A stretch of 64,000 nucleotides of DNA from an uncultured Dehalococcoidia bacterium (GTDB taxonomy: Bacteria; Chloroflexota; Dehalococcoidia; Lucifugimonadales; Lucifugimonadaceae): NCBI GenBank assembly GCA_913052475.1, contig CAJXEJ010000003.1, forward strand, positions 22,385-86,384, read 5' to 3'. The translations under genes were made by a program, and so were the position numbers. This document shows, piece by piece, positions 1-64,000 of this stretch. The notes beneath the pieces were generated by a model. That model saw only the letters and a program-made list of their open reading frames with translations, was not told where the DNA came from and did no database searches. The stretch's first letter is position 1, and each line of letters begins with the position of its first letter.

Positions 1-638
1 GTGTCGTTGTGGGAGTGGATGCCGATCACGGATTCGTCGTCAAGTTCTTCCTTGATTTGCTTGACAACCTCCGCCACTTCGCTCGGGAGCGTGCCGCCAT
101 TCGTGTCACATACGATGAGTCGCTCGGCGCCGGACTCCATTGCGACCCTTAGGGTTTGGATGGAGTATCCGGGGTTCATTTTGTAGCCGTCGAAGAAGTG
201 TTCGGCGTCGAAGAATACACGTCGCCCCTTTTCTTTCAGATATCGAACGGAATCGGCGATCATTGCAAGGTTTTCTTCGAGTGACGTCTCAAGGACTTCA
301 TGAACCTGGTATTCAGATGACTTTCCAACCAGTGTGAGTACTGGAGCGTCGGTGTCGAGCAGTGCCTTGAGCGTGGGATCGGAGTCGGCATCGATGTCGG
401 CGCGACGGGTATTGCCAAACGCGGCGATCTGGGCATGCTTCAGATCGAGTGACTGCACGCGCTGGAAGTACTCGTCATCCTTGGGATTTGCGCCGGCGTA
501 TCCACCTTCGATCACGTCGATTCCGAGTTGATCGAGACGCTCCGTAATAGCGAGCTTGTCCTCTACAGAAAGTGAAATACCTTCCTGCTGGGTTCCGTCA
601 CGAAGGGTCGTGTCGTACAGCTCAACTTTTTTTGTCAT
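1..638 (-). CDS. cimA: Citramalate synthase / 2-isopropylmalate synthase family, N-terminal part (runs off window start)
   Basis: Reverse-strand translation MTKKVELYDTTLRDGTQQEGISLSVEDKLAITERLDQLGIDVIEGGYAGANPKDDEYF...; open frame to the window edge; the listed + ORFs here are antisense to it. Confidence 0.9.
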   Translation of the reverse strand, partial: MTKKVELYDTTLRDGTQQEGISLSVEDKLAITERLDQLGIDVIEGGYAGANPKDDEYFQRVQSLDLKHAQIAAFGNTRRADIDADSDPTLKALLDTDAPVLTLVGKSSEYQVHEVLETSLEENLAMIADSVRYLKEKGRRVFFDAEHFFDGYKMNPGYSIQTLRVAMESGAERLIVCDTNGGTLPSEVAEVVKQIKEELDDESVIGIHSHND

Positions 639-724
639 GGCGCGCTCGAACTCCTAGTGTATGCGCTTGGCTATTCATTTTTTCTGAAATCGGTAGTGCC
701 TGTAATCCCGAACGATTTTAGCCA

Positions 725-754
725 CAAAAAAACCCATCCCGGTAAGGGACGGGT
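725..754 (-). terminator. Intrinsic terminator of the T-box leader
   Basis: Inverted repeat cccatccc/gggacggg followed on the - strand by seven T. Confidence 0.85.
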
Positions 755-1050
755 CGAAAGACTCGCGGTACCACCCTCGTTTTCCGATTCGCCGGAAGCT
801 GGTCGGAACACTCAGTAGGGCATAGTTGTTATGCCTCCGTGACTGATAACGGGTCACGAGCCCGATTGCACCTACTTGCTGAAGAAACACATCAAGCTTT
901 CAGACAACGACTCAGGAGTGATTTTCGGTCGGATTTCAGGTGCCCGCTCTCACCGTACCGGGCTCGCTCAACCGCGTAGTTCCGAACTACTCGTCTCCGT
1001 AGCGCAGAACCGAAATTCTGCAACGCCTTACTCGCCAATGCTATCACCTA
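725..1050 (-). promoter_or_regulatory. T-box riboswitch (tRNA-sensing leader) upstream of cimA, with intrinsic terminator
   Basis: Reverse complement has the T-box core AGGGTGGTACCGCG (764-777), a terminator CCCGTCCC-TTACC-GGGATGGG-TTTTTTT (725-754), and a Stem I-like region with GAAAATCACTCCTGAG (putative ATC specifier at 920-922). The 5' boundary is approximate. Confidence 0.9.
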
Positions 1051-1189
1051 CAGCCTCGAAACAAATAATCGTTGAACTTGCAAAGATTGGTTACGCAACT
1101 ACAAACCCTATTAGCAGGATCAGTCGATCATGCCTAAAATGTGCCGGTTATGGCCGTTATAAGTCACGGCTACCAGCTACTGAAGATGC

Positions 1190-1750
1190 TTGGAGCAATA
1201 TTTGAGCGAGTTCGAGCGCAACGATCTGGGATTGGTCGATTACATCCACTGTGAATCGATCGGTGAACCGGGCCAGCGCATGTTCAATATCATGGCACGC
1301 AGCGAACGTGGTGAAACTGTTGTCTGGATGGAAAAAGAGCAATTGTTTCAGGTAGGCGTGTCGCTTCGGCAGTTCCTCGTAACCCGAGAATCAGCTCCTG
1401 ATCCTGCGCCGTTCGATGTGCCTCCATTCGATTCACCTATGCCGATCCACGTCGAATTCAAGACGGGTGAAATGTCGCTTCGGCACGATCCCGCATCCGA
1501 TGTGTTCACACTTGTTGCCAGTGATATCCCGCAGGAGGAAACCGGTCCCGAACCATTAGCTGAAATAACATTCAGCTTCCAGCGTGATCAGGCGGAAGAA
1601 ATTTCCAAACGATCGCTGACTGTCGTCGCAGCGGGTCGTAAGGCGTGCCCACTTTGCGAAGCACCACTGAATCCCGGTGAGAACCACTTCTGTGCGAAGG
1701 TAAACGGTTACAACCCAACTGAAAACCCGATGGACGCTGAGCATTCGTGA
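1190..1750 (+). CDS. DUF3090 family protein
   Basis: 186 aa, TTG start; C-terminal CPLCEAPLNPGENHFCAKVNGY; adjacent to SCO1664-family gene as in other genomes. Confidence 0.75.
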   Translation: MEQYLSEFERNDLGLVDYIHCESIGEPGQRMFNIMARSERGETVVWMEKEQLFQVGVSLRQFLVTRESAPDPAPFDVPPFDSPMPIHVEFKTGEMSLRHDPASDVFTLVASDIPQEETGPEPLAEITFSFQRDQAEEISKRSLTVVAAGRKACPLCEAPLNPGENHFCAKVNGYNPTENPMDAEHS

Positions 1751-2580
1751 GTACCGAATCGTCTGAAGAGCAGGGCGCTGAAACGGCTGCTGGAAACGTT
1801 TTACTCCAGCGACTTTCGGAATGGCCGATAACCGGGATTTGCCTGCATCCAGACGGTTCGAACTACGTTTTTGTTGTTCGCTTGACCGATCCCGAGAAGT
1901 ACGACGAAGCTGATTCAGGGGACGAAGAATCCGAATCAGGATCGGAAATCGATGAATCGGCTTCGATTTATGGCATATATAAGCCCAAATCTGGCGAACG
2001 GCCGCTGCGGGATTTTCCAGGTGGGACTCTGCACTACCGGGAACGTGCGGCGTACCTAGTGTCGCAAGAACTCGGGTGGCCACGCATCCCGCCAACCGTG
2101 ATTCGATCAGGCCCGCACGGTGAAGGTAGTGTGCAGTTGTTCATCGATACAGCGGCAAAGTCTGACGAGGACGAGCCAGATAATTTTTTCTCTTTACGAG
2201 AAGACCGGCTTGACGACTTTCGAGATATGGCGATGTTCGATGCGCTTGTTCACAACGCCGATCGCAAGGGCGGATCGTGCATCGTTTCAGACGATGGACA
2301 CCTGTGGGCGATCGACCACGGGCTTACGTTCAATCAGTTGGCTCATCGAAGAACCGTGATGTTCGAATTCAACGGTACCGAATATCCCACCGAGTTGCTT
2401 TTAGACGTGGAGGCCTTGGTTGTTGTTGTTGAGTCGGAATCTGTGTTGCGGCGCGAGTTGCTTTCATTGCTGGATATCTCGGAAGTGGACGAATTAGTGA
2501 CACGCGCCAGAAAGATGGTTGAGGTTCGAAGTTATCCTGTGCTCGATCCTGATCGCAATGTTCCCTGGCCAATGGTCTGA
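1747..2580 (+). CDS. SCO1664 family protein (PI3/4-kinase-like fold)
   Basis: 277 aa with YGIYKPKSGERPLRDFPGGTLHYRERAAYLVSQELGWPRIPPTVIR and FDALVHNADRKGGSCIVSDDGHLWAIDHGLTF; 4-bp overlap with upstream gene. Confidence 0.8.
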   Translation: MSTESSEEQGAETAAGNVLLQRLSEWPITGICLHPDGSNYVFVVRLTDPEKYDEADSGDEESESGSEIDESASIYGIYKPKSGERPLRDFPGGTLHYRERAAYLVSQELGWPRIPPTVIRSGPHGEGSVQLFIDTAAKSDEDEPDNFFSLREDRLDDFRDMAMFDALVHNADRKGGSCIVSDDGHLWAIDHGLTFNQLAHRRTVMFEFNGTEYPTELLLDVEALVVVVESESVLRRELLSLLDISEVDELVTRARKMVEVRSYPVLDPDRNVPWPMV

Positions 2581-2604
2581 ATAGCCGAGATACCTGATAA
2601 CAAC

Positions 2605-3795
2605 ATGACCCTGTCACTCTCAAAAAAAGAAGCAAAGCGAATCGCCATACGCGCACAGGGGCTTTCGGGCCAACGACCTACAAAACAGATCGAAATCGAT
2701 GATGTGCATAGGTCGATTCGAGCTATGGGGCTACTTCAGATCGACTCGGTTAATGTTTGCGTGCGATCGCACTACATGCCGTTGTTTTCTCGATTAGGTG
2801 TCTACGATCAGGATCTTCTCGATCGGCTGGCATACGAGGAGAAAGCCGTATTCGAAACGTGGGCACATGCTGCCTGTTTCGTACCGGTTGAAGATCATCG
2901 ACTGTTCCGACAGAGGATGGCAGCGCATGTTCCCCGGAACCGTACTGCTCGACTGATGGAGGAGCGACCAGGTTATCTGGAAGAAGTATTGGAACAGGTA
3001 CGTGTTCGTGGTGAACTGACGGCTTCAGACGTCGACGGTGCAGGAAAACGGAGCGGTTCCTGGTGGAGCTACACGTCGGGCAAGATCGCCATGGAGTGGC
3101 ATTTCTCGACCGGAAAACTATCGGTTGGTAACCGTAAGAACTTCGCTCGGTATTACGATCTCACTGAGCGAGTAGTTGCCGAGGAGCATTTGAACGACTC
3201 AACTCCTACCACGGAGGAGGCGCACCGGGAGATGATGCGGTTGGCTGTACAGGCTCACGGTATCGGTACAGTCGAAGATATTGCTGACTACTACCACCTG
3301 AGGAACGGACAGGCTGAGGCGCGCCTCGATGAGTTGGTGGAGAGCGAAGATGTTCAGTTGGTGAGTGTCGAGGGCTGGGATGAGCCGACGTTCGCTCCGC
3401 CTACGATTGAGTCGACCGAGCCTACGTCAGCACGGGCTCTACTGACACCGTTTGATCCGCTGGTCTGGAATCGAGATCGCATCGAACGAATCTTCGATTT
3501 CTTCTATCGAATCGAAATTTACGTCCCCGAGAAAAAACGGCAATACGGGTATTACGTTTATCCGTTTGTTCTGGGTGAGGATCTGGTCGCTCGGCTCGAT
3601 CTGAAAGCTGACCGCCAGAAGAGCGTACTTCGTGTGAAAGGCGCGTTTGCCCAGACCGGACATGATCACGAATACGTCGCAGCGAATCTCGCCGATGAGT
3701 TACGCCTAATGGCCGAATGGCTTGGCCTGAAGCGAGTTGTCGCCGGACGCAAAGGCGATCTGATTCCGGCGTTGAGAGCCGCGTTAAGACGCTAA
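2605..3795 (+). CDS. Winged-helix DNA-binding / YcaQ-like DNA glycosylase family protein
   Basis: RSIRAMGLLQIDSVNVCVRSHYMPLFSRLGVYDQDLLDRLAYEEKAVFETWAHAACFVP; LLTPFDPLVWNRDRIERIFDFFYRIEIYVPEKKRQYGYYVYPFVLG. Confidence 0.85.
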   Translation: MTLSLSKKEAKRIAIRAQGLSGQRPTKQIEIDDVHRSIRAMGLLQIDSVNVCVRSHYMPLFSRLGVYDQDLLDRLAYEEKAVFETWAHAACFVPVEDHRLFRQRMAAHVPRNRTARLMEERPGYLEEVLEQVRVRGELTASDVDGAGKRSGSWWSYTSGKIAMEWHFSTGKLSVGNRKNFARYYDLTERVVAEEHLNDSTPTTEEAHREMMRLAVQAHGIGTVEDIADYYHLRNGQAEARLDELVESEDVQLVSVEGWDEPTFAPPTIESTEPTSARALLTPFDPLVWNRDRIERIFDFFYRIEIYVPEKKRQYGYYVYPFVLGEDLVARLDLKADRQKSVLRVKGAFAQTGHDHEYVAANLADELRLMAEWLGLKRVVAGRKGDLIPALRAALRR

Positions 3796-3811
3796 CCTCC
3801 CTCCAGATACA

Positions 3812-4549
3812 TTACGCAAACATGTTATTGGGGTCGGTCCAGACGTTTAGGTCGACTTCGTTCGCCATTTGCTCGAAAGCCTCGATTGTGTATTTGTGAG
3901 AGTACTCGGTGAGAACCGATTCGTTTTCTTCGAATTCGAACGAGTATTTGCAGACGTTCACCGGTTGTCGTTCAGTCGATATCAAGTGCATTTCTATACA
4001 GCAGAGATCGTCGTTGAAGATCGCCTCTTAACAGAATTTACCGAGATCGAAGCCACCGTCTAGTTCGTCATTGATCCGCTTGAGTACGTTCAGATTGAAC
4101 TGTGCCGTTACACCCTTCGAATCGTTGTACCCGGCATGAAGTACGTCGCGATTCTTATCGAAGTCGGCTATTACTGGCATCACTTCGATATCGAGGAACT
4201 CTGTTTGAAGAGAATGATCAACCTGCGACAGGTAGTCGCCAGAAATATTGATTGGAACGTAGCCTGCGGGGCGAATTAGATTTCGAAACAGTAGACAAGT
4301 CTTGAGCGAACTACCGCTGCCATATTCAACCAAAAGGGCGTCAGGACCGATCCCTCCAGCGATTTCGGCAACACACTCCCGCATCAGCGAGCTTTCAGTC
4401 CGAGTTACGTAGTATTCATTCAGATCGCAGATATCGTCGAGCAGCTCCGCCCCACGCTCGTCGTAAAAGTACTTGCCGGAAGTGTTTTCTGGTTCTGTGA
4501 AAGTCCGGCTGGCTGAGTGTAGTTCGTAACTTGCTTGGTGTTTAGCCAA
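3812..4549 (-). pseudogene. egtD: Decayed L-histidine N-alpha-methyltransferase (EgtD-like)
   Basis: N-terminal part YFYDERGAELLDDICDLNEYYVTRTESSLMREC...VEYGSGSSLKT. An internal segment is missing (EVMPVIADF fused to DKNRDVLHAGYNDSKGVTAQFNLNVLKRIN). In-frame TAA at 4028, then EgtD-like C-terminus EAIFNDDLCCIEMHLISTERQ...YSHKYTIEAFEQMANEVDLNVWTDPNNMFA in the same frame. Confidence 0.85.
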
Positions 4550-4592
4550 AACATGACAGCGTTTGGGCCACGATTACTGCGGACGATTGCTC

Positions 4593-5540
4593 CTAGCTGA
4601 ACCAAGATTTGATCTTGTAGATCAGGGAGTGCGCCTCAGGTTTCACATTCGCTGCAATGAAATCGACCGTTTCTGGGGCGCCACTTAGGACGAGTCCCCT
4701 CCATTTTCGGATACGGTGATAAGTCGCAGAGTCGTTCGCGTAATTTCGCCCCCAACCGTGGAATTCTTCGAAACGACCCTTGTTGCCTAATCTGAGAACC
4801 TTGCCGCCTGCCTCTTTTGTGAGGAGACTACCAGCGGCAAAGTCCCATGAGTATGCGAAACCCGTGATGGAGTACTGCATCGTTCCTCGTGCCACCATGA
4901 ACTGTTCGTAACATGAACTGCCGCCGTCGCGGATTTCACCAAGATTTCCTTCCAGAGGCTTTTCGATTGCGAAGACTCGACGGAACCATCTGGGGACCGC
5001 CGAATGTGCTCCGGCGACGGGAGCACCCGTATCGCTGGCAGGACGAACATTCATCTTCGAATCGCTTATCCACGTACCGTGCCCTCGGCGGGCGTGCATT
5101 AAGAGATAGCCATCGTCGTTCGACCACGGGATCCACATTGCTGCTGCGACCGGGACGCCTCGATACAGTGCCGCTACCGAAACGGCGAAAATAAGCGATG
5201 AATTCACGAAATTGGTCGTTCCATCGATCGGATCGACCACCCACAGCCAATCTGCAGCTGCGGGTTCTTCTTCTGGCGGATCTTCCTCACCGAGCAGCAT
5301 GTGGTCGGGACAGGTTTCCGCCATGATGCCTGCGATTAGCTGCTGGCTTGCTATGTCGACATCGGTGACGAGGTCCTTCCCGGGTTTATCTCCTTTGTTC
5401 GAGATCTCAAGGATTTTGCCAAACCGGCTTGCAACGAACGCCCCGGCTTCCTGAGCGGCGCGTATTACCGATTGTTCGACCTGTTCTAGCACTGAATCAG
5501 AAATCGTTCGTTGCTGATCTTGCGGCGGCGATTCGGTCAA
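4593..5540 (-). CDS. Inositol monophosphatase family protein
   Basis: GDKPGKDLVTDVDIASQQLI, LLGEEDPPEEE, DWLWVVDPIDGTTNFVNSSLIFAVSVAAL, YSWDFAAGSLLTKEAGG. Confidence 0.9.
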   Translation of the reverse strand: MTESPPQDQQRTISDSVLEQVEQSVIRAAQEAGAFVASRFGKILEISNKGDKPGKDLVTDVDIASQQLIAGIMAETCPDHMLLGEEDPPEEEPAAADWLWVVDPIDGTTNFVNSSLIFAVSVAALYRGVPVAAAMWIPWSNDDGYLLMHARRGHGTWISDSKMNVRPASDTGAPVAGAHSAVPRWFRRVFAIEKPLEGNLGEIRDGGSSCYEQFMVARGTMQYSITGFAYSWDFAAGSLLTKEAGGKVLRLGNKGRFEEFHGWGRNYANDSATYHRIRKWRGLVLSGAPETVDFIAANVKPEAHSLIYKIKSWFS

Positions 5541-5686
5541 TCTGTTGCGACTCCAACTCCGTAGTACCGGTAATAACTATTTGTTTAGCCGGTCGTATCG
5601 AGCAGCTGAGAGCACGAGAATCTCAAGAAATTATCTCACCATCACCCGACACTGCGGTAAGATTCTACGTGCAAGTTCGTGTGTGA

Positions 5687-6646
5687 ATGCGCAGGAACGA
5701 TTTGCTGCGCTTTGAGGTAATGATTTTGTCTTCGACAACAACTCGAAAATTCCATAAAGATCGCGGTTTGGTAACGCGCATGTACTTCACGATGTTCATG
5801 CTCGGATTCCTTTACGCGATATTCGCCCTTTTTCTTTATGCCGCCGGTACAGCGATGATCTTCATTGCTCCGATTGTCGGCATCATGGTTGCGGTTCAGT
5901 ACTTCATGTCGGACAGGCTCATCCTGATGTCGACAGGTGCAAAACAAGTTTCGTCAGAACAGAATCCGGAACTTCATCGGATGGTCAAAACTCTTGCCGA
6001 CCGCTATGAAATTCCGATACCAAAGGTTGCGATTATCGATACCGCCATCCCCAATGCATTCGCTACAGGCCGGAACCCGAAGAACGCTCTAGTTGCCGTT
6101 ACGACGGGAATCCAGAAGCGACTTACTGAACGGGAATTGCAGGCCGTAATTGGCCACGAACTTGCGCACGTTGCGAATCGAGATATGCGAGTTCTGGCAA
6201 TAGCCAACTTTCTCGTCACACTCACCAGCTTCCTGATGACTATGCTTTTCTGGAACATGCTTTTCGGTGGCATGGGCGGCCGCCGGAACAATAACGGTGG
6301 CGGCGTGATGATGGTTTATCTCGTCACGATCATCGTGTATTTCATTGGACAGCTACTTGTTCTGGCACTGACTCGTTATCGTGAGTACGGTGCCGACCAT
6401 ACGGGCGCTGAAATATCGGGTGATCCTGGTGCGCTAGCTGATGCACTCGAGAAGATCAGCGGCACAGTAAATACGATTCCTGACAAAGACCTTCGAAAGC
6501 TCCAGACCGCGAACGCTTTCCTCGTCATCCCAGCGGCATTGAAGGGTGAAGGCTCGATGAATCTGTTCTCGACTCACCCGCCACTTGAAGAGCGAATCAG
6601 GCGTCTTCGTGAACTTGAACAGCGTATGCGCTACGGGTTGCGATAG
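5687..6646 (+). CDS. htpX: M48 family zinc metalloprotease HtpX
   Basis: VIGHELAHVANRDMRVL (HExxH), ALTRYREYGADHTGAEISGDPGALADALEKI, LFSTHPPLEERIRRLREL. Confidence 0.92.
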   Translation: MRRNDLLRFEVMILSSTTTRKFHKDRGLVTRMYFTMFMLGFLYAIFALFLYAAGTAMIFIAPIVGIMVAVQYFMSDRLILMSTGAKQVSSEQNPELHRMVKTLADRYEIPIPKVAIIDTAIPNAFATGRNPKNALVAVTTGIQKRLTERELQAVIGHELAHVANRDMRVLAIANFLVTLTSFLMTMLFWNMLFGGMGGRRNNNGGGVMMVYLVTIIVYFIGQLLVLALTRYREYGADHTGAEISGDPGALADALEKISGTVNTIPDKDLRKLQTANAFLVIPAALKGEGSMNLFSTHPPLEERIRRLRELEQRMRYGLR

Positions 6647-6648
6647 GT

Positions 6649-7245
6649 ATGGGTTGGTTTAGTGGTAGCAAGACTCCGAAGAACGATTGGTCGGCAATGT
6701 CGACTGTTATCAATACCGAAGCAAAGCTCCAGTCTCTCGGTGGAATCACACCTTCGCGGCGTGCCGGGGTGATTTACCGGAACGACGAAGAGATTCCTTT
6801 CATGAAGGAAATCAAATCCGAGCTAAATTCGGTGTTGTACATTGGGGATGGCGCTACCAAAACGGCGTTCGAGATCGAAGACGACGACCGCGGAATGCGC
6901 TGGATCGTTCTCGAGGACGGAAATTTTGGTGATCTTGTGTCGAGCGTATATACGGTCGGCAATGCAATCGGTATGAACGAAGGATCTGACAATCTCCTCG
7001 CTGCCGTGTTCGAGCTGTATTTTACCGGGACCGTTGAAGACAACACGTATCGATCAGGTTTACGAACTTACTGGATCTACCGATACGATCGAAAAGCGTT
7101 CTACCCGTTTGTCCCAACAGGCGAGAGTGAGGGTGAGCGAGACCGTCAGACCGAGGCTCGACTGGGACAGGATCTCCGGAAACACGGCCTCACCATCGAG
7201 AAATCTCTCACCGAATGGATGGGGCTCTGGGGCATACCTTTTTAG
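6649..7245 (+). CDS. PspA-associated PspAB-like protein
   Basis: 198 aa directly after htpX; MGWFSGSK..., AGVIYRNDEEIPFMKEI; matches my recollection of the HtpX-linked PspAB family. Confidence 0.55.
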   Translation: MGWFSGSKTPKNDWSAMSTVINTEAKLQSLGGITPSRRAGVIYRNDEEIPFMKEIKSELNSVLYIGDGATKTAFEIEDDDRGMRWIVLEDGNFGDLVSSVYTVGNAIGMNEGSDNLLAAVFELYFTGTVEDNTYRSGLRTYWIYRYDRKAFYPFVPTGESEGERDRQTEARLGQDLRKHGLTIEKSLTEWMGLWGIPF

Positions 7246-7301
7246 CGTGTTTTTTTTCGAGCTTGATCGGTTCATTCAGCCAGATTGATCGATGACGTCC
7301 A

Positions 7302-7907
7302 ATGACTAATCAGCCGCGCGTTGCTCTGCTTGTGCCTGCAGGTGAAAACGAACAGCCGTTTGCTGACGCGATCCAGCACGGTGCTGGCGAAGCCATTCTG
7401 TGTTCACTGGCCGATAACCTTCCGCAATCGATCGGTGGACTGCTCATTGCGGGTGAGGGTGCATTCGAATCATCTGAGAAGATTCCTGTTGCCCTCGTGC
7501 AGGCAATTGAGGGTGGATTTCCGGTTCTTGGCATTGGCTGGGGCATGCACGCCCTGAACGTAGCTCTGGGTGGTCAACCACCGATTGAAATTGAAGGACA
7601 CGGCGATCCGGCAGGCGAACCGGTCAAACACCCGCTCTTTATGGCACCCGGTGGCAAAACTGGCTACACCATCGCCGGATCAGGGTGGGTAACGGTTCCT
7701 TCTGCTCATACACATGGACTGTTGCCTGCTCAGGTGGCAGACGGTCTGCTCTCATCGGTATATGCCGCAGATCAGGTCGTTGAGGCGATAGAAAAACCGG
7801 GTCGTGAATGGTTGATCGGTGTCCAGTGGCCTGCTCACATGCCCGACCGTACCCCGAAAGGGTTCGATAGCCTGCTACTCGCTCTCGTTGAGCGTAGCGA
7901 GCAATAA
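7302..7907 (+). CDS. Class I glutamine amidotransferase-like protein lacking the catalytic residues
   Basis: GGFPVLGIGWGMHALNVALGG (usual LGICxGxQ) and LIGVQWPAH (usual GVQWHPE) within a GATase1/C26-like frame. Confidence 0.75.
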   Translation: MTNQPRVALLVPAGENEQPFADAIQHGAGEAILCSLADNLPQSIGGLLIAGEGAFESSEKIPVALVQAIEGGFPVLGIGWGMHALNVALGGQPPIEIEGHGDPAGEPVKHPLFMAPGGKTGYTIAGSGWVTVPSAHTHGLLPAQVADGLLSSVYAADQVVEAIEKPGREWLIGVQWPAHMPDRTPKGFDSLLLALVERSEQ

Positions 7908-8062
7908 CGCCGCTTTTCGGTAAACCTCGCGCACGCGGGCGCGTGTGTTGCGCGTGCGTGTGGGAAAGCCTAATGTTGAATCATTAAATTCCGTGTTGCG
8001 CTCCAATTTGGCGTCTCACCAAGCCTATACGGGCTCACACCAATCTTTAGTCGGAGAGTTTT

Positions 8063-10672
8063 ATGGTCAATAGCGACTTCGGCAGCATCAGACCGATTGG
8101 CATCGAAGACGAAATGAAGGCGTCCTATCTGGACTACGCGATGAGTGTCATCGTATCTAGGGCACTTCCGGACGTTCGTGATGGCCTCAAGCCGGTGCAA
8201 CGGCGCATCCTTTATGCCATGCACGATCAGGGCATGCGCCCAACATCGTCGTACAAGAAGAGTGCTCGTCTTGTTGGTGAAGTGCTAGGTAAGTACCACC
8301 CGCACGGCGACCAATCGGTTTACGACGCCCAGGTGCGTATGGCACAGCCGTTCTCGCTCCGCTACCCGCTTGTGGACGGCCAGGGTAACTACGGCTCTGT
8401 TGACGGCGATCCCGCTGCGGCAATGCGGTACACGGAATGTCGTCTCTCGTCGATCACCGAGATGATGCTCGGCGACATCGGTCGAGACACCGTTGATTGG
8501 GGGGAGAACTTCGACCAGTCGCTCAATGAGCCGACGGTACTCCCAGCTCGATTGCCAGCACTGTTGGTGAATGGTGCTTCAGGTATCGCCGTGGGAATGG
8601 CGACCAACATTCCACCTCATAATACGACCGAAGTATGCGACGCAATTGTCCACTTGATTGGGCACCCTGACGCCTCGGTCGATGATTTGATGCAGTTTGT
8701 AACCGGTCCGGACTTCCCAACCGGTGCACACATCTGGGGGCAAGAGGGGATTCGTAATGCCTATGTGACGGGTCGGGGCCGTGTGATGGTTCAGGCCGAT
8801 CACGTTGTCGAAGATATTCCTCGACAGGAACGTAAGCGTCTCGTGTTCAACGAGATTCCGTTCCAGGTGAACAAAGCCAACCTCGTTGCCAAGATTGCTG
8901 ATCTGATCAAAGCACGAAAGATCGAAGGCATTAGCGAAGTACGAGATGAATCCGACCGTAAGGGAATGAGAATCGTTCTCGAACTTCGCCGAGGTGCTCA
9001 CGTGGCGGTTGTGTTGAACAACCTGTACAAGCAGACAAACCTTCGCAATTCGTTCTCAGTGAACATGATTGCGCTGGTCGACGGTACTCCACGTGTTCTT
9101 ACTCTCAAGCAGTCGCTCCGCCACTACATCGATTTCAGAGTCGAAGTTGTGCGAAGGCGGGCTGAATTCGATCTCAAGAAGGCAAAAGCGCGACTACACG
9201 TCCTCGAAGGTCTTCGAGTTGCTATCGACAATCTCGATCGAGTTATCGAGTTGATTCGAGCATCGGCCGATGTCGATGAAGCCCGTTCGAACCTGATGAC
9301 AGAGTTCGACCTCTCCGAGATTCAGGCGCAAGCCATTCTCGATATGCAGTTACGCCGTTTGGCGGCTCTTGAACGAGAGAAAATCGAGAACGAGTACAAC
9401 GAACTCTTGACTCTCGTCGCACAGCTTGAAGAACTTCTCGGCAACAGCGTCAAAGTTCTGGCGGTAGTGCGCAAGGAAACTCACGAACTCAAGCGCAAGT
9501 ACGGTGATGAGCGTCGAACCGAAGTTCACCCCGAGGAACTTGGCGACTGGCGCCGCGAAGATACAGAACCGCACGAGGACGTCGTAATCACCCTCAGCCG
9601 TAACGGCTATGTGAAACGGGTTAAACTCGACACGTACAAGAAACAGCACCGTGGCGGTAAGGGCGTCCGTGGCCAACGTATGACCAAAGAAGATGACGTT
9701 ACGCCGCACTTGCAGATTGCCGATACGCACGATTACCTGCTGTTCTTTACCGATCAGGGCCGAGTCTTTGCGTCGCGAGTCTTCGAACTACCTGCCGATC
9801 AATCAAGAAACACACGTGGAACTCCGATTCAGAATCTCGGGTTCAATATGGAACCACGAGAGGAAGTTCAGGCGGTTGTCGCGGTAGCAAGCTATCTCGA
9901 AGATACATATCTGGTGATGGCAACCAAAAAAGGTCAGGTGAAACGAATGCATCTGCCGTTGCTGCGGAATATGAACCGCAGTGGTCTTCGCTGCTTCAAT
10001 TTGAAGGGCGATGACGGTCTGATTGGTGCCGTGCTTGCCGATGAGGACGAAGACGTGATTCTTGTTTCGAAGGAAGGCATGTCCATCCGCTTCAAGTCTT
10101 CAGAAGTCCGGGCACGCCAACGTGCCGCGGGTGGAATGAAGGGTATGACCGTCCAGAACAAAGACGCGATCGTTTCGATGAACGTTGTCGATGACGAGGG
10201 TTACCTGCTCATCGTCAGTCAGAAGGGTTACGGAAAGCTTTCCCTTCTGCGTCACTACACGCAGCAGCGTCGTGGCGGCAAGGGACTGATTACGCTCAAG
10301 GTAACGACGAAGACGGGCAAGGTTGCTGACTCCGCAGTTGTGAGCGAGGAGATCAGAACCGATTCGACCGGCAAGCTCGTACTTGTCAGCGAGAAGGCAC
10401 AGGTTATTCGCACGAACCTTGGTGAAATTCGATCCACTGGACGAATTGCACAGGGTGTGAAGATTCAGGTGCCGGAATCTGGTGACAAGATCTCGGCGAT
10501 TCGAGTTATCGCAGAACGACGTGAAGCCGGAGCTGAAATCGACCTATCCGCTCTTGTGAGCGGAAATGGCAATGGTAATGCCGAGATCGAAGACGTTGGT
10601 GATGGTGAATCCGAACTTGTCGCATCTATCGAAGATGCAGGCGAAGGATCTCCAGAGGAATCTGAGGACTAG
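8063..10672 (+). CDS. gyrA: DNA gyrase subunit A
   Basis: 869 aa: [101 protein letters not shown] box. Confidence 0.97.
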
Positions 10673-10698
10673 CCGCAAATACCGCCATAAGATCGTTC

Positions 10699-10734
10699 AA
10701 CCGGGCTGCTTTGATCGTCAGAGTAGCCCGGTTT
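10699..10734 (+). terminator. Putative terminator hairpin after gyrA
   Basis: aaccgggctgctttgatcgtcagagtagcccggttt, 9-bp stem with a weak T tract. Confidence 0.55.
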
Positions 10735-10847
10735 AGCTAAGCGGAGAGTTTCAGATCGAAGGCATTTGTACGGGACTGCGCTCGCATCTTTCGCGCAATA
10801 CCTTGCGAATAGCGGTAATCATTGAACGAACAGCTCAGGATTAGCAC

Positions 10848-11138
10848 ATGCTCAAGGCAATCGGCTCTTTTACCGTAAGACGCAAATATCTGGTTCTCGC
10901 TATCTGGGCGGTTTTTCGAACGAGTCGTTTCCTTCTGTCTCGGTTGCTGAGGCATACGAACGCACCGGGACAACGTTGCGAGTGTTGCTGAAAGGCTACA
11001 GCGGACGGGTTGATAATCACGGGTGCCGCATCGATTTTCATCATCGTTGCAGCAAGTTTCGTGCTTGCCGATGTTGTCGTTGTGAAGGCGATCGGGCTTG
11101 GTCTGGCTATCGTGGTGTTTGTGGATGTGACGTTGTGA
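10848..11138 (+). pseudogene. Remnant of an MMPL/RND-family transporter (N-terminus joined to C-terminal TM segment)
   Basis: MLKAIGSFTVRRKYLVLAIWA at the start; later frame ITGAASIFIIVAASFVLADVVVVKAIGLGLAIVVFVDVTL resembles the conserved MMPL C-terminal TM region; frame is broken. Confidence 0.65.
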
Positions 11139-11600
11139 GCGGCTCAACCTGGTTCGATCATCAATGGAGTGATTTCTTTGTTTTGGGTAAACCCGCTGGG
11201 TGGCAGTGGCTCGACGATGGTGGATCGCTGATGATCACCGAGGCGCGAGGTATCGACGGCAAGATTGCTGAGACTTACGGGACGTACATGCCGCCATATG
11301 GTGAGATGCAAAGGCTCACGGAAGAAACTGACGGTATTGAATTGGCAATGGTCGGTGAATAGACCAGTCCAGAAACTGGGGCGATATATCCGTCGGGATG
11401 GGCGTTGATTGTCGAATCGTGGGAATGGATTTGATTCTCACTCTTGTAGTCAATGATCAGGAAGTGCAGGGAGGTCTACCCGCTGCTTCGACCTACTGGG
11501 AAGGTAAGGCTTGTATCGCGGCCGCCAGAATAAATTACTAATTGCGGGCAACGCCTATTTCGAGCTTTCGGGCTACGTTGATCCTGATCCGGTTAAATGA
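11139..11600 (+). pseudogene. Remnant of a CrtC/AttH-like (carotenoid 1,2-hydratase, lipocalin-like) protein
   Basis: GSTWFDHQWSDFFVLGKPAGWQWLDDGGSLMITEAR..., SPETGAIYPSGWALIVES, YWEGKACI, then NAYFELSGYVDPDPVK in different frames. Confidence 0.6.
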
Positions 11601-11714
11601 ATGCAACGCCGGTAGTTCGCGAAGCTGTCCGGATATACTTTCGCCATCGATCATGACTGTCGGCCGACAGCCTTTACCGATCAGAACCAGAGAACATTCT
11701 GAGTAGGAAGTAAC

Positions 11715-13115
11715 TTGCGAATTGCTGCGATTTCTGTCGCACCGGTATTCCCGGAACACGTAATCGGTGGATCTCAAAAGATCCTCGCTGACCTGAGTGT
11801 CGGGCTCAAGAAACGCGGGCATGATGTTCAGATCTGGTGCACAGAAACAGAACAGCACTCGGGCGATTTCAATATCGATGGTGTACCGGTTCGTCCTGAC
11901 CTGAAGCTCCGGGGAGTGTTCCCTGCGACCCATCAAGTCTCGCCAATATCGCTTGCTCGCACTGCGGGTGTTTTGCGACGAACCGCTGATTGGGCGGACC
12001 GAGTGTATTTGCACGCTGACTCGGTATACCTACGCCACGCTATTGAAGGTGCACAGATAGTCCGTTCGATTCACGACTACGTATACGAGGAAGCGCTTGT
12101 TTCAACACTCAGCCTTCCAGCCGACACAACCGTCGTTCCTAGCGACTACCTGAAGCGCTGTGTTGAGACGACAGTCGCCCTTTCTGGTCGAACTTCCATA
12201 GAGCCGGTGGTTTCGATCTCAAACGGGGTAAAGGTGCCGGAGCCTGAGTCTATGGCATCGGTTCCCGTTCTTCCAAATGGGGTAGCTGCCCGAGAAGAAA
12301 CCGATCTCATTCTGTTGTCACCGCACCGACCTGAGCCGACAAAAGGTGTGCGGGAGGCGATATTGACCGCCATCCAGATCCAAAAACTCGAACCGGCTCG
12401 TAATGTCAGACTCCTGATGCCGGCGTGTCCAGTTGAGGCGAATTTCGACGATGCTGCTGGAACAGACGACGAGGTTAAAGCGTTGGCAGAGGAACTTGGT
12501 GGTGGAGACATCGTCGAGTTTCACGACTGGTTGAGCCCTGCCCAGATGCCTGAATACTACGCAGCCGGTGACGTGACACTGTGCCTTGGTTCTTTCATCG
12601 AATCGTTCGGTCTCGTTCCAGTTGAGTCGGTTGCGACAGGTACGCCTGCGGTGTGCGTAAGAGTGGGGGCTCTTAGGCAATTCAGTGATGTCGATGGCAT
12701 TACTCTGGTGCCGTGCGGAGATATCGAAAACGCGGCCGAAGCAGTGTTGACTGCAGCGACCTTGTCGAGCAACGTTCTGCATCGCGGGCGTGAGCAGATC
12801 ACGGCACGATTTTCAGTCGACACCATGATTTCAGAATTCGAATCAGTAATTACTCGATTTCAGGCGGGCGAACGAAAAATCGGCTCGTCAGACGACAACC
12901 AGCTTGAACTCGCTCCATGGTGTGACGTTCAAGCTGGAAGTATTTATGACGATTACCGAGCAACATCACTGCAATTTCCTGAACTGACACGTGCTCTGGA
13001 GTCGAGTGATGGCAAGATCACATCCGATCCGTTGCTGTTATCGGCGTCGCTAGATGTTGAGGTTAGGTTCGCGGTTGATCTGGGAATACTTATTCCTGAG
13101 TTTGTGTTTGAGTAA
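11715..13115 (+). CDS. Family 4-like glycosyltransferase
   Basis: MRIAAISVAPVFPEHVIGGSQKILADLSVGLKKRGHDVQIWCTE; LLSPHRPEPTKGVREAI; FIESFGLVPVESVATGTPAVCVRVGALRQF. Confidence 0.8.
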   Translation: MRIAAISVAPVFPEHVIGGSQKILADLSVGLKKRGHDVQIWCTETEQHSGDFNIDGVPVRPDLKLRGVFPATHQVSPISLARTAGVLRRTADWADRVYLHADSVYLRHAIEGAQIVRSIHDYVYEEALVSTLSLPADTTVVPSDYLKRCVETTVALSGRTSIEPVVSISNGVKVPEPESMASVPVLPNGVAAREETDLILLSPHRPEPTKGVREAILTAIQIQKLEPARNVRLLMPACPVEANFDDAAGTDDEVKALAEELGGGDIVEFHDWLSPAQMPEYYAAGDVTLCLGSFIESFGLVPVESVATGTPAVCVRVGALRQFSDVDGITLVPCGDIENAAEAVLTAATLSSNVLHRGREQITARFSVDTMISEFESVITRFQAGERKIGSSDDNQLELAPWCDVQAGSIYDDYRATSLQFPELTRALESSDGKITSDPLLLSASLDVEVRFAVDLGILIPEFVFE

Positions 13116-13121
13116 CTTGAA

Positions 13122-13489
13122 CTAACCCTGTAACTGCGGATTTTTTATTGTTTCGGAAACCCTGCTGATTGCGACATCGAATGCAACCTTGCGCAGCGAT
13201 CCCCCGTTTTGATCGGCACACGCCGTCTTTGATGTCATCAACATCCCAAATGCGCGAGTGTGATCGAGATCGGCCTTCGGGTGATACCGAATGCCACCTT
13301 TATAGCGACCTTGAGCTGCGTTGTGCTGATAGCGATATCCCCGGAATACACGAACGTTTCCATCGTCCATTCGAACCGGCAATCCAACTTGAATCTCTCG
13401 CAAGGGTCGACAAGCACCTGTCGCATATCGTCTTCGGGACCGAGGCTGTGAACTGCGGCATCGATACTGGCAATCGTGCCATCGAGCAT
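13122..13489 (-). pseudogene. Truncated, frameshifted Glu/Leu/Phe/Val dehydrogenase (GDH-like)
   Basis: MREIQVGLPVRMDDGNVRVFRGYRYQHNAAQGRYKGGIRYHPKADLDHTRAFGMLMTSKTA matches a GDH N-terminal domain; preceding residues are in another frame (13238..13489) and the catalytic and NAD domains are missing. Confidence 0.8.
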
Positions 13490-13665
13490 AGAATTGTCTT
13501 AGGCCAGTGCGAGTCTCCCGTCGGATGCTCTTAGATTTTGGTTCTTACGTTCTAGAAGGCTATATCAATGCAAATGTAGGTGAAAATCCACCAAAAATGA
13601 AATTGACCGTTCCGAACACTCGTACTTAGAATGGGTAGGTTAGGCAACGAACGGATGACACAGCT

Positions 13666-13989
13666 ATGAAAACAGATTACGCAATTATCAACACGGGTGG
13701 GAAGCAGTACCGAGTTCGCGAAGGCGACACAGTGTCTGTCGAAACCCTCGACGGCGAGGTCGGATCCGACTTCACATTCGATCGCGTACTAATGATGTCA
13801 GTAGACGGCAAACTTTCAGTCGGCGCACCAGATGTAATAAGTGCAACGGTTGTTGGTGAGATAGCTGAGCATGGAAAGGCCGACAAGGTCATTTCACTCC
13901 GCTACAAGAACAAGACACGACAGCGCGTGAAGCGCGGTCACCGACAGAATTTTACGTCGGTGATAATTAAGTCGATCTCGACGAAGTAG
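13666..13989 (+). CDS. rplU: 50S ribosomal protein L21
   Basis: YAIINTGGKQYRVREGDTVSVETLDGEVGSDFTFDRVLM... RQRVKRGHRQNFTSVIIKSI. Confidence 0.96.
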   Translation: MKTDYAIINTGGKQYRVREGDTVSVETLDGEVGSDFTFDRVLMMSVDGKLSVGAPDVISATVVGEIAEHGKADKVISLRYKNKTRQRVKRGHRQNFTSVIIKSISTK

Positions 13990-14027
13990 TTTACTGCTGC
14001 ATCTTTGCAGAAGACTGGAACATCTAA

Positions 14028-14288
14028 ATGGCACATAAAAAAGGTGGCGGGACATCTCGCAATGGTCGCGATAGCGCCGGCAAGCGTTTGGGCGTCAAGG
14101 CATTCGCTGGTGAAACGGTAACGGCTGGAGCGATCATCGTTCGACAGCGTGGAACCAAGTTCCACACCGGTGACAATGTCGGTATCGGTCGGGACCACAC
14201 GATCTACGCACTTATCGATGGTCAAGTTCGGTTCGACTACGCTCGTAAAGATACCAAGCGAGTCAATGTCGACCCTGTGGCTTCGTAG
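14028..14288 (+). CDS. rpmA: 50S ribosomal protein L27
   Basis: [62 protein letters not shown]. Confidence 0.97.
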
Positions 14289-14321
14289 TCAGGCCAAATT
14301 AGATAAGAAGAAGAAATTGAT

Positions 14322-14540
14322 ATGAAAGCCAATATTCACCCGACGTACCACAAATCCGCAAAAGTAACCTGTGCCTGCGGTAACGAGTGGGAAGTGGGAT
14401 CGACACAGGAAAGTCTGCGTACTGAAATCTGCAGCAAGTGCCACCCGTTCTGGACCGGCGAGCAACGAATCGTCGACACGGAGGGTCGTGTCGAGCGCAT
14501 GATGCGTCGATACAACCTGGGCGGCTCCGCCAAGAGCTAA
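14322..14540 (+). CDS. rpmE: 50S ribosomal protein L31 (zinc-binding form)
   Basis: [64 protein letters not shown]; CxC and CxxC present. Confidence 0.96.
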
Positions 14541-14542
14541 AC

Positions 14543-14571
14543 AAAAGGGGTGCCAACTGGCACCCCTTTTT
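14543..14571 (+). terminator. Intrinsic terminator after rpmE
   Basis: aaaaggggtgccaactggcaccccttttt. Confidence 0.85.
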
Positions 14572-15602
14572 CGTATCCAACATTGCCCTCACCACAGTCT
14601 CCACAAAATCCGTCGACACCAACCCGTCCAGTTCTTTATGGCGGTCAGGCGGTTATTGAGGGTGTGATGATTCGAGGCCAGAGTCGTGCAGCACTCGCCG
14701 TGCGACGACCCGATGGCATCATTATCCGCCGTTCCATCCCGCTCGAAAGTTGGGCCAATTCCTCGCTTCGCAACATCGCCATGTTGCGGGGTGTGCTAGT
14801 TCTTCTCGAAACTCTGTTAGTGGGCATGAAGGCGTTGACGATTTCGGCCAACGAAGCGGCGCTAGACGAAAATCCAGAAGCCGATGAGCAACTTTCTCCG
14901 ATGGCGATGGCAACGTTGCTTTCTGTTTCCTTGGTTCTGGGAATCGTAATTTTCTTTTTGATACCGGTGTTTGTATCTCGAGTAGTTGAGAACGCCGGCG
15001 CCAATAATTTTCTTGCCAACATGGTCGAAGGCGGAATCCGCCTTGGATTATTCATTGCCTATGTCTGGTTGATCGGCAAGATGAACGACATCAAACGAGT
15101 ATTTGGCTACCACGGTGCGGAGCATATGGTTGTTCACGCCCACGAAGCGAAAGAACCGCTCACCGTGGAATCGATAAGACGATTCCCTCCAGCTCACCCA
15201 CGTTGTGGAACCTCGTTCCTGATGACCGTCGTTCTCGTGTCGATCATTATGTTCATGTTCTTCCCGCGTGATCCATTCTGGTTCTTGGTGGTGTCACGAA
15301 TCATCCTGGTGCCGATTATTGCGGGTATCAGCTACGAGTTCATCCGTTACGCGGGTACCCGCCAGAGCACCATCTGGATACGTCTGTTCAACTTCCCGAA
15401 CATCCTGCTTCAGAACCTGACAACACGTCAGCCTGATGAGGGAATGATGGAAGTTGCGATTACGGCGATCGAGTATGCGATTGCAATGGATGAAGAGCGA
15501 GCGAAACCGAGCGATGATGTCTCAGAGCTTTCTTCAGAGCCATACGAACCGATTGGGAACCCAACGGCAGTGTTCGAGGACGATCCGCCACCGGGTGGTT
15601 AG
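14550..15602 (+). CDS. DUF1385 family membrane protein
   Basis: LYGGQAVIEGVMIRGQSRAALAVRRPDG; YHGAEHMVVHAHEAKEPLTVESIRRFPPAHPRCGTSFLM. The listed GTG start lies in the rpmE terminator, so the true start may be downstream. Confidence 0.88.
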   Translation: MPTGTPFSYPTLPSPQSPQNPSTPTRPVLYGGQAVIEGVMIRGQSRAALAVRRPDGIIIRRSIPLESWANSSLRNIAMLRGVLVLLETLLVGMKALTISANEAALDENPEADEQLSPMAMATLLSVSLVLGIVIFFLIPVFVSRVVENAGANNFLANMVEGGIRLGLFIAYVWLIGKMNDIKRVFGYHGAEHMVVHAHEAKEPLTVESIRRFPPAHPRCGTSFLMTVVLVSIIMFMFFPRDPFWFLVVSRIILVPIIAGISYEFIRYAGTRQSTIWIRLFNFPNILLQNLTTRQPDEGMMEVAITAIEYAIAMDEERAKPSDDVSELSSEPYEPIGNPTAVFEDDPPPGG

Positions 15603-16225
15603 CCGCGGCGTTTTGCCAGGACTTCCCAAACCTGATCGGCCGGCATTTCGAGTGAAGCCAGCAGCACCATGCAGTGGTACAACAGATCGCCCATTTCGTC
15701 AGCGACATCTTGGTGGGTCTGACTCACCGAAGCTATCGCTGTCTCACCTGCTTCTTCGACCACTTTCTGGGCAATTCTGCCGGGTCCGCTTTCTACGAGT
15801 TCGACCGTGTATGAACCCTCGGGCTTGTCAGTTACCCGCTGGTTGATTACATCAAGGAGGTCTTGCAGAACGCCGGGGCCGAGTATTTCTGTTGCGCCAT
15901 CAGTATCGAATAGTGCGGAATCGAGCACGCTCGAGTCGAAGCACGACTCAGCACCGGTGTGACATGCCGGGCCTACCGGATTCACCTTTACGACAATCGC
16001 ATCGCCGTCGCAATCCTGCTGAACCTCGACAACCTTCAGAAAATTGCCCGATGTCTCGCCTTTGTGCCACAATTCTTGTCGGCTGCGAGAGTAGAGCCAA
16101 GCGTCTGGGCCTTCGAGGGTTCGTTTCAGCGCTTCTTTGTCCATGTACGCGTGCATCAAGACTCGACCGGTGTCGGCGTCTTGAACGATTGCAGCCAGCA
16201 ATCCGCGGTCATCGAACTGAATCAT
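15599..16225 (-). CDS. hisIE: Bifunctional phosphoribosyl-AMP cyclohydrolase / phosphoribosyl-ATP diphosphatase
   Basis: GRVLMHAYMDKEALKRTLEGPDAWLYSRSRQELWHKGETSGNFLKV; RIAQKVVEEAGETAIAS...DEMGDLLYHCMVLL. Confidence 0.95.
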   Translation of the reverse strand: MIQFDDRGLLAAIVQDADTGRVLMHAYMDKEALKRTLEGPDAWLYSRSRQELWHKGETSGNFLKVVEVQQDCDGDAIVVKVNPVGPACHTGAESCFDSSVLDSALFDTDGATEILGPGVLQDLLDVINQRVTDKPEGSYTVELVESGPGRIAQKVVEEAGETAIASVSQTHQDVADEMGDLLYHCMVLLASLEMPADQVWEVLAKRRG

Positions 16226-16323
16226 TTCGAATTTTCTCCTAAAGAGGAAGCGAGCCCTATTGGATCGGGAAATCTTGCAAGAATAGCCGAACCCGAACCA
16301 GCGACTATAGAAAACGTAACTTG

Positions 16324-17067
16324 TTACCCATCGATATGTTCGAGTATCCCCGAGAGTTCGCGCAAATCGGTGATTTCGATATCAGGCTCTGGCTCTCGAT
16401 CAACTTCTTCATTGTTTCGGTTGATCCAAACTGTGGTCGCGCCCGAGCGATATCCGCCGAGTACGTCGTCGAACAGCTTATCGCCAACATACCAAATCTT
16501 GCTCGGATCGGTTTCGAGTCCTGTGTAGAGATGTTCGAATGCAGCAAGAGCGGGTTTGTACACCTGGGCCGATTGAGAACTGGCCACGAAGTCGAATTCG
16601 AGACCTTCACTTGCCAGTAAGGGCAAAAGGCCGTCGTCATCGGCATTAGAAAATACTCCGAGTTTTACTCGGCCTTTGAGCAAGTTCAATGCCTCAACCG
16701 TTTCTGGGAATACCGGTCGATCAGTCATGTGCAGCGACGCCCGGTCACCAGCCAGATTGGCGTCCCCATCGAAGTTGATATCGTCGAATACTTGCTGAAA
16801 GCACTCGGTCCACGCCTGCCGATATGACTTGAATGGTGGGCTGTTATACGGGCGACCGAGGTCGGTTCGAACCTTGCGAAAGTTGACTTCGTACTTTCGC
16901 CAATACGTCCAGAATTCTTCGGTTTCGAGCGGTATGTCTTGTGCCGCAATGATTTCAGCGAAACTCAGCTTCCAATCATCATGTGAGTTCAAAAACAACG
17001 TGTCGTAGCAGTCGAATGCAATCGCCTCGGGCAACACGGGTTGTCCCGATCTCAGTGTGACAGCCAA
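16324..17067 (-). CDS. HAD family hydrolase
   Basis: AIAFDCYDTLFLN, KLGVFSNADDD, VYKPALAAFEHL, IWYVGDKLFDDVLGGYRSGATTVWINR; inside the his operon. Confidence 0.9.
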   Translation of the reverse strand: MAVTLRSGQPVLPEAIAFDCYDTLFLNSHDDWKLSFAEIIAAQDIPLETEEFWTYWRKYEVNFRKVRTDLGRPYNSPPFKSYRQAWTECFQQVFDDINFDGDANLAGDRASLHMTDRPVFPETVEALNLLKGRVKLGVFSNADDDGLLPLLASEGLEFDFVASSQSAQVYKPALAAFEHLYTGLETDPSKIWYVGDKLFDDVLGGYRSGATTVWINRNNEEVDREPEPDIEITDLRELSGILEHIDG

Positions 17068-17070
17068 CGG

Positions 17071-17877
17071 CTAGACCTCCCGCACCGGAATGCCACGTTC
17101 GGCAAGGTACGACTTGACTTCGGAAACTCGTAGTTCGCCGAAGTGGAAAAGCGATGCTGCAAGAACGGCATCGGATTTGCCCTCTGTTAGAGCATCGTAA
17201 AAGTGTTCAGGCTCCCCGGCTCCACCGCTTGCGATGACCGGGACCGTTACGGAATCGGATATCATGGACAGCAATTCGTTGTCGTATCCGGTCTTCTGAC
17301 CGTCGGCGTCCATGCTGGTAACAAGAAGTTCGCCTGCACCCAGCTCGGTGGCGTGGCGCGCCCATTTGATAGCGTCGAGCGGTGTCGGGCGTCGGCCGCC
17401 GTGAGTGTAGATCTGCCACATTGCTGCGGCAGGGACGGTGTCGAAACTTTCGAGTTGAGTGATGACCGGGTCGTCAACTCTTTTAACATCCATAGCGAGC
17501 ACCACGCACTGCGAGCCGAACTCTTTGGCGCAGTCTTCGATGAGCTTCGGACTTGCAACCGCAGCAGAGTTCACCGAAACCTTGTCGGCCCCGGCCTCGA
17601 GCATTTTGCGCATGTCGTCGACCGAGCGAATCCCGCCACCAACCGTCAGCGGTATGAACACTTCCGACGACACCTTTTCGACGACATCCATCATCGTGTC
17701 TCGTGCGTCTGACGAAGCGGTGATATCGAGGAATACGAGCTCGTCGGCACCTTCTGCGTTGTAGAACGCGGCGAGTTCAGCCGGATCGCCTGCGTCGCGG
17801 ATGTCGACAAAGCTGACACCCTTGACCACGCGACCGTCATCTACGTCCAGGCATGGAATGACGCGTCGCGTCAACAT
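17071..17877 (-). CDS. hisF: Imidazole glycerol phosphate synthase subunit HisF
   Basis: [55 protein letters not shown]. Confidence 0.97.
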
Positions 17878-17892
17878 CGTGGATTCTCCGGT

Positions 17893-18468
17893 CTACTTGC
17901 GAGCGACGATGATGTACCGATGGGGGGTCAGTTGGCGTGACGTGAGAGTAGTAAAGCCGAGAGCCTCAACCGCTTCCCGCATTTCCTGCTGCACGACTCG
18001 CTTCGAAGCGGCCGGGCCAACTTCTGCCTTGCCTTCAATAGGAAGCCATTCGACAATAGAAATCCAACCAGACTTCTTCAGAAGACGGGCGGCTTCTTTT
18101 ATCAGAGTTTTTGGGCGGCTCGCTTCGTTGAGTACGTCAGAAAGTGCGATTCCGTCGAGTGATTCGTCATCAAGTGGAATCGAATTTTCTTTCGACACGA
18201 CTGTTTCGATATTGCCGAGCTTTGCGGATTCCCCCTGTGACTTAACGTGCTCCAGCATTTCTTTCTGCACGTCAATCGCATAGCAAGTTCCTGCGTAGAC
18301 GTACTTGGCGAGCGGGATGGACAGCCAGCCTGGCCCTGAACCGACATCGGCAACTTTGTGATCGTTGTGAATCGGCACCAACGCGATCATCGATTGAGGG
18401 TCGTATGTTTCCTCAAGCGTCGGGTGCAGTAGAGTTTCTACTTTGTCTACTGAAGATTTCGTTGGCAT
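17893..18468 (-). CDS. Class I SAM-dependent methyltransferase
   Basis: HKVADVGSGPGWLSIPLAKYV...YAIDVQKEMLEHVK; LDGIALSDVLNEA. Confidence 0.85.
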   Translation of the reverse strand: MPTKSSVDKVETLLHPTLEETYDPQSMIALVPIHNDHKVADVGSGPGWLSIPLAKYVYAGTCYAIDVQKEMLEHVKSQGESAKLGNIETVVSKENSIPLDDESLDGIALSDVLNEASRPKTLIKEAARLLKKSGWISIVEWLPIEGKAEVGPAASKRVVQQEMREAVEALGFTTLTSRQLTPHRYIIVARK

Positions 18469-18510
18469 TCGTCTCTGTTCCGTTCGGTACGTTGTGTTTT
18501 TGGCCTTCGG

Positions 18511-19248
18511 CTATTTACCGGCGGTAGTCATTTCGTCAATCGTTTCGATGGCGCACTTTAAATCCAGTGCGCCAGAGTAAATGGCCATGCCTGATATTGC
18601 GCTTTCCACACCCATCTTCGCCAGTCCGACGAGGTCGTCAATGGATGCGATTCCACCAGCCACGATAATAGGATATCGCAGGTTGTCGCTCAATTCGGCT
18701 ACCGCATCGAAGTTTGGGTGTGTCAAAGTGCCATCTCGACTGGTATCCGTATAGATAAATCGTCTGACGCCGATTTCAACCATCTGGCTAGCGAGATCGA
18801 TTGCAGTTACTTTAGATGTTTCGTGCCAGCCGCGAGTTTGAACCATTCCGTCTTTTGCATCGATGCCGACAATGACGTGTTCGGTACCGATGTCATCGAC
18901 AACTGCCCGAACTTCGTCGGGAGCTTCGATAGCTGCAGTGCCGATAATGACGCGATCTACCCCGATGTCGATCAAGCGATGAGCTTCAGCAGCATCACGC
19001 ACACCGCCTCCGAGTTGTATCGGGATATCGACTGCTTGGACAATCGCTGCTACGGCGTCGGCATTGCCTCGAACGCCATCTCTTGCACCATCGAGGTCGA
19101 CAACGTGCAAACGCCGTGCACCCTGATCCAGCCATCGTTTTGCGACACCGACAGGGTCATCATCGAACACTGTCTCTCGATCATAGTCGCCTTGGGTCAG
19201 ACGAACGCAGTGTCCGTTTCTCAGGTCTATTGCTGGCAGGATTTCCAT
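18511..19248 (-). CDS. hisA: Phosphoribosylformimino-5-aminoimidazole carboxamide ribotide isomerase
   Basis: MEILPAIDLRNGHCVRLTQGDYDRETVFDDDPVGVAKRWLDQGARRLHVVDLDGA. Confidence 0.97.
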   Translation of the reverse strand: MEILPAIDLRNGHCVRLTQGDYDRETVFDDDPVGVAKRWLDQGARRLHVVDLDGARDGVRGNADAVAAIVQAVDIPIQLGGGVRDAAEAHRLIDIGVDRVIIGTAAIEAPDEVRAVVDDIGTEHVIVGIDAKDGMVQTRGWHETSKVTAIDLASQMVEIGVRRFIYTDTSRDGTLTHPNFDAVAELSDNLRYPIIVAGGIASIDDLVGLAKMGVESAISGMAIYSGALDLKCAIETIDEMTTAGK

Positions 19249-19272
19249 CAGGGTTATTCGTTCGTTCCTTTA

Positions 19273-19947
19273 TCACTTTGCTGTGGTCGATGCCAGATCA
19301 AGAAAATTCTTGTAAATCTGTAACCCAACGTCACCACTTTTTTCCGGGTGAAACTGGGTTCCAGCGACATTGCCGCGGGCAATGGCTGCGCAGATTTCGA
19401 CACCGTAGTCGGTGGTTGCGGCTACTTCAACTTGCTCATTGGGAACGCATCGGTACGAGTGGACGAAGTAGAAGTGCGAGCCCTGCGGAATTCCCTTGAA
19501 CAGCAGGTTTCGATTCGCATCATCATTGGTAAACCGCACTGCGTTCCAGCCCATGTGGGGTACTTTCATTGCTGAACCCAGCTCATCGGTCATACCGGTT
19601 GGGATGAGTTGGACATTGCCTTCGACGAGTCCAAGCCCGGGTAGTTCGCCCTCTTCCGAAGAATCGAACAACACCTGTAGGCCAACACAGACACAAAGCA
19701 GCGGTTTGCCCGAAGCGGCGAACTCTTTAACCGGCTCCGACATTTCAAGCGTGTTAAGAGCATTCATTACAGCGTCGCTGGAACCAACGCCCGGTAGGAC
19801 GGCAGCATCGGCTGTAGCCAACTCAGCAGGATCGCTGGTTACAACGGGATCGGCACCAACTTTACGCAGCGCCTTCTCAACACTATGCACATTCGCGGCA
19901 CGGGTATTGAGAACGACGATGTGAGGTTTTCCGGAATTATTGGTCAT
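19273..19947 (-). CDS. hisH: Imidazole glycerol phosphate synthase subunit HisH
   Basis: VLPGVGSSDAVMNAL, GKPLLCVCVGLQVLFDSSEEG, FYFVHSY, VAGTQFHPEKSGDVG. Confidence 0.96.
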   Translation of the reverse strand: MTNNSGKPHIVVLNTRAANVHSVEKALRKVGADPVVTSDPAELATADAAVLPGVGSSDAVMNALNTLEMSEPVKEFAASGKPLLCVCVGLQVLFDSSEEGELPGLGLVEGNVQLIPTGMTDELGSAMKVPHMGWNAVRFTNDDANRNLLFKGIPQGSHFYFVHSYRCVPNEQVEVAATTDYGVEICAAIARGNVAGTQFHPEKSGDVGLQIYKNFLDLASTTAK

Positions 19948-20144
19948 TCTGGGCGACTCGCTGTGAATTTTCCGTAGATCGGTTTTTCACGAAACATCAA
20001 TTGTAGTTCGAAATTCATCAAATCACCCGTAATCCAATCCTCATAAGGACTTTACGCGACAGTTTTGCGCAAAAGTCGGCAACGCGCGAGAATGGTGTGC
20101 ATAATGTAGGTAGACCAGAGAACGACTGCGGCAGGTGAAAATCG

Positions 20145-20504
20145 ATGACGATGGCTCCGGGGCGCACAGTACCGATAAATACCATTGAGATCACTGAAAA
20201 AGCGGCGAGCAAGGTTAAGCAGTTCGCCGCCGACAAAGGCATGGAGAAATTCGGCCTGAAAGTCGCAGTGAAGGGCGGCGGTTGTTCGGGTTTGACCTAC
20301 GTCCTGGACATTGTCGAAGGCGCTGAAGAGGATGACAAAGTCGTCGTTCACCACGGTGTTGAGGTTTACGTGCCCAAAAAGGCGTTTGTATTCCTTGCGG
20401 GGACAGTTCTCGATTTTTCTGACGGACTAAACGGCAAAGGGTTCGAATTCGCCAATCCGATGGCCACTAAAACCTGCGGCTGCGGCACCTCGTTTTCGGT
20501 CTAG
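20145..20504 (+). CDS. Iron-sulfur cluster assembly accessory protein (IscA/SufA/ErpA family)
   Basis: KVAVKGGGCSGLTYVLDIVEG; FEFANPMATKTCGCGTSFSV. Confidence 0.94.
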   Translation: MTMAPGRTVPINTIEITEKAASKVKQFAADKGMEKFGLKVAVKGGGCSGLTYVLDIVEGAEEDDKVVVHHGVEVYVPKKAFVFLAGTVLDFSDGLNGKGFEFANPMATKTCGCGTSFSV

Positions 20505-20566
20505 GCGTGAGGCTAGGTGGTTCATCACGTTTCTATTCAGACCGTGACGGACGTAGGTAAGTATTT

Positions 20567-21529
20567 TTGCAATCTCGGACACTTCAGAAGGTAGATCAAT
20601 CGCAACTCGGCGCGCTTGTGAGTGATTGTGGGTTGGTTCGCTGGAGTAACTCGACGATCGTCGAGCATTCGGGTCCCGACGCTCTCGACCTGCTTCACCG
20701 ACTTACCACTAAAGAACTTCTGACGATCACCGAAGGCAAATCTCGTCGAACCGCGCTGACCTCAGATCGAGGCCGGGTTATCGATGTGTTCGTGGTGGCT
20801 CATGTCGAAGAGAATTGCTTGATGTTGATATCTGACTCGGACGATTCGGAGCGGATGGTCTCCGCTATCGACTACTTCACGATTATCGAAGACGCTGAAC
20901 TGACTGATCTATCTGGATCGTACGATCGAATATCACTCGTAGGCTCGAGAGCGCGAACCGTTATCGAGTCGGTATTTGGAATTGCCGTGCCTGACGATAC
21001 TGCTGCAATTATTAAATTCGGGACTGGTAGCGTCACCCTCGCGTCCGACACCTCACGAGGTGTCGGGTGGTTCGATGTGATTGGCGAGAGCTACGCGTTG
21101 GATTCGGCGATTAAGATGTTGGAAAAAGGCGGCGTCACTCCAATCGATTCCGAAACATTCGAGTATTTCCGTATCGACAACGCTATTCCCGGTTCCGATA
21201 GGGAATACGGCGAGCATGCGAATCCAATCGAGGCTGGCCTCCTTGATCTGATCGACTGGGACAAGGGCTGCTACGTCGGTCAGGAAGTTATCGTTCGACT
21301 CGATGCGTATGACAAGGTTCAGCGGGAACTCAGGGTGTTGGTTTCAAACTCACCGCTCGTTGAGAAGACAGGACTAACTGTCGCCTCGAAACCAGCCGGC
21401 GTGGTCACCAGTGCATCACGATTAGCAAGCGACGACGGTAAATACCTGAGCCTTGCTTTGGTGCGAAAAGCGTTTGCGGAGTCGAGCGCCGATCTCGAAG
21501 CGGATGGAATCGAAGCGGTTGTTCGGTAA
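20567..21529 (+). CDS. ygfZ: Folate-binding protein YgfZ / GcvT-like
   Basis: DLLHRLTTKELLTI, HANPIEAGLLDLIDWDKGCYVGQEVIVRLDAYDKVQRELRVL (K-G-C-Y-x-G-Q-E); TTG start. Confidence 0.85.
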   Translation: MQSRTLQKVDQSQLGALVSDCGLVRWSNSTIVEHSGPDALDLLHRLTTKELLTITEGKSRRTALTSDRGRVIDVFVVAHVEENCLMLISDSDDSERMVSAIDYFTIIEDAELTDLSGSYDRISLVGSRARTVIESVFGIAVPDDTAAIIKFGTGSVTLASDTSRGVGWFDVIGESYALDSAIKMLEKGGVTPIDSETFEYFRIDNAIPGSDREYGEHANPIEAGLLDLIDWDKGCYVGQEVIVRLDAYDKVQRELRVLVSNSPLVEKTGLTVASKPAGVVTSASRLASDDGKYLSLALVRKAFAESSADLEADGIEAVVR

Positions 21530-21760
21530 CCGGGTTTCCGGATTATCCTCGCGTAAGTCGTCGATTCTCCTCGTCCCGACCTTAGCGATAGCGAAGCGTA
21601 GGGACCTCGGCAGTTCAATTGAGGTTATCGCGACCGAACGTAACTGAGCAGTATCTATCCAAATTCGAACGGCGTAGATCTCTCCACTTCGCTGTCATAG
21701 CGGTCGTGACGAGGGTCGTTCGGGAAATTATCCGTCGCCTCACGCAGTGCGGCTTGCGAT

Positions 21761-22537
21761 CTACTGGTGTCGGAGTGTTTCTCCACCGTCGACCTTGATG
21801 ACTTGACCACGGATCATCTCGGCGTCGGTGCCACAGAGCATCGCCACGACTTTAGAGACGTCCTCCGATGTGATGACTTTTCCCGCTGGAGTCTCACGGG
21901 AAGCGATTTCTTTGACGCCAAATTCATCGGGGAACGCGTCGATGGCGTCGGTCATCACAAATCCTGCCGACACTGTGTTCACAGCGATTCCCTTCGGTCC
22001 GAGTTCGACCGCCAGATAGCGAGTTACCGCCTCAATCGCCGCCTTCGAAACGCCGACTGCGAAATAGGCGGGAAGCACCCGGGTAGAACCCGGGCTCGAA
22101 AGATTGATGATGCGGCTGCCCTCCGACATGAGACGAGAGGCTGCTACCGAAAGCATCCACGGACCTCGGGCGTTGATATCCATCGTCCAGTCCCAGTGTT
22201 TCGCTGAGAGTTCCGCAGCAGGTCGCATAACGCCCGAAGCGGCGTTGTTGACGAGAATATCTAGTCGTCCGAATTGCTCTTCGATCTTTCCGACCAGCGA
22301 TTCGACTGCGGCTTCGTCGCCGATATGTGCCTTGATTCGCATCGCAGTGACTCCGGCTGCCTCTAGCTCCTCAACGGTTGCATTGGCTGCCGCGTGGTTC
22401 TTGAGATAATTGATGATGACAGTGGCACCGCGCTGACCCAACTCGAGGGCAATCGCTTTGCCAATACCACGCGATCCACCAGTGACGAGCGCAATTTTGC
22501 CAGTCAGGTCGTTACTTGATGTGTTGGAATCGCTCAA
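21761..22537 (-). CDS. fabL: Enoyl-ACP reductase FabL-like (SDR)
   Basis: ALVTGGSRGIGKAIALELGQRGATVIINY; NNAASGVMRPAAELSAKHWDWTMDINARGPWM; VGVSKAAIEAVTRYLAVELGPKGIAVNTVSAG; EMIRGQVIKVDGGETL. Confidence 0.8.
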   Translation of the reverse strand: MSDSNTSSNDLTGKIALVTGGSRGIGKAIALELGQRGATVIINYLKNHAAANATVEELEAAGVTAMRIKAHIGDEAAVESLVGKIEEQFGRLDILVNNAASGVMRPAAELSAKHWDWTMDINARGPWMLSVAASRLMSEGSRIINLSSPGSTRVLPAYFAVGVSKAAIEAVTRYLAVELGPKGIAVNTVSAGFVMTDAIDAFPDEFGVKEIASRETPAGKVITSEDVSKVVAMLCGTDAEMIRGQVIKVDGGETLRHQ

Positions 22538-22553
22538 GGCTGTGCACTCGGCA

Positions 22554-23300
22554 TTAAATGGCCATTCCGCCGTCGACGCGGATTATGTCGCCAGTGATGT
22601 ACTGGGCTTCGTCGGTAGTCAGAAACACGATAGTTGGTGCTACCTCGTCGGGCTCGCCAAATCGACCCTGTGGAATCCATGTGAGAACGGTTTCGCGTTG
22701 TTTGTTCGAGATATCGGCGGAAGTGGCAGTTGTGATGTATCCGGGAGCCACGACATTGGCGGTAATGCCACGTGTGGCAACTTCTTTTGCAATGGACTGT
22801 GTAAAGCCAAATACCGCTGCCTTTGAGGCAGAGTAGTTCGATTGCCCGATGTTTCCTCGCATACCGACTACCGACGACACGTTTACGATTCGACCCCAGC
22901 GGCCTTTGACCATTCCGGGAATCACTTTGTGAGTGCAGTAGTAGGTGCCATACATGTTCACCTTCATTGTGTACTCGAACTGTTCGTCCTTCATTCGCAT
23001 CAATAGCGAGTCGTTAATTACTCCGGCGTTGTTGATGAGGATCTCGATCGGTCCGTGTGCCTCTACGGCCCGGTCGATCATCGTAGCGGCACTCTCTTTT
23101 TCGGCGACGTTGCCGCCGACTGCAATAGCAATTCCACCGGCGGCGCGAATTTCTTCGACAACTGCTTCGGCTTCTTCAGGATGAGTATTGTAGTTGACGG
23201 CCACGCGGTGTCCGTTCGCGGCCAGTCGAAGAGCGGTCGCTCGTCCGATTCCGCGAGATCCACCAGTTACTAGCGCACTTCTTGGCGTATTACCGCTCAA
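22554..23300 (-). CDS. fabG: 3-oxoacyl-ACP reductase
   Basis: ALVTGGSRGIGRATALRLAANGHRVAVNYNTH; NNAGVINDSLLMRMKDEQFEYTMKVNMYGTYYCT; YSASKAAVFGFTQSIAKEVATRGITANVVAPGYI. Confidence 0.92.
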   Translation of the reverse strand: MSGNTPRSALVTGGSRGIGRATALRLAANGHRVAVNYNTHPEEAEAVVEEIRAAGGIAIAVGGNVAEKESAATMIDRAVEAHGPIEILINNAGVINDSLLMRMKDEQFEYTMKVNMYGTYYCTHKVIPGMVKGRWGRIVNVSSVVGMRGNIGQSNYSASKAAVFGFTQSIAKEVATRGITANVVAPGYITTATSADISNKQRETVLTWIPQGRFGEPDEVAPTIVFLTTDEAQYITGDIIRVDGGMAI

Positions 23301-23354
23301 TATTTGACCCTCACGTTACGTATTGCGTTGTCCTGAACAGTTTGTCTCAAACTG

Positions 23355-24371
23355 CTAATCGCTTACTTCAGCCCTTATTCTGTCGAGCTCGGCCTGTTGG
23401 GCTTCGATCAATCCGGTGCTTGCAACGAATTTAGCTGTGCCAACTGCGTTTGCAACCGCACTAACCCCCGAAGCTCCGTGACCCACGATGGCAAGGCCAT
23501 TCACTCCGAGTAGTGGACCTCCGCCGAAGGCTTCAAGAATGTTCATGCGTTCGAATATTTCCTTTGAAAGTTTCTTACTTTCTTTGGTTTCTCCCAAAAC
23601 GCTATTCACATGGCCGACGATGGCATCACCGAGCCCCTCGGTAAGTTTGAGAACAACGTTACCAACGAATCCGTCACAAAGAACGACCTCGGCTTTGCCT
23701 TTTGGTAGGTCATTAGGTTCGATATTGCCGATGAAGTTGAGATCGGTTGAGTTCAGCAGATCGGTTGTTTCTTTGACGAGTGCGTTGCCTTTGCCTTCTT
23801 CCGATCCGATACTGAGCAATGCAATCCGTGGGTTGTCGTTCTTGTAGATCAGCTTCGACATGATGTTGCCGAGTGCTGCGAAATCTACGAGTAGTCCGGG
23901 TCGGGTGTCGACGTTGGTTCCTAGATCAATAATTACTGTGTTTGGCGCGTAACCGATGACTGGTCCGCCGAGGGCTCCACGATCGATTCCATCGAGGGTT
24001 CCGTAGACAACGGTTGCCGCTGCGATTGAGGCACCGGTTGAGCCCATGCTGACGAATCCGGCCGCCTTACCCATTTTTACGGTGCCTGCGGCAACAAATA
24101 TCGAAGCCTTGGGTTTAGAACGGAATGCACGCGCGGGGCTTTCGCCTTCTTCGACAATGCCCTCGGTAGGAACGACCTGAACCAGTTGTTTGGTTGGTGT
24201 GTCGTATTTATCGAGTTCGGCCTGAATCGCCTCGGCATCACCGACGAGGGCGATCGCTACTCCACCTTCACCGATTGCTTTCAGCGCAGCAGGCACGGTA
24301 ACCGATGGGCCGTGATCGCCGCCCATGGCATCGAGAGCTATTGGAATTATGCCTTCGGGAATCCCCGTCAT
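23355..24371 (-). CDS. plsX: Phosphate acyltransferase PlsX
   Basis: PIALDAMGGDHGPSVTVPAALKAI; GESPARAFRSKPKASI; IALLSIGSEEGKGNALVKET; EVVLCDGFVGNVVLKLTEG. Confidence 0.96.
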   Translation of the reverse strand: MTGIPEGIIPIALDAMGGDHGPSVTVPAALKAIGEGGVAIALVGDAEAIQAELDKYDTPTKQLVQVVPTEGIVEEGESPARAFRSKPKASIFVAAGTVKMGKAAGFVSMGSTGASIAAATVVYGTLDGIDRGALGGPVIGYAPNTVIIDLGTNVDTRPGLLVDFAALGNIMSKLIYKNDNPRIALLSIGSEEGKGNALVKETTDLLNSTDLNFIGNIEPNDLPKGKAEVVLCDGFVGNVVLKLTEGLGDAIVGHVNSVLGETKESKKLSKEIFERMNILEAFGGGPLLGVNGLAIVGHGASGVSAVANAVGTAKFVASTGLIEAQQAELDRIRAEVSD

Positions 24372-24425
24372 TATCTGTTCCGTGTTGCTGATCCACGGTT
24401 AAAGCCGGGGACGCAATTGTCCATC

Positions 24426-24845
24426 TTATTCCAAAGGTACTGTCGCTCGTCCGGCAGCAGCGTCCGTACCATCGGGCTTTTTGCATCCAATGACACAAGT
24501 TGCGATCAGCCCGTTATTAGATTCGTCGATAGATGTGATCTCACCGTAAGTGGTCACCGTTTCGCCCGGGAAGACCGGTGAGCTGAAGCGAACTTTGAGT
24601 TTTCCACCGGAGTGCCATGTGTCTGGAAATTCAGTTGCGAGCATCTCGGTGACGATTGCAAGGCTGAGCATGCCGTGTGCAATACGGGTGCCGAACTGGG
24701 TCGACGCGGCGTATGTCTCGTCCAAATGGATGGGGTTGTGATCACCCGATGCTTCAGCGTAGGCATCGACTCGAGCCTGAGTGATCTGGCGTTCGAAGCC
24801 GGAAAGGTTGTCGCCGGCCGCTCGCTGAGTGGTGTTTGAACTCAC
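24426..24845 (-). CDS. MaoC family dehydratase (HadB-like)
   Basis: VDAYAEASGDHNPIHLDETYAASTQFGTRIAHGMLSLAIVTEML; LKVRFSSPVFPGETVTTYGEI. Confidence 0.9.
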   Translation of the reverse strand: MSSNTTQRAAGDNLSGFERQITQARVDAYAEASGDHNPIHLDETYAASTQFGTRIAHGMLSLAIVTEMLATEFPDTWHSGGKLKVRFSSPVFPGETVTTYGEITSIDESNNGLIATCVIGCKKPDGTDAAAGRATVPLE

Positions 24846-25276
24846 GACGATGCCTGTCCGGTCACGACGATTGTCGTGGTGGAGGTGCCGATCTCGATTC
24901 CTTCGGAGTCGATGTACGAAACAGCTACGGTTGCGAAATGATTTCCTCGCCTTACGGAGTTCGCAGCCAGCCTTGCGGTCGCGTCGACCTTCTCACCGAT
25001 CTTGACCCGCCGTACCCAACCAACTTCCTGTCCAGTATGAATAGTCTGAAGTCCTCCGGAGAATAAACCCATATCTGCGATTAACTCGGTTAGAGCAGCA
25101 GCTACGACCATAATCGGCGCCAGCGAATCGCCATAGTCGGGAGATTCTGCTCCGCCGACTGCTTCTGCGTAGGCGGCTGCTCGGGCGGCGGGAATAGTTA
25201 CATCGTAGGGGCCGAATTCATGGCCAACCACGGCGGTCGATATCAGGGGTGCTTCCAATAAATATCCTCCGTCCAT
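24842..25276 (-). CDS. MaoC/FAS1-dehydratase-like N-terminal domain protein (HadA-like)
   Basis: HEFGPYDVTIPAARAAAYAEAVG...; IHTGQEVGWVRRVKIGEKVDATARL; start/stop overlap with the downstream MaoC gene. Confidence 0.8.
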   Translation of the reverse strand: MDGGYLLEAPLISTAVVGHEFGPYDVTIPAARAAAYAEAVGGAESPDYGDSLAPIMVVAAALTELIADMGLFSGGLQTIHTGQEVGWVRRVKIGEKVDATARLAANSVRRGNHFATVAVSYIDSEGIEIGTSTTTIVVTGQASS

Positions 25277-25366
25277 CCGACCGCTTAGTAGCAGTAGGAC
25301 TTCGCCGTAAAATGCGCATTGTAGATTTGCCCTGCTGGAGGGGCAAAGAAATGTGAAATCAATCGG

Positions 25367-25792
25367 CTATTCACCAGAGGTCGAACTGCCACCTCGTTGC
25401 ATGGAAATAGCCTCGTCGACCAATTCGCTGGCAAGTTCGTAGGATGCAGAGTTTCGAAAGTCGAGTTGTGAAATCGCAAGTACTCGATACAACAGGCCTG
25501 TCGAGACCAAACCACTATTGCTCTGACCAAGCACAGGGAGTCTTATTCCCATCGCCTCCGATATCGCTACTGCAGCGTTCATTCCGCTTCGATTCAAGTA
25601 CACGCGAGTGATTACCCGCCCTTTGTGGGTAACGCTTACTCCACTTTTGTCCTGATTGAGCTCAACCCTGAGATGGGAACGAGGTTTCTCGATCAGTTTG
25701 TAGCCATGCTCAATCGCGCGTTTTCTCGAAACGGTCAAGATAGATATCCATTCGCACAATAACCCTGCATATTTCGCACGGCGTGGGGGCAT
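25367..25792 (-). CDS. Hypothetical protein (141 aa)
   Basis: Open frame without a recognised motif; co-oriented with the FAS II operon. Confidence 0.4.
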   Translation of the reverse strand: MPPRRAKYAGLLCEWISILTVSRKRAIEHGYKLIEKPRSHLRVELNQDKSGVSVTHKGRVITRVYLNRSGMNAAVAISEAMGIRLPVLGQSNSGLVSTGLLYRVLAISQLDFRNSASYELASELVDEAISMQRGGSSTSGE

Positions 25793-25867
25793 TGAAATCG
25801 ACGTTAACCAAGTATAATCCCGACCCGAATCAACCGTAGACGGCAGTTCATATAGCGTGGATTAAAT

Positions 25868-25968
25868 TGAACTTTAAGGGTCAGGTGGTAGTGGTAACCG
25901 GCGTTGCCAGCCTGCTGATCGAAAAGGGTGCTAATACCGACGGGATTGACCTGAGCTGGATGAATTAA
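25868..25968 (+). pseudogene. Short SDR (Rossmann-fold) remnant
   Basis: Reads LNFKGQVVVVTGVASLLIEKGANTDGIDLSWMN*, resembling an SDR N-terminus with the GIG motif deleted. Confidence 0.4.
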
Positions 25969-26311
25969 TTACCACCCGCAACAACCCACTTCAGAACAGG
26001 GACGGAACAGGTCGTTTCCTAGCAGGACAAAGCGGTAATCCTGGAGGGCGTCCCGTGGGCTTCCACAGCTACATCAGCTGAGTAAACGAGAACAACAATG
26101 TCGGCTAATCACATTCTGCGGGGAATAAGGATGCCGACTCCTTAGATTGAGGCTGTTGACCCTAAGTTGACCCAACGGACTATTAGAAAACCTCTGGTAA
26201 CGTCTGGCGCAGGTTCAACGGTCACCAATACGGAACTAACTCAGGAAATGGTCTGTCTGGTAACGTCTGGAACGCGGTGAGTAGTACTGCGAGGGAGAGG
26301 GAACAGGAACC

Positions 26312-26893
26312 TTAGTTTGCTGAACTGATACCTAGCGCAGCGTCGGTCATGTCTGTGAGGATGTTGTCGAGAGTGGTACTCGTGTTAGGGCCGACCACCT
26401 TTTTGACGATTTCTCCTTCGGGTGTCACGAAGAATTTCTCTGGGATTCCGCTGACTCCAAAATCGATAAATATCTGCCCTTTTGGGTCGATGCCATTGAC
26501 GTAGTTGATGCCGTTTCTTTCAATGAACTCTTCAACCGGTGTTTCGGTATCCCAGATTGCAACACCGATGAACTCCACTCCACGCTCACGCCATTTGTCG
26601 TAGGTTTCAGCGAGAACAGGACCCTCTGCCCGACAGGGCGCACACCACGACGACCAGAAGTCGACCACGACGACCTTGCCACGGAAATCAGCGATCGAAA
26701 TTACGTCGCCATCGAGCGTCGTTAGATCGAAATCGGCGAATGGCTCAACCGAGAGACTGACTTCACCGAAGTTGTCGATAATTCCCGGTCTTCCGGCTTC
26801 ACCATCGTTCTGGATCACGCCCCAAGCGAGAAGCGACAGCACGAGCAGGATCGGAATTCCGACCCCTATTAGAACTGATCGCCTTTGGCCCAC
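26312..26893 (-). CDS. TlpA/ResA/CcmG-like thiol-disulfide oxidoreductase
   Basis: N-terminal TM; DFDLTTLDGDVISIADFRGKVVVVDFWSSWCAPCRAEGPVLAETYDKW; SGIPEKFFVTPEG. Confidence 0.9.
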   Translation of the reverse strand: MGQRRSVLIGVGIPILLVLSLLAWGVIQNDGEAGRPGIIDNFGEVSLSVEPFADFDLTTLDGDVISIADFRGKVVVVDFWSSWCAPCRAEGPVLAETYDKWRERGVEFIGVAIWDTETPVEEFIERNGINYVNGIDPKGQIFIDFGVSGIPEKFFVTPEGEIVKKVVGPNTSTTLDNILTDMTDAALGISSAN

Positions 26894-26895
26894 AG

Positions 26896-28239
26896 CTACT
26901 TGTCCGTATCTTCCGATGTGTTGTCTTCGTCGTCGGACGAATCTTCGAGCTTTTCATCAGATTCTTCGGACTGCTGTTCGAGAGATGTTGTAGCTTCATC
27001 GAATTCGAGTACGAAGTTCTTTAACTCTTCCCTTTTCTGGTTGTACTCATCTTCGCCAAGACTGCCATCTTCATATTTCTGATCGATTTCTGCGATTTCT
27101 GCGACAACCTCGGAGCGGGCTACCATCTCATAATCGTCTTGGTCGCTTCGGTTGGAGGGTTTGCGGGATGAGTACATCGCGTAACCAAAAATCGCCAATA
27201 GTGCCACTCCCACTATCCAAATGATCACGATTACGTACGTACGACCGTCGAAGAAATCAGAGACAGTCTGTCCCAGCGTCGGTTGTGGCAAGCCCGAGAA
27301 ACCTACTACCAAGTCGGTTTCAGCAGCGTAATCATCGCCTTCGTATTGATTGAACACCCTTTCGGCAACAACAATGGATTTAGCCGTGCTGAAGCCATCA
27401 GCACTCACCGAACCACCTTCGTCTGGTAGTAACATCCGAACTTGATCGGCGCCATATGGAAGCTTCAGGTTGAAATCGAAGTTATCACCTTCATACGGAA
27501 GGATGTAACTAATCAGAATTGCAAATTCGCCGGGTGGGACTGGATTGGTCAAAGCAAACCCAGAGTCGATTTCGAGGATGTTCCCGGTGGGTAGCTCGGA
27601 CTCTATCGAGAGGTCGGTAAATCCAACTGGAAGATTAAATCTAAGCAGATCGAGCCCTGACAATTCCGGATTGGTAATGTCCGGAACCCAGATTTCATCG
27701 CCGGTGTTATTAACGTCGATAACTGTCAGGACACCGAGCTGTCGGCTCCGGGCATCGATGGTCGGAATCATCATCACGTACGAACTGACACTGACTTCGT
27801 CTAATGACGTCGTTTCGTCGTAAATGTTGATACGGACGTTCTGCCAGTTTTCGACTGCTGCCATCTCGACAGAAGGTGTGTAGCTTCCACCGTTCACGAT
27901 AACCCGGTAATCCAGACCCGATCTTGATACTAGGTTGGAAAATCGGAAGATTCCATCTTCGTCGACACTGGTAGTTTCCTGCTCGATGATCTGGTTGTTT
28001 GCAAGATCGATCGACATCAGGATTACCCGAAGATCGACAGGCAGAACTCCGCCTTCGGTTCCATTGCTTACTTTACCCAGAATTCTGTCAGGTGGATTCT
28101 GGGCACTTGCGACGGGAAGTTCGGACGATTGGAAAAGAAATGCCAGAGCGAGGGCACCAACGATTGCGATTGCTAGTAGGCGGGATGCTGGCAGGTTCGA
28201 ATGGAATTTTATGGGAATTGGGGGTAGGTGGTTCATCAC
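26896..28239 (-). CDS. Secreted membrane-anchored protein with carboxypeptidase-regulatory-like N-terminus and acidic C-terminal tail
   Basis: N-terminal TM, one TM near residue 340, short-helix motif IDQKYEDGSLGEDEYNQKREELK; in the ccm cluster. Confidence 0.6.
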   Translation of the reverse strand: MMNHLPPIPIKFHSNLPASRLLAIAIVGALALAFLFQSSELPVASAQNPPDRILGKVSNGTEGGVLPVDLRVILMSIDLANNQIIEQETTSVDEDGIFRFSNLVSRSGLDYRVIVNGGSYTPSVEMAAVENWQNVRINIYDETTSLDEVSVSSYVMMIPTIDARSRQLGVLTVIDVNNTGDEIWVPDITNPELSGLDLLRFNLPVGFTDLSIESELPTGNILEIDSGFALTNPVPPGEFAILISYILPYEGDNFDFNLKLPYGADQVRMLLPDEGGSVSADGFSTAKSIVVAERVFNQYEGDDYAAETDLVVGFSGLPQPTLGQTVSDFFDGRTYVIVIIWIVGVALLAIFGYAMYSSRKPSNRSDQDDYEMVARSEVVAEIAEIDQKYEDGSLGEDEYNQKREELKNFVLEFDEATTSLEQQSEESDEKLEDSSDDEDNTSEDTDK

Positions 28240-28601
28240 AGATTGTCTCTACCCCTGGGTGAATGAGTGGTTTGTTCGCGTAGTCGGGATATTTCTTTTT
28301 CTAGATCTTCATCACGTCTGGAATCGATTGTTATCGAATCCGATTCCTGCTTAAGTATCTCTGCTGCCGATATCCTCAGTTGGTCTCGCTGCTGTTGATA
28401 ATCGGCTTCAGTAAGGTCGCCCAACTCATAGTCGGCTTCTATGTCACTTATTTTGCGATAAATTCGCAGTCGCTCGGCTCGAAGTTTTTCGCGGGTTACG
28501 AAGCTTTCTGACACTAGGCGGTATCGTTGCGACCCCAGAAACGGATATGCAATGACCGCTATCGAGATAATCGCCAGCAATGTACCTAGGACAATTGGCA
28601 T
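28236..28601 (-). CDS. Small membrane protein, CcmI-like, in the cytochrome c maturation cluster
   Basis: One TM, then ISDIEADYELGDLTEADYQQQRDQLRISAAEIL; overlaps both neighbours. Confidence 0.5.
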   Translation of the reverse strand: MPIVLGTLLAIISIAVIAYPFLGSQRYRLVSESFVTREKLRAERLRIYRKISDIEADYELGDLTEADYQQQRDQLRISAAEILKQESDSITIDSRRDEDLEKEISRLREQTTHSPRGRDNL

Positions 28602-30676
28602 CAGCTTTCTCCTTCCGAACTGCCCAGACGTTCTTTGCGAGCCGGTTTTCGTTCAACCGCGACTTGAGGCCACACAGCCACCATAGTGCCAATAATGAAA
28701 AACGGCCCCGATGCCCACAACCACCACGCGAGCGGGTTAATACTCACAGCGAGCGAGATTCTGCCATCGGAAAGGAAGTCACGTGGGATGACGTAGAGAT
28801 CCTCGACAGGAGTGGATCTGATGCCGGAACGAACTGAAGCCATATTGAAATCGAGATAAAAACCGTGCCATGTTTCGATGCGATCGATGAGCTCATCGTT
28901 TGGTCGTGTTTGGCTGTCTCTCAGCGTAAAGCCGGAAGAACCCTGTGCATTGGAAAGCTGGATCTCCTGTGAATAGTCATCAGGATCGATGCTGTAGACC
29001 GTCATCTCGGCCCATTTCGCGATCCGGTCAGGACGGCTCGAATCTCCGTTAGCTACGTACTCGATGCGATAGTTGTCGATCACCAGACTTTCTCCAAGTG
29101 CCAAAGCACCGTCGGTTCGTTGCTGGTAGAAGTTGGTACCGATGATCCCAAGACCGAGCATCAGGATCGATATGTGCACGATGTAGCCGCCGTGTCGCGG
29201 GCGGTTGCCGTTAACGAGTCGCCACCAAGCAATCGCCCAGTTATCGCCCGCGTGGTATCGTGCGGCGGTCCCTCGCCACCATTCTTCCAGAATTGAGGTC
29301 GCAACGAATGCAACGACACCGAACGCGAAAATGGCTACCGGACGCTGAACACCCAGTGCGACCAATACGGTGATCGTTATCACTCCGATGACGGTTGGCC
29401 AGATGAACCATTGTTTGAGCGATCGTGCGGACGCCTTTCGCCACGGTAGCAGCGGCCCGATGCCCATCATGACGACAATACCGAGCAGCACAGGTCCGTT
29501 GACACGGTCGAAGTATGGAGCGGAAACACTGACTGATACGTCTCTTGCCAGATCAGAAAATAGTGGGAACAGAACACCCCACAGCGTGACTGCCATTACT
29601 GCGAGGAACAAAAAATTATTCACCAAGAAGGAGGCTTCTCGCGACATGAATGACTCCATCGCGCGGTCCGACTTCAACTGCGGCATTCGCCACAGGAACA
29701 GAGCGAACGCGAATACTAGGCTTGCGAGCATGAATGTCAGGAAAATTACGCCAAGTGCAGAAGCTGCAAAAGAATGGACGCTCACTACCGGGCCGCCACG
29801 GTTGATGAACATTCCGAGTTGCGCCAGAACGAACCCGGTGTTTAACAACGCCACGTTCCACATCCGGAACATACCACGACGTTTCTGTACCATGATCGAA
29901 TGGATGAACGCTGTCATGACAAGCCACGGCATCAGAGCTACGTTTTCGATTGGATCCCACGCCCAGTAACCGCCCCATCCGAGGATCGTGTATGCCCACC
30001 AGGCACCGAGCAACATGCCTGCGCCCAGAACACCCCAGCCAAGAATGGCTGAGACCCGGGCGACGTCGATCCAGTCGTCGCCGTAACTCCCGGCGATCAG
30101 TGCCCCAGAGACGAACGCAAACGGGATAGTGATGGCGATCAGCCCACCCATCAGCAGAGGCGGGTGGCTGAACATACCAGGGTGTGTGAGCAACGGGTTG
30201 ATTCCTCGGCCGTCGACTGGAACGGTGTCGAGCAATTCGAATGGGCTGGCAACGAACGTCAAAACGCCGAAATAGAACAGTTGATTGATCGCGAGGATAG
30301 CGATGGTCCACGGCATGCTTCGAGCGAGTCGTTTCGGTGCGAACCATATTGCGAGGGCAGAGATGATTGATAGTGTTAGTAAGATGTAGAGGAGGGAGCC
30401 TTCATTTCCGGCGTAGAACGCGACCCACACGAACGCTCGATCCATGAGAGTGTTTGAGTGATTAGCGACGTATGCGATCGATAAATCGTTCTGCACGAAT
30501 GCGTAGATCAGTGCTACCGATGCAACAGTGACTGTCAGCGTTGTCATATACAGCGCCCGACGAGCACTGACGACGAGCTCCGCTTTACCCTTTCTTTCAC
30601 CGACGATTGCACCGACGGCTGAGTAGGCGCTGAGCGCAAAGCCGAGTAGCAGTGCCATGAATCCGAGTTCTGCCAT
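28601..30676 (-). CDS. ccmF: Cytochrome c-type biogenesis protein CcmF (heme lyase)
   Basis: WVAFYAGNEGSLLYILL; GAWWAYTILGWGGYWAWDPIENVALMPWLVMTAFIHSIMVQKRRGMFRMWN. Confidence 0.95.
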   Translation of the reverse strand: MAELGFMALLLGFALSAYSAVGAIVGERKGKAELVVSARRALYMTTLTVTVASVALIYAFVQNDLSIAYVANHSNTLMDRAFVWVAFYAGNEGSLLYILLTLSIISALAIWFAPKRLARSMPWTIAILAINQLFYFGVLTFVASPFELLDTVPVDGRGINPLLTHPGMFSHPPLLMGGLIAITIPFAFVSGALIAGSYGDDWIDVARVSAILGWGVLGAGMLLGAWWAYTILGWGGYWAWDPIENVALMPWLVMTAFIHSIMVQKRRGMFRMWNVALLNTGFVLAQLGMFINRGGPVVSVHSFAASALGVIFLTFMLASLVFAFALFLWRMPQLKSDRAMESFMSREASFLVNNFLFLAVMAVTLWGVLFPLFSDLARDVSVSVSAPYFDRVNGPVLLGIVVMMGIGPLLPWRKASARSLKQWFIWPTVIGVITITVLVALGVQRPVAIFAFGVVAFVATSILEEWWRGTAARYHAGDNWAIAWWRLVNGNRPRHGGYIVHISILMLGLGIIGTNFYQQRTDGALALGESLVIDNYRIEYVANGDSSRPDRIAKWAEMTVYSIDPDDYSQEIQLSNAQGSSGFTLRDSQTRPNDELIDRIETWHGFYLDFNMASVRSGIRSTPVEDLYVIPRDFLSDGRISLAVSINPLAWWLWASGPFFIIGTMVAVWPQVAVERKPARKERLGSSEGES

Positions 30677-31269
30677 CAGGATTTAGCCTCGTCGGATGCG
30701 TTTGGTTTGCTTTGTGTTTTCGTTTTGGGAGCGATACCCAGATCTCGATCCACCTGCGCTAGGTAATCAGTTAAGTCATCTTCTGATTCAGAGGCTGATG
30801 CTAGCTCAGCACTGGTTGGCGGCATTTGCGTTGCTGACTTGCGCATGTTCTTGATGGTTATCAGCGCGATTCCGAAACCACCAATTACGATCACCACTGG
30901 CACGATCCAAGCAAGCAGATTGAATCCGCTTCGCTCCGGTGCTGCCAGGATCTCGGATCCGTACCGAACGACAAAGTAATCTTTGATCTCGGCATTGGTG
31001 TCACCGGCATCAAGCCGTTCCCGAACTTTCGCTCGCATATCTTGTGATATTTGGGCGCTGGAACCGTCGATGGTTTGGCCGTCGCATACCGGGCACATCA
31101 ACTCACCGGCGAGCTGGTGGGCGCGTTGCTCGAGGCTCAGGTCTTCTTCTCGAACACAACTGACGCTACTGAGTAGCAACACGGTGATCAACACAACGAA
31201 AAAGACGACAGTTGCCCCGGCTGGAAGCGCGCGGGGACCGATCAGTGCGAACGGAATCCGAGATGCCAT
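30676..31269 (-). CDS. ccmH: Cytochrome c-type biogenesis protein CcmH
   Basis: QRAHQLAGELMCPVCDGQTIDGSSAQISQDMRAKVRERLDAGDTNAEIKDYFVVRYGSEILAAP. Confidence 0.93.
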   Translation of the reverse strand: MASRIPFALIGPRALPAGATVVFFVVLITVLLLSSVSCVREEDLSLEQRAHQLAGELMCPVCDGQTIDGSSAQISQDMRAKVRERLDAGDTNAEIKDYFVVRYGSEILAAPERSGFNLLAWIVPVVIVIGGFGIALITIKNMRKSATQMPPTSAELASASESEDDLTDYLAQVDRDLGIAPKTKTQSKPNASDEAKS

Positions 31270-31387
31270 AGCTTTACTTTCCCCGTGCAGGGATCCCCCC
31301 TGAATGGAATAGGAGGCTAAAGAGCGATGTAGCTACGTGCCGCACCTTTATCTATCGGTATCTACTGTCTACAACTAGAACTGGCGG

Positions 31388-31981
31388 CTAATGGCTGAGA
31401 CCAGATGTGTCGTCGAAGATGTAGTTCACAATGTCCCTGATGTCTTCTTCTGGCAGAAGTTTTCCAAATGAGGGCATAACGATCGCACCGTTAGTGACGA
31501 ACCCGACAATCGCGTCGCGTTCCGTCATGCGGGTAGCTGCTGACTCAACCAGATTTGGCGGCGTCGCGTAAGTAGTGCCTTGAGTGGTTGCGTAGAAGCT
31601 TGAACCTGAAGTGATGTGCCGAGTAGCTTTGCCGTCTCCGAGCCCAGTTACACCATGGCAGACCGAACAGTTGATTCGGTAAAGGTCGCCAGCGACTTCA
31701 GGGTTGTAAGTACGTTCACGCCTGTCGGGTACGTTCAGCACCTGACTGGCATCGCCCGTAGAAACGAAAACGACTGAGTCTGCCGGTGGGGCGAGACGCG
31801 GTGGCTCTTGCATCCTGTGCGACTGAGCGTAGTGCATTTCAGAAAAGGTCTCTACCGGGTAGGTGTTCGATTCCTGAACGGCACATGCCGACGTTGCCAG
31901 AGTGCTGAGCATGAGCAGTCCGACGACCATGACGAGACGGGGTGTAAGAATTGACTTGATATTTGCTGGGAAAGCAATCAT
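31388..31981 (-). CDS. actE: Alternative complex III monoheme cytochrome c (ActE-like)
   Basis: Lipobox-like TSAC; ETFSEMHYAQSHRMQEPPRLAPPADSV; YRINCSVCHGVTGLGDGKATRH. Confidence 0.85.
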   Translation of the reverse strand: MIAFPANIKSILTPRLVMVVGLLMLSTLATSACAVQESNTYPVETFSEMHYAQSHRMQEPPRLAPPADSVVFVSTGDASQVLNVPDRRERTYNPEVAGDLYRINCSVCHGVTGLGDGKATRHITSGSSFYATTQGTTYATPPNLVESAATRMTERDAIVGFVTNGAIVMPSFGKLLPEEDIRDIVNYIFDDTSGLSH

Positions 31982-32490
31982 TACGCGTGCTTGATCTCCA
32001 CGGCGCCTGCTTTGTTGAGCACGCTTTCAGCATCGGCGACTTTCGAATCGTCGTCGAATGTAACTACTACGCCAATCCAGCCTTCGGTAATTCGAGTGTC
32101 GTAGATGCCCGGCTTCATGTTGGGGAGTCGAGACTCGAACACGATTCCGACAACGGTTGCGATCACACCCGAGAGCATTGTCATTTCGTACATGATGATC
32201 AGCATGGCGAAGACAGAGAGGATCGGCTTACCACCGGTGACCATGGGGTATGCGAGCTGAGTTACGGCTGTCAGGAAAACCGACAGTGTGAAACCGATAA
32301 TTGCTCCGAATGCGGGGAAGCGGAACAGGCGGTGCTGCGGAACATGTTCCCCGAATGCACCTTCCGGATACGGCGTACCGGTTAGCACATCGAATGTGCC
32401 GAGTTTAAATCCAGCTTCCTTCAGCCCGTCCATCGCATCAGCGGCGGGTTCGGCTTGGTGAAACAGGCCAAGAATACTTTGCGTGCTCAT
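31981..32490 (-). CDS. actD: Alternative complex III subunit ActD (DUF3341)
   Basis: LGLFHQAEPAADAMDGLKEAGFKLGTFDVLTGTPYPEGAFGEH with two TMs. Confidence 0.85.
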   Translation of the reverse strand: MSTQSILGLFHQAEPAADAMDGLKEAGFKLGTFDVLTGTPYPEGAFGEHVPQHRLFRFPAFGAIIGFTLSVFLTAVTQLAYPMVTGGKPILSVFAMLIIMYEMTMLSGVIATVVGIVFESRLPNMKPGIYDTRITEGWIGVVVTFDDDSKVADAESVLNKAGAVEIKHA

Positions 32491-32501
32491 CAGAACGTCC
32501 T

Positions 32502-33881
32502 CTAGTCAGCTTCCCTAACGATCGCCGGAACCTTTGCCCGACCAATCATTACATCATCAGTAAATACCTGGCTCTCCTTCGCTTCGAACAGCGGAACGAG
32601 CGGGAAGAACCTTGAGAACAACAACATCAGGAACGTAACCCATGCGAATGCCCAGATGAAAATCATCCACTCAACTCCGCTTGGGCGATACGCCTCCCAC
32701 GTGTAAACGAACGGTGTCCTGCGAGCCAGCCCAGGCACGATGATCAGGAATCGTTCTAGCCACATACCAACGTTCACGAGGATCGATGTCCAGAACATCA
32801 TTGCGATGTTGTTTCGAACCCGCTTGAACAGCCAAAGTGGCACAGGAATCAAATAAGCAGTCAGGAAGAAAATGATGAACAACATATTCCAGGGCCATTG
32901 GAACATCTGCATCTCCCGCAGTGCAATTTCTGGAGCGTCCTGACCATAAAGGGCGAACGTGAGCTCCAGAAATGTGAATGCGAGCCAACCTGTTGCTACA
33001 ACAATGAGAAGTCGTGCGAGTGCATCGAAGTGTTCGGGGCGAATGAAGTCGTCCCACTTCCACAGCCATCGCATCAGAGCCATCATCGTCACTACAGCCG
33101 ATACACCAGAGTGCACAGCACCGATAACGAAGTAAGGCGCAAAGATAGTTGAGTGCCAACCTTCAACCGCCGAAGCGATTGCGAAGTCCCACGAAACGAT
33201 TGAGTGAACCGAAACGAAAATTGGGAGCATCAATGCAGAGAGGAGGATTCCACCAACCGTCTGCATCTTCCACTGTCGAGGGTTACCTCTCCAGCCGAGC
33301 GCTAGCACGGTGTACATGGCGTTCTGCCAACCGGTTGTGCGGTCACGAAGGTTTCCAAGGTCGGGTAGCAGAGCGATGTACAGGAACAAGGTCGAGCCAG
33401 TCAGGTACGTGCCAATTGCGACGGGATCCATGATCAGTGGCGACCTGATGTTCGGGTAGATACCACGCGAAATGTCGTACGGCATGATCCAGTAAGCAAT
33501 TCGCCATGGGCGGCCTGCGTGAATCAGCGGGAAAACCAGAGCCGTTAGCAGCGAGAACACAGTAAGCAGCTCAGCCGCTCGCGTAACCGGTCTTCGCCAT
33601 TCGGCCTGAGTAAGGCGAAGAATGGCTGAAATCATAATTCCAGCGTGCGAAATACCAACCCAAAAAACGAACGTCGTGATGAACAATCCCCAGTAAACGG
33701 GTCGTGAGAGACCGGTTACACCAAGGCCTTTGTTGATCATTATCGAGATAACGACTAGGCCGATAACGACCACAACTCCCAAAAAGGTGACAGTTGGAGC
33801 CCACCACTTGGGCGTGTCCAGCTGACCGTTTAGGAGTTTACGGTTTATGTAGACCTGATCTAGTTCTCGTCGCTGTTGCAT
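32502..33881 (-). CDS. Alternative complex III NrfD-like membrane subunit (ActC/ActF-type)
   Basis: Multi-TM; FVFWVGISHAGIMISAILRLTQAEWRRPVTRAAELLTVFSLLTALVFPLIHAGRPWR; ERFLIIVPGL. Confidence 0.88.
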   Translation of the reverse strand: MQQRRELDQVYINRKLLNGQLDTPKWWAPTVTFLGVVVVIGLVVISIMINKGLGVTGLSRPVYWGLFITTFVFWVGISHAGIMISAILRLTQAEWRRPVTRAAELLTVFSLLTALVFPLIHAGRPWRIAYWIMPYDISRGIYPNIRSPLIMDPVAIGTYLTGSTLFLYIALLPDLGNLRDRTTGWQNAMYTVLALGWRGNPRQWKMQTVGGILLSALMLPIFVSVHSIVSWDFAIASAVEGWHSTIFAPYFVIGAVHSGVSAVVTMMALMRWLWKWDDFIRPEHFDALARLLIVVATGWLAFTFLELTFALYGQDAPEIALREMQMFQWPWNMLFIIFFLTAYLIPVPLWLFKRVRNNIAMMFWTSILVNVGMWLERFLIIVPGLARRTPFVYTWEAYRPSGVEWMIFIWAFAWVTFLMLLFSRFFPLVPLFEAKESQVFTDDVMIGRAKVPAIVREAD

Positions 33882-33927
33882 CTGTTAGTCAGTTACCTGT
33901 TGTTATGCGTCAGATTCGCTATTGAAA

Positions 33928-35331
33928 TTAATCTGGTTTCGCGACCAGCGTAGCGTGGCCTCGAACGTACTTGATTGGTTTCGCTAGTAGGTTGAATTCC
34001 TGAACCTGCCATACCGACAGGACCGGGATTACACGTGTCATCAACATCACGATCAACGCTACGAGAGAAATCCCGCCTGCAATGATCAGAATGTCGAAGA
34101 TGTTAGGCCAGTAGACCTCTGGGGTGACCTCGAGCCACTTCTGGTGGATCTGATCACCTGGGACCGACCATGCGGGAACGAAAATGCGTATACGGTCGAG
34201 GAGCAGTCCGATCAGAATAATGAACGACCCAACAACCATCGCACTGGTTCCACGGCGAACCCTGTTCCAGATGAGCATCCACCATGGAACGAACCAGATG
34301 AGAATCACACCCACGAGGAACACAGGAAGCATCGGGCCTTTGATCTGGTGATTCAGAGTCGCAATGTCGTTTTCAGAACGGCCGTACCAGAACACGATGA
34401 ACGACGAGTAGAAGAAGTAGACCCAGAGCAGAGTCAGGGCGAACAAAAGTCGACCCAGCGACCAGAAGGCATCGAGGTGGACGTACTTTTCAAGCTTCAT
34501 GAAACGTCGTGAGAAGTAGAGGGCGATAACTACACCCGCAACACCGGCCTGGAAGCCGGAGATGGTGTGGTACATCGGGAAGATAGCGTCACGCCATCCG
34601 GGAACCATGCTCTGACCGAAGTCGGTCGAGATCAAGAAGTTCACGAATACGAGAATAAGGAAGTAGAACGTTCCGAACATTCCGATACGCTTACGGAGCG
34701 TTCGCCACTGTACATCGGTGCCAACCCAGCCGCGAGCAAGTCGCTTGCCGAGACGTTGACGCCAGCCTGTCGAGTGGTCACGCATTGACGCGAAGTCGGG
34801 CAAAGCTGCCGAGTAGAACAGCATGAGTCCGGTGAATAGAAGAAGTACCAGCCCAAGAGTCGTCCAGAAATGCGGCGAGTAATCAGGAGCCATGTACCAG
34901 ATTGTTCGTCGTCGAGCGCCTTCAGTCACCAATGGAGGCAAGATTGCCACCAGCGGAATGAGCATGATCAGCGTTGCGACACCGGCGAATGAGAAAATCG
35001 AGGCAAGTCGAGTGATCGGGCGTACCCAGTTGGCTTTTGCCATAACCGGAGCCATAGCGATCATCGGTGCAGCACCCGCTACTGAAAGTAAGAACGAAAC
35101 CATCGCAGCGACGTAGCCCCACTTGGTGCTGTCGTCACCGACATCGGTGAATTTCACGATCAGCGAAACGATACCTGCAATCGAAAGAATACCGAGGATC
35201 CACGCCCACGCCTTAAACCGACCGCTGGCACCGGTTGTGGTGGCGATCAATTCACGGGCGATCACATCAGCGTCGACTTGCGGCGGCGGTGCGTGATGCT
35301 CGGACTCGTGTGCTATAGCTTCACTAGCCAT
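33928..35331 (-). CDS. Second NrfD-like membrane subunit of alternative complex III
   Basis: Multi-TM; AMAPVMAKANWVRPITRLASIFSFAGVATLIMLIPL; LLDRIRIFVPAWS; start set to internal Met (MASEAIAHESEHH). Confidence 0.85.
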   Translation of the reverse strand: MASEAIAHESEHHAPPPQVDADVIARELIATTTGASGRFKAWAWILGILSIAGIVSLIVKFTDVGDDSTKWGYVAAMVSFLLSVAGAAPMIAMAPVMAKANWVRPITRLASIFSFAGVATLIMLIPLVAILPPLVTEGARRRTIWYMAPDYSPHFWTTLGLVLLLFTGLMLFYSAALPDFASMRDHSTGWRQRLGKRLARGWVGTDVQWRTLRKRIGMFGTFYFLILVFVNFLISTDFGQSMVPGWRDAIFPMYHTISGFQAGVAGVVIALYFSRRFMKLEKYVHLDAFWSLGRLLFALTLLWVYFFYSSFIVFWYGRSENDIATLNHQIKGPMLPVFLVGVILIWFVPWWMLIWNRVRRGTSAMVVGSFIILIGLLLDRIRIFVPAWSVPGDQIHQKWLEVTPEVYWPNIFDILIIAGGISLVALIVMLMTRVIPVLSVWQVQEFNLLAKPIKYVRGHATLVAKPD

Positions 35332-36070
35332 GCGATGCGGCTTCTCCTGCGCCAACCTTCTTGTCGGCATCGATCTTCGCGAGGTAGATAACGTTAGGGT
35401 CGGTTCCGAACTGGTCGAGCAGCGTGTAGTGACGCTGGTCTTCCTTCATCTGCGACACCTTACTATTCGGGTCATTGAAGTTACCGAAAATGAGTGCACT
35501 CGTCGGGCAGGACGAGGAGCATGCAGTTTGAACTGCGCCATCCGCAACTTCATGGCCTTCACTTCGGGCCTTGCGTGACACACGGCGAATTCGGTGCACG
35601 CAGAAGCTGCACTTTTCCATGATTCCACGACTTCGGATTGTTACATCGGGGTTGAGGTGGTTGCGGAGTGATTTCGGCCATACTGGTTCCCAGTAGTTGA
35701 AGAATCGAACAATGTAAGGGCAACCGTTTGCGCAGTAACGTGTACCGACACAGCGGTTGTAGACCTGAACGTTCATGCCTTCCGAGTTGTGGTAGGTGGC
35801 ATAAACCGGGCAAACGGGCTCACACGGTGCGTTTTCACAGTGTTGACACATGATCGGGATGAACCGAGCTTTTGCGTCGGGGAAGTCGCCTTCCCAGTAT
35901 CGCTCAACACGAATCCAGGAAATCGATCGTGCGCGCTCGACACGATCCTGCGTGTTAAGAGGAATATTATTCTCTGCCTGGCAGGCAATGACACATGCGT
36001 TGCAGCCGATGCACTTATCGACATCGACAACCATGCCCCAGTTGTGACTACCGAATTCTGCTGTTGCCAT
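35324..36070 (-). CDS. Alternative complex III iron-sulfur subunit (separate ActB FeS domain)
   Basis: NWGMVVDVDKCIGCNACVIACQAENNIPLN; CQHCENAPCEPVCPVYATYHNSEGMNVQVYNRCVGTRYCANGCPYIVRFFNY; CSFCVHRI. Confidence 0.92.
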   Translation of the reverse strand: MATAEFGSHNWGMVVDVDKCIGCNACVIACQAENNIPLNTQDRVERARSISWIRVERYWEGDFPDAKARFIPIMCQHCENAPCEPVCPVYATYHNSEGMNVQVYNRCVGTRYCANGCPYIVRFFNYWEPVWPKSLRNHLNPDVTIRSRGIMEKCSFCVHRIRRVSRKARSEGHEVADGAVQTACSSSCPTSALIFGNFNDPNSKVSQMKEDQRHYTLLDQFGTDPNVIYLAKIDADKKVGAGEAASHG

Positions 36071-36112
36071 TAAGACACTGCCTCTAAGACCTGACGTCTC
36101 TGAATCTGCATA

Positions 36113-38425
36113 TTACTCATGTTCGCCCGACTCCCTGCTTTCGCCCAGAAACTGTTTCTGGTATTCGTGGTGGTTAGCTTCCTGCGCATCATGGGCAGTT
36201 TCGCCAACACCAACAACCAGAACAGGTACTCCTGGCTCGACTGGTCGGGCTTCTACGTTACCTTCGAACTTCGGGACCTTGACACGGCGACCTGCACGCT
36301 GCACTCGAACTTGAGTGGCAGCCCATGCGAGGGCTCCGGTTGCGGCATCTTTTTGGTCAACCAGAATTGAAAGGACATTCGAACCGCGACCTTCAGCCCA
36401 TCGACCGCTTCTGTGGTGACCTTGACCCATAGGGATGCCGATCACCCCTGGTCGAATGCCGGGGTGCGGGTATGCGAGAGCTTCGATCTCACCTGAGCTC
36501 GATCGAATTAGGAGGACGTCGCCTTCTCTGATTCCCAGATCATCAGCCTGCTTGCTGTTGATCTCTGCCCAAGTCGACCACGAAGCCGATGAAATCGGAT
36601 CGGGTGTTTGCTGTGCCCATGGTGATGCCGCCAGACGACCGTCGAAGAGCGAGGTCGAGTGGAACGGAATGAGATTGAAGTCGTTGCCGGCTCCAAGCGA
36701 ACCAGTGTTTGAATAGCTGGCGTTTTTCTGCGAGGTATTTACCTTGCCTAGGCTGCTAGATCCAACCTTGCTGGTATCCCACCAACCGCCACGCTGTAGC
36801 GCACCGTCGGTGAACAGGGATGCCGACGAAGCTGATACCGAACCGCTGCCGGTATCGTGGAGATCCGATAGCGAGCCTCGTACAAGGCCTTCCATGTTTC
36901 TTCCGTAGGAACCATCGGACATATCTAGGAGGGTGTCACCGAATCCTCGGGCATCGCTGATGAGCCCGGATTCGTCGTTTGAAATTGTTAGGCCAACGAC
37001 CGGTTGCTGTGTTCCTATAACTTGATAGCCAGGACCCGGTTCCGGAATATCGGAACCCCACGACTCCAGGAACGTCTGTTCCGGAAGTACGAGGTCTGCG
37101 AAGTCCATCGTGTCGTCGTGAATTGCTCCGAACGCAATGACGTTCGGCACGTTTTTGAGTGCTTCTCGAATTGCGACCGAGTTCGGCATGCCGTGAACGA
37201 TGTCGGCACCGCGAATGATTACCGTTTCAACGTTTCCTGCTCGCCACTGGGCAAGCTCTTTTTCCCACTCTCCAAACGATGCACCTGTCGCCGAAGCGGG
37301 GACACCGTCGAGTGCGGATGACGGGTTGGAAATAACTCCACCCTTGGAATCGACTGCGCCGACCAGAATGTTCAGGGCGTAGATTGCACCGAGGTTGAAA
37401 GAGCCGTTGGTGTGCGCACCGGCCGAACCGCCACCGAAAGCGACGGAAGGTGTGTGCTCAGCGAAATAACGGGCCGCATTTTCAATACGGTCAACCGAAA
37501 TACCAGTGCGGTTTGCAACATCCACGATACCGTGGCTTCCAAGACCGCCTGGCAACGCTGCGTTGAACGCAGCGTTGTTTTCGTTGCTAACCAGTCCTTC
37601 ACTCGTGATGACACGTGCGATACCCAGTGCGAGGTCGCCCTCGGTACCGGGGATTGGAGAAAGCCAGAGATCGGCCGCTGCTGAGGTGATAGACATTCGA
37701 GCTTCGGCGTGGATGAGGTAGCCACGATTGTGCTGCCCTCGGAACTCGCCGTACTTCACGCCAAATTGAGCAGGAGAACCCCATGTTCCGAGCCAGTCGG
37801 CACCGAACGAAAGAACTGTCTGGGCATTTGCGATATCAAATGTCGGGAGTTGGTCTTGGCCGAGTACGGACTTGACCGCTCCGTGGAGTACACCCTGCTC
37901 GGTTGGGTCGAACGCCATGTGCTTGCCGTCGTACTGGGCGGCGAACTTGCTAGCAACGCTACCGAGGTGACCACGAAGAGGATTGGTTACAACCGTTAGT
38001 GCACCTGTGGCGTTGGAAAGAGCTTCCATAAAACGGGTATCGGCGGCATCCCAGTCGATGGGGACTAGGTTTCCTGCCTTGGAATAGCGGAGCATCGGCT
38101 CGCTAATTCGGTCGGGGTGGTAGAGAAGCTGTAGTGCGGAATCGTATCGGGCTGTTGCCTTACCGCGGTTTACCGGGTGATCAGGGTTGCCCTCGATCTT
38201 CTTGGCGCGTCCCTGCATTACGCGGACAAGCACACCATCGCCATTTGTGAAATCGCCCATTGAAGTTGCGTACCAGGCGTCTTCACCACGCACCAGATCT
38301 TCCGGTAGGTCAACCGGGCTCTGAACAATTAGCTCGCGCTCGGGTAGTCCGCAGGCTGCGAAGATCACAGCTCCGGCGGCCGTTTTACCGGTAAGCGCTA
38401 GGAATTCTCGTCGATTTAGCTTCAT
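36113..38425 (-). CDS. Alternative complex III molybdopterin-oxidoreductase-like subunit (ActB1-like)
   Basis: Tat-like leader MKLNRREFLALTGKTAAGAVIFAACG; PDHPVNRGKATARYDSALQLLYHPDRI; SFGADWLGTWGSP. The ORF extends to 38518 but the internal Met is the more plausible start. Confidence 0.88.
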   Translation of the reverse strand: MKLNRREFLALTGKTAAGAVIFAACGLPERELIVQSPVDLPEDLVRGEDAWYATSMGDFTNGDGVLVRVMQGRAKKIEGNPDHPVNRGKATARYDSALQLLYHPDRISEPMLRYSKAGNLVPIDWDAADTRFMEALSNATGALTVVTNPLRGHLGSVASKFAAQYDGKHMAFDPTEQGVLHGAVKSVLGQDQLPTFDIANAQTVLSFGADWLGTWGSPAQFGVKYGEFRGQHNRGYLIHAEARMSITSAAADLWLSPIPGTEGDLALGIARVITSEGLVSNENNAAFNAALPGGLGSHGIVDVANRTGISVDRIENAARYFAEHTPSVAFGGGSAGAHTNGSFNLGAIYALNILVGAVDSKGGVISNPSSALDGVPASATGASFGEWEKELAQWRAGNVETVIIRGADIVHGMPNSVAIREALKNVPNVIAFGAIHDDTMDFADLVLPEQTFLESWGSDIPEPGPGYQVIGTQQPVVGLTISNDESGLISDARGFGDTLLDMSDGSYGRNMEGLVRGSLSDLHDTGSGSVSASSASLFTDGALQRGGWWDTSKVGSSSLGKVNTSQKNASYSNTGSLGAGNDFNLIPFHSTSLFDGRLAASPWAQQTPDPISSASWSTWAEINSKQADDLGIREGDVLLIRSSSGEIEALAYPHPGIRPGVIGIPMGQGHHRSGRWAEGRGSNVLSILVDQKDAATGALAWAATQVRVQRAGRRVKVPKFEGNVEARPVEPGVPVLVVGVGETAHDAQEANHHEYQKQFLGESRESGEHE

Positions 38426-38459
38426 TTGGTCAGTGGTATTCCTGTTCTCGGAGTTTGGG

Positions 38460-39164
38460 CTAGTGGTGGCAAGCGACACAGTCGGTCGGTGCGCCGTTGT
38501 CACGGTGGCAGTCGACACACTGGCCCATTTTGAGAGATTCGACCTGTTCGACCTGCTTCATTGCTGCGACGTTACCATGGCAGGTTGAGCAGACGCCGGA
38601 CGGGCCTTCAGTTACGCCGTCGGTTGTACCTTCGACCTGAGACGGATTCTGAGTGAGATAACGAATGTGTGGTTCGTGAATGAATCGAACATGATCGGGG
38701 AGGCGGTGAACACGCTGCCAGTTAACAGGTTGCGAACCGTCGTCGCCAACGATGTCGGCGGCATCTCGCAAGATCGTAAGTTGCGGATTGCCTTCGGCAC
38801 CGATCACTTGGTGACATGTTGCACAGAATCCCACTGGCGGGATACCGGCGTTTGCCTGCGTGGTAACAGTACGGTGACAGAACGTACAGTCGAGACCGAG
38901 GCCTTCCATTGTTCCGCCATCGGCAGGGACGTGATCAAGCTGCTTCAGCGAAGCGTGGATCGTGTGCGGGAAATCGATTGGCTGGTCGAAAGTCTGTTCA
39001 AATCCGAGGACAGGAATCGGTTGACCGATCCAGCCCGTAATAACGAACGCCGCAACTACACCGATTACCGCTACAACACCCAGACCACCGATAGCCAGTA
39101 CCGGCACGAGCATCTTTGGCAAAGATGACGAGTTGGAGTTCGAGTTATCGTTTTCCGACGCCAA
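38460..39164 (-). CDS. actA: Alternative complex III pentaheme cytochrome c (ActA-like)
   Basis: Five CxxCH motifs: CTFCH, CATCH, CSTCH, CVDCH, CVACH; N-terminal TM. Confidence 0.9.
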   Translation of the reverse strand: MASENDNSNSNSSSLPKMLVPVLAIGGLGVVAVIGVVAAFVITGWIGQPIPVLGFEQTFDQPIDFPHTIHASLKQLDHVPADGGTMEGLGLDCTFCHRTVTTQANAGIPPVGFCATCHQVIGAEGNPQLTILRDAADIVGDDGSQPVNWQRVHRLPDHVRFIHEPHIRYLTQNPSQVEGTTDGVTEGPSGVCSTCHGNVAAMKQVEQVESLKMGQCVDCHRDNGAPTDCVACHH

Positions 39165-39224
39165 GCGTTCTTTCCAGTCTGAGCTAGCCGAGGCCAGCTA
39201 CTAGCGTAAAGATGGAAGCGGTGC

Positions 39225-39515
39225 TTACTGCCACCATCGTGAGTAAATGCGATGTAGGAAATCGGTGTTTTCTGACGCCATGAACAGAGAAGCAAAAATG
39301 CCAACAACACTGATGAGTCCGATTACATAAAGAGGAGCACGGAATCTGGACCACTTCGCTGCGACTGTACTGGTGTCGACAACGGAAGGGATGATCGCAT
39401 GGGCTGTGAGAAGAGTCGGGCCGGCGACGAGTGCAAAACCCAATGCAAGCCACAGAAACTTGAGTGCAGTACCGACTTCAGCCCATTCGGCCGTGGTTAA
39501 CGGTTTCGGATCCAT
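39225..39515 (-). CDS. Small membrane protein at the head of the alternative complex III operon
   Basis: 96 aa with two or three TMs (FLWLALGFALVAGPTLLTAHAI, VIGLISVVGIFASLFMA), co-directional with actA. Confidence 0.6.
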   Translation of the reverse strand: MDPKPLTTAEWAEVGTALKFLWLALGFALVAGPTLLTAHAIIPSVVDTSTVAAKWSRFRAPLYVIGLISVVGIFASLFMASENTDFLHRIYSRWWQ

Positions 39516-39914
39516 ACTCTATTTACAGAGCTCCCGATTCAATAAATTCAGGAAGGACCCTAAGCGGACGCGAGCGCGCAGCACCTGTCCTTCAAAATTA
39601 GCGCAAGTGAAAACTATCACGAGTGATTTTTCAGTGTCAACAGTTCGACGAGGCAATTCTAGTGACCTCGGAATTGTCGACCGGGGTGATTATGAAAAAA
39701 CGGGATCATCAGGGGCTTGTTCCGAGTGCCACGGCGCGATGATTTGTGAGATTGATTCGGGTGGCCATTGCCGAAATATCTCTGGTGGATTAGGCGCTGT
39801 TAATCACTGGGTTCGGTAAATCAGAGGACGATGAATTGATTTCATGTTCCGAAGTATTTCATTCGGTTCTTCTGGGAAATTTAAATCCGGTACGTTACTC
39901 ACGTCATCTGTTCG

Positions 39915-40390
39915 CTATATCTTCCGATGATATTTGATCGAGGGAACAGCACCCGAGAATCCCGTATTTTCGTAGGCGCGCCTTGCGGGCTCGTGTGTTT
40001 CATCTCCACCGGTTTCGACTACCGCTGTCTTCATTCTGGCTTTCTTCATATGATCCAGTGCGAATGCATACATCCGGGTTCCGAGTCCTGTACCTCGAAA
40101 TGCCAGTGAGATGGCGTTGTTGCCGATTTCTTCTAGCAGCGATTCGTGGTCGAGGTTTACCGTGATAAATCAACAATGCCACCGTCCTCTTCAGCAACCC
40201 ATACAAAAGCCGGATCATTGTCAGCGCACGCTCAGCTATTCGAGTACGTTTTCTGGAGTTCAGATCGGGGTAGGCTTGATTGAATACCTCGTCACCAACT
40301 ATTTGTCTGGACGAGGCGAATACTGGTTGCCATGCGGCCGCAATATCGAGAATGACATCCAAATCATCAACTCGATATCCCCTGATTTTT
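39915..40390 (-). pseudogene. Decayed GNAT acetyltransferase
   Basis: Reverse-strand fragments in different frames: YRVDDLDVILDIAAAWQPVFASSRQIVGDEVFNQAYPDLNSRKRTRIAERA; FVWVAEEDGGIVD; EEIGNNAISLAFRGTGLGTRMYAFALDHMKKARMKTAVVETGGDETHEPARRAYENTGFSG. Confidence 0.65.
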
Positions 40391-40455
40391 TAGAGGTACC
40401 GCGCGATTCCTCTTTTTCAGGAGTGCAATCCAGCGGGATGAGGCCGAATCACCTG

Positions 40456-42408
40456 CTACCTGTTTCGCACGTTCGGTAAACAGAACGAATTCGAACAATG
40501 GACAGCTTTGAGGTTTCTGGACGTTACATCGTGGTAGACGACCAGTGGCAATCCATCTGATCCTAGGGTTATTGCGGTGTACTGACCCACAAGTGATGTT
40601 GTGTCGATATCGAACGAGGAAGCAGAGCTACAAGCGATGTCGTTGCAATGCCCGACTTCCAGTCCGCCGTTGAACGAATCGTAGTAGCTGATGATCGCCC
40701 GGCCATCGGAGCCGATAATCATCGAGTTCCAGTCGCCAACTCCGCCGCTGGTTACCGCTGAGGAAGTGGTTGAATCTGAGCAGGCTATCGTCGTGCAGTG
40801 GGCGGTCTTCAGGTCGTTGCTGGTGGCATCGAAGTAGCTAATCAAACCGCGCCCGTCGACTCCGATTACGATCGAAGAAGCCTTTCCGACATCACCAAGT
40901 GCATCGATTGTTTCCGTTGTGCTCGACGAGCAGGTGGCGTTGGAGCAGTGAGCCACCTTCAATGAGGTGTTTGTCACATCGTAATAGCTGATCAGGGGAA
41001 ATCCGTCTGCGCCGATAGCAATGGAAGTGTATTGACCGACATCTCCGGTGGAATCAACAGTCGCAATATCTGCCGAAGTGCAAGCAGTGTTGTTGCAATG
41101 TGCAACTTTCAGGTTGCCGTTGCTGGCGTCGTAGTAGCTCGCAACGCCAAGCCCATCGGTACCGATGGCAATCGATGTGTAAGCACCGACATCACCTGAA
41201 GCTTCAACTGTACTTGAGCTGCTTGTCGCGCAATTGACTGTTTCGCAGTGGGCGATTTTGAACGCGGTATCGCTCGAGTCACGGTACGAAACGAGCGGAA
41301 GCCCATCAGTGCCGATAATTATTGATGAATGCAGATCACCCGATCCCGTTGCCTCAACGATCGACGGAGTGGCGGACGTGCAATTCACATCGTCGCACTG
41401 CGCAACGTATAGCGAGTTGTTTGCTTCGTATGCGATTACGGGGAGACCGTCATCGCCGACGGTTACTGAATTCCACAGACCGGCGTCCCCGGGACCGATA
41501 GCGAGAGTGGTGATGAGATGTTTGCCCCTCTGGAACGATACGGAATCGTTCGGTAAAAGCGTCGTGCAAATCAGAACTCCTGTAGCGTCAATTCCGGTAG
41601 CCACCAGTCCTGCGCCACAAGATTGGCCTGACGCGGTGTAGGCCCCAGCCGACGGTCCAGGATCTCCGCAAACCCAGGTAGAGCCGTTGAAAATGGCGAT
41701 CTCGCTCGATGCACAGGTCATGCCGCCGAGTGTGGTGTTGAGCTCAGTGGGGCGGTTCTGAATGTCGTTCCAACCTACCGCAGTCAAACCATCGTCACCA
41801 TCGTCCAGTCCGGCGGGACGATTCTCGATGTCCGCCCATTCAACCGAACTCGCTGCTGTTCCACCTGAACTTAGGTCACTCGGAACTCCGGTTAGTGAGG
41901 ACCAGTGGATTGCGACATCGGCGAGACCCGAAGCCAGTTCAAGAGCCGTGTAGTATTCGGAATCGTGATCATGATCGCTCCGCGCCACCGTGCCAGCTTC
42001 GCCGGTCCCTCCGAAATCGATCGAGGTTACGTCGCCTTCAATCGAACCTTCTGTAGTCAGACCAAGCCCGAGCACTTTCGACTCGGGTTCGCCAGCGTCG
42101 CCCTTTGCGCCAGCGTCGCCCTTTGCGCCCGTGGCTCCCTTTGCACCCGTGGCTCCCTTTGCACCCGTGGCTCCCTTTGCACCCGTCTTACCTTCTGGTC
42201 CGGCTGGTCCAGGAAATCCTGTAAGCCCGGTCGAACCTGCGGATCCTTGTTCGCCTGTCTTCCCCTGTTGTCCGGCGGGTCCCTGCGGGCCGATTTCGCC
42301 CTGGTCGCCGCTACACGCGGCGATCGCTAAAGCAGCAAGGGACAGAGCAAGGATCAGGATTCCGAGTTTCGGGTTTGGAAGAACTCGACGATTCATGTAT
42401 TTCCACAC
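40456..42408 (-). CDS. Lipoprotein with collagen-like (G-X-Y) stalk and seven ~50-aa repeats
   Basis: Signal/lipobox LALSLAALAIAACS; about 25 consecutive GXY triplets (GDQGEIGPQGPAGQQ...GAKGDAGEP); then seven SIxIGxDGLPLISYYDxxNxxLKVAHCxxxxC units. Confidence 0.88.
   Translation of the reverse strand: MWKYMNRRVLPNPKLGILILALSLAALAIAACSGDQGEIGPQGPAGQQGKTGEQGSAGSTGLTGFPGPAGPEGKTGAKGATGAKGATGAKGATGAKGDAGAKGDAGEPESKVLGLGLTTEGSIEGDVTSIDFGGTGEAGTVARSDHDHDSEYYTALELASGLADVAIHWSSLTGVPSDLSSGGTAASSVEWADIENRPAGLDDGDDGLTAVGWNDIQNRPTELNTTLGGMTCASSEIAIFNGSTWVCGDPGPSAGAYTASGQSCGAGLVATGIDATGVLICTTLLPNDSVSFQRGKHLITTLAIGPGDAGLWNSVTVGDDGLPVIAYEANNSLYVAQCDDVNCTSATPSIVEATGSGDLHSSIIIGTDGLPLVSYRDSSDTAFKIAHCETVNCATSSSSTVEASGDVGAYTSIAIGTDGLGVASYYDASNGNLKVAHCNNTACTSADIATVDSTGDVGQYTSIAIGADGFPLISYYDVTNTSLKVAHCSNATCSSSTTETIDALGDVGKASSIVIGVDGRGLISYFDATSNDLKTAHCTTIACSDSTTSSAVTSGGVGDWNSMIIGSDGRAIISYYDSFNGGLEVGHCNDIACSSASSFDIDTTSLVGQYTAITLGSDGLPLVVYHDVTSRNLKAVHCSNSFCLPNVRNR
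42091..42186 (-). repeat. 18-bp tandem repeats encoding the collagen-like GAKGAT/GAKGDA segment
   Basis: + strand: gccagcgtcgccctttgc x2 then [ag]cccgtggctccctttgc x3, in phase with 6-aa units. Confidence 0.85.
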
Positions 42409-42699
42409 TGGATGAATTAAGTGATGGCTCGATTAGTAGAGTCAGTCGCCGCGCCCGAGCGCGAACGAAGCTTGTCTGACAGGATTGTACTGTCGCCCAG
42501 AAATTCATCTCAGTTCAAACCAAACTGACAGACTGCTACGAGATGCAGCCGATTCTGGGAAATTTTTCGAAACCTGAAATGCCCAGTTTCCCGTCGTTCG
42601 GAGCAACCGGGTCGCGATACCCTTTGCATTCAGAGCTTTTCGAATTTCACCACCGACCTCGATATAGCGCTAGATAAGTCACCAAGGACGTGTTCGAGA

Positions 42700-44064
42700 A
42701 TGGCAACAGTCACCGGTAATCGAATTACGCTAAACCCGCGCGAAATGCCGTCTCGCTGGTACAACGTCGAAGCTGATCTTCCGTTTCGTGTGCCACCCAT
42801 GATGTCGCTTTCGGGTTACCCGATTACCGCTCGTGAACTGGAACCTTTATTCCCAAAGCTGATCATCGAGCAGGAACTGAATGCGAAGAACCGAACGTTC
42901 AACATTCCTAAAGAGGTAAAAGAAGCCTATCAGCAATGGCGGCCGACGCCGATGTTTCGAGCCGCCGCCCTTGAAAAAGAGTTGGGCACCCCGGCGAGAC
43001 TCTATTACAAAGTTGAAGGTGGGAGTCCGAGCGGTTCGTATGAATCGAATACTGCGATTCCGCAGGCGTTCTACACCAAGAAAACTGGTGCCGACGGAAT
43101 AGTTACAGGCGGTGCCGGTGGAGTTTGGATTAGCGCTATCGGGCATGCCGCCTCGTTGTTTGGACTGAACAGCCGTGTTTATAGCGTTCGAAAGCCAGGA
43201 TCGGATCGGGCATGGGGCGATGCGTACGGTCGAGTATGGGGTATCGACGTTCAGGCCAGTCCTTCAGAAATCACCCGGGCTGGCAAGCTTCAACACAAGA
43301 AAGAAGGTCCCGATTCTGGCTCGATAGCGACCGCACTCGCTGAGGCGTACGAGGAAGCAACTCGGAATCCCGATGTGAAGTTTGCGATTCCAACTCTGAT
43401 GGGTAATACGCTGATTCACCAGACGATCGTTGGACTCGAAGCACAACGGCAACTAGCAACTGTCAACGAAGCACCAGATTATGTGATCGGGTCTATCGGC
43501 GCCGGATCACACTTCGGTGGACTCATCGCACCTTTTGTTCCAGCTCGAATTCAGGGACGAAACACAAGATTCGTCGCAGTCGAAGAATCTTCAACCCCAA
43601 GCCTGACCCGGGGTGTCTACGTCGAAGAATCGGCTGACGCTGCCGGCTTGATGCCGCAGGTTCCGATGTACACGCTTGGTCGCGAATATGCTCCGCCAGG
43701 TGTGCTTGCAGGAGCGATGAGATATCACGGTGTTGCACCGATCGTCTCGTCGCTTTATCGAGAGAAGTTCATTGAGGCGGTGAGCCATAGTCAGGTCGAG
43801 TCTTACAGCGCTGGTCTAATGTTTACACGTGCAGAAGGTATCGTTCTTTCGCCACATGCCATGTACACCATCAAAGAGGTGATTGAGCAGGCGATGCGTT
43901 GCAAACAAACCGGCAAAGATGACACGATTCTTTTCACCGTTACTCCCGCTATTAACGCCGAGTCCTCGCCGTACGATTCCCTCCTCGATGGCGTGATGCA
44001 CGATGAGAAACCTGAAGAAGTTTCACTCAGGAAATCGCTCGGAAGATTTGTTGGTCGAGGCTGA
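42700..44064 (+). CDS. TrpB2-like fold-type II PLP-enzyme homologue lacking the PLP lysine
   Basis: QWRPTPMFRAAALEKELGTPARLYYKVEGGSPSGSYESNTAIPQAFYTKKTGADGIVTGGAGGVWISAIGHAASLFGL; GAGSHFGGLIAPF. The TrpB2 motif GSHKxNTA is replaced by GSYESNTA. Confidence 0.85.
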   Translation: MATVTGNRITLNPREMPSRWYNVEADLPFRVPPMMSLSGYPITARELEPLFPKLIIEQELNAKNRTFNIPKEVKEAYQQWRPTPMFRAAALEKELGTPARLYYKVEGGSPSGSYESNTAIPQAFYTKKTGADGIVTGGAGGVWISAIGHAASLFGLNSRVYSVRKPGSDRAWGDAYGRVWGIDVQASPSEITRAGKLQHKKEGPDSGSIATALAEAYEEATRNPDVKFAIPTLMGNTLIHQTIVGLEAQRQLATVNEAPDYVIGSIGAGSHFGGLIAPFVPARIQGRNTRFVAVEESSTPSLTRGVYVEESADAAGLMPQVPMYTLGREYAPPGVLAGAMRYHGVAPIVSSLYREKFIEAVSHSQVESYSAGLMFTRAEGIVLSPHAMYTIKEVIEQAMRCKQTGKDDTILFTVTPAINAESSPYDSLLDGVMHDEKPEEVSLRKSLGRFVGRG

Positions 44065-44235
44065 TTCTGACTTAACTCCTGCTCCGTACCACGCTACACG
44101 ATGCTAAAGTTCCACTGTTGTTTTTACGGTCGATGTTTGATCGACCAAATATGACTGACATTGTGATTTGATATTTGCGCCTGTGCAGGTTGAATTCTGC
44201 TGAGGCCACCAAGGTAACGTCGGAGGCACTAACAG

Positions 44236-45234
44236 ATGGATATCTCCAAAGAGAAGCTGGAGTGGATGTACAGTACCATGTACCGAATCCGCCGCTTCGA
44301 GGAGACGATGCTCGAACAGACCCTAAAGGGAAACTCGATGGGTGTCGCACACACGTCGGATGGGCAGGAAGCACCTCCCACCGGTATTTGTGCACATCTC
44401 ACCGACAAGGACTGGATCGGTTCTACTCACCGTGGTCACGGCCACTGCATTTCCAAAGGTCTCGACACCAGCGCAATGATGGCCGAAGTATTCGGTAAGG
44501 CGACTGGTCAGTGTGGTGGTAAGGGTGGGTCGATGCATATTTCGGACTTCTCAAAAGGGATGCTTGGAGCGAACGGTATCGTCGGAGCCTCGATTCCGCT
44601 GGCAGTTGGTGCAGCACTAACATCCAAGTACAAGGGAACTGAAAACGAATCAGTCGGAGTTTCCTTCTTTGGCGATGGTGCGTCATCGCAGGGTGTACTT
44701 CACGAAGCTATGAACCTGGCTTCGATCTGGAAGCTTCCGGTGATTTTCGCTTGCGAGAACAACGGGTACGCCGAAGCAACTCCGTCGTGGTATTCGATTT
44801 CTGCTGAAGATATTGCCTCACGAGCAGAGGGCTACGGTATGCCCGGCGTTGTGGTCGACGGTATGGACGTATTTGCTGTTTACGACGCTGCTGGCGAAGC
44901 GATCGCTCGAGCACGTGCCGGTGAAGGTCCGACGTTCCTTGAGATGAAGACGTACCGTTACCACGGTCACTTCCACGCCGACGATGCGAGCAAGTATCGA
45001 AAACCGGAAGAAGAGGCGTTTTACAAGGAAAAAGACGCCATCAAGCACTTCGAGCGAACTGTCACCAGGCAAAAGTTGATGACGGAAAAGAAGATGAAGA
45101 GCATCCGTGATGTAGCTGAGCAGGAGATGCTCGACGCTGTTGATTTCGCCTTAACCAGCCCCATGCCCGAAATTTCTACGCTGTATGACGATGTTTACGT
45201 CAACTACTCGAACCCAATTTCGGGCCTGCGATAA
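44236..45234 (+). CDS. 2-oxoacid (pyruvate/acetoin-type) dehydrogenase E1 alpha subunit
   Basis: MYRIRRFEETM, GQEAPPTGICAHLTDKDWIGSTHRGHGHCISKG, GGKGGSMHISDFSKGMLGANGIVGASIPLAVGAAL, FFGDGASSQGVLHEAMNLASIWKLPVIFACENNGYA. Confidence 0.93.
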   Translation: MDISKEKLEWMYSTMYRIRRFEETMLEQTLKGNSMGVAHTSDGQEAPPTGICAHLTDKDWIGSTHRGHGHCISKGLDTSAMMAEVFGKATGQCGGKGGSMHISDFSKGMLGANGIVGASIPLAVGAALTSKYKGTENESVGVSFFGDGASSQGVLHEAMNLASIWKLPVIFACENNGYAEATPSWYSISAEDIASRAEGYGMPGVVVDGMDVFAVYDAAGEAIARARAGEGPTFLEMKTYRYHGHFHADDASKYRKPEEEAFYKEKDAIKHFERTVTRQKLMTEKKMKSIRDVAEQEMLDAVDFALTSPMPEISTLYDDVYVNYSNPISGLR

Positions 45235-45296
45235 ATCTGTATTCCTTCTAAAAACCTGATTCTTTACTATCAGAATTCAAGAACTAGATAAAAGAT

Positions 45297-46367
45297 ATGA
45301 CGACCTCACAAGCAAGTAAATCGATTGGACCCGGATACGAGGGTGTAGCTGGTTCTGAAAAACGATTCCGAGATATTTTCCGTGACACCTTGCGGGCTGA
45401 AATGCTCCGTGACGAAGATGTTTTCCTGATGGGCGAGGACATCTCCGGCGGGTTCGACAAAGACACCAAAGAACCGCTCGATGCGTGGGGCGGACCGTTC
45501 GCCGCGACGAAGGGTTTGGTTCAGGAGTTTGGTCCTGACCGAATTCGCGATGCACCGATTTCCGAGGCTGGATTCGTTGGTGCGGCGGTAGGTTCGGCAT
45601 TGACCGGTCTCCGACCGGTGGTCGACCTTATGTACTTCGACTTCGTGACTGTGGCGTTCGATCAGCTGCTTTCAAACGCAGCCAAGAGTCGTTACATGTT
45701 CGGTGGTCAAACCCGTGTTCCGCTGACCCTGTTCGCGCGTTCAGGCGCCGGTACTGGTCACGCCGCTCAACACTCCGAGAGTTTCTACTCGATACTGGCG
45801 CACATCCCTGGTCTAAAGGTGGTGGTTCCTTCCGATCCTTACTCGGTAAAGGGACTGCTCGCTGCTGCAATTCGTGACGACGATCCTGTGTTCCTCGTGA
45901 ATGACAAGAAGCTAATCAACCTCACTGGATTTGTTCCCGATGAGGACTACATCATCGAGCTCGGTAAGGGTCGTTACATGCGGCGAGGAACCGACGTTAC
46001 GTTGGTTGGAATGTCGTACACATCGGTTGCATGTCAGAAGGCTGCCGCGCAGCTTGCTGAGATTGGAATCGATGCTGAAGTGATCGACATGATGTCGCTT
46101 TCACCCTTTGATGAGGACATTCTTATTGAGTCGGTGGCGAAGACCAATAACGTTGTGATCGTTGACGAAGATACACCTCGTGCTTCGATGGCTTCCGAGT
46201 TTGCGGCAGTGATCGCCGACAAGGCATTCGATCATCTCGATGCTCCGGTGAAGCGGGTCACTGCTCCGCACGCACCGGTTCCGTACAACCGTGATCTTGA
46301 GATTGCGTTTATGCCACAACCCGAGGACATCGTCGGCACGGTGAAGAACACGCTCGATCGCGAGTAG
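45297..46367 (+). CDS. 2-oxoacid dehydrogenase E1 beta subunit
   Basis: DEDVFLMGEDISGGFDKDTK; GPDRIRDAPISEAGFVGAAVGSALTGLRPVVDLMYFDF; DTPRASMASEFAAVIADKAFDHLDAPVKRVTAPHAPVPYNRDLE. Confidence 0.94.
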   Translation: MTTSQASKSIGPGYEGVAGSEKRFRDIFRDTLRAEMLRDEDVFLMGEDISGGFDKDTKEPLDAWGGPFAATKGLVQEFGPDRIRDAPISEAGFVGAAVGSALTGLRPVVDLMYFDFVTVAFDQLLSNAAKSRYMFGGQTRVPLTLFARSGAGTGHAAQHSESFYSILAHIPGLKVVVPSDPYSVKGLLAAAIRDDDPVFLVNDKKLINLTGFVPDEDYIIELGKGRYMRRGTDVTLVGMSYTSVACQKAAAQLAEIGIDAEVIDMMSLSPFDEDILIESVAKTNNVVIVDEDTPRASMASEFAAVIADKAFDHLDAPVKRVTAPHAPVPYNRDLEIAFMPQPEDIVGTVKNTLDRE

Positions 46368-46392
46368 TTTTTTTACAAACCAAAACCAAACG

Positions 46393-46428
46393 AAAAGCGG
46401 GTAGTTCGTTGGAACTACCCGCTTTTTT
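46393..46428 (+). terminator. Intrinsic terminator after E1 beta
   Basis: aaaagcgggtagttcgttggaactacccgctttttt. Confidence 0.88.
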
Positions 46429-46689
46429 ATGCTGACTCATTAACCCTCCCCTATGGGAGAGGATTTAGGTGTGAGTAGAATCGATGATAGTCGGGACACA
46501 ATCGTCGTAATCCACCGAACAACTCACCTTCATCTCAGGCTTCTCCCGCTGAGAGAAGGGGTAACGGAAGGTGTAGCGGGCACCCCACCCCGAAGATCCG
46601 TCCACAGTAGTCGGGATTTCGTTCAGCACAGCCATCCCTGTGAGCCAGCCGTCACCGTCACAGGCCGACCTCGTAGAAAAAGTAGCCAG

Positions 46690-47583
46690 CTATCCAACAG
46701 GCATTTTGCGGTTAGTCATTTTCCGACCGATCACCGCTCGTTCTTCCCTGCCACCGGAGAAGATCTTCGCTCCCATGTCGATGAGCACCTGCAGGTTGCC
46801 TGCATCATCGAGAGTCGGATCGTTCCAAGAGCAGAGGAACGCCAGACCGTTTTCGTCGGCTGCCTTCTTGATCTTGTTTCGAACCGCGTCCATCTCTGCC
46901 GGGTACGGTGGGTCGTGTGCGTCGACGTTGCCGAACGACATTCCCATATCACCCGGACCCCATTCGACGAATGCCAGACCAGGCACGCGGCAGATGGCAT
47001 CGGAATTGGCTGCAGATTCCTGGTTCTCAAGCTTCAAACCAAGGAACAGTTCGCCATCCGGATTCAGTGGCCATGGGTCGGCAATCTTCGTGTATTCCTG
47101 CGGTGTGATCCCCCAGATTTCTGCGGGTCGACCCTGTCCGCCAGCACCACGCTGACCTTCTCCAAGACCCTCTCGCCCGTTTTTGTGGAACGGGTAGCGG
47201 CACTCTTCAATGAAAGCCCGAACGGCATCGGCCTGTCGTGCATGCGTGTGGAGGATTCCGTGGACTCCCGCGGAAAGAACCTGACGGATCTGCCAGGCGT
47301 TTGCTCGAACTTCTTCCATAGTTCGGCAGTTCGACGGGAGAGTTGAGATAACGGCTGGTGTGCGATGACCGGCTTTGGTTGGTCCACCGTCGACGAGTCC
47401 CTTCATGAACTGCGTAAGTCCAGCGACATCGAATGCGTGGTGCTCGAAGTCGGTGATAAGGAAGTCGGCCCAAGTGCTTGCCTGCTTGATGCCGTTTTCG
47501 TAAGTGAGATCGCCAGTGCCGGTGTAGTAGACCGGTTCACCCGCTTCGATGAGTTCGATCACTCGGTTGATTCGTTTTGCCAT
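46690..47583 (-). CDS. HpcH/HpaI aldolase family protein
   Basis: ADFLITDFEHHAFDVAGLTQFM, GVHGILHTHARQADAVRAFIEECRYPF, ELFLGLKLENQESAANSDAICRVPGLAFVEWGPGDMGMSFG. Confidence 0.85.
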   Translation of the reverse strand: MAKRINRVIELIEAGEPVYYTGTGDLTYENGIKQASTWADFLITDFEHHAFDVAGLTQFMKGLVDGGPTKAGHRTPAVISTLPSNCRTMEEVRANAWQIRQVLSAGVHGILHTHARQADAVRAFIEECRYPFHKNGREGLGEGQRGAGGQGRPAEIWGITPQEYTKIADPWPLNPDGELFLGLKLENQESAANSDAICRVPGLAFVEWGPGDMGMSFGNVDAHDPPYPAEMDAVRNKIKKAADENGLAFLCSWNDPTLDDAGNLQVLIDMGAKIFSGGREERAVIGRKMTNRKMPVG

Positions 47584-47762
47584 CTTTTGTTCTCAAAAGT
47601 CACTGGTATTCGTTATTTACGTCGCCGGTTCGCGCCTCATTGTTGAGTCATAAAGGGCGATTTGACATCAACAAGACCGTGGCGCGTGCCAGAGTCGCGG
47701 CGAATACTACCAGCGCAACCGTGGGTGCGAGCATGATGATCTCAGCTTTCCGAGATGATCTA

Positions 47763-48113
47763 CTACTCGTCCTCACAGATCACAGCGTCATCGTTGGCGG
47801 CGAGTCGGAGCAGCATTTCGTAAGGATAGATGCCGGAATCGTGGCCGTCAGTCCATAGGAACTGAATGGCGTACTTGCCGATTATCAGGTGGTCAGCAGC
47901 AATGATGTCGTCGGGCACCGACGAAACATTCAGGATCGGTCTTCCGGTCATCTCCTCAACACAGGCCGCACACGCACATTGGAGCCGTAGATATCGATAC
48001 GGATAGGTACATGTTTGCCCGTCGTTCCATGTAATTTTAACACCGATCCCGGTCATCTCGATTCCAGTTGGAGAACTCACCGGGTTTCCTGAATATTCGC
48101 TGTTCATTGACAT
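47763..48113 (-). CDS. DUF971 family protein
   Basis: VKITWNDGQTCTYPYRYLRLQCACAACVEEMTGRPIL...KYAIQFLWTDGHDSGIYPYEMLLRLA. Confidence 0.85.
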   Translation of the reverse strand: MSMNSEYSGNPVSSPTGIEMTGIGVKITWNDGQTCTYPYRYLRLQCACAACVEEMTGRPILNVSSVPDDIIAADHLIIGKYAIQFLWTDGHDSGIYPYEMLLRLAANDDAVICEDE

Positions 48114-48271
48114 TACTTATTCGGACTTTCGTTGGGTACTTTTACGCCGTTGGTAAAAAGTGATTGTGCCGGAGGCTCATTGACGTAAACTTCAACCTCG
48201 GTACTTCTTGCACTCTAGTTGTACACCGAATTACGCATACATTTTCATTCACAGTAGAGGATTATCGCCAG

Positions 48272-49333
48272 ATGGCAAACGAAACGATAAACGTCGGTTT
48301 CATTGGTGCAGGTACCAACACGGCGTTGCGCCACATTCCAGGTCTTCGCGCTCAGCATGGCGTGGAACTAGTGGGTGTTGCGAATCGATCTATCGAATCG
48401 AGCCAGACCGCAGTCGACAAATACGAACTTGGCGAGGCGTATCCAACGTGGCTCGATCTCGTTGAGGATCCTGAGATCGACGCAATTTGCATTGGTACAT
48501 GGCCGTACATGCACTCGACGATTACGCTGACGGGTCTCGATAACGGCAAGCACGTGATGTGTGAAGCTCGTATGGCGATGAATGGGGCGGAGGCACGTGA
48601 CATGCTCGCAGCGTCGATCGCTAATCCCGATCTCATCACACAGGTCGTACCGCCACCTCACCTGATGTTGGTTGAGCAGCACCTGATTGATTTGATTACG
48701 GACGGCTATGTTGGTGATATCGTCAACGTGAACGCACATGTCACTGATGGCGGTGGATTTCCCGATTCAGATCAGGATTCACACTGGCGACATATTCGCG
48801 AGGTTTCGGGCAACAACGTGATGACAACCGGCATCTGGTACGAGAATCTGATGCGACTCGTGGGAACTGCAAGCTCGGTTTCTGCCAACGCACAGATCGT
48901 TGTTCCACACCGTCGTGGCTGGGACGGTAACCGGTACCAGATGACGATTCCGGATCAGCTCGATGTGATCTACTCGCTCTCAGGTGGCGGATCGGTCAAT
49001 CTAACTGTTTCAACCGTTTCTGGTCCCTTTGCTCCACCAACGGAGATTTGGATTTTCGGAACTGAAGGCACGCTTCGCATTCAGACGAGCGGACTTCAAA
49101 ACGATCCCGTTGTGACGGGGGCTCGTGACGGTGACGACGGAATGTCCGAAATCGAAATTCCAACCGAGAAACGTGGTGGCTGGCGGGTTGAGGAAGAGTT
49201 CATTAACGCGATACGCGGAACCGAAAAGATCACTCGATCGAACTTTACCGATTCCGTGAAATACATGGAATTTACCGACGCAATTCAGGAGTCTTGGCAA
49301 ACCGGCAAGAGGGTTTACCTGCCGAGTTCGTAA
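48272..49333 (+). CDS. Gfo/Idh/MocA family oxidoreductase
   Basis: MANETINVGFIGAGTNTALRHIPGLRAQHGVELVGVANRS; DPEIDAICIGTWPYMHSTITLTGLDNGKHVMCEARMAMNGAEA. Confidence 0.9.
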   Translation: MANETINVGFIGAGTNTALRHIPGLRAQHGVELVGVANRSIESSQTAVDKYELGEAYPTWLDLVEDPEIDAICIGTWPYMHSTITLTGLDNGKHVMCEARMAMNGAEARDMLAASIANPDLITQVVPPPHLMLVEQHLIDLITDGYVGDIVNVNAHVTDGGGFPDSDQDSHWRHIREVSGNNVMTTGIWYENLMRLVGTASSVSANAQIVVPHRRGWDGNRYQMTIPDQLDVIYSLSGGGSVNLTVSTVSGPFAPPTEIWIFGTEGTLRIQTSGLQNDPVVTGARDGDDGMSEIEIPTEKRGGWRVEEEFINAIRGTEKITRSNFTDSVKYMEFTDAIQESWQTGKRVYLPSS

Positions 49334-49757
49334 CGAAACGTGAACGGCCTGCAACTGCAATGGCGTTGAAAATTCGAGTTGAGACAATCGGGGCTGTAAT
49401 CGGGATTTGTGAACACTTTTGGCTATTTGTGAGCAAATCACCCACATTATCAGCGAACCAACCATCTAGATGTTGAGACTATTCACCTAAGTAATCGGTA
49501 GTGTTCTACTTTGATGCCCTATCCAACAGAACTCGCCACACCGTTTGACAGTGGAGACGGCATTTTCGGCGCCCGCGATTCGAGGCGATCCGAAAATACG
49601 CCATACCTTGCTAGCTTGGAGTTCACGGTTTGCTGAAATCTTGTTCTACTGTGCTACGCTCCGACTGTTGGCAAAAACGTTAATGGCATCGGTCGATATT
49701 TTCGTCGGATTCGGCTTTTGATCAATATGATTTACGACTAGACATGGAGAGTTTGCG

Positions 49758-50543
49758 TTGACGAGTGGTGGTGCTGCGAAGATCGATTTTAACGCCGATA
49801 TCGGCGAATCTTTTGCTGGATATGAACTCGGCCTGGACAGCGAAATCGTTAGGTACATAACCTCGGGAAATATAGCGACCGGGTTTCACGCTGGTGATCC
49901 CGATTGGATGGCTCACACGGTGGCACTGGCAGTCGAAAACAGCGTTGGGCTTGGGGCGCATCCCGCCTATCCCGACCTAGCAGGATTCGGCCGCAGGAAC
50001 ATGGACCTTACGCCTTCGGAAGTTCAAAACGTTGTCACATATCAGGTTGGTGCACTGGCGGCGTTCGCACCTAACAGGAAACTGCAGCATGTGAAACCGC
50101 ACGGTGCGCTCTACAACACCGCCGTGGCTGATGCGGTGGTTGCCGAAGCGATCGTTACGGCTGTAAAAGCGTTTGATCCCGATCTCATTCACGTGGTACT
50201 GGCAGGTTCGCAGTGGGAAACGATCGCTAGGTCGCACGGTGTTCGTGTAGCTCGAGAGTGCTATGCCGATAGGGCGGTGACCGCTGAAGGAACGCTAGTA
50301 CCTCGTTCGCAACCGGGTGCAGTTGTTCATGATTCCGATGAGGTTGTAGCTCGATCTCTCAAGTTGGCGACCGAAGGCAAAGTAATCGCCGTTGACGGAA
50401 CAGAGATTGATTTTTCGGCAGATTCGATATGTTTACACGGAGACACTGCGGGAGCGGTGGAACTAGCTGCTGCGGTTCGAGGATCGCTTGAATCAGTGGG
50501 TGTCGAGATAGTCGCGATGAATGCGTTGGTAGACGGTGGGTAA
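49758..50543 (+). CDS. pxpA: 5-oxoprolinase subunit PxpA (LamB/YcsF family)
   Basis: IDFNADIGESFAGYELGLDSEIVRYITSGNIATGFHAGDPDWMAHTVALAVENSVGLGAHPAYPDLAGFGRRNM. Confidence 0.95.
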   Translation: MTSGGAAKIDFNADIGESFAGYELGLDSEIVRYITSGNIATGFHAGDPDWMAHTVALAVENSVGLGAHPAYPDLAGFGRRNMDLTPSEVQNVVTYQVGALAAFAPNRKLQHVKPHGALYNTAVADAVVAEAIVTAVKAFDPDLIHVVLAGSQWETIARSHGVRVARECYADRAVTAEGTLVPRSQPGAVVHDSDEVVARSLKLATEGKVIAVDGTEIDFSADSICLHGDTAGAVELAAAVRGSLESVGVEIVAMNALVDGG

Positions 50544-51237
50544 ATCACCTCACAGGGGTGATCAGCTGAGTGTGTATCCGCGAATTGTCCCTGTGGGAGA
50601 TTCGGCGATTCTTATCGAGTTGGGCTCAGAAATCGACCCAGAGATCAACTCGCAAATTTACTTCCTCGTCGCAGCTATAGAGAGATCACAGCTGGCTGCC
50701 ATAGTTGAACTGATTCCAGCATATCGATCGTTGTTGGTGAACTACGATCCACTGGTGAGCCGGTACGGCGAGATGGTTGCTCTGCTGGATGAATTAGTTG
50801 CCGGAAACGCGGCTTCTGAGGTCGACACAGGTACGGCAACGATCATCGAATTGCCGGTTGTGTACGGCGGGGAAGATGGCCCCGACCTCGACACCGTTGC
50901 CGACAACGCCGGACTATCTATTCGAGATGTGATCGAAATTCATTCTGGAGTCGACTACCGGGTGTACATGATCGGATTTGCACCGGGTTTTCCATATCTG
51001 GGTGGTCTCGATGAGCGAATCGCCACGCCGAGATTGAAAACACCGCGAATCAGCGTTCCTGCTGGATCGGTTGGTATCGCTGAATCCCAGACCGGAGTTT
51101 ACCCAAATGCTAGTCCTGGGGGTTGGCAGTTGATCGGCAGAACGGCTCGGCAATTGTTTGATGTCGCAAGCGAGTCGCCGTCTTTGATAACTCCGGGATC
51201 TCTGGTGCGGTTCGTTCCGGTAGATGCTCATGCTTAA
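50536..51237 (+). CDS. pxpB: 5-oxoprolinase subunit PxpB
   Basis: IVPVGDSAILIELGSEIDPEIN; VYMIGFAPGFPYLGGLDERIATPRLKTPRISVPAGSVGIAESQTGVYPNASPGGWQLIGRT. Confidence 0.95.
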   Translation: MGKSPHRGDQLSVYPRIVPVGDSAILIELGSEIDPEINSQIYFLVAAIERSQLAAIVELIPAYRSLLVNYDPLVSRYGEMVALLDELVAGNAASEVDTGTATIIELPVVYGGEDGPDLDTVADNAGLSIRDVIEIHSGVDYRVYMIGFAPGFPYLGGLDERIATPRLKTPRISVPAGSVGIAESQTGVYPNASPGGWQLIGRTARQLFDVASESPSLITPGSLVRFVPVDAHA

Positions 51238-52321
51238 CTCTGAATCCAGAAGCATTCGAGTGATTCAACCGGGGCCAATGACGTTGGTTCAGGATCGCGG
51301 TCGAGTTGGTTATCAGCAGCTTGGGGTGTCGGTCAGTGGAGCGATCGACACTGACGCACTCGATATCGGCAATCGACTTGTTGGCAACGAGTTTGATGCT
51401 GGGAGCCTTGAAGTCATGCTTGGAGGAATGGTGATCGAGTTCTCTCATTCGACGGTGTTCGCTTTGACTGGTGCGGATGTAAGCGCTGTTCTCGATGGTG
51501 TGCCGATTGCAGTGAACGTTTCGTACGTCGCCCATAGCGACTCTCGGCTTGAACTGGGCATAGCTACTAACGGGCTCCGGTCGTATGTGGCGATCTGCGG
51601 CGGATTGAGTGTTTCACGTGTTCTCGGGTCGTATTCAACGCATGTTGCCTCGGGTATCGGGGGAGTCGAGGGGCGTGCTCTCTCCGAGGGAGATGTACTT
51701 GAAATCGAGGGACTTAACGACGCTTCTTTCTCCGGTCAAATTTTTCCGGATGGGCCAGTGCTTGAAGGATCGAATGAGCTTGAAGTCCGCGTCGTTTTAG
51801 GTCCTCAGGATGATGAGTTCTCGGCTGTCGGTATCGATACACTTCTATCCTATGATTACACGGTGAGCGACCAATCGAACCGGCAGGGACTGCGACTCGA
51901 TGGACCGGAAATTGAGTCTAAGACAGGTCGCTACGACATTATTTCCGACGCCGTGGTGAACGGTTCGATACAGGTTCCGGGAGATGGCAAACCGATTGTT
52001 CTTCTTGCGGACCGGCAGACCATAGGTGGTTACGCAAAGATCGCTACGGTTGTCACGGTCGATCTGCCGTCGCTGGGTCAGGTAGCGCCGGGTTCAAAGA
52101 TATCGTTTACAGCGATTTCTACCGAAGACGCGCAAGATCTGCTTGCTGTTAGAGTGGAATGTGTCGAAAACGCCGAGTTGTCACGTTTAGTCTCACCTCG
52201 CTCAGTGTGGGTGGATGGCGATGAGGTGGCGGTAGGAGTGGCTGAAAACGGCGTCGTTCGTCTGGCTGACGTTGATGGGATTACCTACCCTATCTCAGTC
52301 GAAAAATATACCCCTCGCTGA
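51224..52321 (+). CDS. pxpC: 5-oxoprolinase subunit PxpC
   Basis: IRVIQPGPMTLVQDRGRVGYQQLGVSVSGAIDTDALDIGNRLVGN; NRQGLRLDGPEI; GDGKPIVLLADRQTIGGYAKIATV. Confidence 0.95.
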   Translation: MLMLNSESRSIRVIQPGPMTLVQDRGRVGYQQLGVSVSGAIDTDALDIGNRLVGNEFDAGSLEVMLGGMVIEFSHSTVFALTGADVSAVLDGVPIAVNVSYVAHSDSRLELGIATNGLRSYVAICGGLSVSRVLGSYSTHVASGIGGVEGRALSEGDVLEIEGLNDASFSGQIFPDGPVLEGSNELEVRVVLGPQDDEFSAVGIDTLLSYDYTVSDQSNRQGLRLDGPEIESKTGRYDIISDAVVNGSIQVPGDGKPIVLLADRQTIGGYAKIATVVTVDLPSLGQVAPGSKISFTAISTEDAQDLLAVRVECVENAELSRLVSPRSVWVDGDEVAVGVAENGVVRLADVDGITYPISVEKYTPR

Positions 52322-52434
52322 ATAGACTGCCTTTGCTAGAATCGAACATCGTAATTGTTGTTGACACTTGGCCATAACAGTTCAGCTGTGCGTAGAGAAC
52401 CAACACAGGGAGCACTGACACGTTCGATCAGGAT

Positions 52435-52785
52435 TTGATAAACGATGGACTGACTGTAAGTCTCGTTGGAATGGGTGTTGTTTTCGCAGTCCTAGCGCTG
52501 CTTGCTCTATCGATCAAGGGCATTAGTTTGCTCGATCGAGAACCGTCAGCACCCGAGCAAAGTGATGCTGTTCCTGTAACCATCGCTGCACCGGAACAGA
52601 CTGCCGAAATCACAGGTCAACAAGTTGCGGCGATTGCTGTCGCTCTTGCACTTTCTGAACCGAAACCACCGTCGATTCCAGCGTCGATATCTCAAGCCGG
52701 AGCTGCAGCCGGTTCGTGGCTGCAAAGCGGACGAATGCGTGTGTTGGGTTCGAGTTCAACCGGTGCCAGGGAGAGGCGCAAATAG
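52435..52785 (+). CDS. OadG-like gamma subunit of Na+-pumping decarboxylase
   Basis: [30 protein letters not shown], then Pro/Ala-rich region; overlaps the downstream biotin carrier gene; TTG start. Confidence 0.75.
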
Positions 52786-53231
52786 TGGCAACCAAGAACT
52801 ACAAAATCACTATCGCAGGCCAAACCTACGATGTAGAAGTCGGCGATATTTCAACGTCTCCTGTTCAGGTTTCGGTCGATGAGACGAATTACGAAGTCGA
52901 GATCCCTGAATCGTCTGCTCCCGCTGCACCATCGCCACCATCCCTTGCTGCTCCCAAGACTGTCGCTCCCGCTCCTCCGGCTGTTTCGCGCCCCGCAGTG
53001 CCGACTTCCGGTGGTGGTGTCGTGCGATCGCCGATGCCTGGCAAGATCGTTAGTGTGAGCGTCGCTGCTGGTGCTTCTGTCACGAAGGGTCAGCCTCTTC
53101 TTGTTCTGGAATCGATGAAGATGGAGAACACTATCGCCTCACCAATCGACGGCACGATTTCCGCAGTTCTCGTTGCTGCGGGCGATGCTGTTCAGCACGG
53201 TCAAACTCTGGCCGAGATTGCACAGGCCTAG
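52785..53231 (+). CDS. Biotin carboxyl carrier protein (decarboxylase/carboxylase-type)
   Basis: [71 protein letters not shown]-type biotinylation site ESMKMEN; GTG start. Confidence 0.93.
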
Positions 53232-53236
53232 TCCCT

Positions 53237-54433
53237 ATGTCTACCGAGCTAGATGCTCTCTGGGAAGGCTTTTCAGCAATAGGCGATGAACCGCGGATGA
53301 TCCTCATGTGGGCGATTGCCGGGGCGCTGCTCTTCGTTGGGGTTGCGAAGAAAAAAGAACCTCTGTTGTTGGTTCCGATTTCCATGGGTATTCTCTTCGC
53401 AAATCTTCCTCTTGGTGAATTGATTCGAGAAGGTGGAAACGGCGAACCGGCTGGACTACTCAAGACGTTCCAGACCGTCGGAATGGAAACCGACATATTC
53501 CCTCTGTTGATATTCCTTGGTGTTGGAGCAGCAACTGATTTCACGCCGATGCTTTCGAACCCAAAAACACTGCTACTGGGTGCCGGAGCACAGGCGGGCG
53601 TTTTCGTTGCATTGCTGGGTGCGTTGCTGCTCGGTATGACTGATTTGTTCGACTTCGGATTACTTGAGGCATCGTCGATCGGAATCATCGGTGGAGCTGA
53701 CGGCCCGACCACCATCTTTATTGCCACCCGAATGCGTGAACTCGGCGAATCGCTACCGAACGTCGAAGTTCGAGACATCGTCGGTGCGACGGCGGTTGCT
53801 GCCTACTCTTATATGGCACTGGTTCCGATCATTCAACCACCGATTATCAAGCTGCTAACGACTAAGAAAGAGCGCTTGATTCGAATGGAATACTCGGCGA
53901 AGCCTGTCTCGAAGCGGGCGCAGGTTCTGTTCCCGGTGCTGACAACGATCATCATCAGCGTATTGGTGCCCTCTGCGTCACCGCTGATCGGCATGCTGAT
54001 GCTCGGTAATCTCATCAAGGTATCGGGTGTTGTGCCACGGCTAGCAGACGTCACCGAGAACGCGTTGATGAATGCTGTCATCGTTCTACTCGGTCTCGCA
54101 GTTGGCGCAACGATGCCGGCGAATATCTTCTTGCAGCCAGAAACGATCGGTATTTTTTTGCTGGGTCTGTTTGCGTTCATGACAGCGACCGTCGCCGGAA
54201 TATTGCTCGCAAAATTGATGAACTTACTTTCGCGAGAAAAGATCAATCCGATGATCGGTGCCGCAGGAGTTTCGGCGGTTCCGATGGCGGCGCGGGTTGT
54301 TCAAGATATGGGCCAGAAAGAAGATCCCGAGAACTTCTTGCTGATGCATGCTATGGGGCCGAACGTTGCGGGTGTGATCGGTACTGCAACGGTTGCCGGA
54401 GTCTTGTTGGCTGTGGTCGAGAATATGCTCTAG
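53237..54433 (+). CDS. Sodium ion-translocating decarboxylase subunit beta
   Basis: LIFLGVGAATDFTPMLSNPKTLLLGAGAQAGVF; SSIGIIGGADGPTTIF; VPMAARVVQDMGQKEDPENFLLMHAMGPNVAGVIGTATVAGVLL. Confidence 0.96.
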   Translation: MSTELDALWEGFSAIGDEPRMILMWAIAGALLFVGVAKKKEPLLLVPISMGILFANLPLGELIREGGNGEPAGLLKTFQTVGMETDIFPLLIFLGVGAATDFTPMLSNPKTLLLGAGAQAGVFVALLGALLLGMTDLFDFGLLEASSIGIIGGADGPTTIFIATRMRELGESLPNVEVRDIVGATAVAAYSYMALVPIIQPPIIKLLTTKKERLIRMEYSAKPVSKRAQVLFPVLTTIIISVLVPSASPLIGMLMLGNLIKVSGVVPRLADVTENALMNAVIVLLGLAVGATMPANIFLQPETIGIFLLGLFAFMTATVAGILLAKLMNLLSREKINPMIGAAGVSAVPMAARVVQDMGQKEDPENFLLMHAMGPNVAGVIGTATVAGVLLAVVENML

Positions 54434-54591
54434 ACGACGGTATTTCGTTTCCTATTCCGCATAGAACTGAAAGTCGTTCAGCCCCGTTACTCTGTTGCGC
54501 TTATTGCGCGGTGGCGCGAATATCCGATTCAGATATGCACGTGAACCATCTGTTTGCGTTGCTCAGGCGATTTCATTCGGAGAATTCCAAT

Positions 54592-55494
54592 ATGCCAGAC
54601 CGTTCAATGGAGGGTATTTACCCGATTCTTTCTGCTCCAATCAATTCGAAGAGTCAGATCGTGATCGACGACCTTGAAAAAGAAGTCGAATGGTGCATCA
54701 GCAAGGGCGTTCATGGTCTCGGAATTGCGGTCGCTACTGAGATCTACAAGTTCACCGAGGAAGAGCGTGACCTGATTCTCAGCACCGTAGTCCGCGTCAA
54801 CAACGGTCGAGTGAAAGTGGTGATGAACACCGGTGGTGAGGGGACCGACGTTGCAATCTCGCTCTCCAAACGGGCTGAAGAGCTTGGTGCCGACGCACTG
54901 ATGATCCGACCGACATCGTTTATTCCCATTCAGGCATCCGAAAATATCGAGTATTTCGGGAAGATCGCTGAATCGGTTTCACTGCCGATCTTCCTACAGG
55001 ATCAGAGCACGGCGCAGGTTCCGCCTGCGATGGCGGTCGCCTGCGCGAAACGACACGAAAATCTCTGCTACATCAAGGTAGAAACAGCTCCGACACTCCC
55101 ACGTATGGGCGAGACAAATCGGCTTGCCAAAGGCACCGGATTGATCCTGTTTGGCGGGGCCGGTGGAGCGTTCGCTGTTGAGGAGTTCAAACGTGGATCG
55201 GTCGGAACCATGCCTGGTTCAACTTTGCCCGATATGTTCGTTCGAGTCTGGAACCACTACCAGGCCGGGGATGAAGATGCGGCAAGTGCCGAGATGAGTA
55301 GACATCAGTCGTTGATCAGTATTCTTGCGCAAGGTCAGGGATTTGCGAACTGGGTCTACAAGCACATTATGGTTCGCCGGGGAATATTCTCGCCGGGTTC
55401 CGAATTCGCTCGACATCCTGCCCTTAAGCCTGACGCCGAACATTTCAAGGAAATCGATAGCCTGCTTGAAAGCCTTGATTTGGTCGGGAAATAG
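54592..55494 (+). CDS. Dihydrodipicolinate synthase / N-acetylneuraminate lyase family protein
   Basis: DRSMEGIYPILSAPINSKSQI; VVMNTGGEGTDVAISLSKRAEELGADALMIRPTSF; YIKVETAPT (candidate Schiff-base Lys). Confidence 0.88.
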   Translation: MPDRSMEGIYPILSAPINSKSQIVIDDLEKEVEWCISKGVHGLGIAVATEIYKFTEEERDLILSTVVRVNNGRVKVVMNTGGEGTDVAISLSKRAEELGADALMIRPTSFIPIQASENIEYFGKIAESVSLPIFLQDQSTAQVPPAMAVACAKRHENLCYIKVETAPTLPRMGETNRLAKGTGLILFGGAGGAFAVEEFKRGSVGTMPGSTLPDMFVRVWNHYQAGDEDAASAEMSRHQSLISILAQGQGFANWVYKHIMVRRGIFSPGSEFARHPALKPDAEHFKEIDSLLESLDLVGK

Positions 55495-55659
55495 ATCTAG
55501 GCGACTATGCCGTGCGCACTATGTTGGGTGATACTAGAATCGACTTCTAAGCGATTTTACTTCCTAAGAAAACGACATGCCTGAACTCGATACCGATCCC
55601 GCAGAATGGTCCGCTGCCTGTTGTAGCTGGATCAACTCAGACCTGAGCCGAGGCACGCA

Positions 55660-56523
55660 TTGCCGCAAGGCGGTGGGCTAGTGTCGGACGGTCTATCGGC
55701 TCTTGCGCTTGCCGGGGCTGAACTTTCTGGAGTTGAATTGACCGGGTTGGCGATCATGTCGCTGATCGTCGGAATTGTTGGTGGAATCGTCGGCATCGCG
55801 CTCGGAGTTGTTCGACTACCGATCATGACTGCGGTGGGTATTGATCCGTTGATAGCCGCCAGCACAAACCTGTTTGTGAGCGTGTTGGGTTCGATCGCAG
55901 GATCATGGCCGGCGATTCTCCAGAACCGCATCGTTTATCGGATTGTGCTGGTTATCGGAATCCCGGCTATTGGTGGTTCGTTTGTTGGTGGCCTTTATGC
56001 CGATATCATCTCACGAACCGTGCTGTTAACCATCGTCGCTATGTTGCTTGTGTGGTCATCGACGATGATGATTGTCCGAGCAATTGCCGAACTCAGGAAC
56101 CGCCTGGCGTCGAGCGAAGACGGTGATCCCAGCACCGGTCGAGGTGATTTGAATCGGAAAACGGTTGCCCGAGAAAGTTTTGTGGGTTTCGGCATCGGTG
56201 TAATTGGTGGAGCGGTTGGTCTGGCACTGGGTGTGCTGCGAATGCCAGCCCTAATTCACGTTCTTAAGATGAAGCCTTCGCTTGCTGCCGGAACAAATCT
56301 GGCGTTGACGATTCTTGTCGGATCTTCCGGATTTACCGGTCACTTGCTTCGTGGGCGTGTCGATTGGATGCTGGTCTCTGCAATCGGAATTCCGGCGATG
56401 ACCGGAATGTTTGCTGGCTCTCGTATGGGCGGGAATGTCGATCCTGCCAAACTACGGCTGGTCGTGGGAATTGTGTTGCTCGTGGTATCTCCGCTGGTAT
56501 TCTTCGACGCTTTCTTAGGCTAG
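55660..56523 (+). CDS. TauE/SafE family sulfite exporter-like membrane protein
   Basis: GIVGGIVGIALGVVRLPIMTAVGIDPLIAASTNLFVSVLGSIAGSW and a second inverted half GGAVGLALGVLRMPALIHVLKMKPSLAAGTNLALTILVGSSG. Confidence 0.85.
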   Translation: MPQGGGLVSDGLSALALAGAELSGVELTGLAIMSLIVGIVGGIVGIALGVVRLPIMTAVGIDPLIAASTNLFVSVLGSIAGSWPAILQNRIVYRIVLVIGIPAIGGSFVGGLYADIISRTVLLTIVAMLLVWSSTMMIVRAIAELRNRLASSEDGDPSTGRGDLNRKTVARESFVGFGIGVIGGAVGLALGVLRMPALIHVLKMKPSLAAGTNLALTILVGSSGFTGHLLRGRVDWMLVSAIGIPAMTGMFAGSRMGGNVDPAKLRLVVGIVLLVVSPLVFFDAFLG

Positions 56524-56548
56524 TTTCTTGTTCTCGACCGTGCGGTAG

Positions 56549-57469
56549 ATGGGCGAGCGCACTTATAATCCGCTCACCATGGAAATGCTTCCCAGAAGAG
56601 AGTCATTGTTCGCTTCGGCTCTACAGGCAGAATCGCCGCTCCAACTTGTCGGTGTCACGAACCCGTATCACGCTGTTATGGCTAAAGCCGTGGGTTTCAA
56701 GGCTCTCTATCTTTCGGGATCGGGCGTGGCCACTGCTTCGTACGGTCTTCCTGATCTGGGTATGACAACGCTCGACAACGTGCTCGAAGACGTTCGTCGA
56801 GTGACTTCTGCCGTTGATCTACCGCTACTCGTGGATGTGGATACTGGCTGGGGAGGCGCGTTCATGATCGCGAGAACGATGAAAGAGATGTCAAAGGCCG
56901 GTGCCGCCGGAGTGCATATCGAGGACCAGGTGCAGGCGAAGCGATGCGGCCATCGTCCGGGAAAACAGATCGTTTCGACCACTGAAATGTGTGATCGACT
57001 GAAAGCTGCTGCCGGAGCTAAAGAGGACGACGATTTCGTATTGATGGCCCGTACCGATGCCATTGCGAACGAAGGGGTTGATGCTGCGATTGAGCGATCG
57101 GTTGCCTATGTCGAAGCTGGAGCCGGCATGATCTTTGCCGAGGCGGTTACTGGACTGAGTGACTACAGAAAGTTCAAGGATTCTGTTGGCGTTCCGATTC
57201 TTGCTAACTTGACCGAATTTGGACAAACCCCGGCATTTACCGTCGACGAACTCCGCGATGCTGGGGTTGATATCGCCTTGTATCCGCTTACTGCGTTCAG
57301 GGCTGCGAATAAAGCCGCAGAAAAAGCACTGCGAGAGATTCGAAAAGCTGGAACTCAACAAGGGATTATTGGAGAACTGCAGACTCGTGACGAGCTGTAC
57401 GAATATCTCGAATATCACACCTACGAAAGCAAACTGGACGAGCTGTTTGACGCCGAGTCGAGTGAATAA
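56549..57469 (+). CDS. prpB: Methylisocitrate lyase / isocitrate lyase family
   Basis: [90 protein letters not shown]. Confidence 0.93.
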
Positions 57470-57502
57470 GTTACGCCGATCAAGCATTAGGGAAATTTTG
57501 AA

Positions 57503-58618
57503 ATGACAACATCAGGTCTGAACGGGGTAACGGCTGGCTCATCGGGAATTTCGACGGTTGGGCAAGAGGGAGTGGGGCTGACGTACCGTGGCTACTCGAT
57601 TACCGATCTTGCTGCGAATTCGACTTTCGAGGAAGTCGCCTATTTGCTTATATACGGCAATCTGCCGAAGCAGAACGAGCTTGACGCTTACAAGAAGAAG
57701 CTCATGGGTCTTCGCTCGCTGCCTAATGCGTTGAAAACCTTACTCGAAGCATTGCCTGCTTCCACGCATCCAATGGACGTGCTGAGAACGGGTACATCGC
57801 TTCTGGGTACGCTTGAGACCGAGGGTGAAAGCGGTCGCACTGCGGTGTCGGTCGGGGATCGATTGACGGCGTGCTTCGGATCTATGCTTGCCTACTGGTA
57901 CCGATTTCACTCTCGGAACGAGCGGATCGAAACCGAATCGGACGAGGAGACTGTCGCCGGCCATTTCCTGAGCTCGATGTCGGGTGGACCAGCCGATCCG
58001 CTGAAGCGAGACGCACTCGATACGACACTGATTTTGTATGCCGAGCACGAGTTCAACGCCTCGACTTTTACGGCTCGAGTCATCACTTCGACGCTGTCAG
58101 ACACGTACTCGGCGATTGCTGGAGCGATTGGTGCGTTGCGGGGGCCGCTGCATGGCGGGGCAAACGAGGCGGCGATGGAGTTTGTGTCTTCGTTCGACTC
58201 CCCTCAAGATGCTGAGAAATCGCTGGTACACATGCTGGAGGCCCGTCGTTTGATCATGGGATTCGGTCACAGGGTTTACAAGAACGGCGATCCTCGTTCG
58301 CCAATCGTGAAAGAACTTGCCAGACACCTCTCGGAAGCTGCTGGAAACACGAACTACTTCGATATTTCCGACCGCATTGAGACGGTGATGCTGCGAGAGA
58401 AAGGCATGTTCCCGAACCTTGATTTCTACGCTGCGACCGCCTACCACATGTGCGGGATTCCAACGGCGATGTTCACGCCTGTGTTCGTGATTGCTCGTAC
58501 ATCGGGCTGGATCGCTCACGTGATTGAGCAGAAAGCGGACAACAAGCTGATACGCCCTTTGTCGGACTACACGGGGCCTGAGCCGCGAGCGTACGTCGAC
58601 GTTAGGGAGCGGGGTTAG
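57503..58618 (+). CDS. prpC: 2-methylcitrate synthase / citrate synthase family
   Basis: [64 protein letters not shown]; plus prpB/prpD context. Confidence 0.92.
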
Positions 58619-60051
58619 TGGCGACGGGTCAGCAAACAGATTCGGTTATCGCTGCGATCGCGGAATATGCGGTCAACTATGAACCAACCTCTGAACTTGC
58701 GCTCGACACAGCACGACTGACGTTGATGGACTCGATCGGGTGTGCGTTGCTTGCGATGGATTATCCGGCGTGTACGAAGTTGCTTGGACCCGACGTTGAA
58801 GGAACGGCGGTTCCGAACGGTACGAGAGTGCCTGGGACACGGTTCCAGCTTGATCCGGTGAAAGCAGCGTTCGATATCGGGGCTGCCATTCGCTGGCTTG
58901 ATTTCAATGACACATGGCTGGCTGCTGAGTGGGGTCATCCTTCCGATAATTTCGGGGCGATCTTGGCTATAGCCGATCACATGAGTCGTAAGTCTAGAAC
59001 GGAATCGACGCGACAGTTCGACGTATCTGAAGTTTTAAAAATGGGAATTAAGGCTTATGAGATTCAGGGGATTCTGGCGCTTCAAAATTCGTTTAATCGG
59101 GTGGGTATCGACCATGTGTTGCTGGTGAAGGTGGCTTCGACTGCGATTGTGACTGCGATGTTGGGCGGGGATGTGAGGCAGGTTGAGAACGCGGTTTCAA
59201 ACGCGTGGCTTGATGCGACGTTACGGACCTACCGGCATGCGCCGAATACTGGTTCACGGAAGTCCTGGGCGGCAGGCGATGCATTGGCCCGGGCGGTTCG
59301 ATTTGGGTTGAACGCCATGGCGGGTGAGATGGGTTATCCGTCGGCTTTAACGGCTCCTGGTTGGGGATTTCAGGACACATGGTTCAAGGGTGAGGAGATC
59401 GTTCTTGAGCGGAAGCTCGATTCCTATGTGATGGAGAACATTCTTTTCAAGGTTTCGTTCCCGGCGGAGTTCCACGCGCAGACGGCGGTGGAGGCTGCGT
59501 TTGAATTGCATGGGGACGTTGCTACGCGACTCGACGAGATCAACGAGATCGTGATTACTTCGCAGGAATCTGCTTTGCGGATTATCGACAAGACTGGTCC
59601 GCTAAATAATCCTGCGGACCGTGATCATTGCATTCAGTACATGACTGCGATCGGCTTACTCAAAGGTAGCCTGTCGGCGGCGGATTACGAGGATGATGTG
59701 GCTGCTGATCCGCGAGTTGATGAGCTTCGCGACAAGATGGTGATGAAGCACGATCAGCGATTTACAGACGAGTATCTCGACGCTGAGAAACGATCGATCG
59801 CAAACGCGGTGCAGGTGCGGTTCCAGGACGGTTCATCGACTGAGAATGTGACGTTTGAGTATCCAATTGGGCACAGACGCCGCCGTGAAGATGCGAAGCC
59901 ATTGCTGATGGAGAAGTTCCGGACGAATGTGGGGACTCAACTCGATGATGCGCGGGTTGAGCGGTTGGTTTCGTTGTTCGGTGATCAGGCCGTGCTTGAG
60001 GCGATGGTGGTTGATGAGTTGATGGATTTGTTGGTGCCGAGTGGCGTGTAG
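58618..60051 (+). CDS. prpD: 2-methylcitrate dehydratase (MmgE/PrpD family)
   Basis: DTARLTLMDSIGCALLAMDYPACTKLLGP; AAIRWLDFNDTWLAAEWGHPSDNFGAILAIADHMS; RTYRHAPNTGSRKSWAAGDALARAV. Confidence 0.94.
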   Translation: MATGQQTDSVIAAIAEYAVNYEPTSELALDTARLTLMDSIGCALLAMDYPACTKLLGPDVEGTAVPNGTRVPGTRFQLDPVKAAFDIGAAIRWLDFNDTWLAAEWGHPSDNFGAILAIADHMSRKSRTESTRQFDVSEVLKMGIKAYEIQGILALQNSFNRVGIDHVLLVKVASTAIVTAMLGGDVRQVENAVSNAWLDATLRTYRHAPNTGSRKSWAAGDALARAVRFGLNAMAGEMGYPSALTAPGWGFQDTWFKGEEIVLERKLDSYVMENILFKVSFPAEFHAQTAVEAAFELHGDVATRLDEINEIVITSQESALRIIDKTGPLNNPADRDHCIQYMTAIGLLKGSLSAADYEDDVAADPRVDELRDKMVMKHDQRFTDEYLDAEKRSIANAVQVRFQDGSSTENVTFEYPIGHRRRREDAKPLLMEKFRTNVGTQLDDARVERLVSLFGDQAVLEAMVVDELMDLLVPSGV

Positions 60052-60285
60052 CGGTTTGTGAGCTTCGTATGGTTGGCGTTGGACGTTTTCATCCACTCTC
60101 TAGCTCCCTTCCAAGTTGGGAGGAGTACCGGTTTCTCCGCTCGGGACATTGAGTGTGGCTGATCGATGATAGTCAGATCGTGCTCACCAAGAAGGCGATC
60201 TGGTGTTAATCTTTTTTCACTGTTTGTAATTTGGGTGGCGTGCAGGCGCATGTCGCTGGTCGAAGTAATAAGAGAAATCGAAAAT

Positions 60286-61965
60286 ATGGCTAAGACTACC
60301 GGTAGTGATCTTCTGATTCGTGCGTTGCGAGCGGAGAGCGTCGATACGGTCTTCGGTATCGCTGGCGATCACATTTTGCACATGCTCGATACCATGTTCG
60401 ACGCTCCGCTGCGGATGGTCGATTTCCGGCATGAGTCGGGCGCAGTTCATGCCGCCGACTCCTATTCAAGAATTTTGAAAAAGGGTGGAGTGATGCTTTC
60501 GACGACGCCCGGTCATGCGAACGCGCTGCCTGGTCTCGCAAATGCGATGCACTCCGAAGCTCCGGTTATCAATATTTCTGGATCGGCTGAATCGATCAAT
60601 ATGGGCCGTGGCGCGATGCAGGAGTTCGATCAGATCGGTGCAGCGAAACCGATCACCAAGGGCGCGTGGGACGTTCCATCACCGGCTCGAATTCCCGAGT
60701 ACGTTGCGCTGGCATTTCGGACTGCTCTGAGCGGTCGACAGGGTCCGGTTCACCTGACCATTCCGCATGATTTCCAGATGACGGAGGTTGATGACGCCGA
60801 GGTGGCTCGATACGCCCCTAACGAATACGGCACGCCAATGCAGGTGCTTGGCGATCCTGCCCAGATCGATCGAGCAATCGATGTCTTGAATTCGGCCAAG
60901 CGTCCGGTGATTTTCGCCGGATCATCAGCCGGTGCGACGGCTATTCCGGCTGAAGTTCAGCGACTTGTTGAGACGATGCGTATCCCGTTCTTCTCGGAGG
61001 ATTCGGCAAGGGCGTTGATACCGGACTCTCACGAATATTCGATGGGTCTTGGATACCAGCCGCTGAATCTGGCGGTTCGAAACGTCGGTGATGCTGATGT
61101 TGTTTTGATGCTGGGTAAAAAGCTCGATTACACGAACGGCTTTGGTGGGAACCCACCGTTCGCTGATGACACGAAGTTCGTGGTTGTTGATCCTTCGCCA
61201 GCGCAGGTCGCAAGGGCACGAACGGCTGCGGTTGGGATCGTTGGTGATGTGGGACCGATCGTGACTCAGATGGCCGATGCGGCTGAGAAACGCAATTGGG
61301 ACGAGCGAACCGAGTGGGTTGAGATGATGCGTACGGCTTTCGAGAACTGGCACTCAGGTCTGGCTGAACTTGGCAAGAGCGAAGATCCGATGCACCCGAT
61401 GCACGTTTCAAACGTTTTGCAAAAGTTTATCGATGATGACACTCACGTTACGTTTGATGGGGGTGACTATTGTCACTTCCTGCGGGCTTCGATCAAACGT
61501 GATGCACCGTACCGATTCCACAATGTTTCGAGCTTCGGGATGATCGGTGTTGGGTTGCCTTATGCGGTCGGTGCGCAAGTGGCACTGCCGGATAGCAAGG
61601 TGATTCTCGCGAACGGCGACGGATCGCTTGGCTTCAACGGCATGGAGATCGACACTATGGTTCGCCACAACCTTTCGGTGAAGATGTTCGTCGGGAACAA
61701 CTCGATCTGGGGCATCGACTGGCAGATTCAAAAAGGCTTGTATGGTCGACCGGTGTGGACCGATCTGCTGCCGACTCGCTACGACGTTATGGCGCAGGGC
61801 TTGGGTGCTCACGGCGAGCACGTGACGAAGGCTGAGGATCTGGAAGGTGCGATGAAACGGGCGTTCGCGTACGACGGCCCGGCGTTGTTGAACATTGATA
61901 TCGAGCAGGTGATTAGTCCGGTTGCCGAGGCTGCGATCAGTCGCAAAACCGGTTCGCACGGCTAG
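60286..61965 (+). CDS. Thiamine pyrophosphate-binding enzyme (acetolactate synthase-like family)
   Basis: GSDLLIRALRAESVDTVFGIAGDHILHMLDTM; RHESGAVHAADSYSRI; LANGDGSLGFNGMEIDTMVRHNLSVKMFVGNNSIWGID; internal ATG chosen over the 60166 start. Confidence 0.9.
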   Translation: MAKTTGSDLLIRALRAESVDTVFGIAGDHILHMLDTMFDAPLRMVDFRHESGAVHAADSYSRILKKGGVMLSTTPGHANALPGLANAMHSEAPVINISGSAESINMGRGAMQEFDQIGAAKPITKGAWDVPSPARIPEYVALAFRTALSGRQGPVHLTIPHDFQMTEVDDAEVARYAPNEYGTPMQVLGDPAQIDRAIDVLNSAKRPVIFAGSSAGATAIPAEVQRLVETMRIPFFSEDSARALIPDSHEYSMGLGYQPLNLAVRNVGDADVVLMLGKKLDYTNGFGGNPPFADDTKFVVVDPSPAQVARARTAAVGIVGDVGPIVTQMADAAEKRNWDERTEWVEMMRTAFENWHSGLAELGKSEDPMHPMHVSNVLQKFIDDDTHVTFDGGDYCHFLRASIKRDAPYRFHNVSSFGMIGVGLPYAVGAQVALPDSKVILANGDGSLGFNGMEIDTMVRHNLSVKMFVGNNSIWGIDWQIQKGLYGRPVWTDLLPTRYDVMAQGLGAHGEHVTKAEDLEGAMKRAFAYDGPALLNIDIEQVISPVAEAAISRKTGSHG

Positions 61966-61973
61966 GGAGTTTT

Positions 61974-62342
61974 TTGGAGATGCTGCCTGAAAAGTACTTC
62001 TACAGTGAGAACGATGTCGAGAAGCGTGAGCTGTTGCCGGGCGTGTGCGCACGCTTGATCTGGGGCGAGAAGATCATGATGGGCATTATCGATATCAATC
62101 CCGACACCGAGGTGCCCGAGCATTCACATCCGCACGAGCAGTGCGGTCGGGTGCTTGAGGGCGCAGCGTGGTTTTACGTTGGGGATTCTGAGCAGTTGCT
62201 GGTTGCCGGCGATCACTACGTGATTCCAGGTGATGTTCCGCATCGAGTTATGGCGACCGAAAACGGGTGTGTGGCGCTGGATATCTGGTCGCCGATTCGG
62301 GAGGAATATATCTCGGGCGATGTGGGGTTTTTCCGGGAGTAG
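61974..62342 (+). CDS. Cupin domain protein
   Basis: DINPDTEVPEHSHPHEQCGRVLEGAAWFYVGDSEQLLVAGDHYVIPGDVPHRVMA; TTG start. Confidence 0.9.
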   Translation: MEMLPEKYFYSENDVEKRELLPGVCARLIWGEKIMMGIIDINPDTEVPEHSHPHEQCGRVLEGAAWFYVGDSEQLLVAGDHYVIPGDVPHRVMATENGCVALDIWSPIREEYISGDVGFFRE

Positions 62343-62545
62343 CGCGTTTTCGGCAATTCGTGGACCTTCGATCCTTCGACTTTGCTAGGACAGGCGGGGC
62401 TCAGGATGATTCGATTGGGTGGTGAGTTCCTTCTCATGCTCAACTTAGACTTTTCGGCGGCTTTGAGCCGTTTTAAGTCATATACTTGATCGTTGTTTGA
62501 TGGCTACATATTGGTCGCTTTGCGGCAGTTTCGAAAACCCTCACT

Positions 62546-64000
62546 ATGACCCAATCTCCTTCAATTATTTATACGTGGACCGATGAGGCACCGGCACTTG
62601 CGACGCATGCGTTTCTCAAGACGATAAGTGCGTTCGTCAGGACTGCCGGAGTGGAGATAGAAACCCGTGACATTTCGCTTGCGGCGCGTGTTCTCGCACA
62701 GTTTCCGGAAGCGTTGGGCGATAAGGCTGTAGACGATGATCTCGCTGAGCTGGGTCGACTGGTAGAACTGCCAGAGGCGAACATCATCAAGCTTCCGAAC
62801 ATCAGCGCGTCTACGCCGCAGATGAAGGCTTGTATTGCCGAGCTTCAGATACTTGGATTCCCGCTACCCGAGTATCCAGACGATCCGGGAACGGATGCGG
62901 AGCGAGACGCTCGGGCACGCTATGGCAAGGCGATGGGTAGTGCGGTGAATCCGGTATTGCGGCAGGGCAATTCGGATCGTCGAGCGCCCATAGCCGTGAA
63001 GGACTTCGCACAGGCGAACCCACCAGCAATGAGTCCGTGGCCTGAAAATTCGAAAACCCATATTGCGACGATGTCGGACGGCGATTTTTTCCATAATGAG
63101 AAATCGATCACGGTGGCGGTCGATACAACAGCCAAAATTGAGCACGTTGCCGCAAATGGCAAGGTAACAACGTTGATGGAGTCGCTCCCGCTGCTGGCGG
63201 GTGAAGTGCTTGATGCAACGTTCATGAGCCGGAAGTCACTCGTGAGTTTTTTCAACGATCAGATTGAGGATGCGAATGAGCAGGACGTTCTGTATTCGTT
63301 GCATTTGAAGGCGACGATGATGAAAGTTTCCGATCCCATTATTTTTGGTCACGCGGTACGCACTTATTTTGGAAACTTGTTCACCAATCACGAGCCTGAG
63401 ATCAACGAATTAGGCGCCGATCCGAATAACGGCTTCGGTGACGTGTTGATCAAGCTTGCGGGACTTACCCGTGATCCCGAGGGGTTGATTGCCAGCGATA
63501 TCGCGAAAGACTTTGCGAACGGTCCTGGAATTGCGATGGTGGATTCACGGAAGGGCATCACAAATCTGCACGTGCCGAGTGATGTGATCATCGACGCGTC
63601 GATGCCACCGATGATCCGTGATTCGGGGCGGATGTGGAACGGCGATGGCGAACTGCAGGATGTGAAGGCGGTTATTCCTGATTCGACTTACGCAGGGATT
63701 TACGATGCGACGGTCAGGGATTGTCAAGAGAACGGTCAGCTCGATCCGGCGACGATGGGCAGTGTGCCAAACGTTGGGCTTATGGCGCAGAAGGCCGAGG
63801 AGTACGGTTCGCACGACAAAACCTTCGAGGTCGCGAGCAACGGTTTAATTCGGATCGCTGATGGATCGGGTTCGGTTCTGCTTGAGCACAGTGTCGAGCA
63901 GGGTGATATCTGGCGGGCGTGCCAGACAAAGGATGTTCCGATCAATGACTGGGTGAAGCTTGCTGTTCGACGAGCCCGAGCGACCGGTGCCCCCGCTGTT
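62546..64000 (+). CDS. icd: NADP-dependent isocitrate dehydrogenase, monomeric type (runs off window end)
   Basis: Open frame from ATG 62546 to the edge: [55 protein letters not shown]...[19 protein letters not shown]...[14 protein letters not shown]. Absent from the supplied ORF track because it has no stop. Confidence 0.95.

Follow-up and report, generated by a model that had tools for sequence, protein, structure and literature searches.

A conserved TrpB2-like protein lineage without the PLP-binding lysine in Dehalococcoidia

In PLP enzymes, a lysine of the active site forms the internal aldimine and usually also moves a proton. The 64,000-nucleotide stretch of DNA analyzed here (referred to as the window), which stems from a marine SAR202-type bacterium of the class Dehalococcoidia, encodes a homolog of TrpB2 that carries glutamate in place of this lysine. 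We set out to investigate whether such a gene is genuine, how widely it is distributed and what its product might do. We find that the lysine-less gene is real, conserved, evolutionarily structured and misannotated, and that the role of the encoded protein is probably a different one from the vitamin-B6 chemistry of its annotation.

A TrpB2 homolog with an altered cofactor site

Family models and structure comparison both place the protein with TrpB2. Pfam detects PALP alone in the 454-residue sequence (75.9 bits), and the NCBIfam model NF009057 (TrpB-like PLP-dependent enzyme) accepts it with 451 bits at a cut-off of 366, as it does the distant lysine-less members described below (551-560 bits). 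The cut-off of TIGR01415 (trpB_rel, 518.85) is missed by the window protein (388.6 bits) as well as by the distant members (504-511 bits); the canonical paralog scores 656.8 bits with this model. The closest solved structures to the window protein are the TrpB2 chains 6hul_B, 4qys_B and 6hte_B. An AlphaFold2 model built from 21 sequences reached a mean pLDDT of 77.6 and a pTM of 0.81, and a Foldseek search with this model returned TrpB2 entries as the top PDB matches (TM 0.76-0.80 by query length). According to the model, the TrpB fold is retained in the lysine-less protein. The open reading frame, the NF009057 score and the structural matches thus bear out the intact 454-residue TrpB2-like frame that a preliminary description, made from the sequence alone, had reported; its sequence letters and positions are also correct.

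The same description had named a Lys-to-Glu and a His-to-Tyr exchange, the absence of the catalytic Glu from the segment TGGAGGVW, and the retention of GAGSHFGG. The HMMER alignment with 6hul_B, in which SGSYESNTA lies opposite TGSHKINTA and VTGGAGGVW opposite VTETGAGQW, identifies the exchanged residues as Glu115 and Tyr114 and aligns Gly137 to the catalytic Glu; GAGSHFGG is present as reported (Table 1). Three further changes had been missed, namely GGGSN to GAGSH in the phosphate loop, the replacement of the E350-equivalent Glu by His386, and the replacement of SGHG by TPAI near residue 415. Within the loop, Gly267, Gly269, Ser270 and Gly274 are the same in all aligned proteins, with or without the lysine.

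Table 1. Features of the lysine-less gene and its downstream neighbors (window coordinates)
Feature	Position	Strand	Description
Lysine-less TrpB2 homolog	42700..44064	+	454 aa, ATG start, intact ORF; assigned by families, orthologs and clade
PSGSYESNTA, residues 110-119	43027..43056	+	Tyr114-Glu115 at the His and PLP Lys of canonical TrpB2; HMMER against 6hul_B
VTGGAGGVW, residues 135-143	43102..43128	+	Gly137 at catalytic Glu position, Val142 at loop Gln position
GAGSHFGG, residues 267-274	43498..43521	+	Former PLP-phosphate loop; kept, with two changes (GGGSN to GAGSH)
RYHG, residues 341-344	43720..43731	+	Unchanged in all aligned TrpB2, lysine-less or canonical
His386	43855..43857	+	Replaces the E350-equivalent Glu (ESxH motif) of canonical TrpB2
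Segment around TVTPAI	43936..43953	+	In place of canonical LSGHG; Thr415 at the Ser contacting the pyridine nitrogen
E1-alpha	44236..45234	+	TPP-dependent 2-oxoacid dehydrogenase (PF00676); neighbor outside the feature
E1-beta	45297..46367	+	PF02779/PF02780; neighbor outside the feature

Judged from the alignment, no other lysine appears to have taken over, as none is clade-specific at any cofactor position. K104 does not vary in the lysine-less clade, nor does it in canonical TrpB2. Two lysines that the clade conserves, K227 and K392 (the latter present in 89% of the distant members), are not located in a cofactor motif. Without the lysine and the catalytic Glu, formation of an internal aldimine would be impossible, and PLP-dependent beta-replacement would not be expected.

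Conservation and origin of the lysine-less clade

Of 19 genomes of the genus, the window's own among them, 16 contain the gene, at 81-92% identity; genus g8 of the same family carries a copy at about 62%. When the species-genome collection was scanned with a peptide pattern, the same-genus copies recovered included one on the complete chromosome of Candidatus Lucifugimonas marina, a carrier that has been cultured (PMC10444878). All 22 distinct intact orthologs, from two genera, contain GSYESNTA, a uniformity that excludes chance or error. The YES motif, whose conservation the preliminary description had proposed to examine, is therefore unchanged in all of them, and orthologs with a retained lysine, which would have spoken against its reading, did not occur (0 of 31 clade members). 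Pairwise dN/dS ratios lie between 0.016 and 0.043, below those of the neighboring E1-alpha in five of six pairs; the ratios are rough, because some pairs approach saturation at synonymous positions, but their direction is clear. The window's subgroup is under strong purifying selection.

In order to trace the lysine loss beyond these close relatives, we searched genomes across the class. Genus g11 has two copies with TYEANTA. The degenerate DNA pattern YExNTA[IV]xQA identified four further members outside the family among 393 class genomes, with 0 matches for the backwards control pattern, and 246 class genomes searched by profile, with the motif read in the best 30 loci, added the three forms GGHEANTA, GSHQMNTA and GSHELNTA. 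The nine distant Dehalococcoidia members without the lysine carry YE, HE or HQ. The single gene of the preliminary description is one member of a clade that is spread over the class and patchy in its occurrence: one order has it in 2 of 15 genomes, a second order in 4 of 19. In the other Chloroflexota classes no member was found by pattern; a profile search, run at a threshold under which the distant type is still picked up, was likewise negative, with these two Dehalococcoidia orders serving as positive control. As far as the Chloroflexota sampled here are concerned, the clade is confined to Dehalococcoidia; independent lysine losses elsewhere, in archaea or other phyla, are possible.

At the lysine position, Lys occurs in 0 of 31 clade members as opposed to 35 of 35 canonical sequences, with Glu in 30 members and Gln once, and the preceding residue has changed from His to Tyr in most members. 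The position of the catalytic Glu holds Gly or Ala in all 31. The loop Gln is replaced by Glu or Asp in nine of nine distant members (for example TATGNGEWG); the window's subgroup has Val or Leu there. This subgroup has also lost the Glu of the ESxH region that the distant members keep, and its C-terminal SGHG segment has become TPAI or TPSV. The pyridine-nitrogen position is variable, with S, T, A, D or H in different members. A one-residue insertion is found in every lysine-less protein (31 of 31) and in none of the 35 lysine-bearing TrpB2 sequences; further marks common to the 31 are Ser to Thr at position 232, Leu to Met at 234 and 340, and His to Tyr at 389.

In a maximum-likelihood tree of 57 sequences, all 23 lysine-less rows lie beyond one branch with a support of 100/99. 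The clade retains a support of 98 after removal of the active-site columns, and the distant members alone are supported at 99. The stem branch of the window's subgroup is long (1.59) and is drawn to another long branch if the distant members are omitted; the placement of this subgroup inside the clade is less certain than its lysine loss. The single supported clade together with the common insertion makes one loss of the lysine probable, and the simplest account of the sequences would be that this loss was followed by a stepwise remodeling of the pocket.

Possible functions and genomic context

Tryptophan synthesis in the source genome is covered by other genes, with trpA on contig C2, TrpB1 on C7 and a lysine-bearing TrpB2 on C18, in agreement with the earlier observation that no trpA lies nearby and with the suggestion made there that the true trpB be sought elsewhere. 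The contigs C2 and C7, and with them trpA and TrpB1, are separate in this assembly (G000). Of 16 same-genus genomes, 6 contain the lysine-less gene but no detected canonical TrpB2, the assemblies being incomplete, which suggests that the gene is more than a mere backup copy. A heteromer with canonical TrpB2 is, given the same incomplete genomes, unlikely to be the general state. On the complete chromosome of Ca. Lucifugimonas marina (locus L133, G041:C1:62900-64800), the canonical lysine-bearing TrpB2 is split by a frameshift, which may be a sequencing error, and the lysine-less copy is intact.

We favor, with modest confidence, the reading that the protein is a pseudoenzyme derived from TrpB2, which would bind an anionic ligand in the old cleft and serve as a sensor or allosteric partner. 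RYHG and the glycines and serine of the phosphate loop are preserved, as is the TrpB fold in the model, and the retention of loop and fold suggests anionic ligand binding. The former cofactor and substrate cleft would accommodate an anionic, probably phosphorylated, metabolite, and the open-closed movement of the fold could then drive sensing or the action on a partner; the choice between a sensor and an allosteric subunit is one that we infer.

A smaller chance falls to a new, PLP-independent catalysis, with Glu115 as general base or metal ligand and the substrate held on the old phosphate loop; in the distant members, the second acid would join Glu115. The conserved acid at the lysine position (Glu in 30 of 31) and the second one at the loop Gln of all nine distant members, which nonetheless lack the catalytic Glu, look selected and speak for directed change rather than decay, and catalysis fits them too. 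However, the window's subgroup has Val or Leu instead of the second acid and retains neither the E350-type Glu nor SGHG, so that only a single candidate residue is common to the clade; moreover, no set of metal ligands is conserved across it. A pseudoenzyme arising from a PLP enzyme is more likely than such new chemistry. That the clade comprises natural enzymes of the TrpB superfamily (fold type II) working without PLP, with Glu exactly at the site of the cofactor lysine, would be a somewhat unlikely outcome, of which we know no earlier case.

It is improbable that the protein still uses PLP or PMP in non-covalent form, with Glu115 pairing with the PMP amine or with an external aldimine. Lysine-less PMP enzymes exist in fold type I, and the retained phosphate loop as well as the Ser-to-Thr exchange at position 232, which we take to be near the PLP phosphate, would suit such a use. 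The lack of conservation at the pyridine-nitrogen position and the Tyr that most members have in place of the His preceding the lysine position argue against it.

In both genera, E1-alpha and E1-beta follow directly downstream of the gene in the same orientation, as a rule after 99-249 bp, and Pfam confirms the E1 genes that had been named as next downstream in the window (44236-46367). This arrangement would suit a subunit, specific to the lineage, that assists or regulates the adjacent dehydrogenase, and a transcript common to the gene and E1 is possible. The distribution of the genes nevertheless renders such a subunit highly improbable: an E1-alpha homolog occurs in 76 of 76 family genomes searched, most of them without the lysine-less gene, and the cytochrome, E1-alpha and E1-beta block is intact without the gene in G001, G003 and G019 (loci L124, L125 and L132). 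The E1 block is likewise intact without it in G042 (L131), which belongs to the window's own genus. The distant clade members are located away from E1, and in L015 and L016 a stretch of 912-915 bp separates the gene from E1. Linkage and co-occurrence with E1 are therefore not obligate, and an obligate complex with E1 is not indicated. From the preliminary description, the repurposing of a fold without its PLP lysine stands, strengthened by the orthologs, selection, the single clade and the lack of a replacement lysine, whereas the implied link to E1 is weakened by the E1 loci without the gene.

The extra stretch in L015 (7360-8271) and L016 (7363-8277), from two same-genus species, holds an apparent membrane-protein ORF; a tRNA scan of it was empty. 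A promoter and terminator scan performed no better than shuffled sequences. On the other side of the gene, a collagen-like protein with GAKGATGAKG repeats and a secretion-type N-terminus (window 40456-42408, minus strand) lies beside it in the majority of same-genus genomes, with identities of about 58-73%. An intact 297-residue protein at 46690-47583 (minus strand) is conserved in the genus and has weak similarity to HpaI aldolase and no Pfam match. Near the distant members we find the trehalose genes otsA/otsB with MscS (L083, L086), MscS (L084), CorA (L083, L122) and glucan phosphorylase (L122). These genes recur across different families but not beside all distant members, and they follow no obvious logic; we rejected a common neighborhood. 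As the neighborhoods differ among the subgroups, genomic context yields no function.

An assembly error, a point mutation or a decaying pseudogene has practically no probability, being contradicted by the same motif in all orthologs, from independent assemblies and the complete isolate chromosome, by the absence of internal stops and by the low dN/dS.

Relation to known systems

With its graded forms (HE and HQ; YE plus a second acid; YE in a rebuilt pocket), the clade opens the dismantling and reuse of a PLP site to direct testing, and one of the species that carry the gene has been cultured. The finding also exposes a systematic misannotation, as all lysine-less members tested pass the NCBIfam model whose name denotes a PLP-dependent enzyme. 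The open-access literature searched contained no description of a conserved lineage of TrpB-fold proteins lacking the lysine.

TrpB2, the O-phosphoserine-dependent tryptophan synthase beta (4qys, 6hte, 6hul), has the fold, length, N-terminal region, GxGS phosphate loop and RYHG in common with the lysine-less protein, at 31-33% identity on structural alignment. Unlike TrpB2, the window protein is devoid of the PLP lysine, the catalytic Glu, the loop Gln and SGHG.

The closest functional precedent is the plant TSB-like pseudoenzyme, a TrpB-fold paralog derived from canonical plant TSB that has lost the catalytic Glu and tryptophan synthesis and acts as an allosteric activator of TrpA, a loss explained there by Glu-to-Ala and Asp-to-Glu exchanges (PMC12727527). 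Loss of the PLP lysine, as present in the window protein, is not among the changes reported in the section considered here (PMC12727527). What the lysine-less gene shares with a pseudoenzyme of this kind is the loss of catalytic residues under purifying selection.

SPTLC1, AZIN1 and Rv3778c belong to folds I and III rather than to the TrpB-like fold type II. Human SPTLC1 and AZIN1 are homologs of PLP enzymes for which a role outside catalysis is presumed (PMC2748086), and the M. tuberculosis homolog Rv3778c, likewise presumed to be non-enzymic, is stated to be without the PLP lysine (PMC12910592). Lysine-less relatives of PLP enzymes are already known in other folds; the element that appears new is a lineage of them in the TrpB fold.
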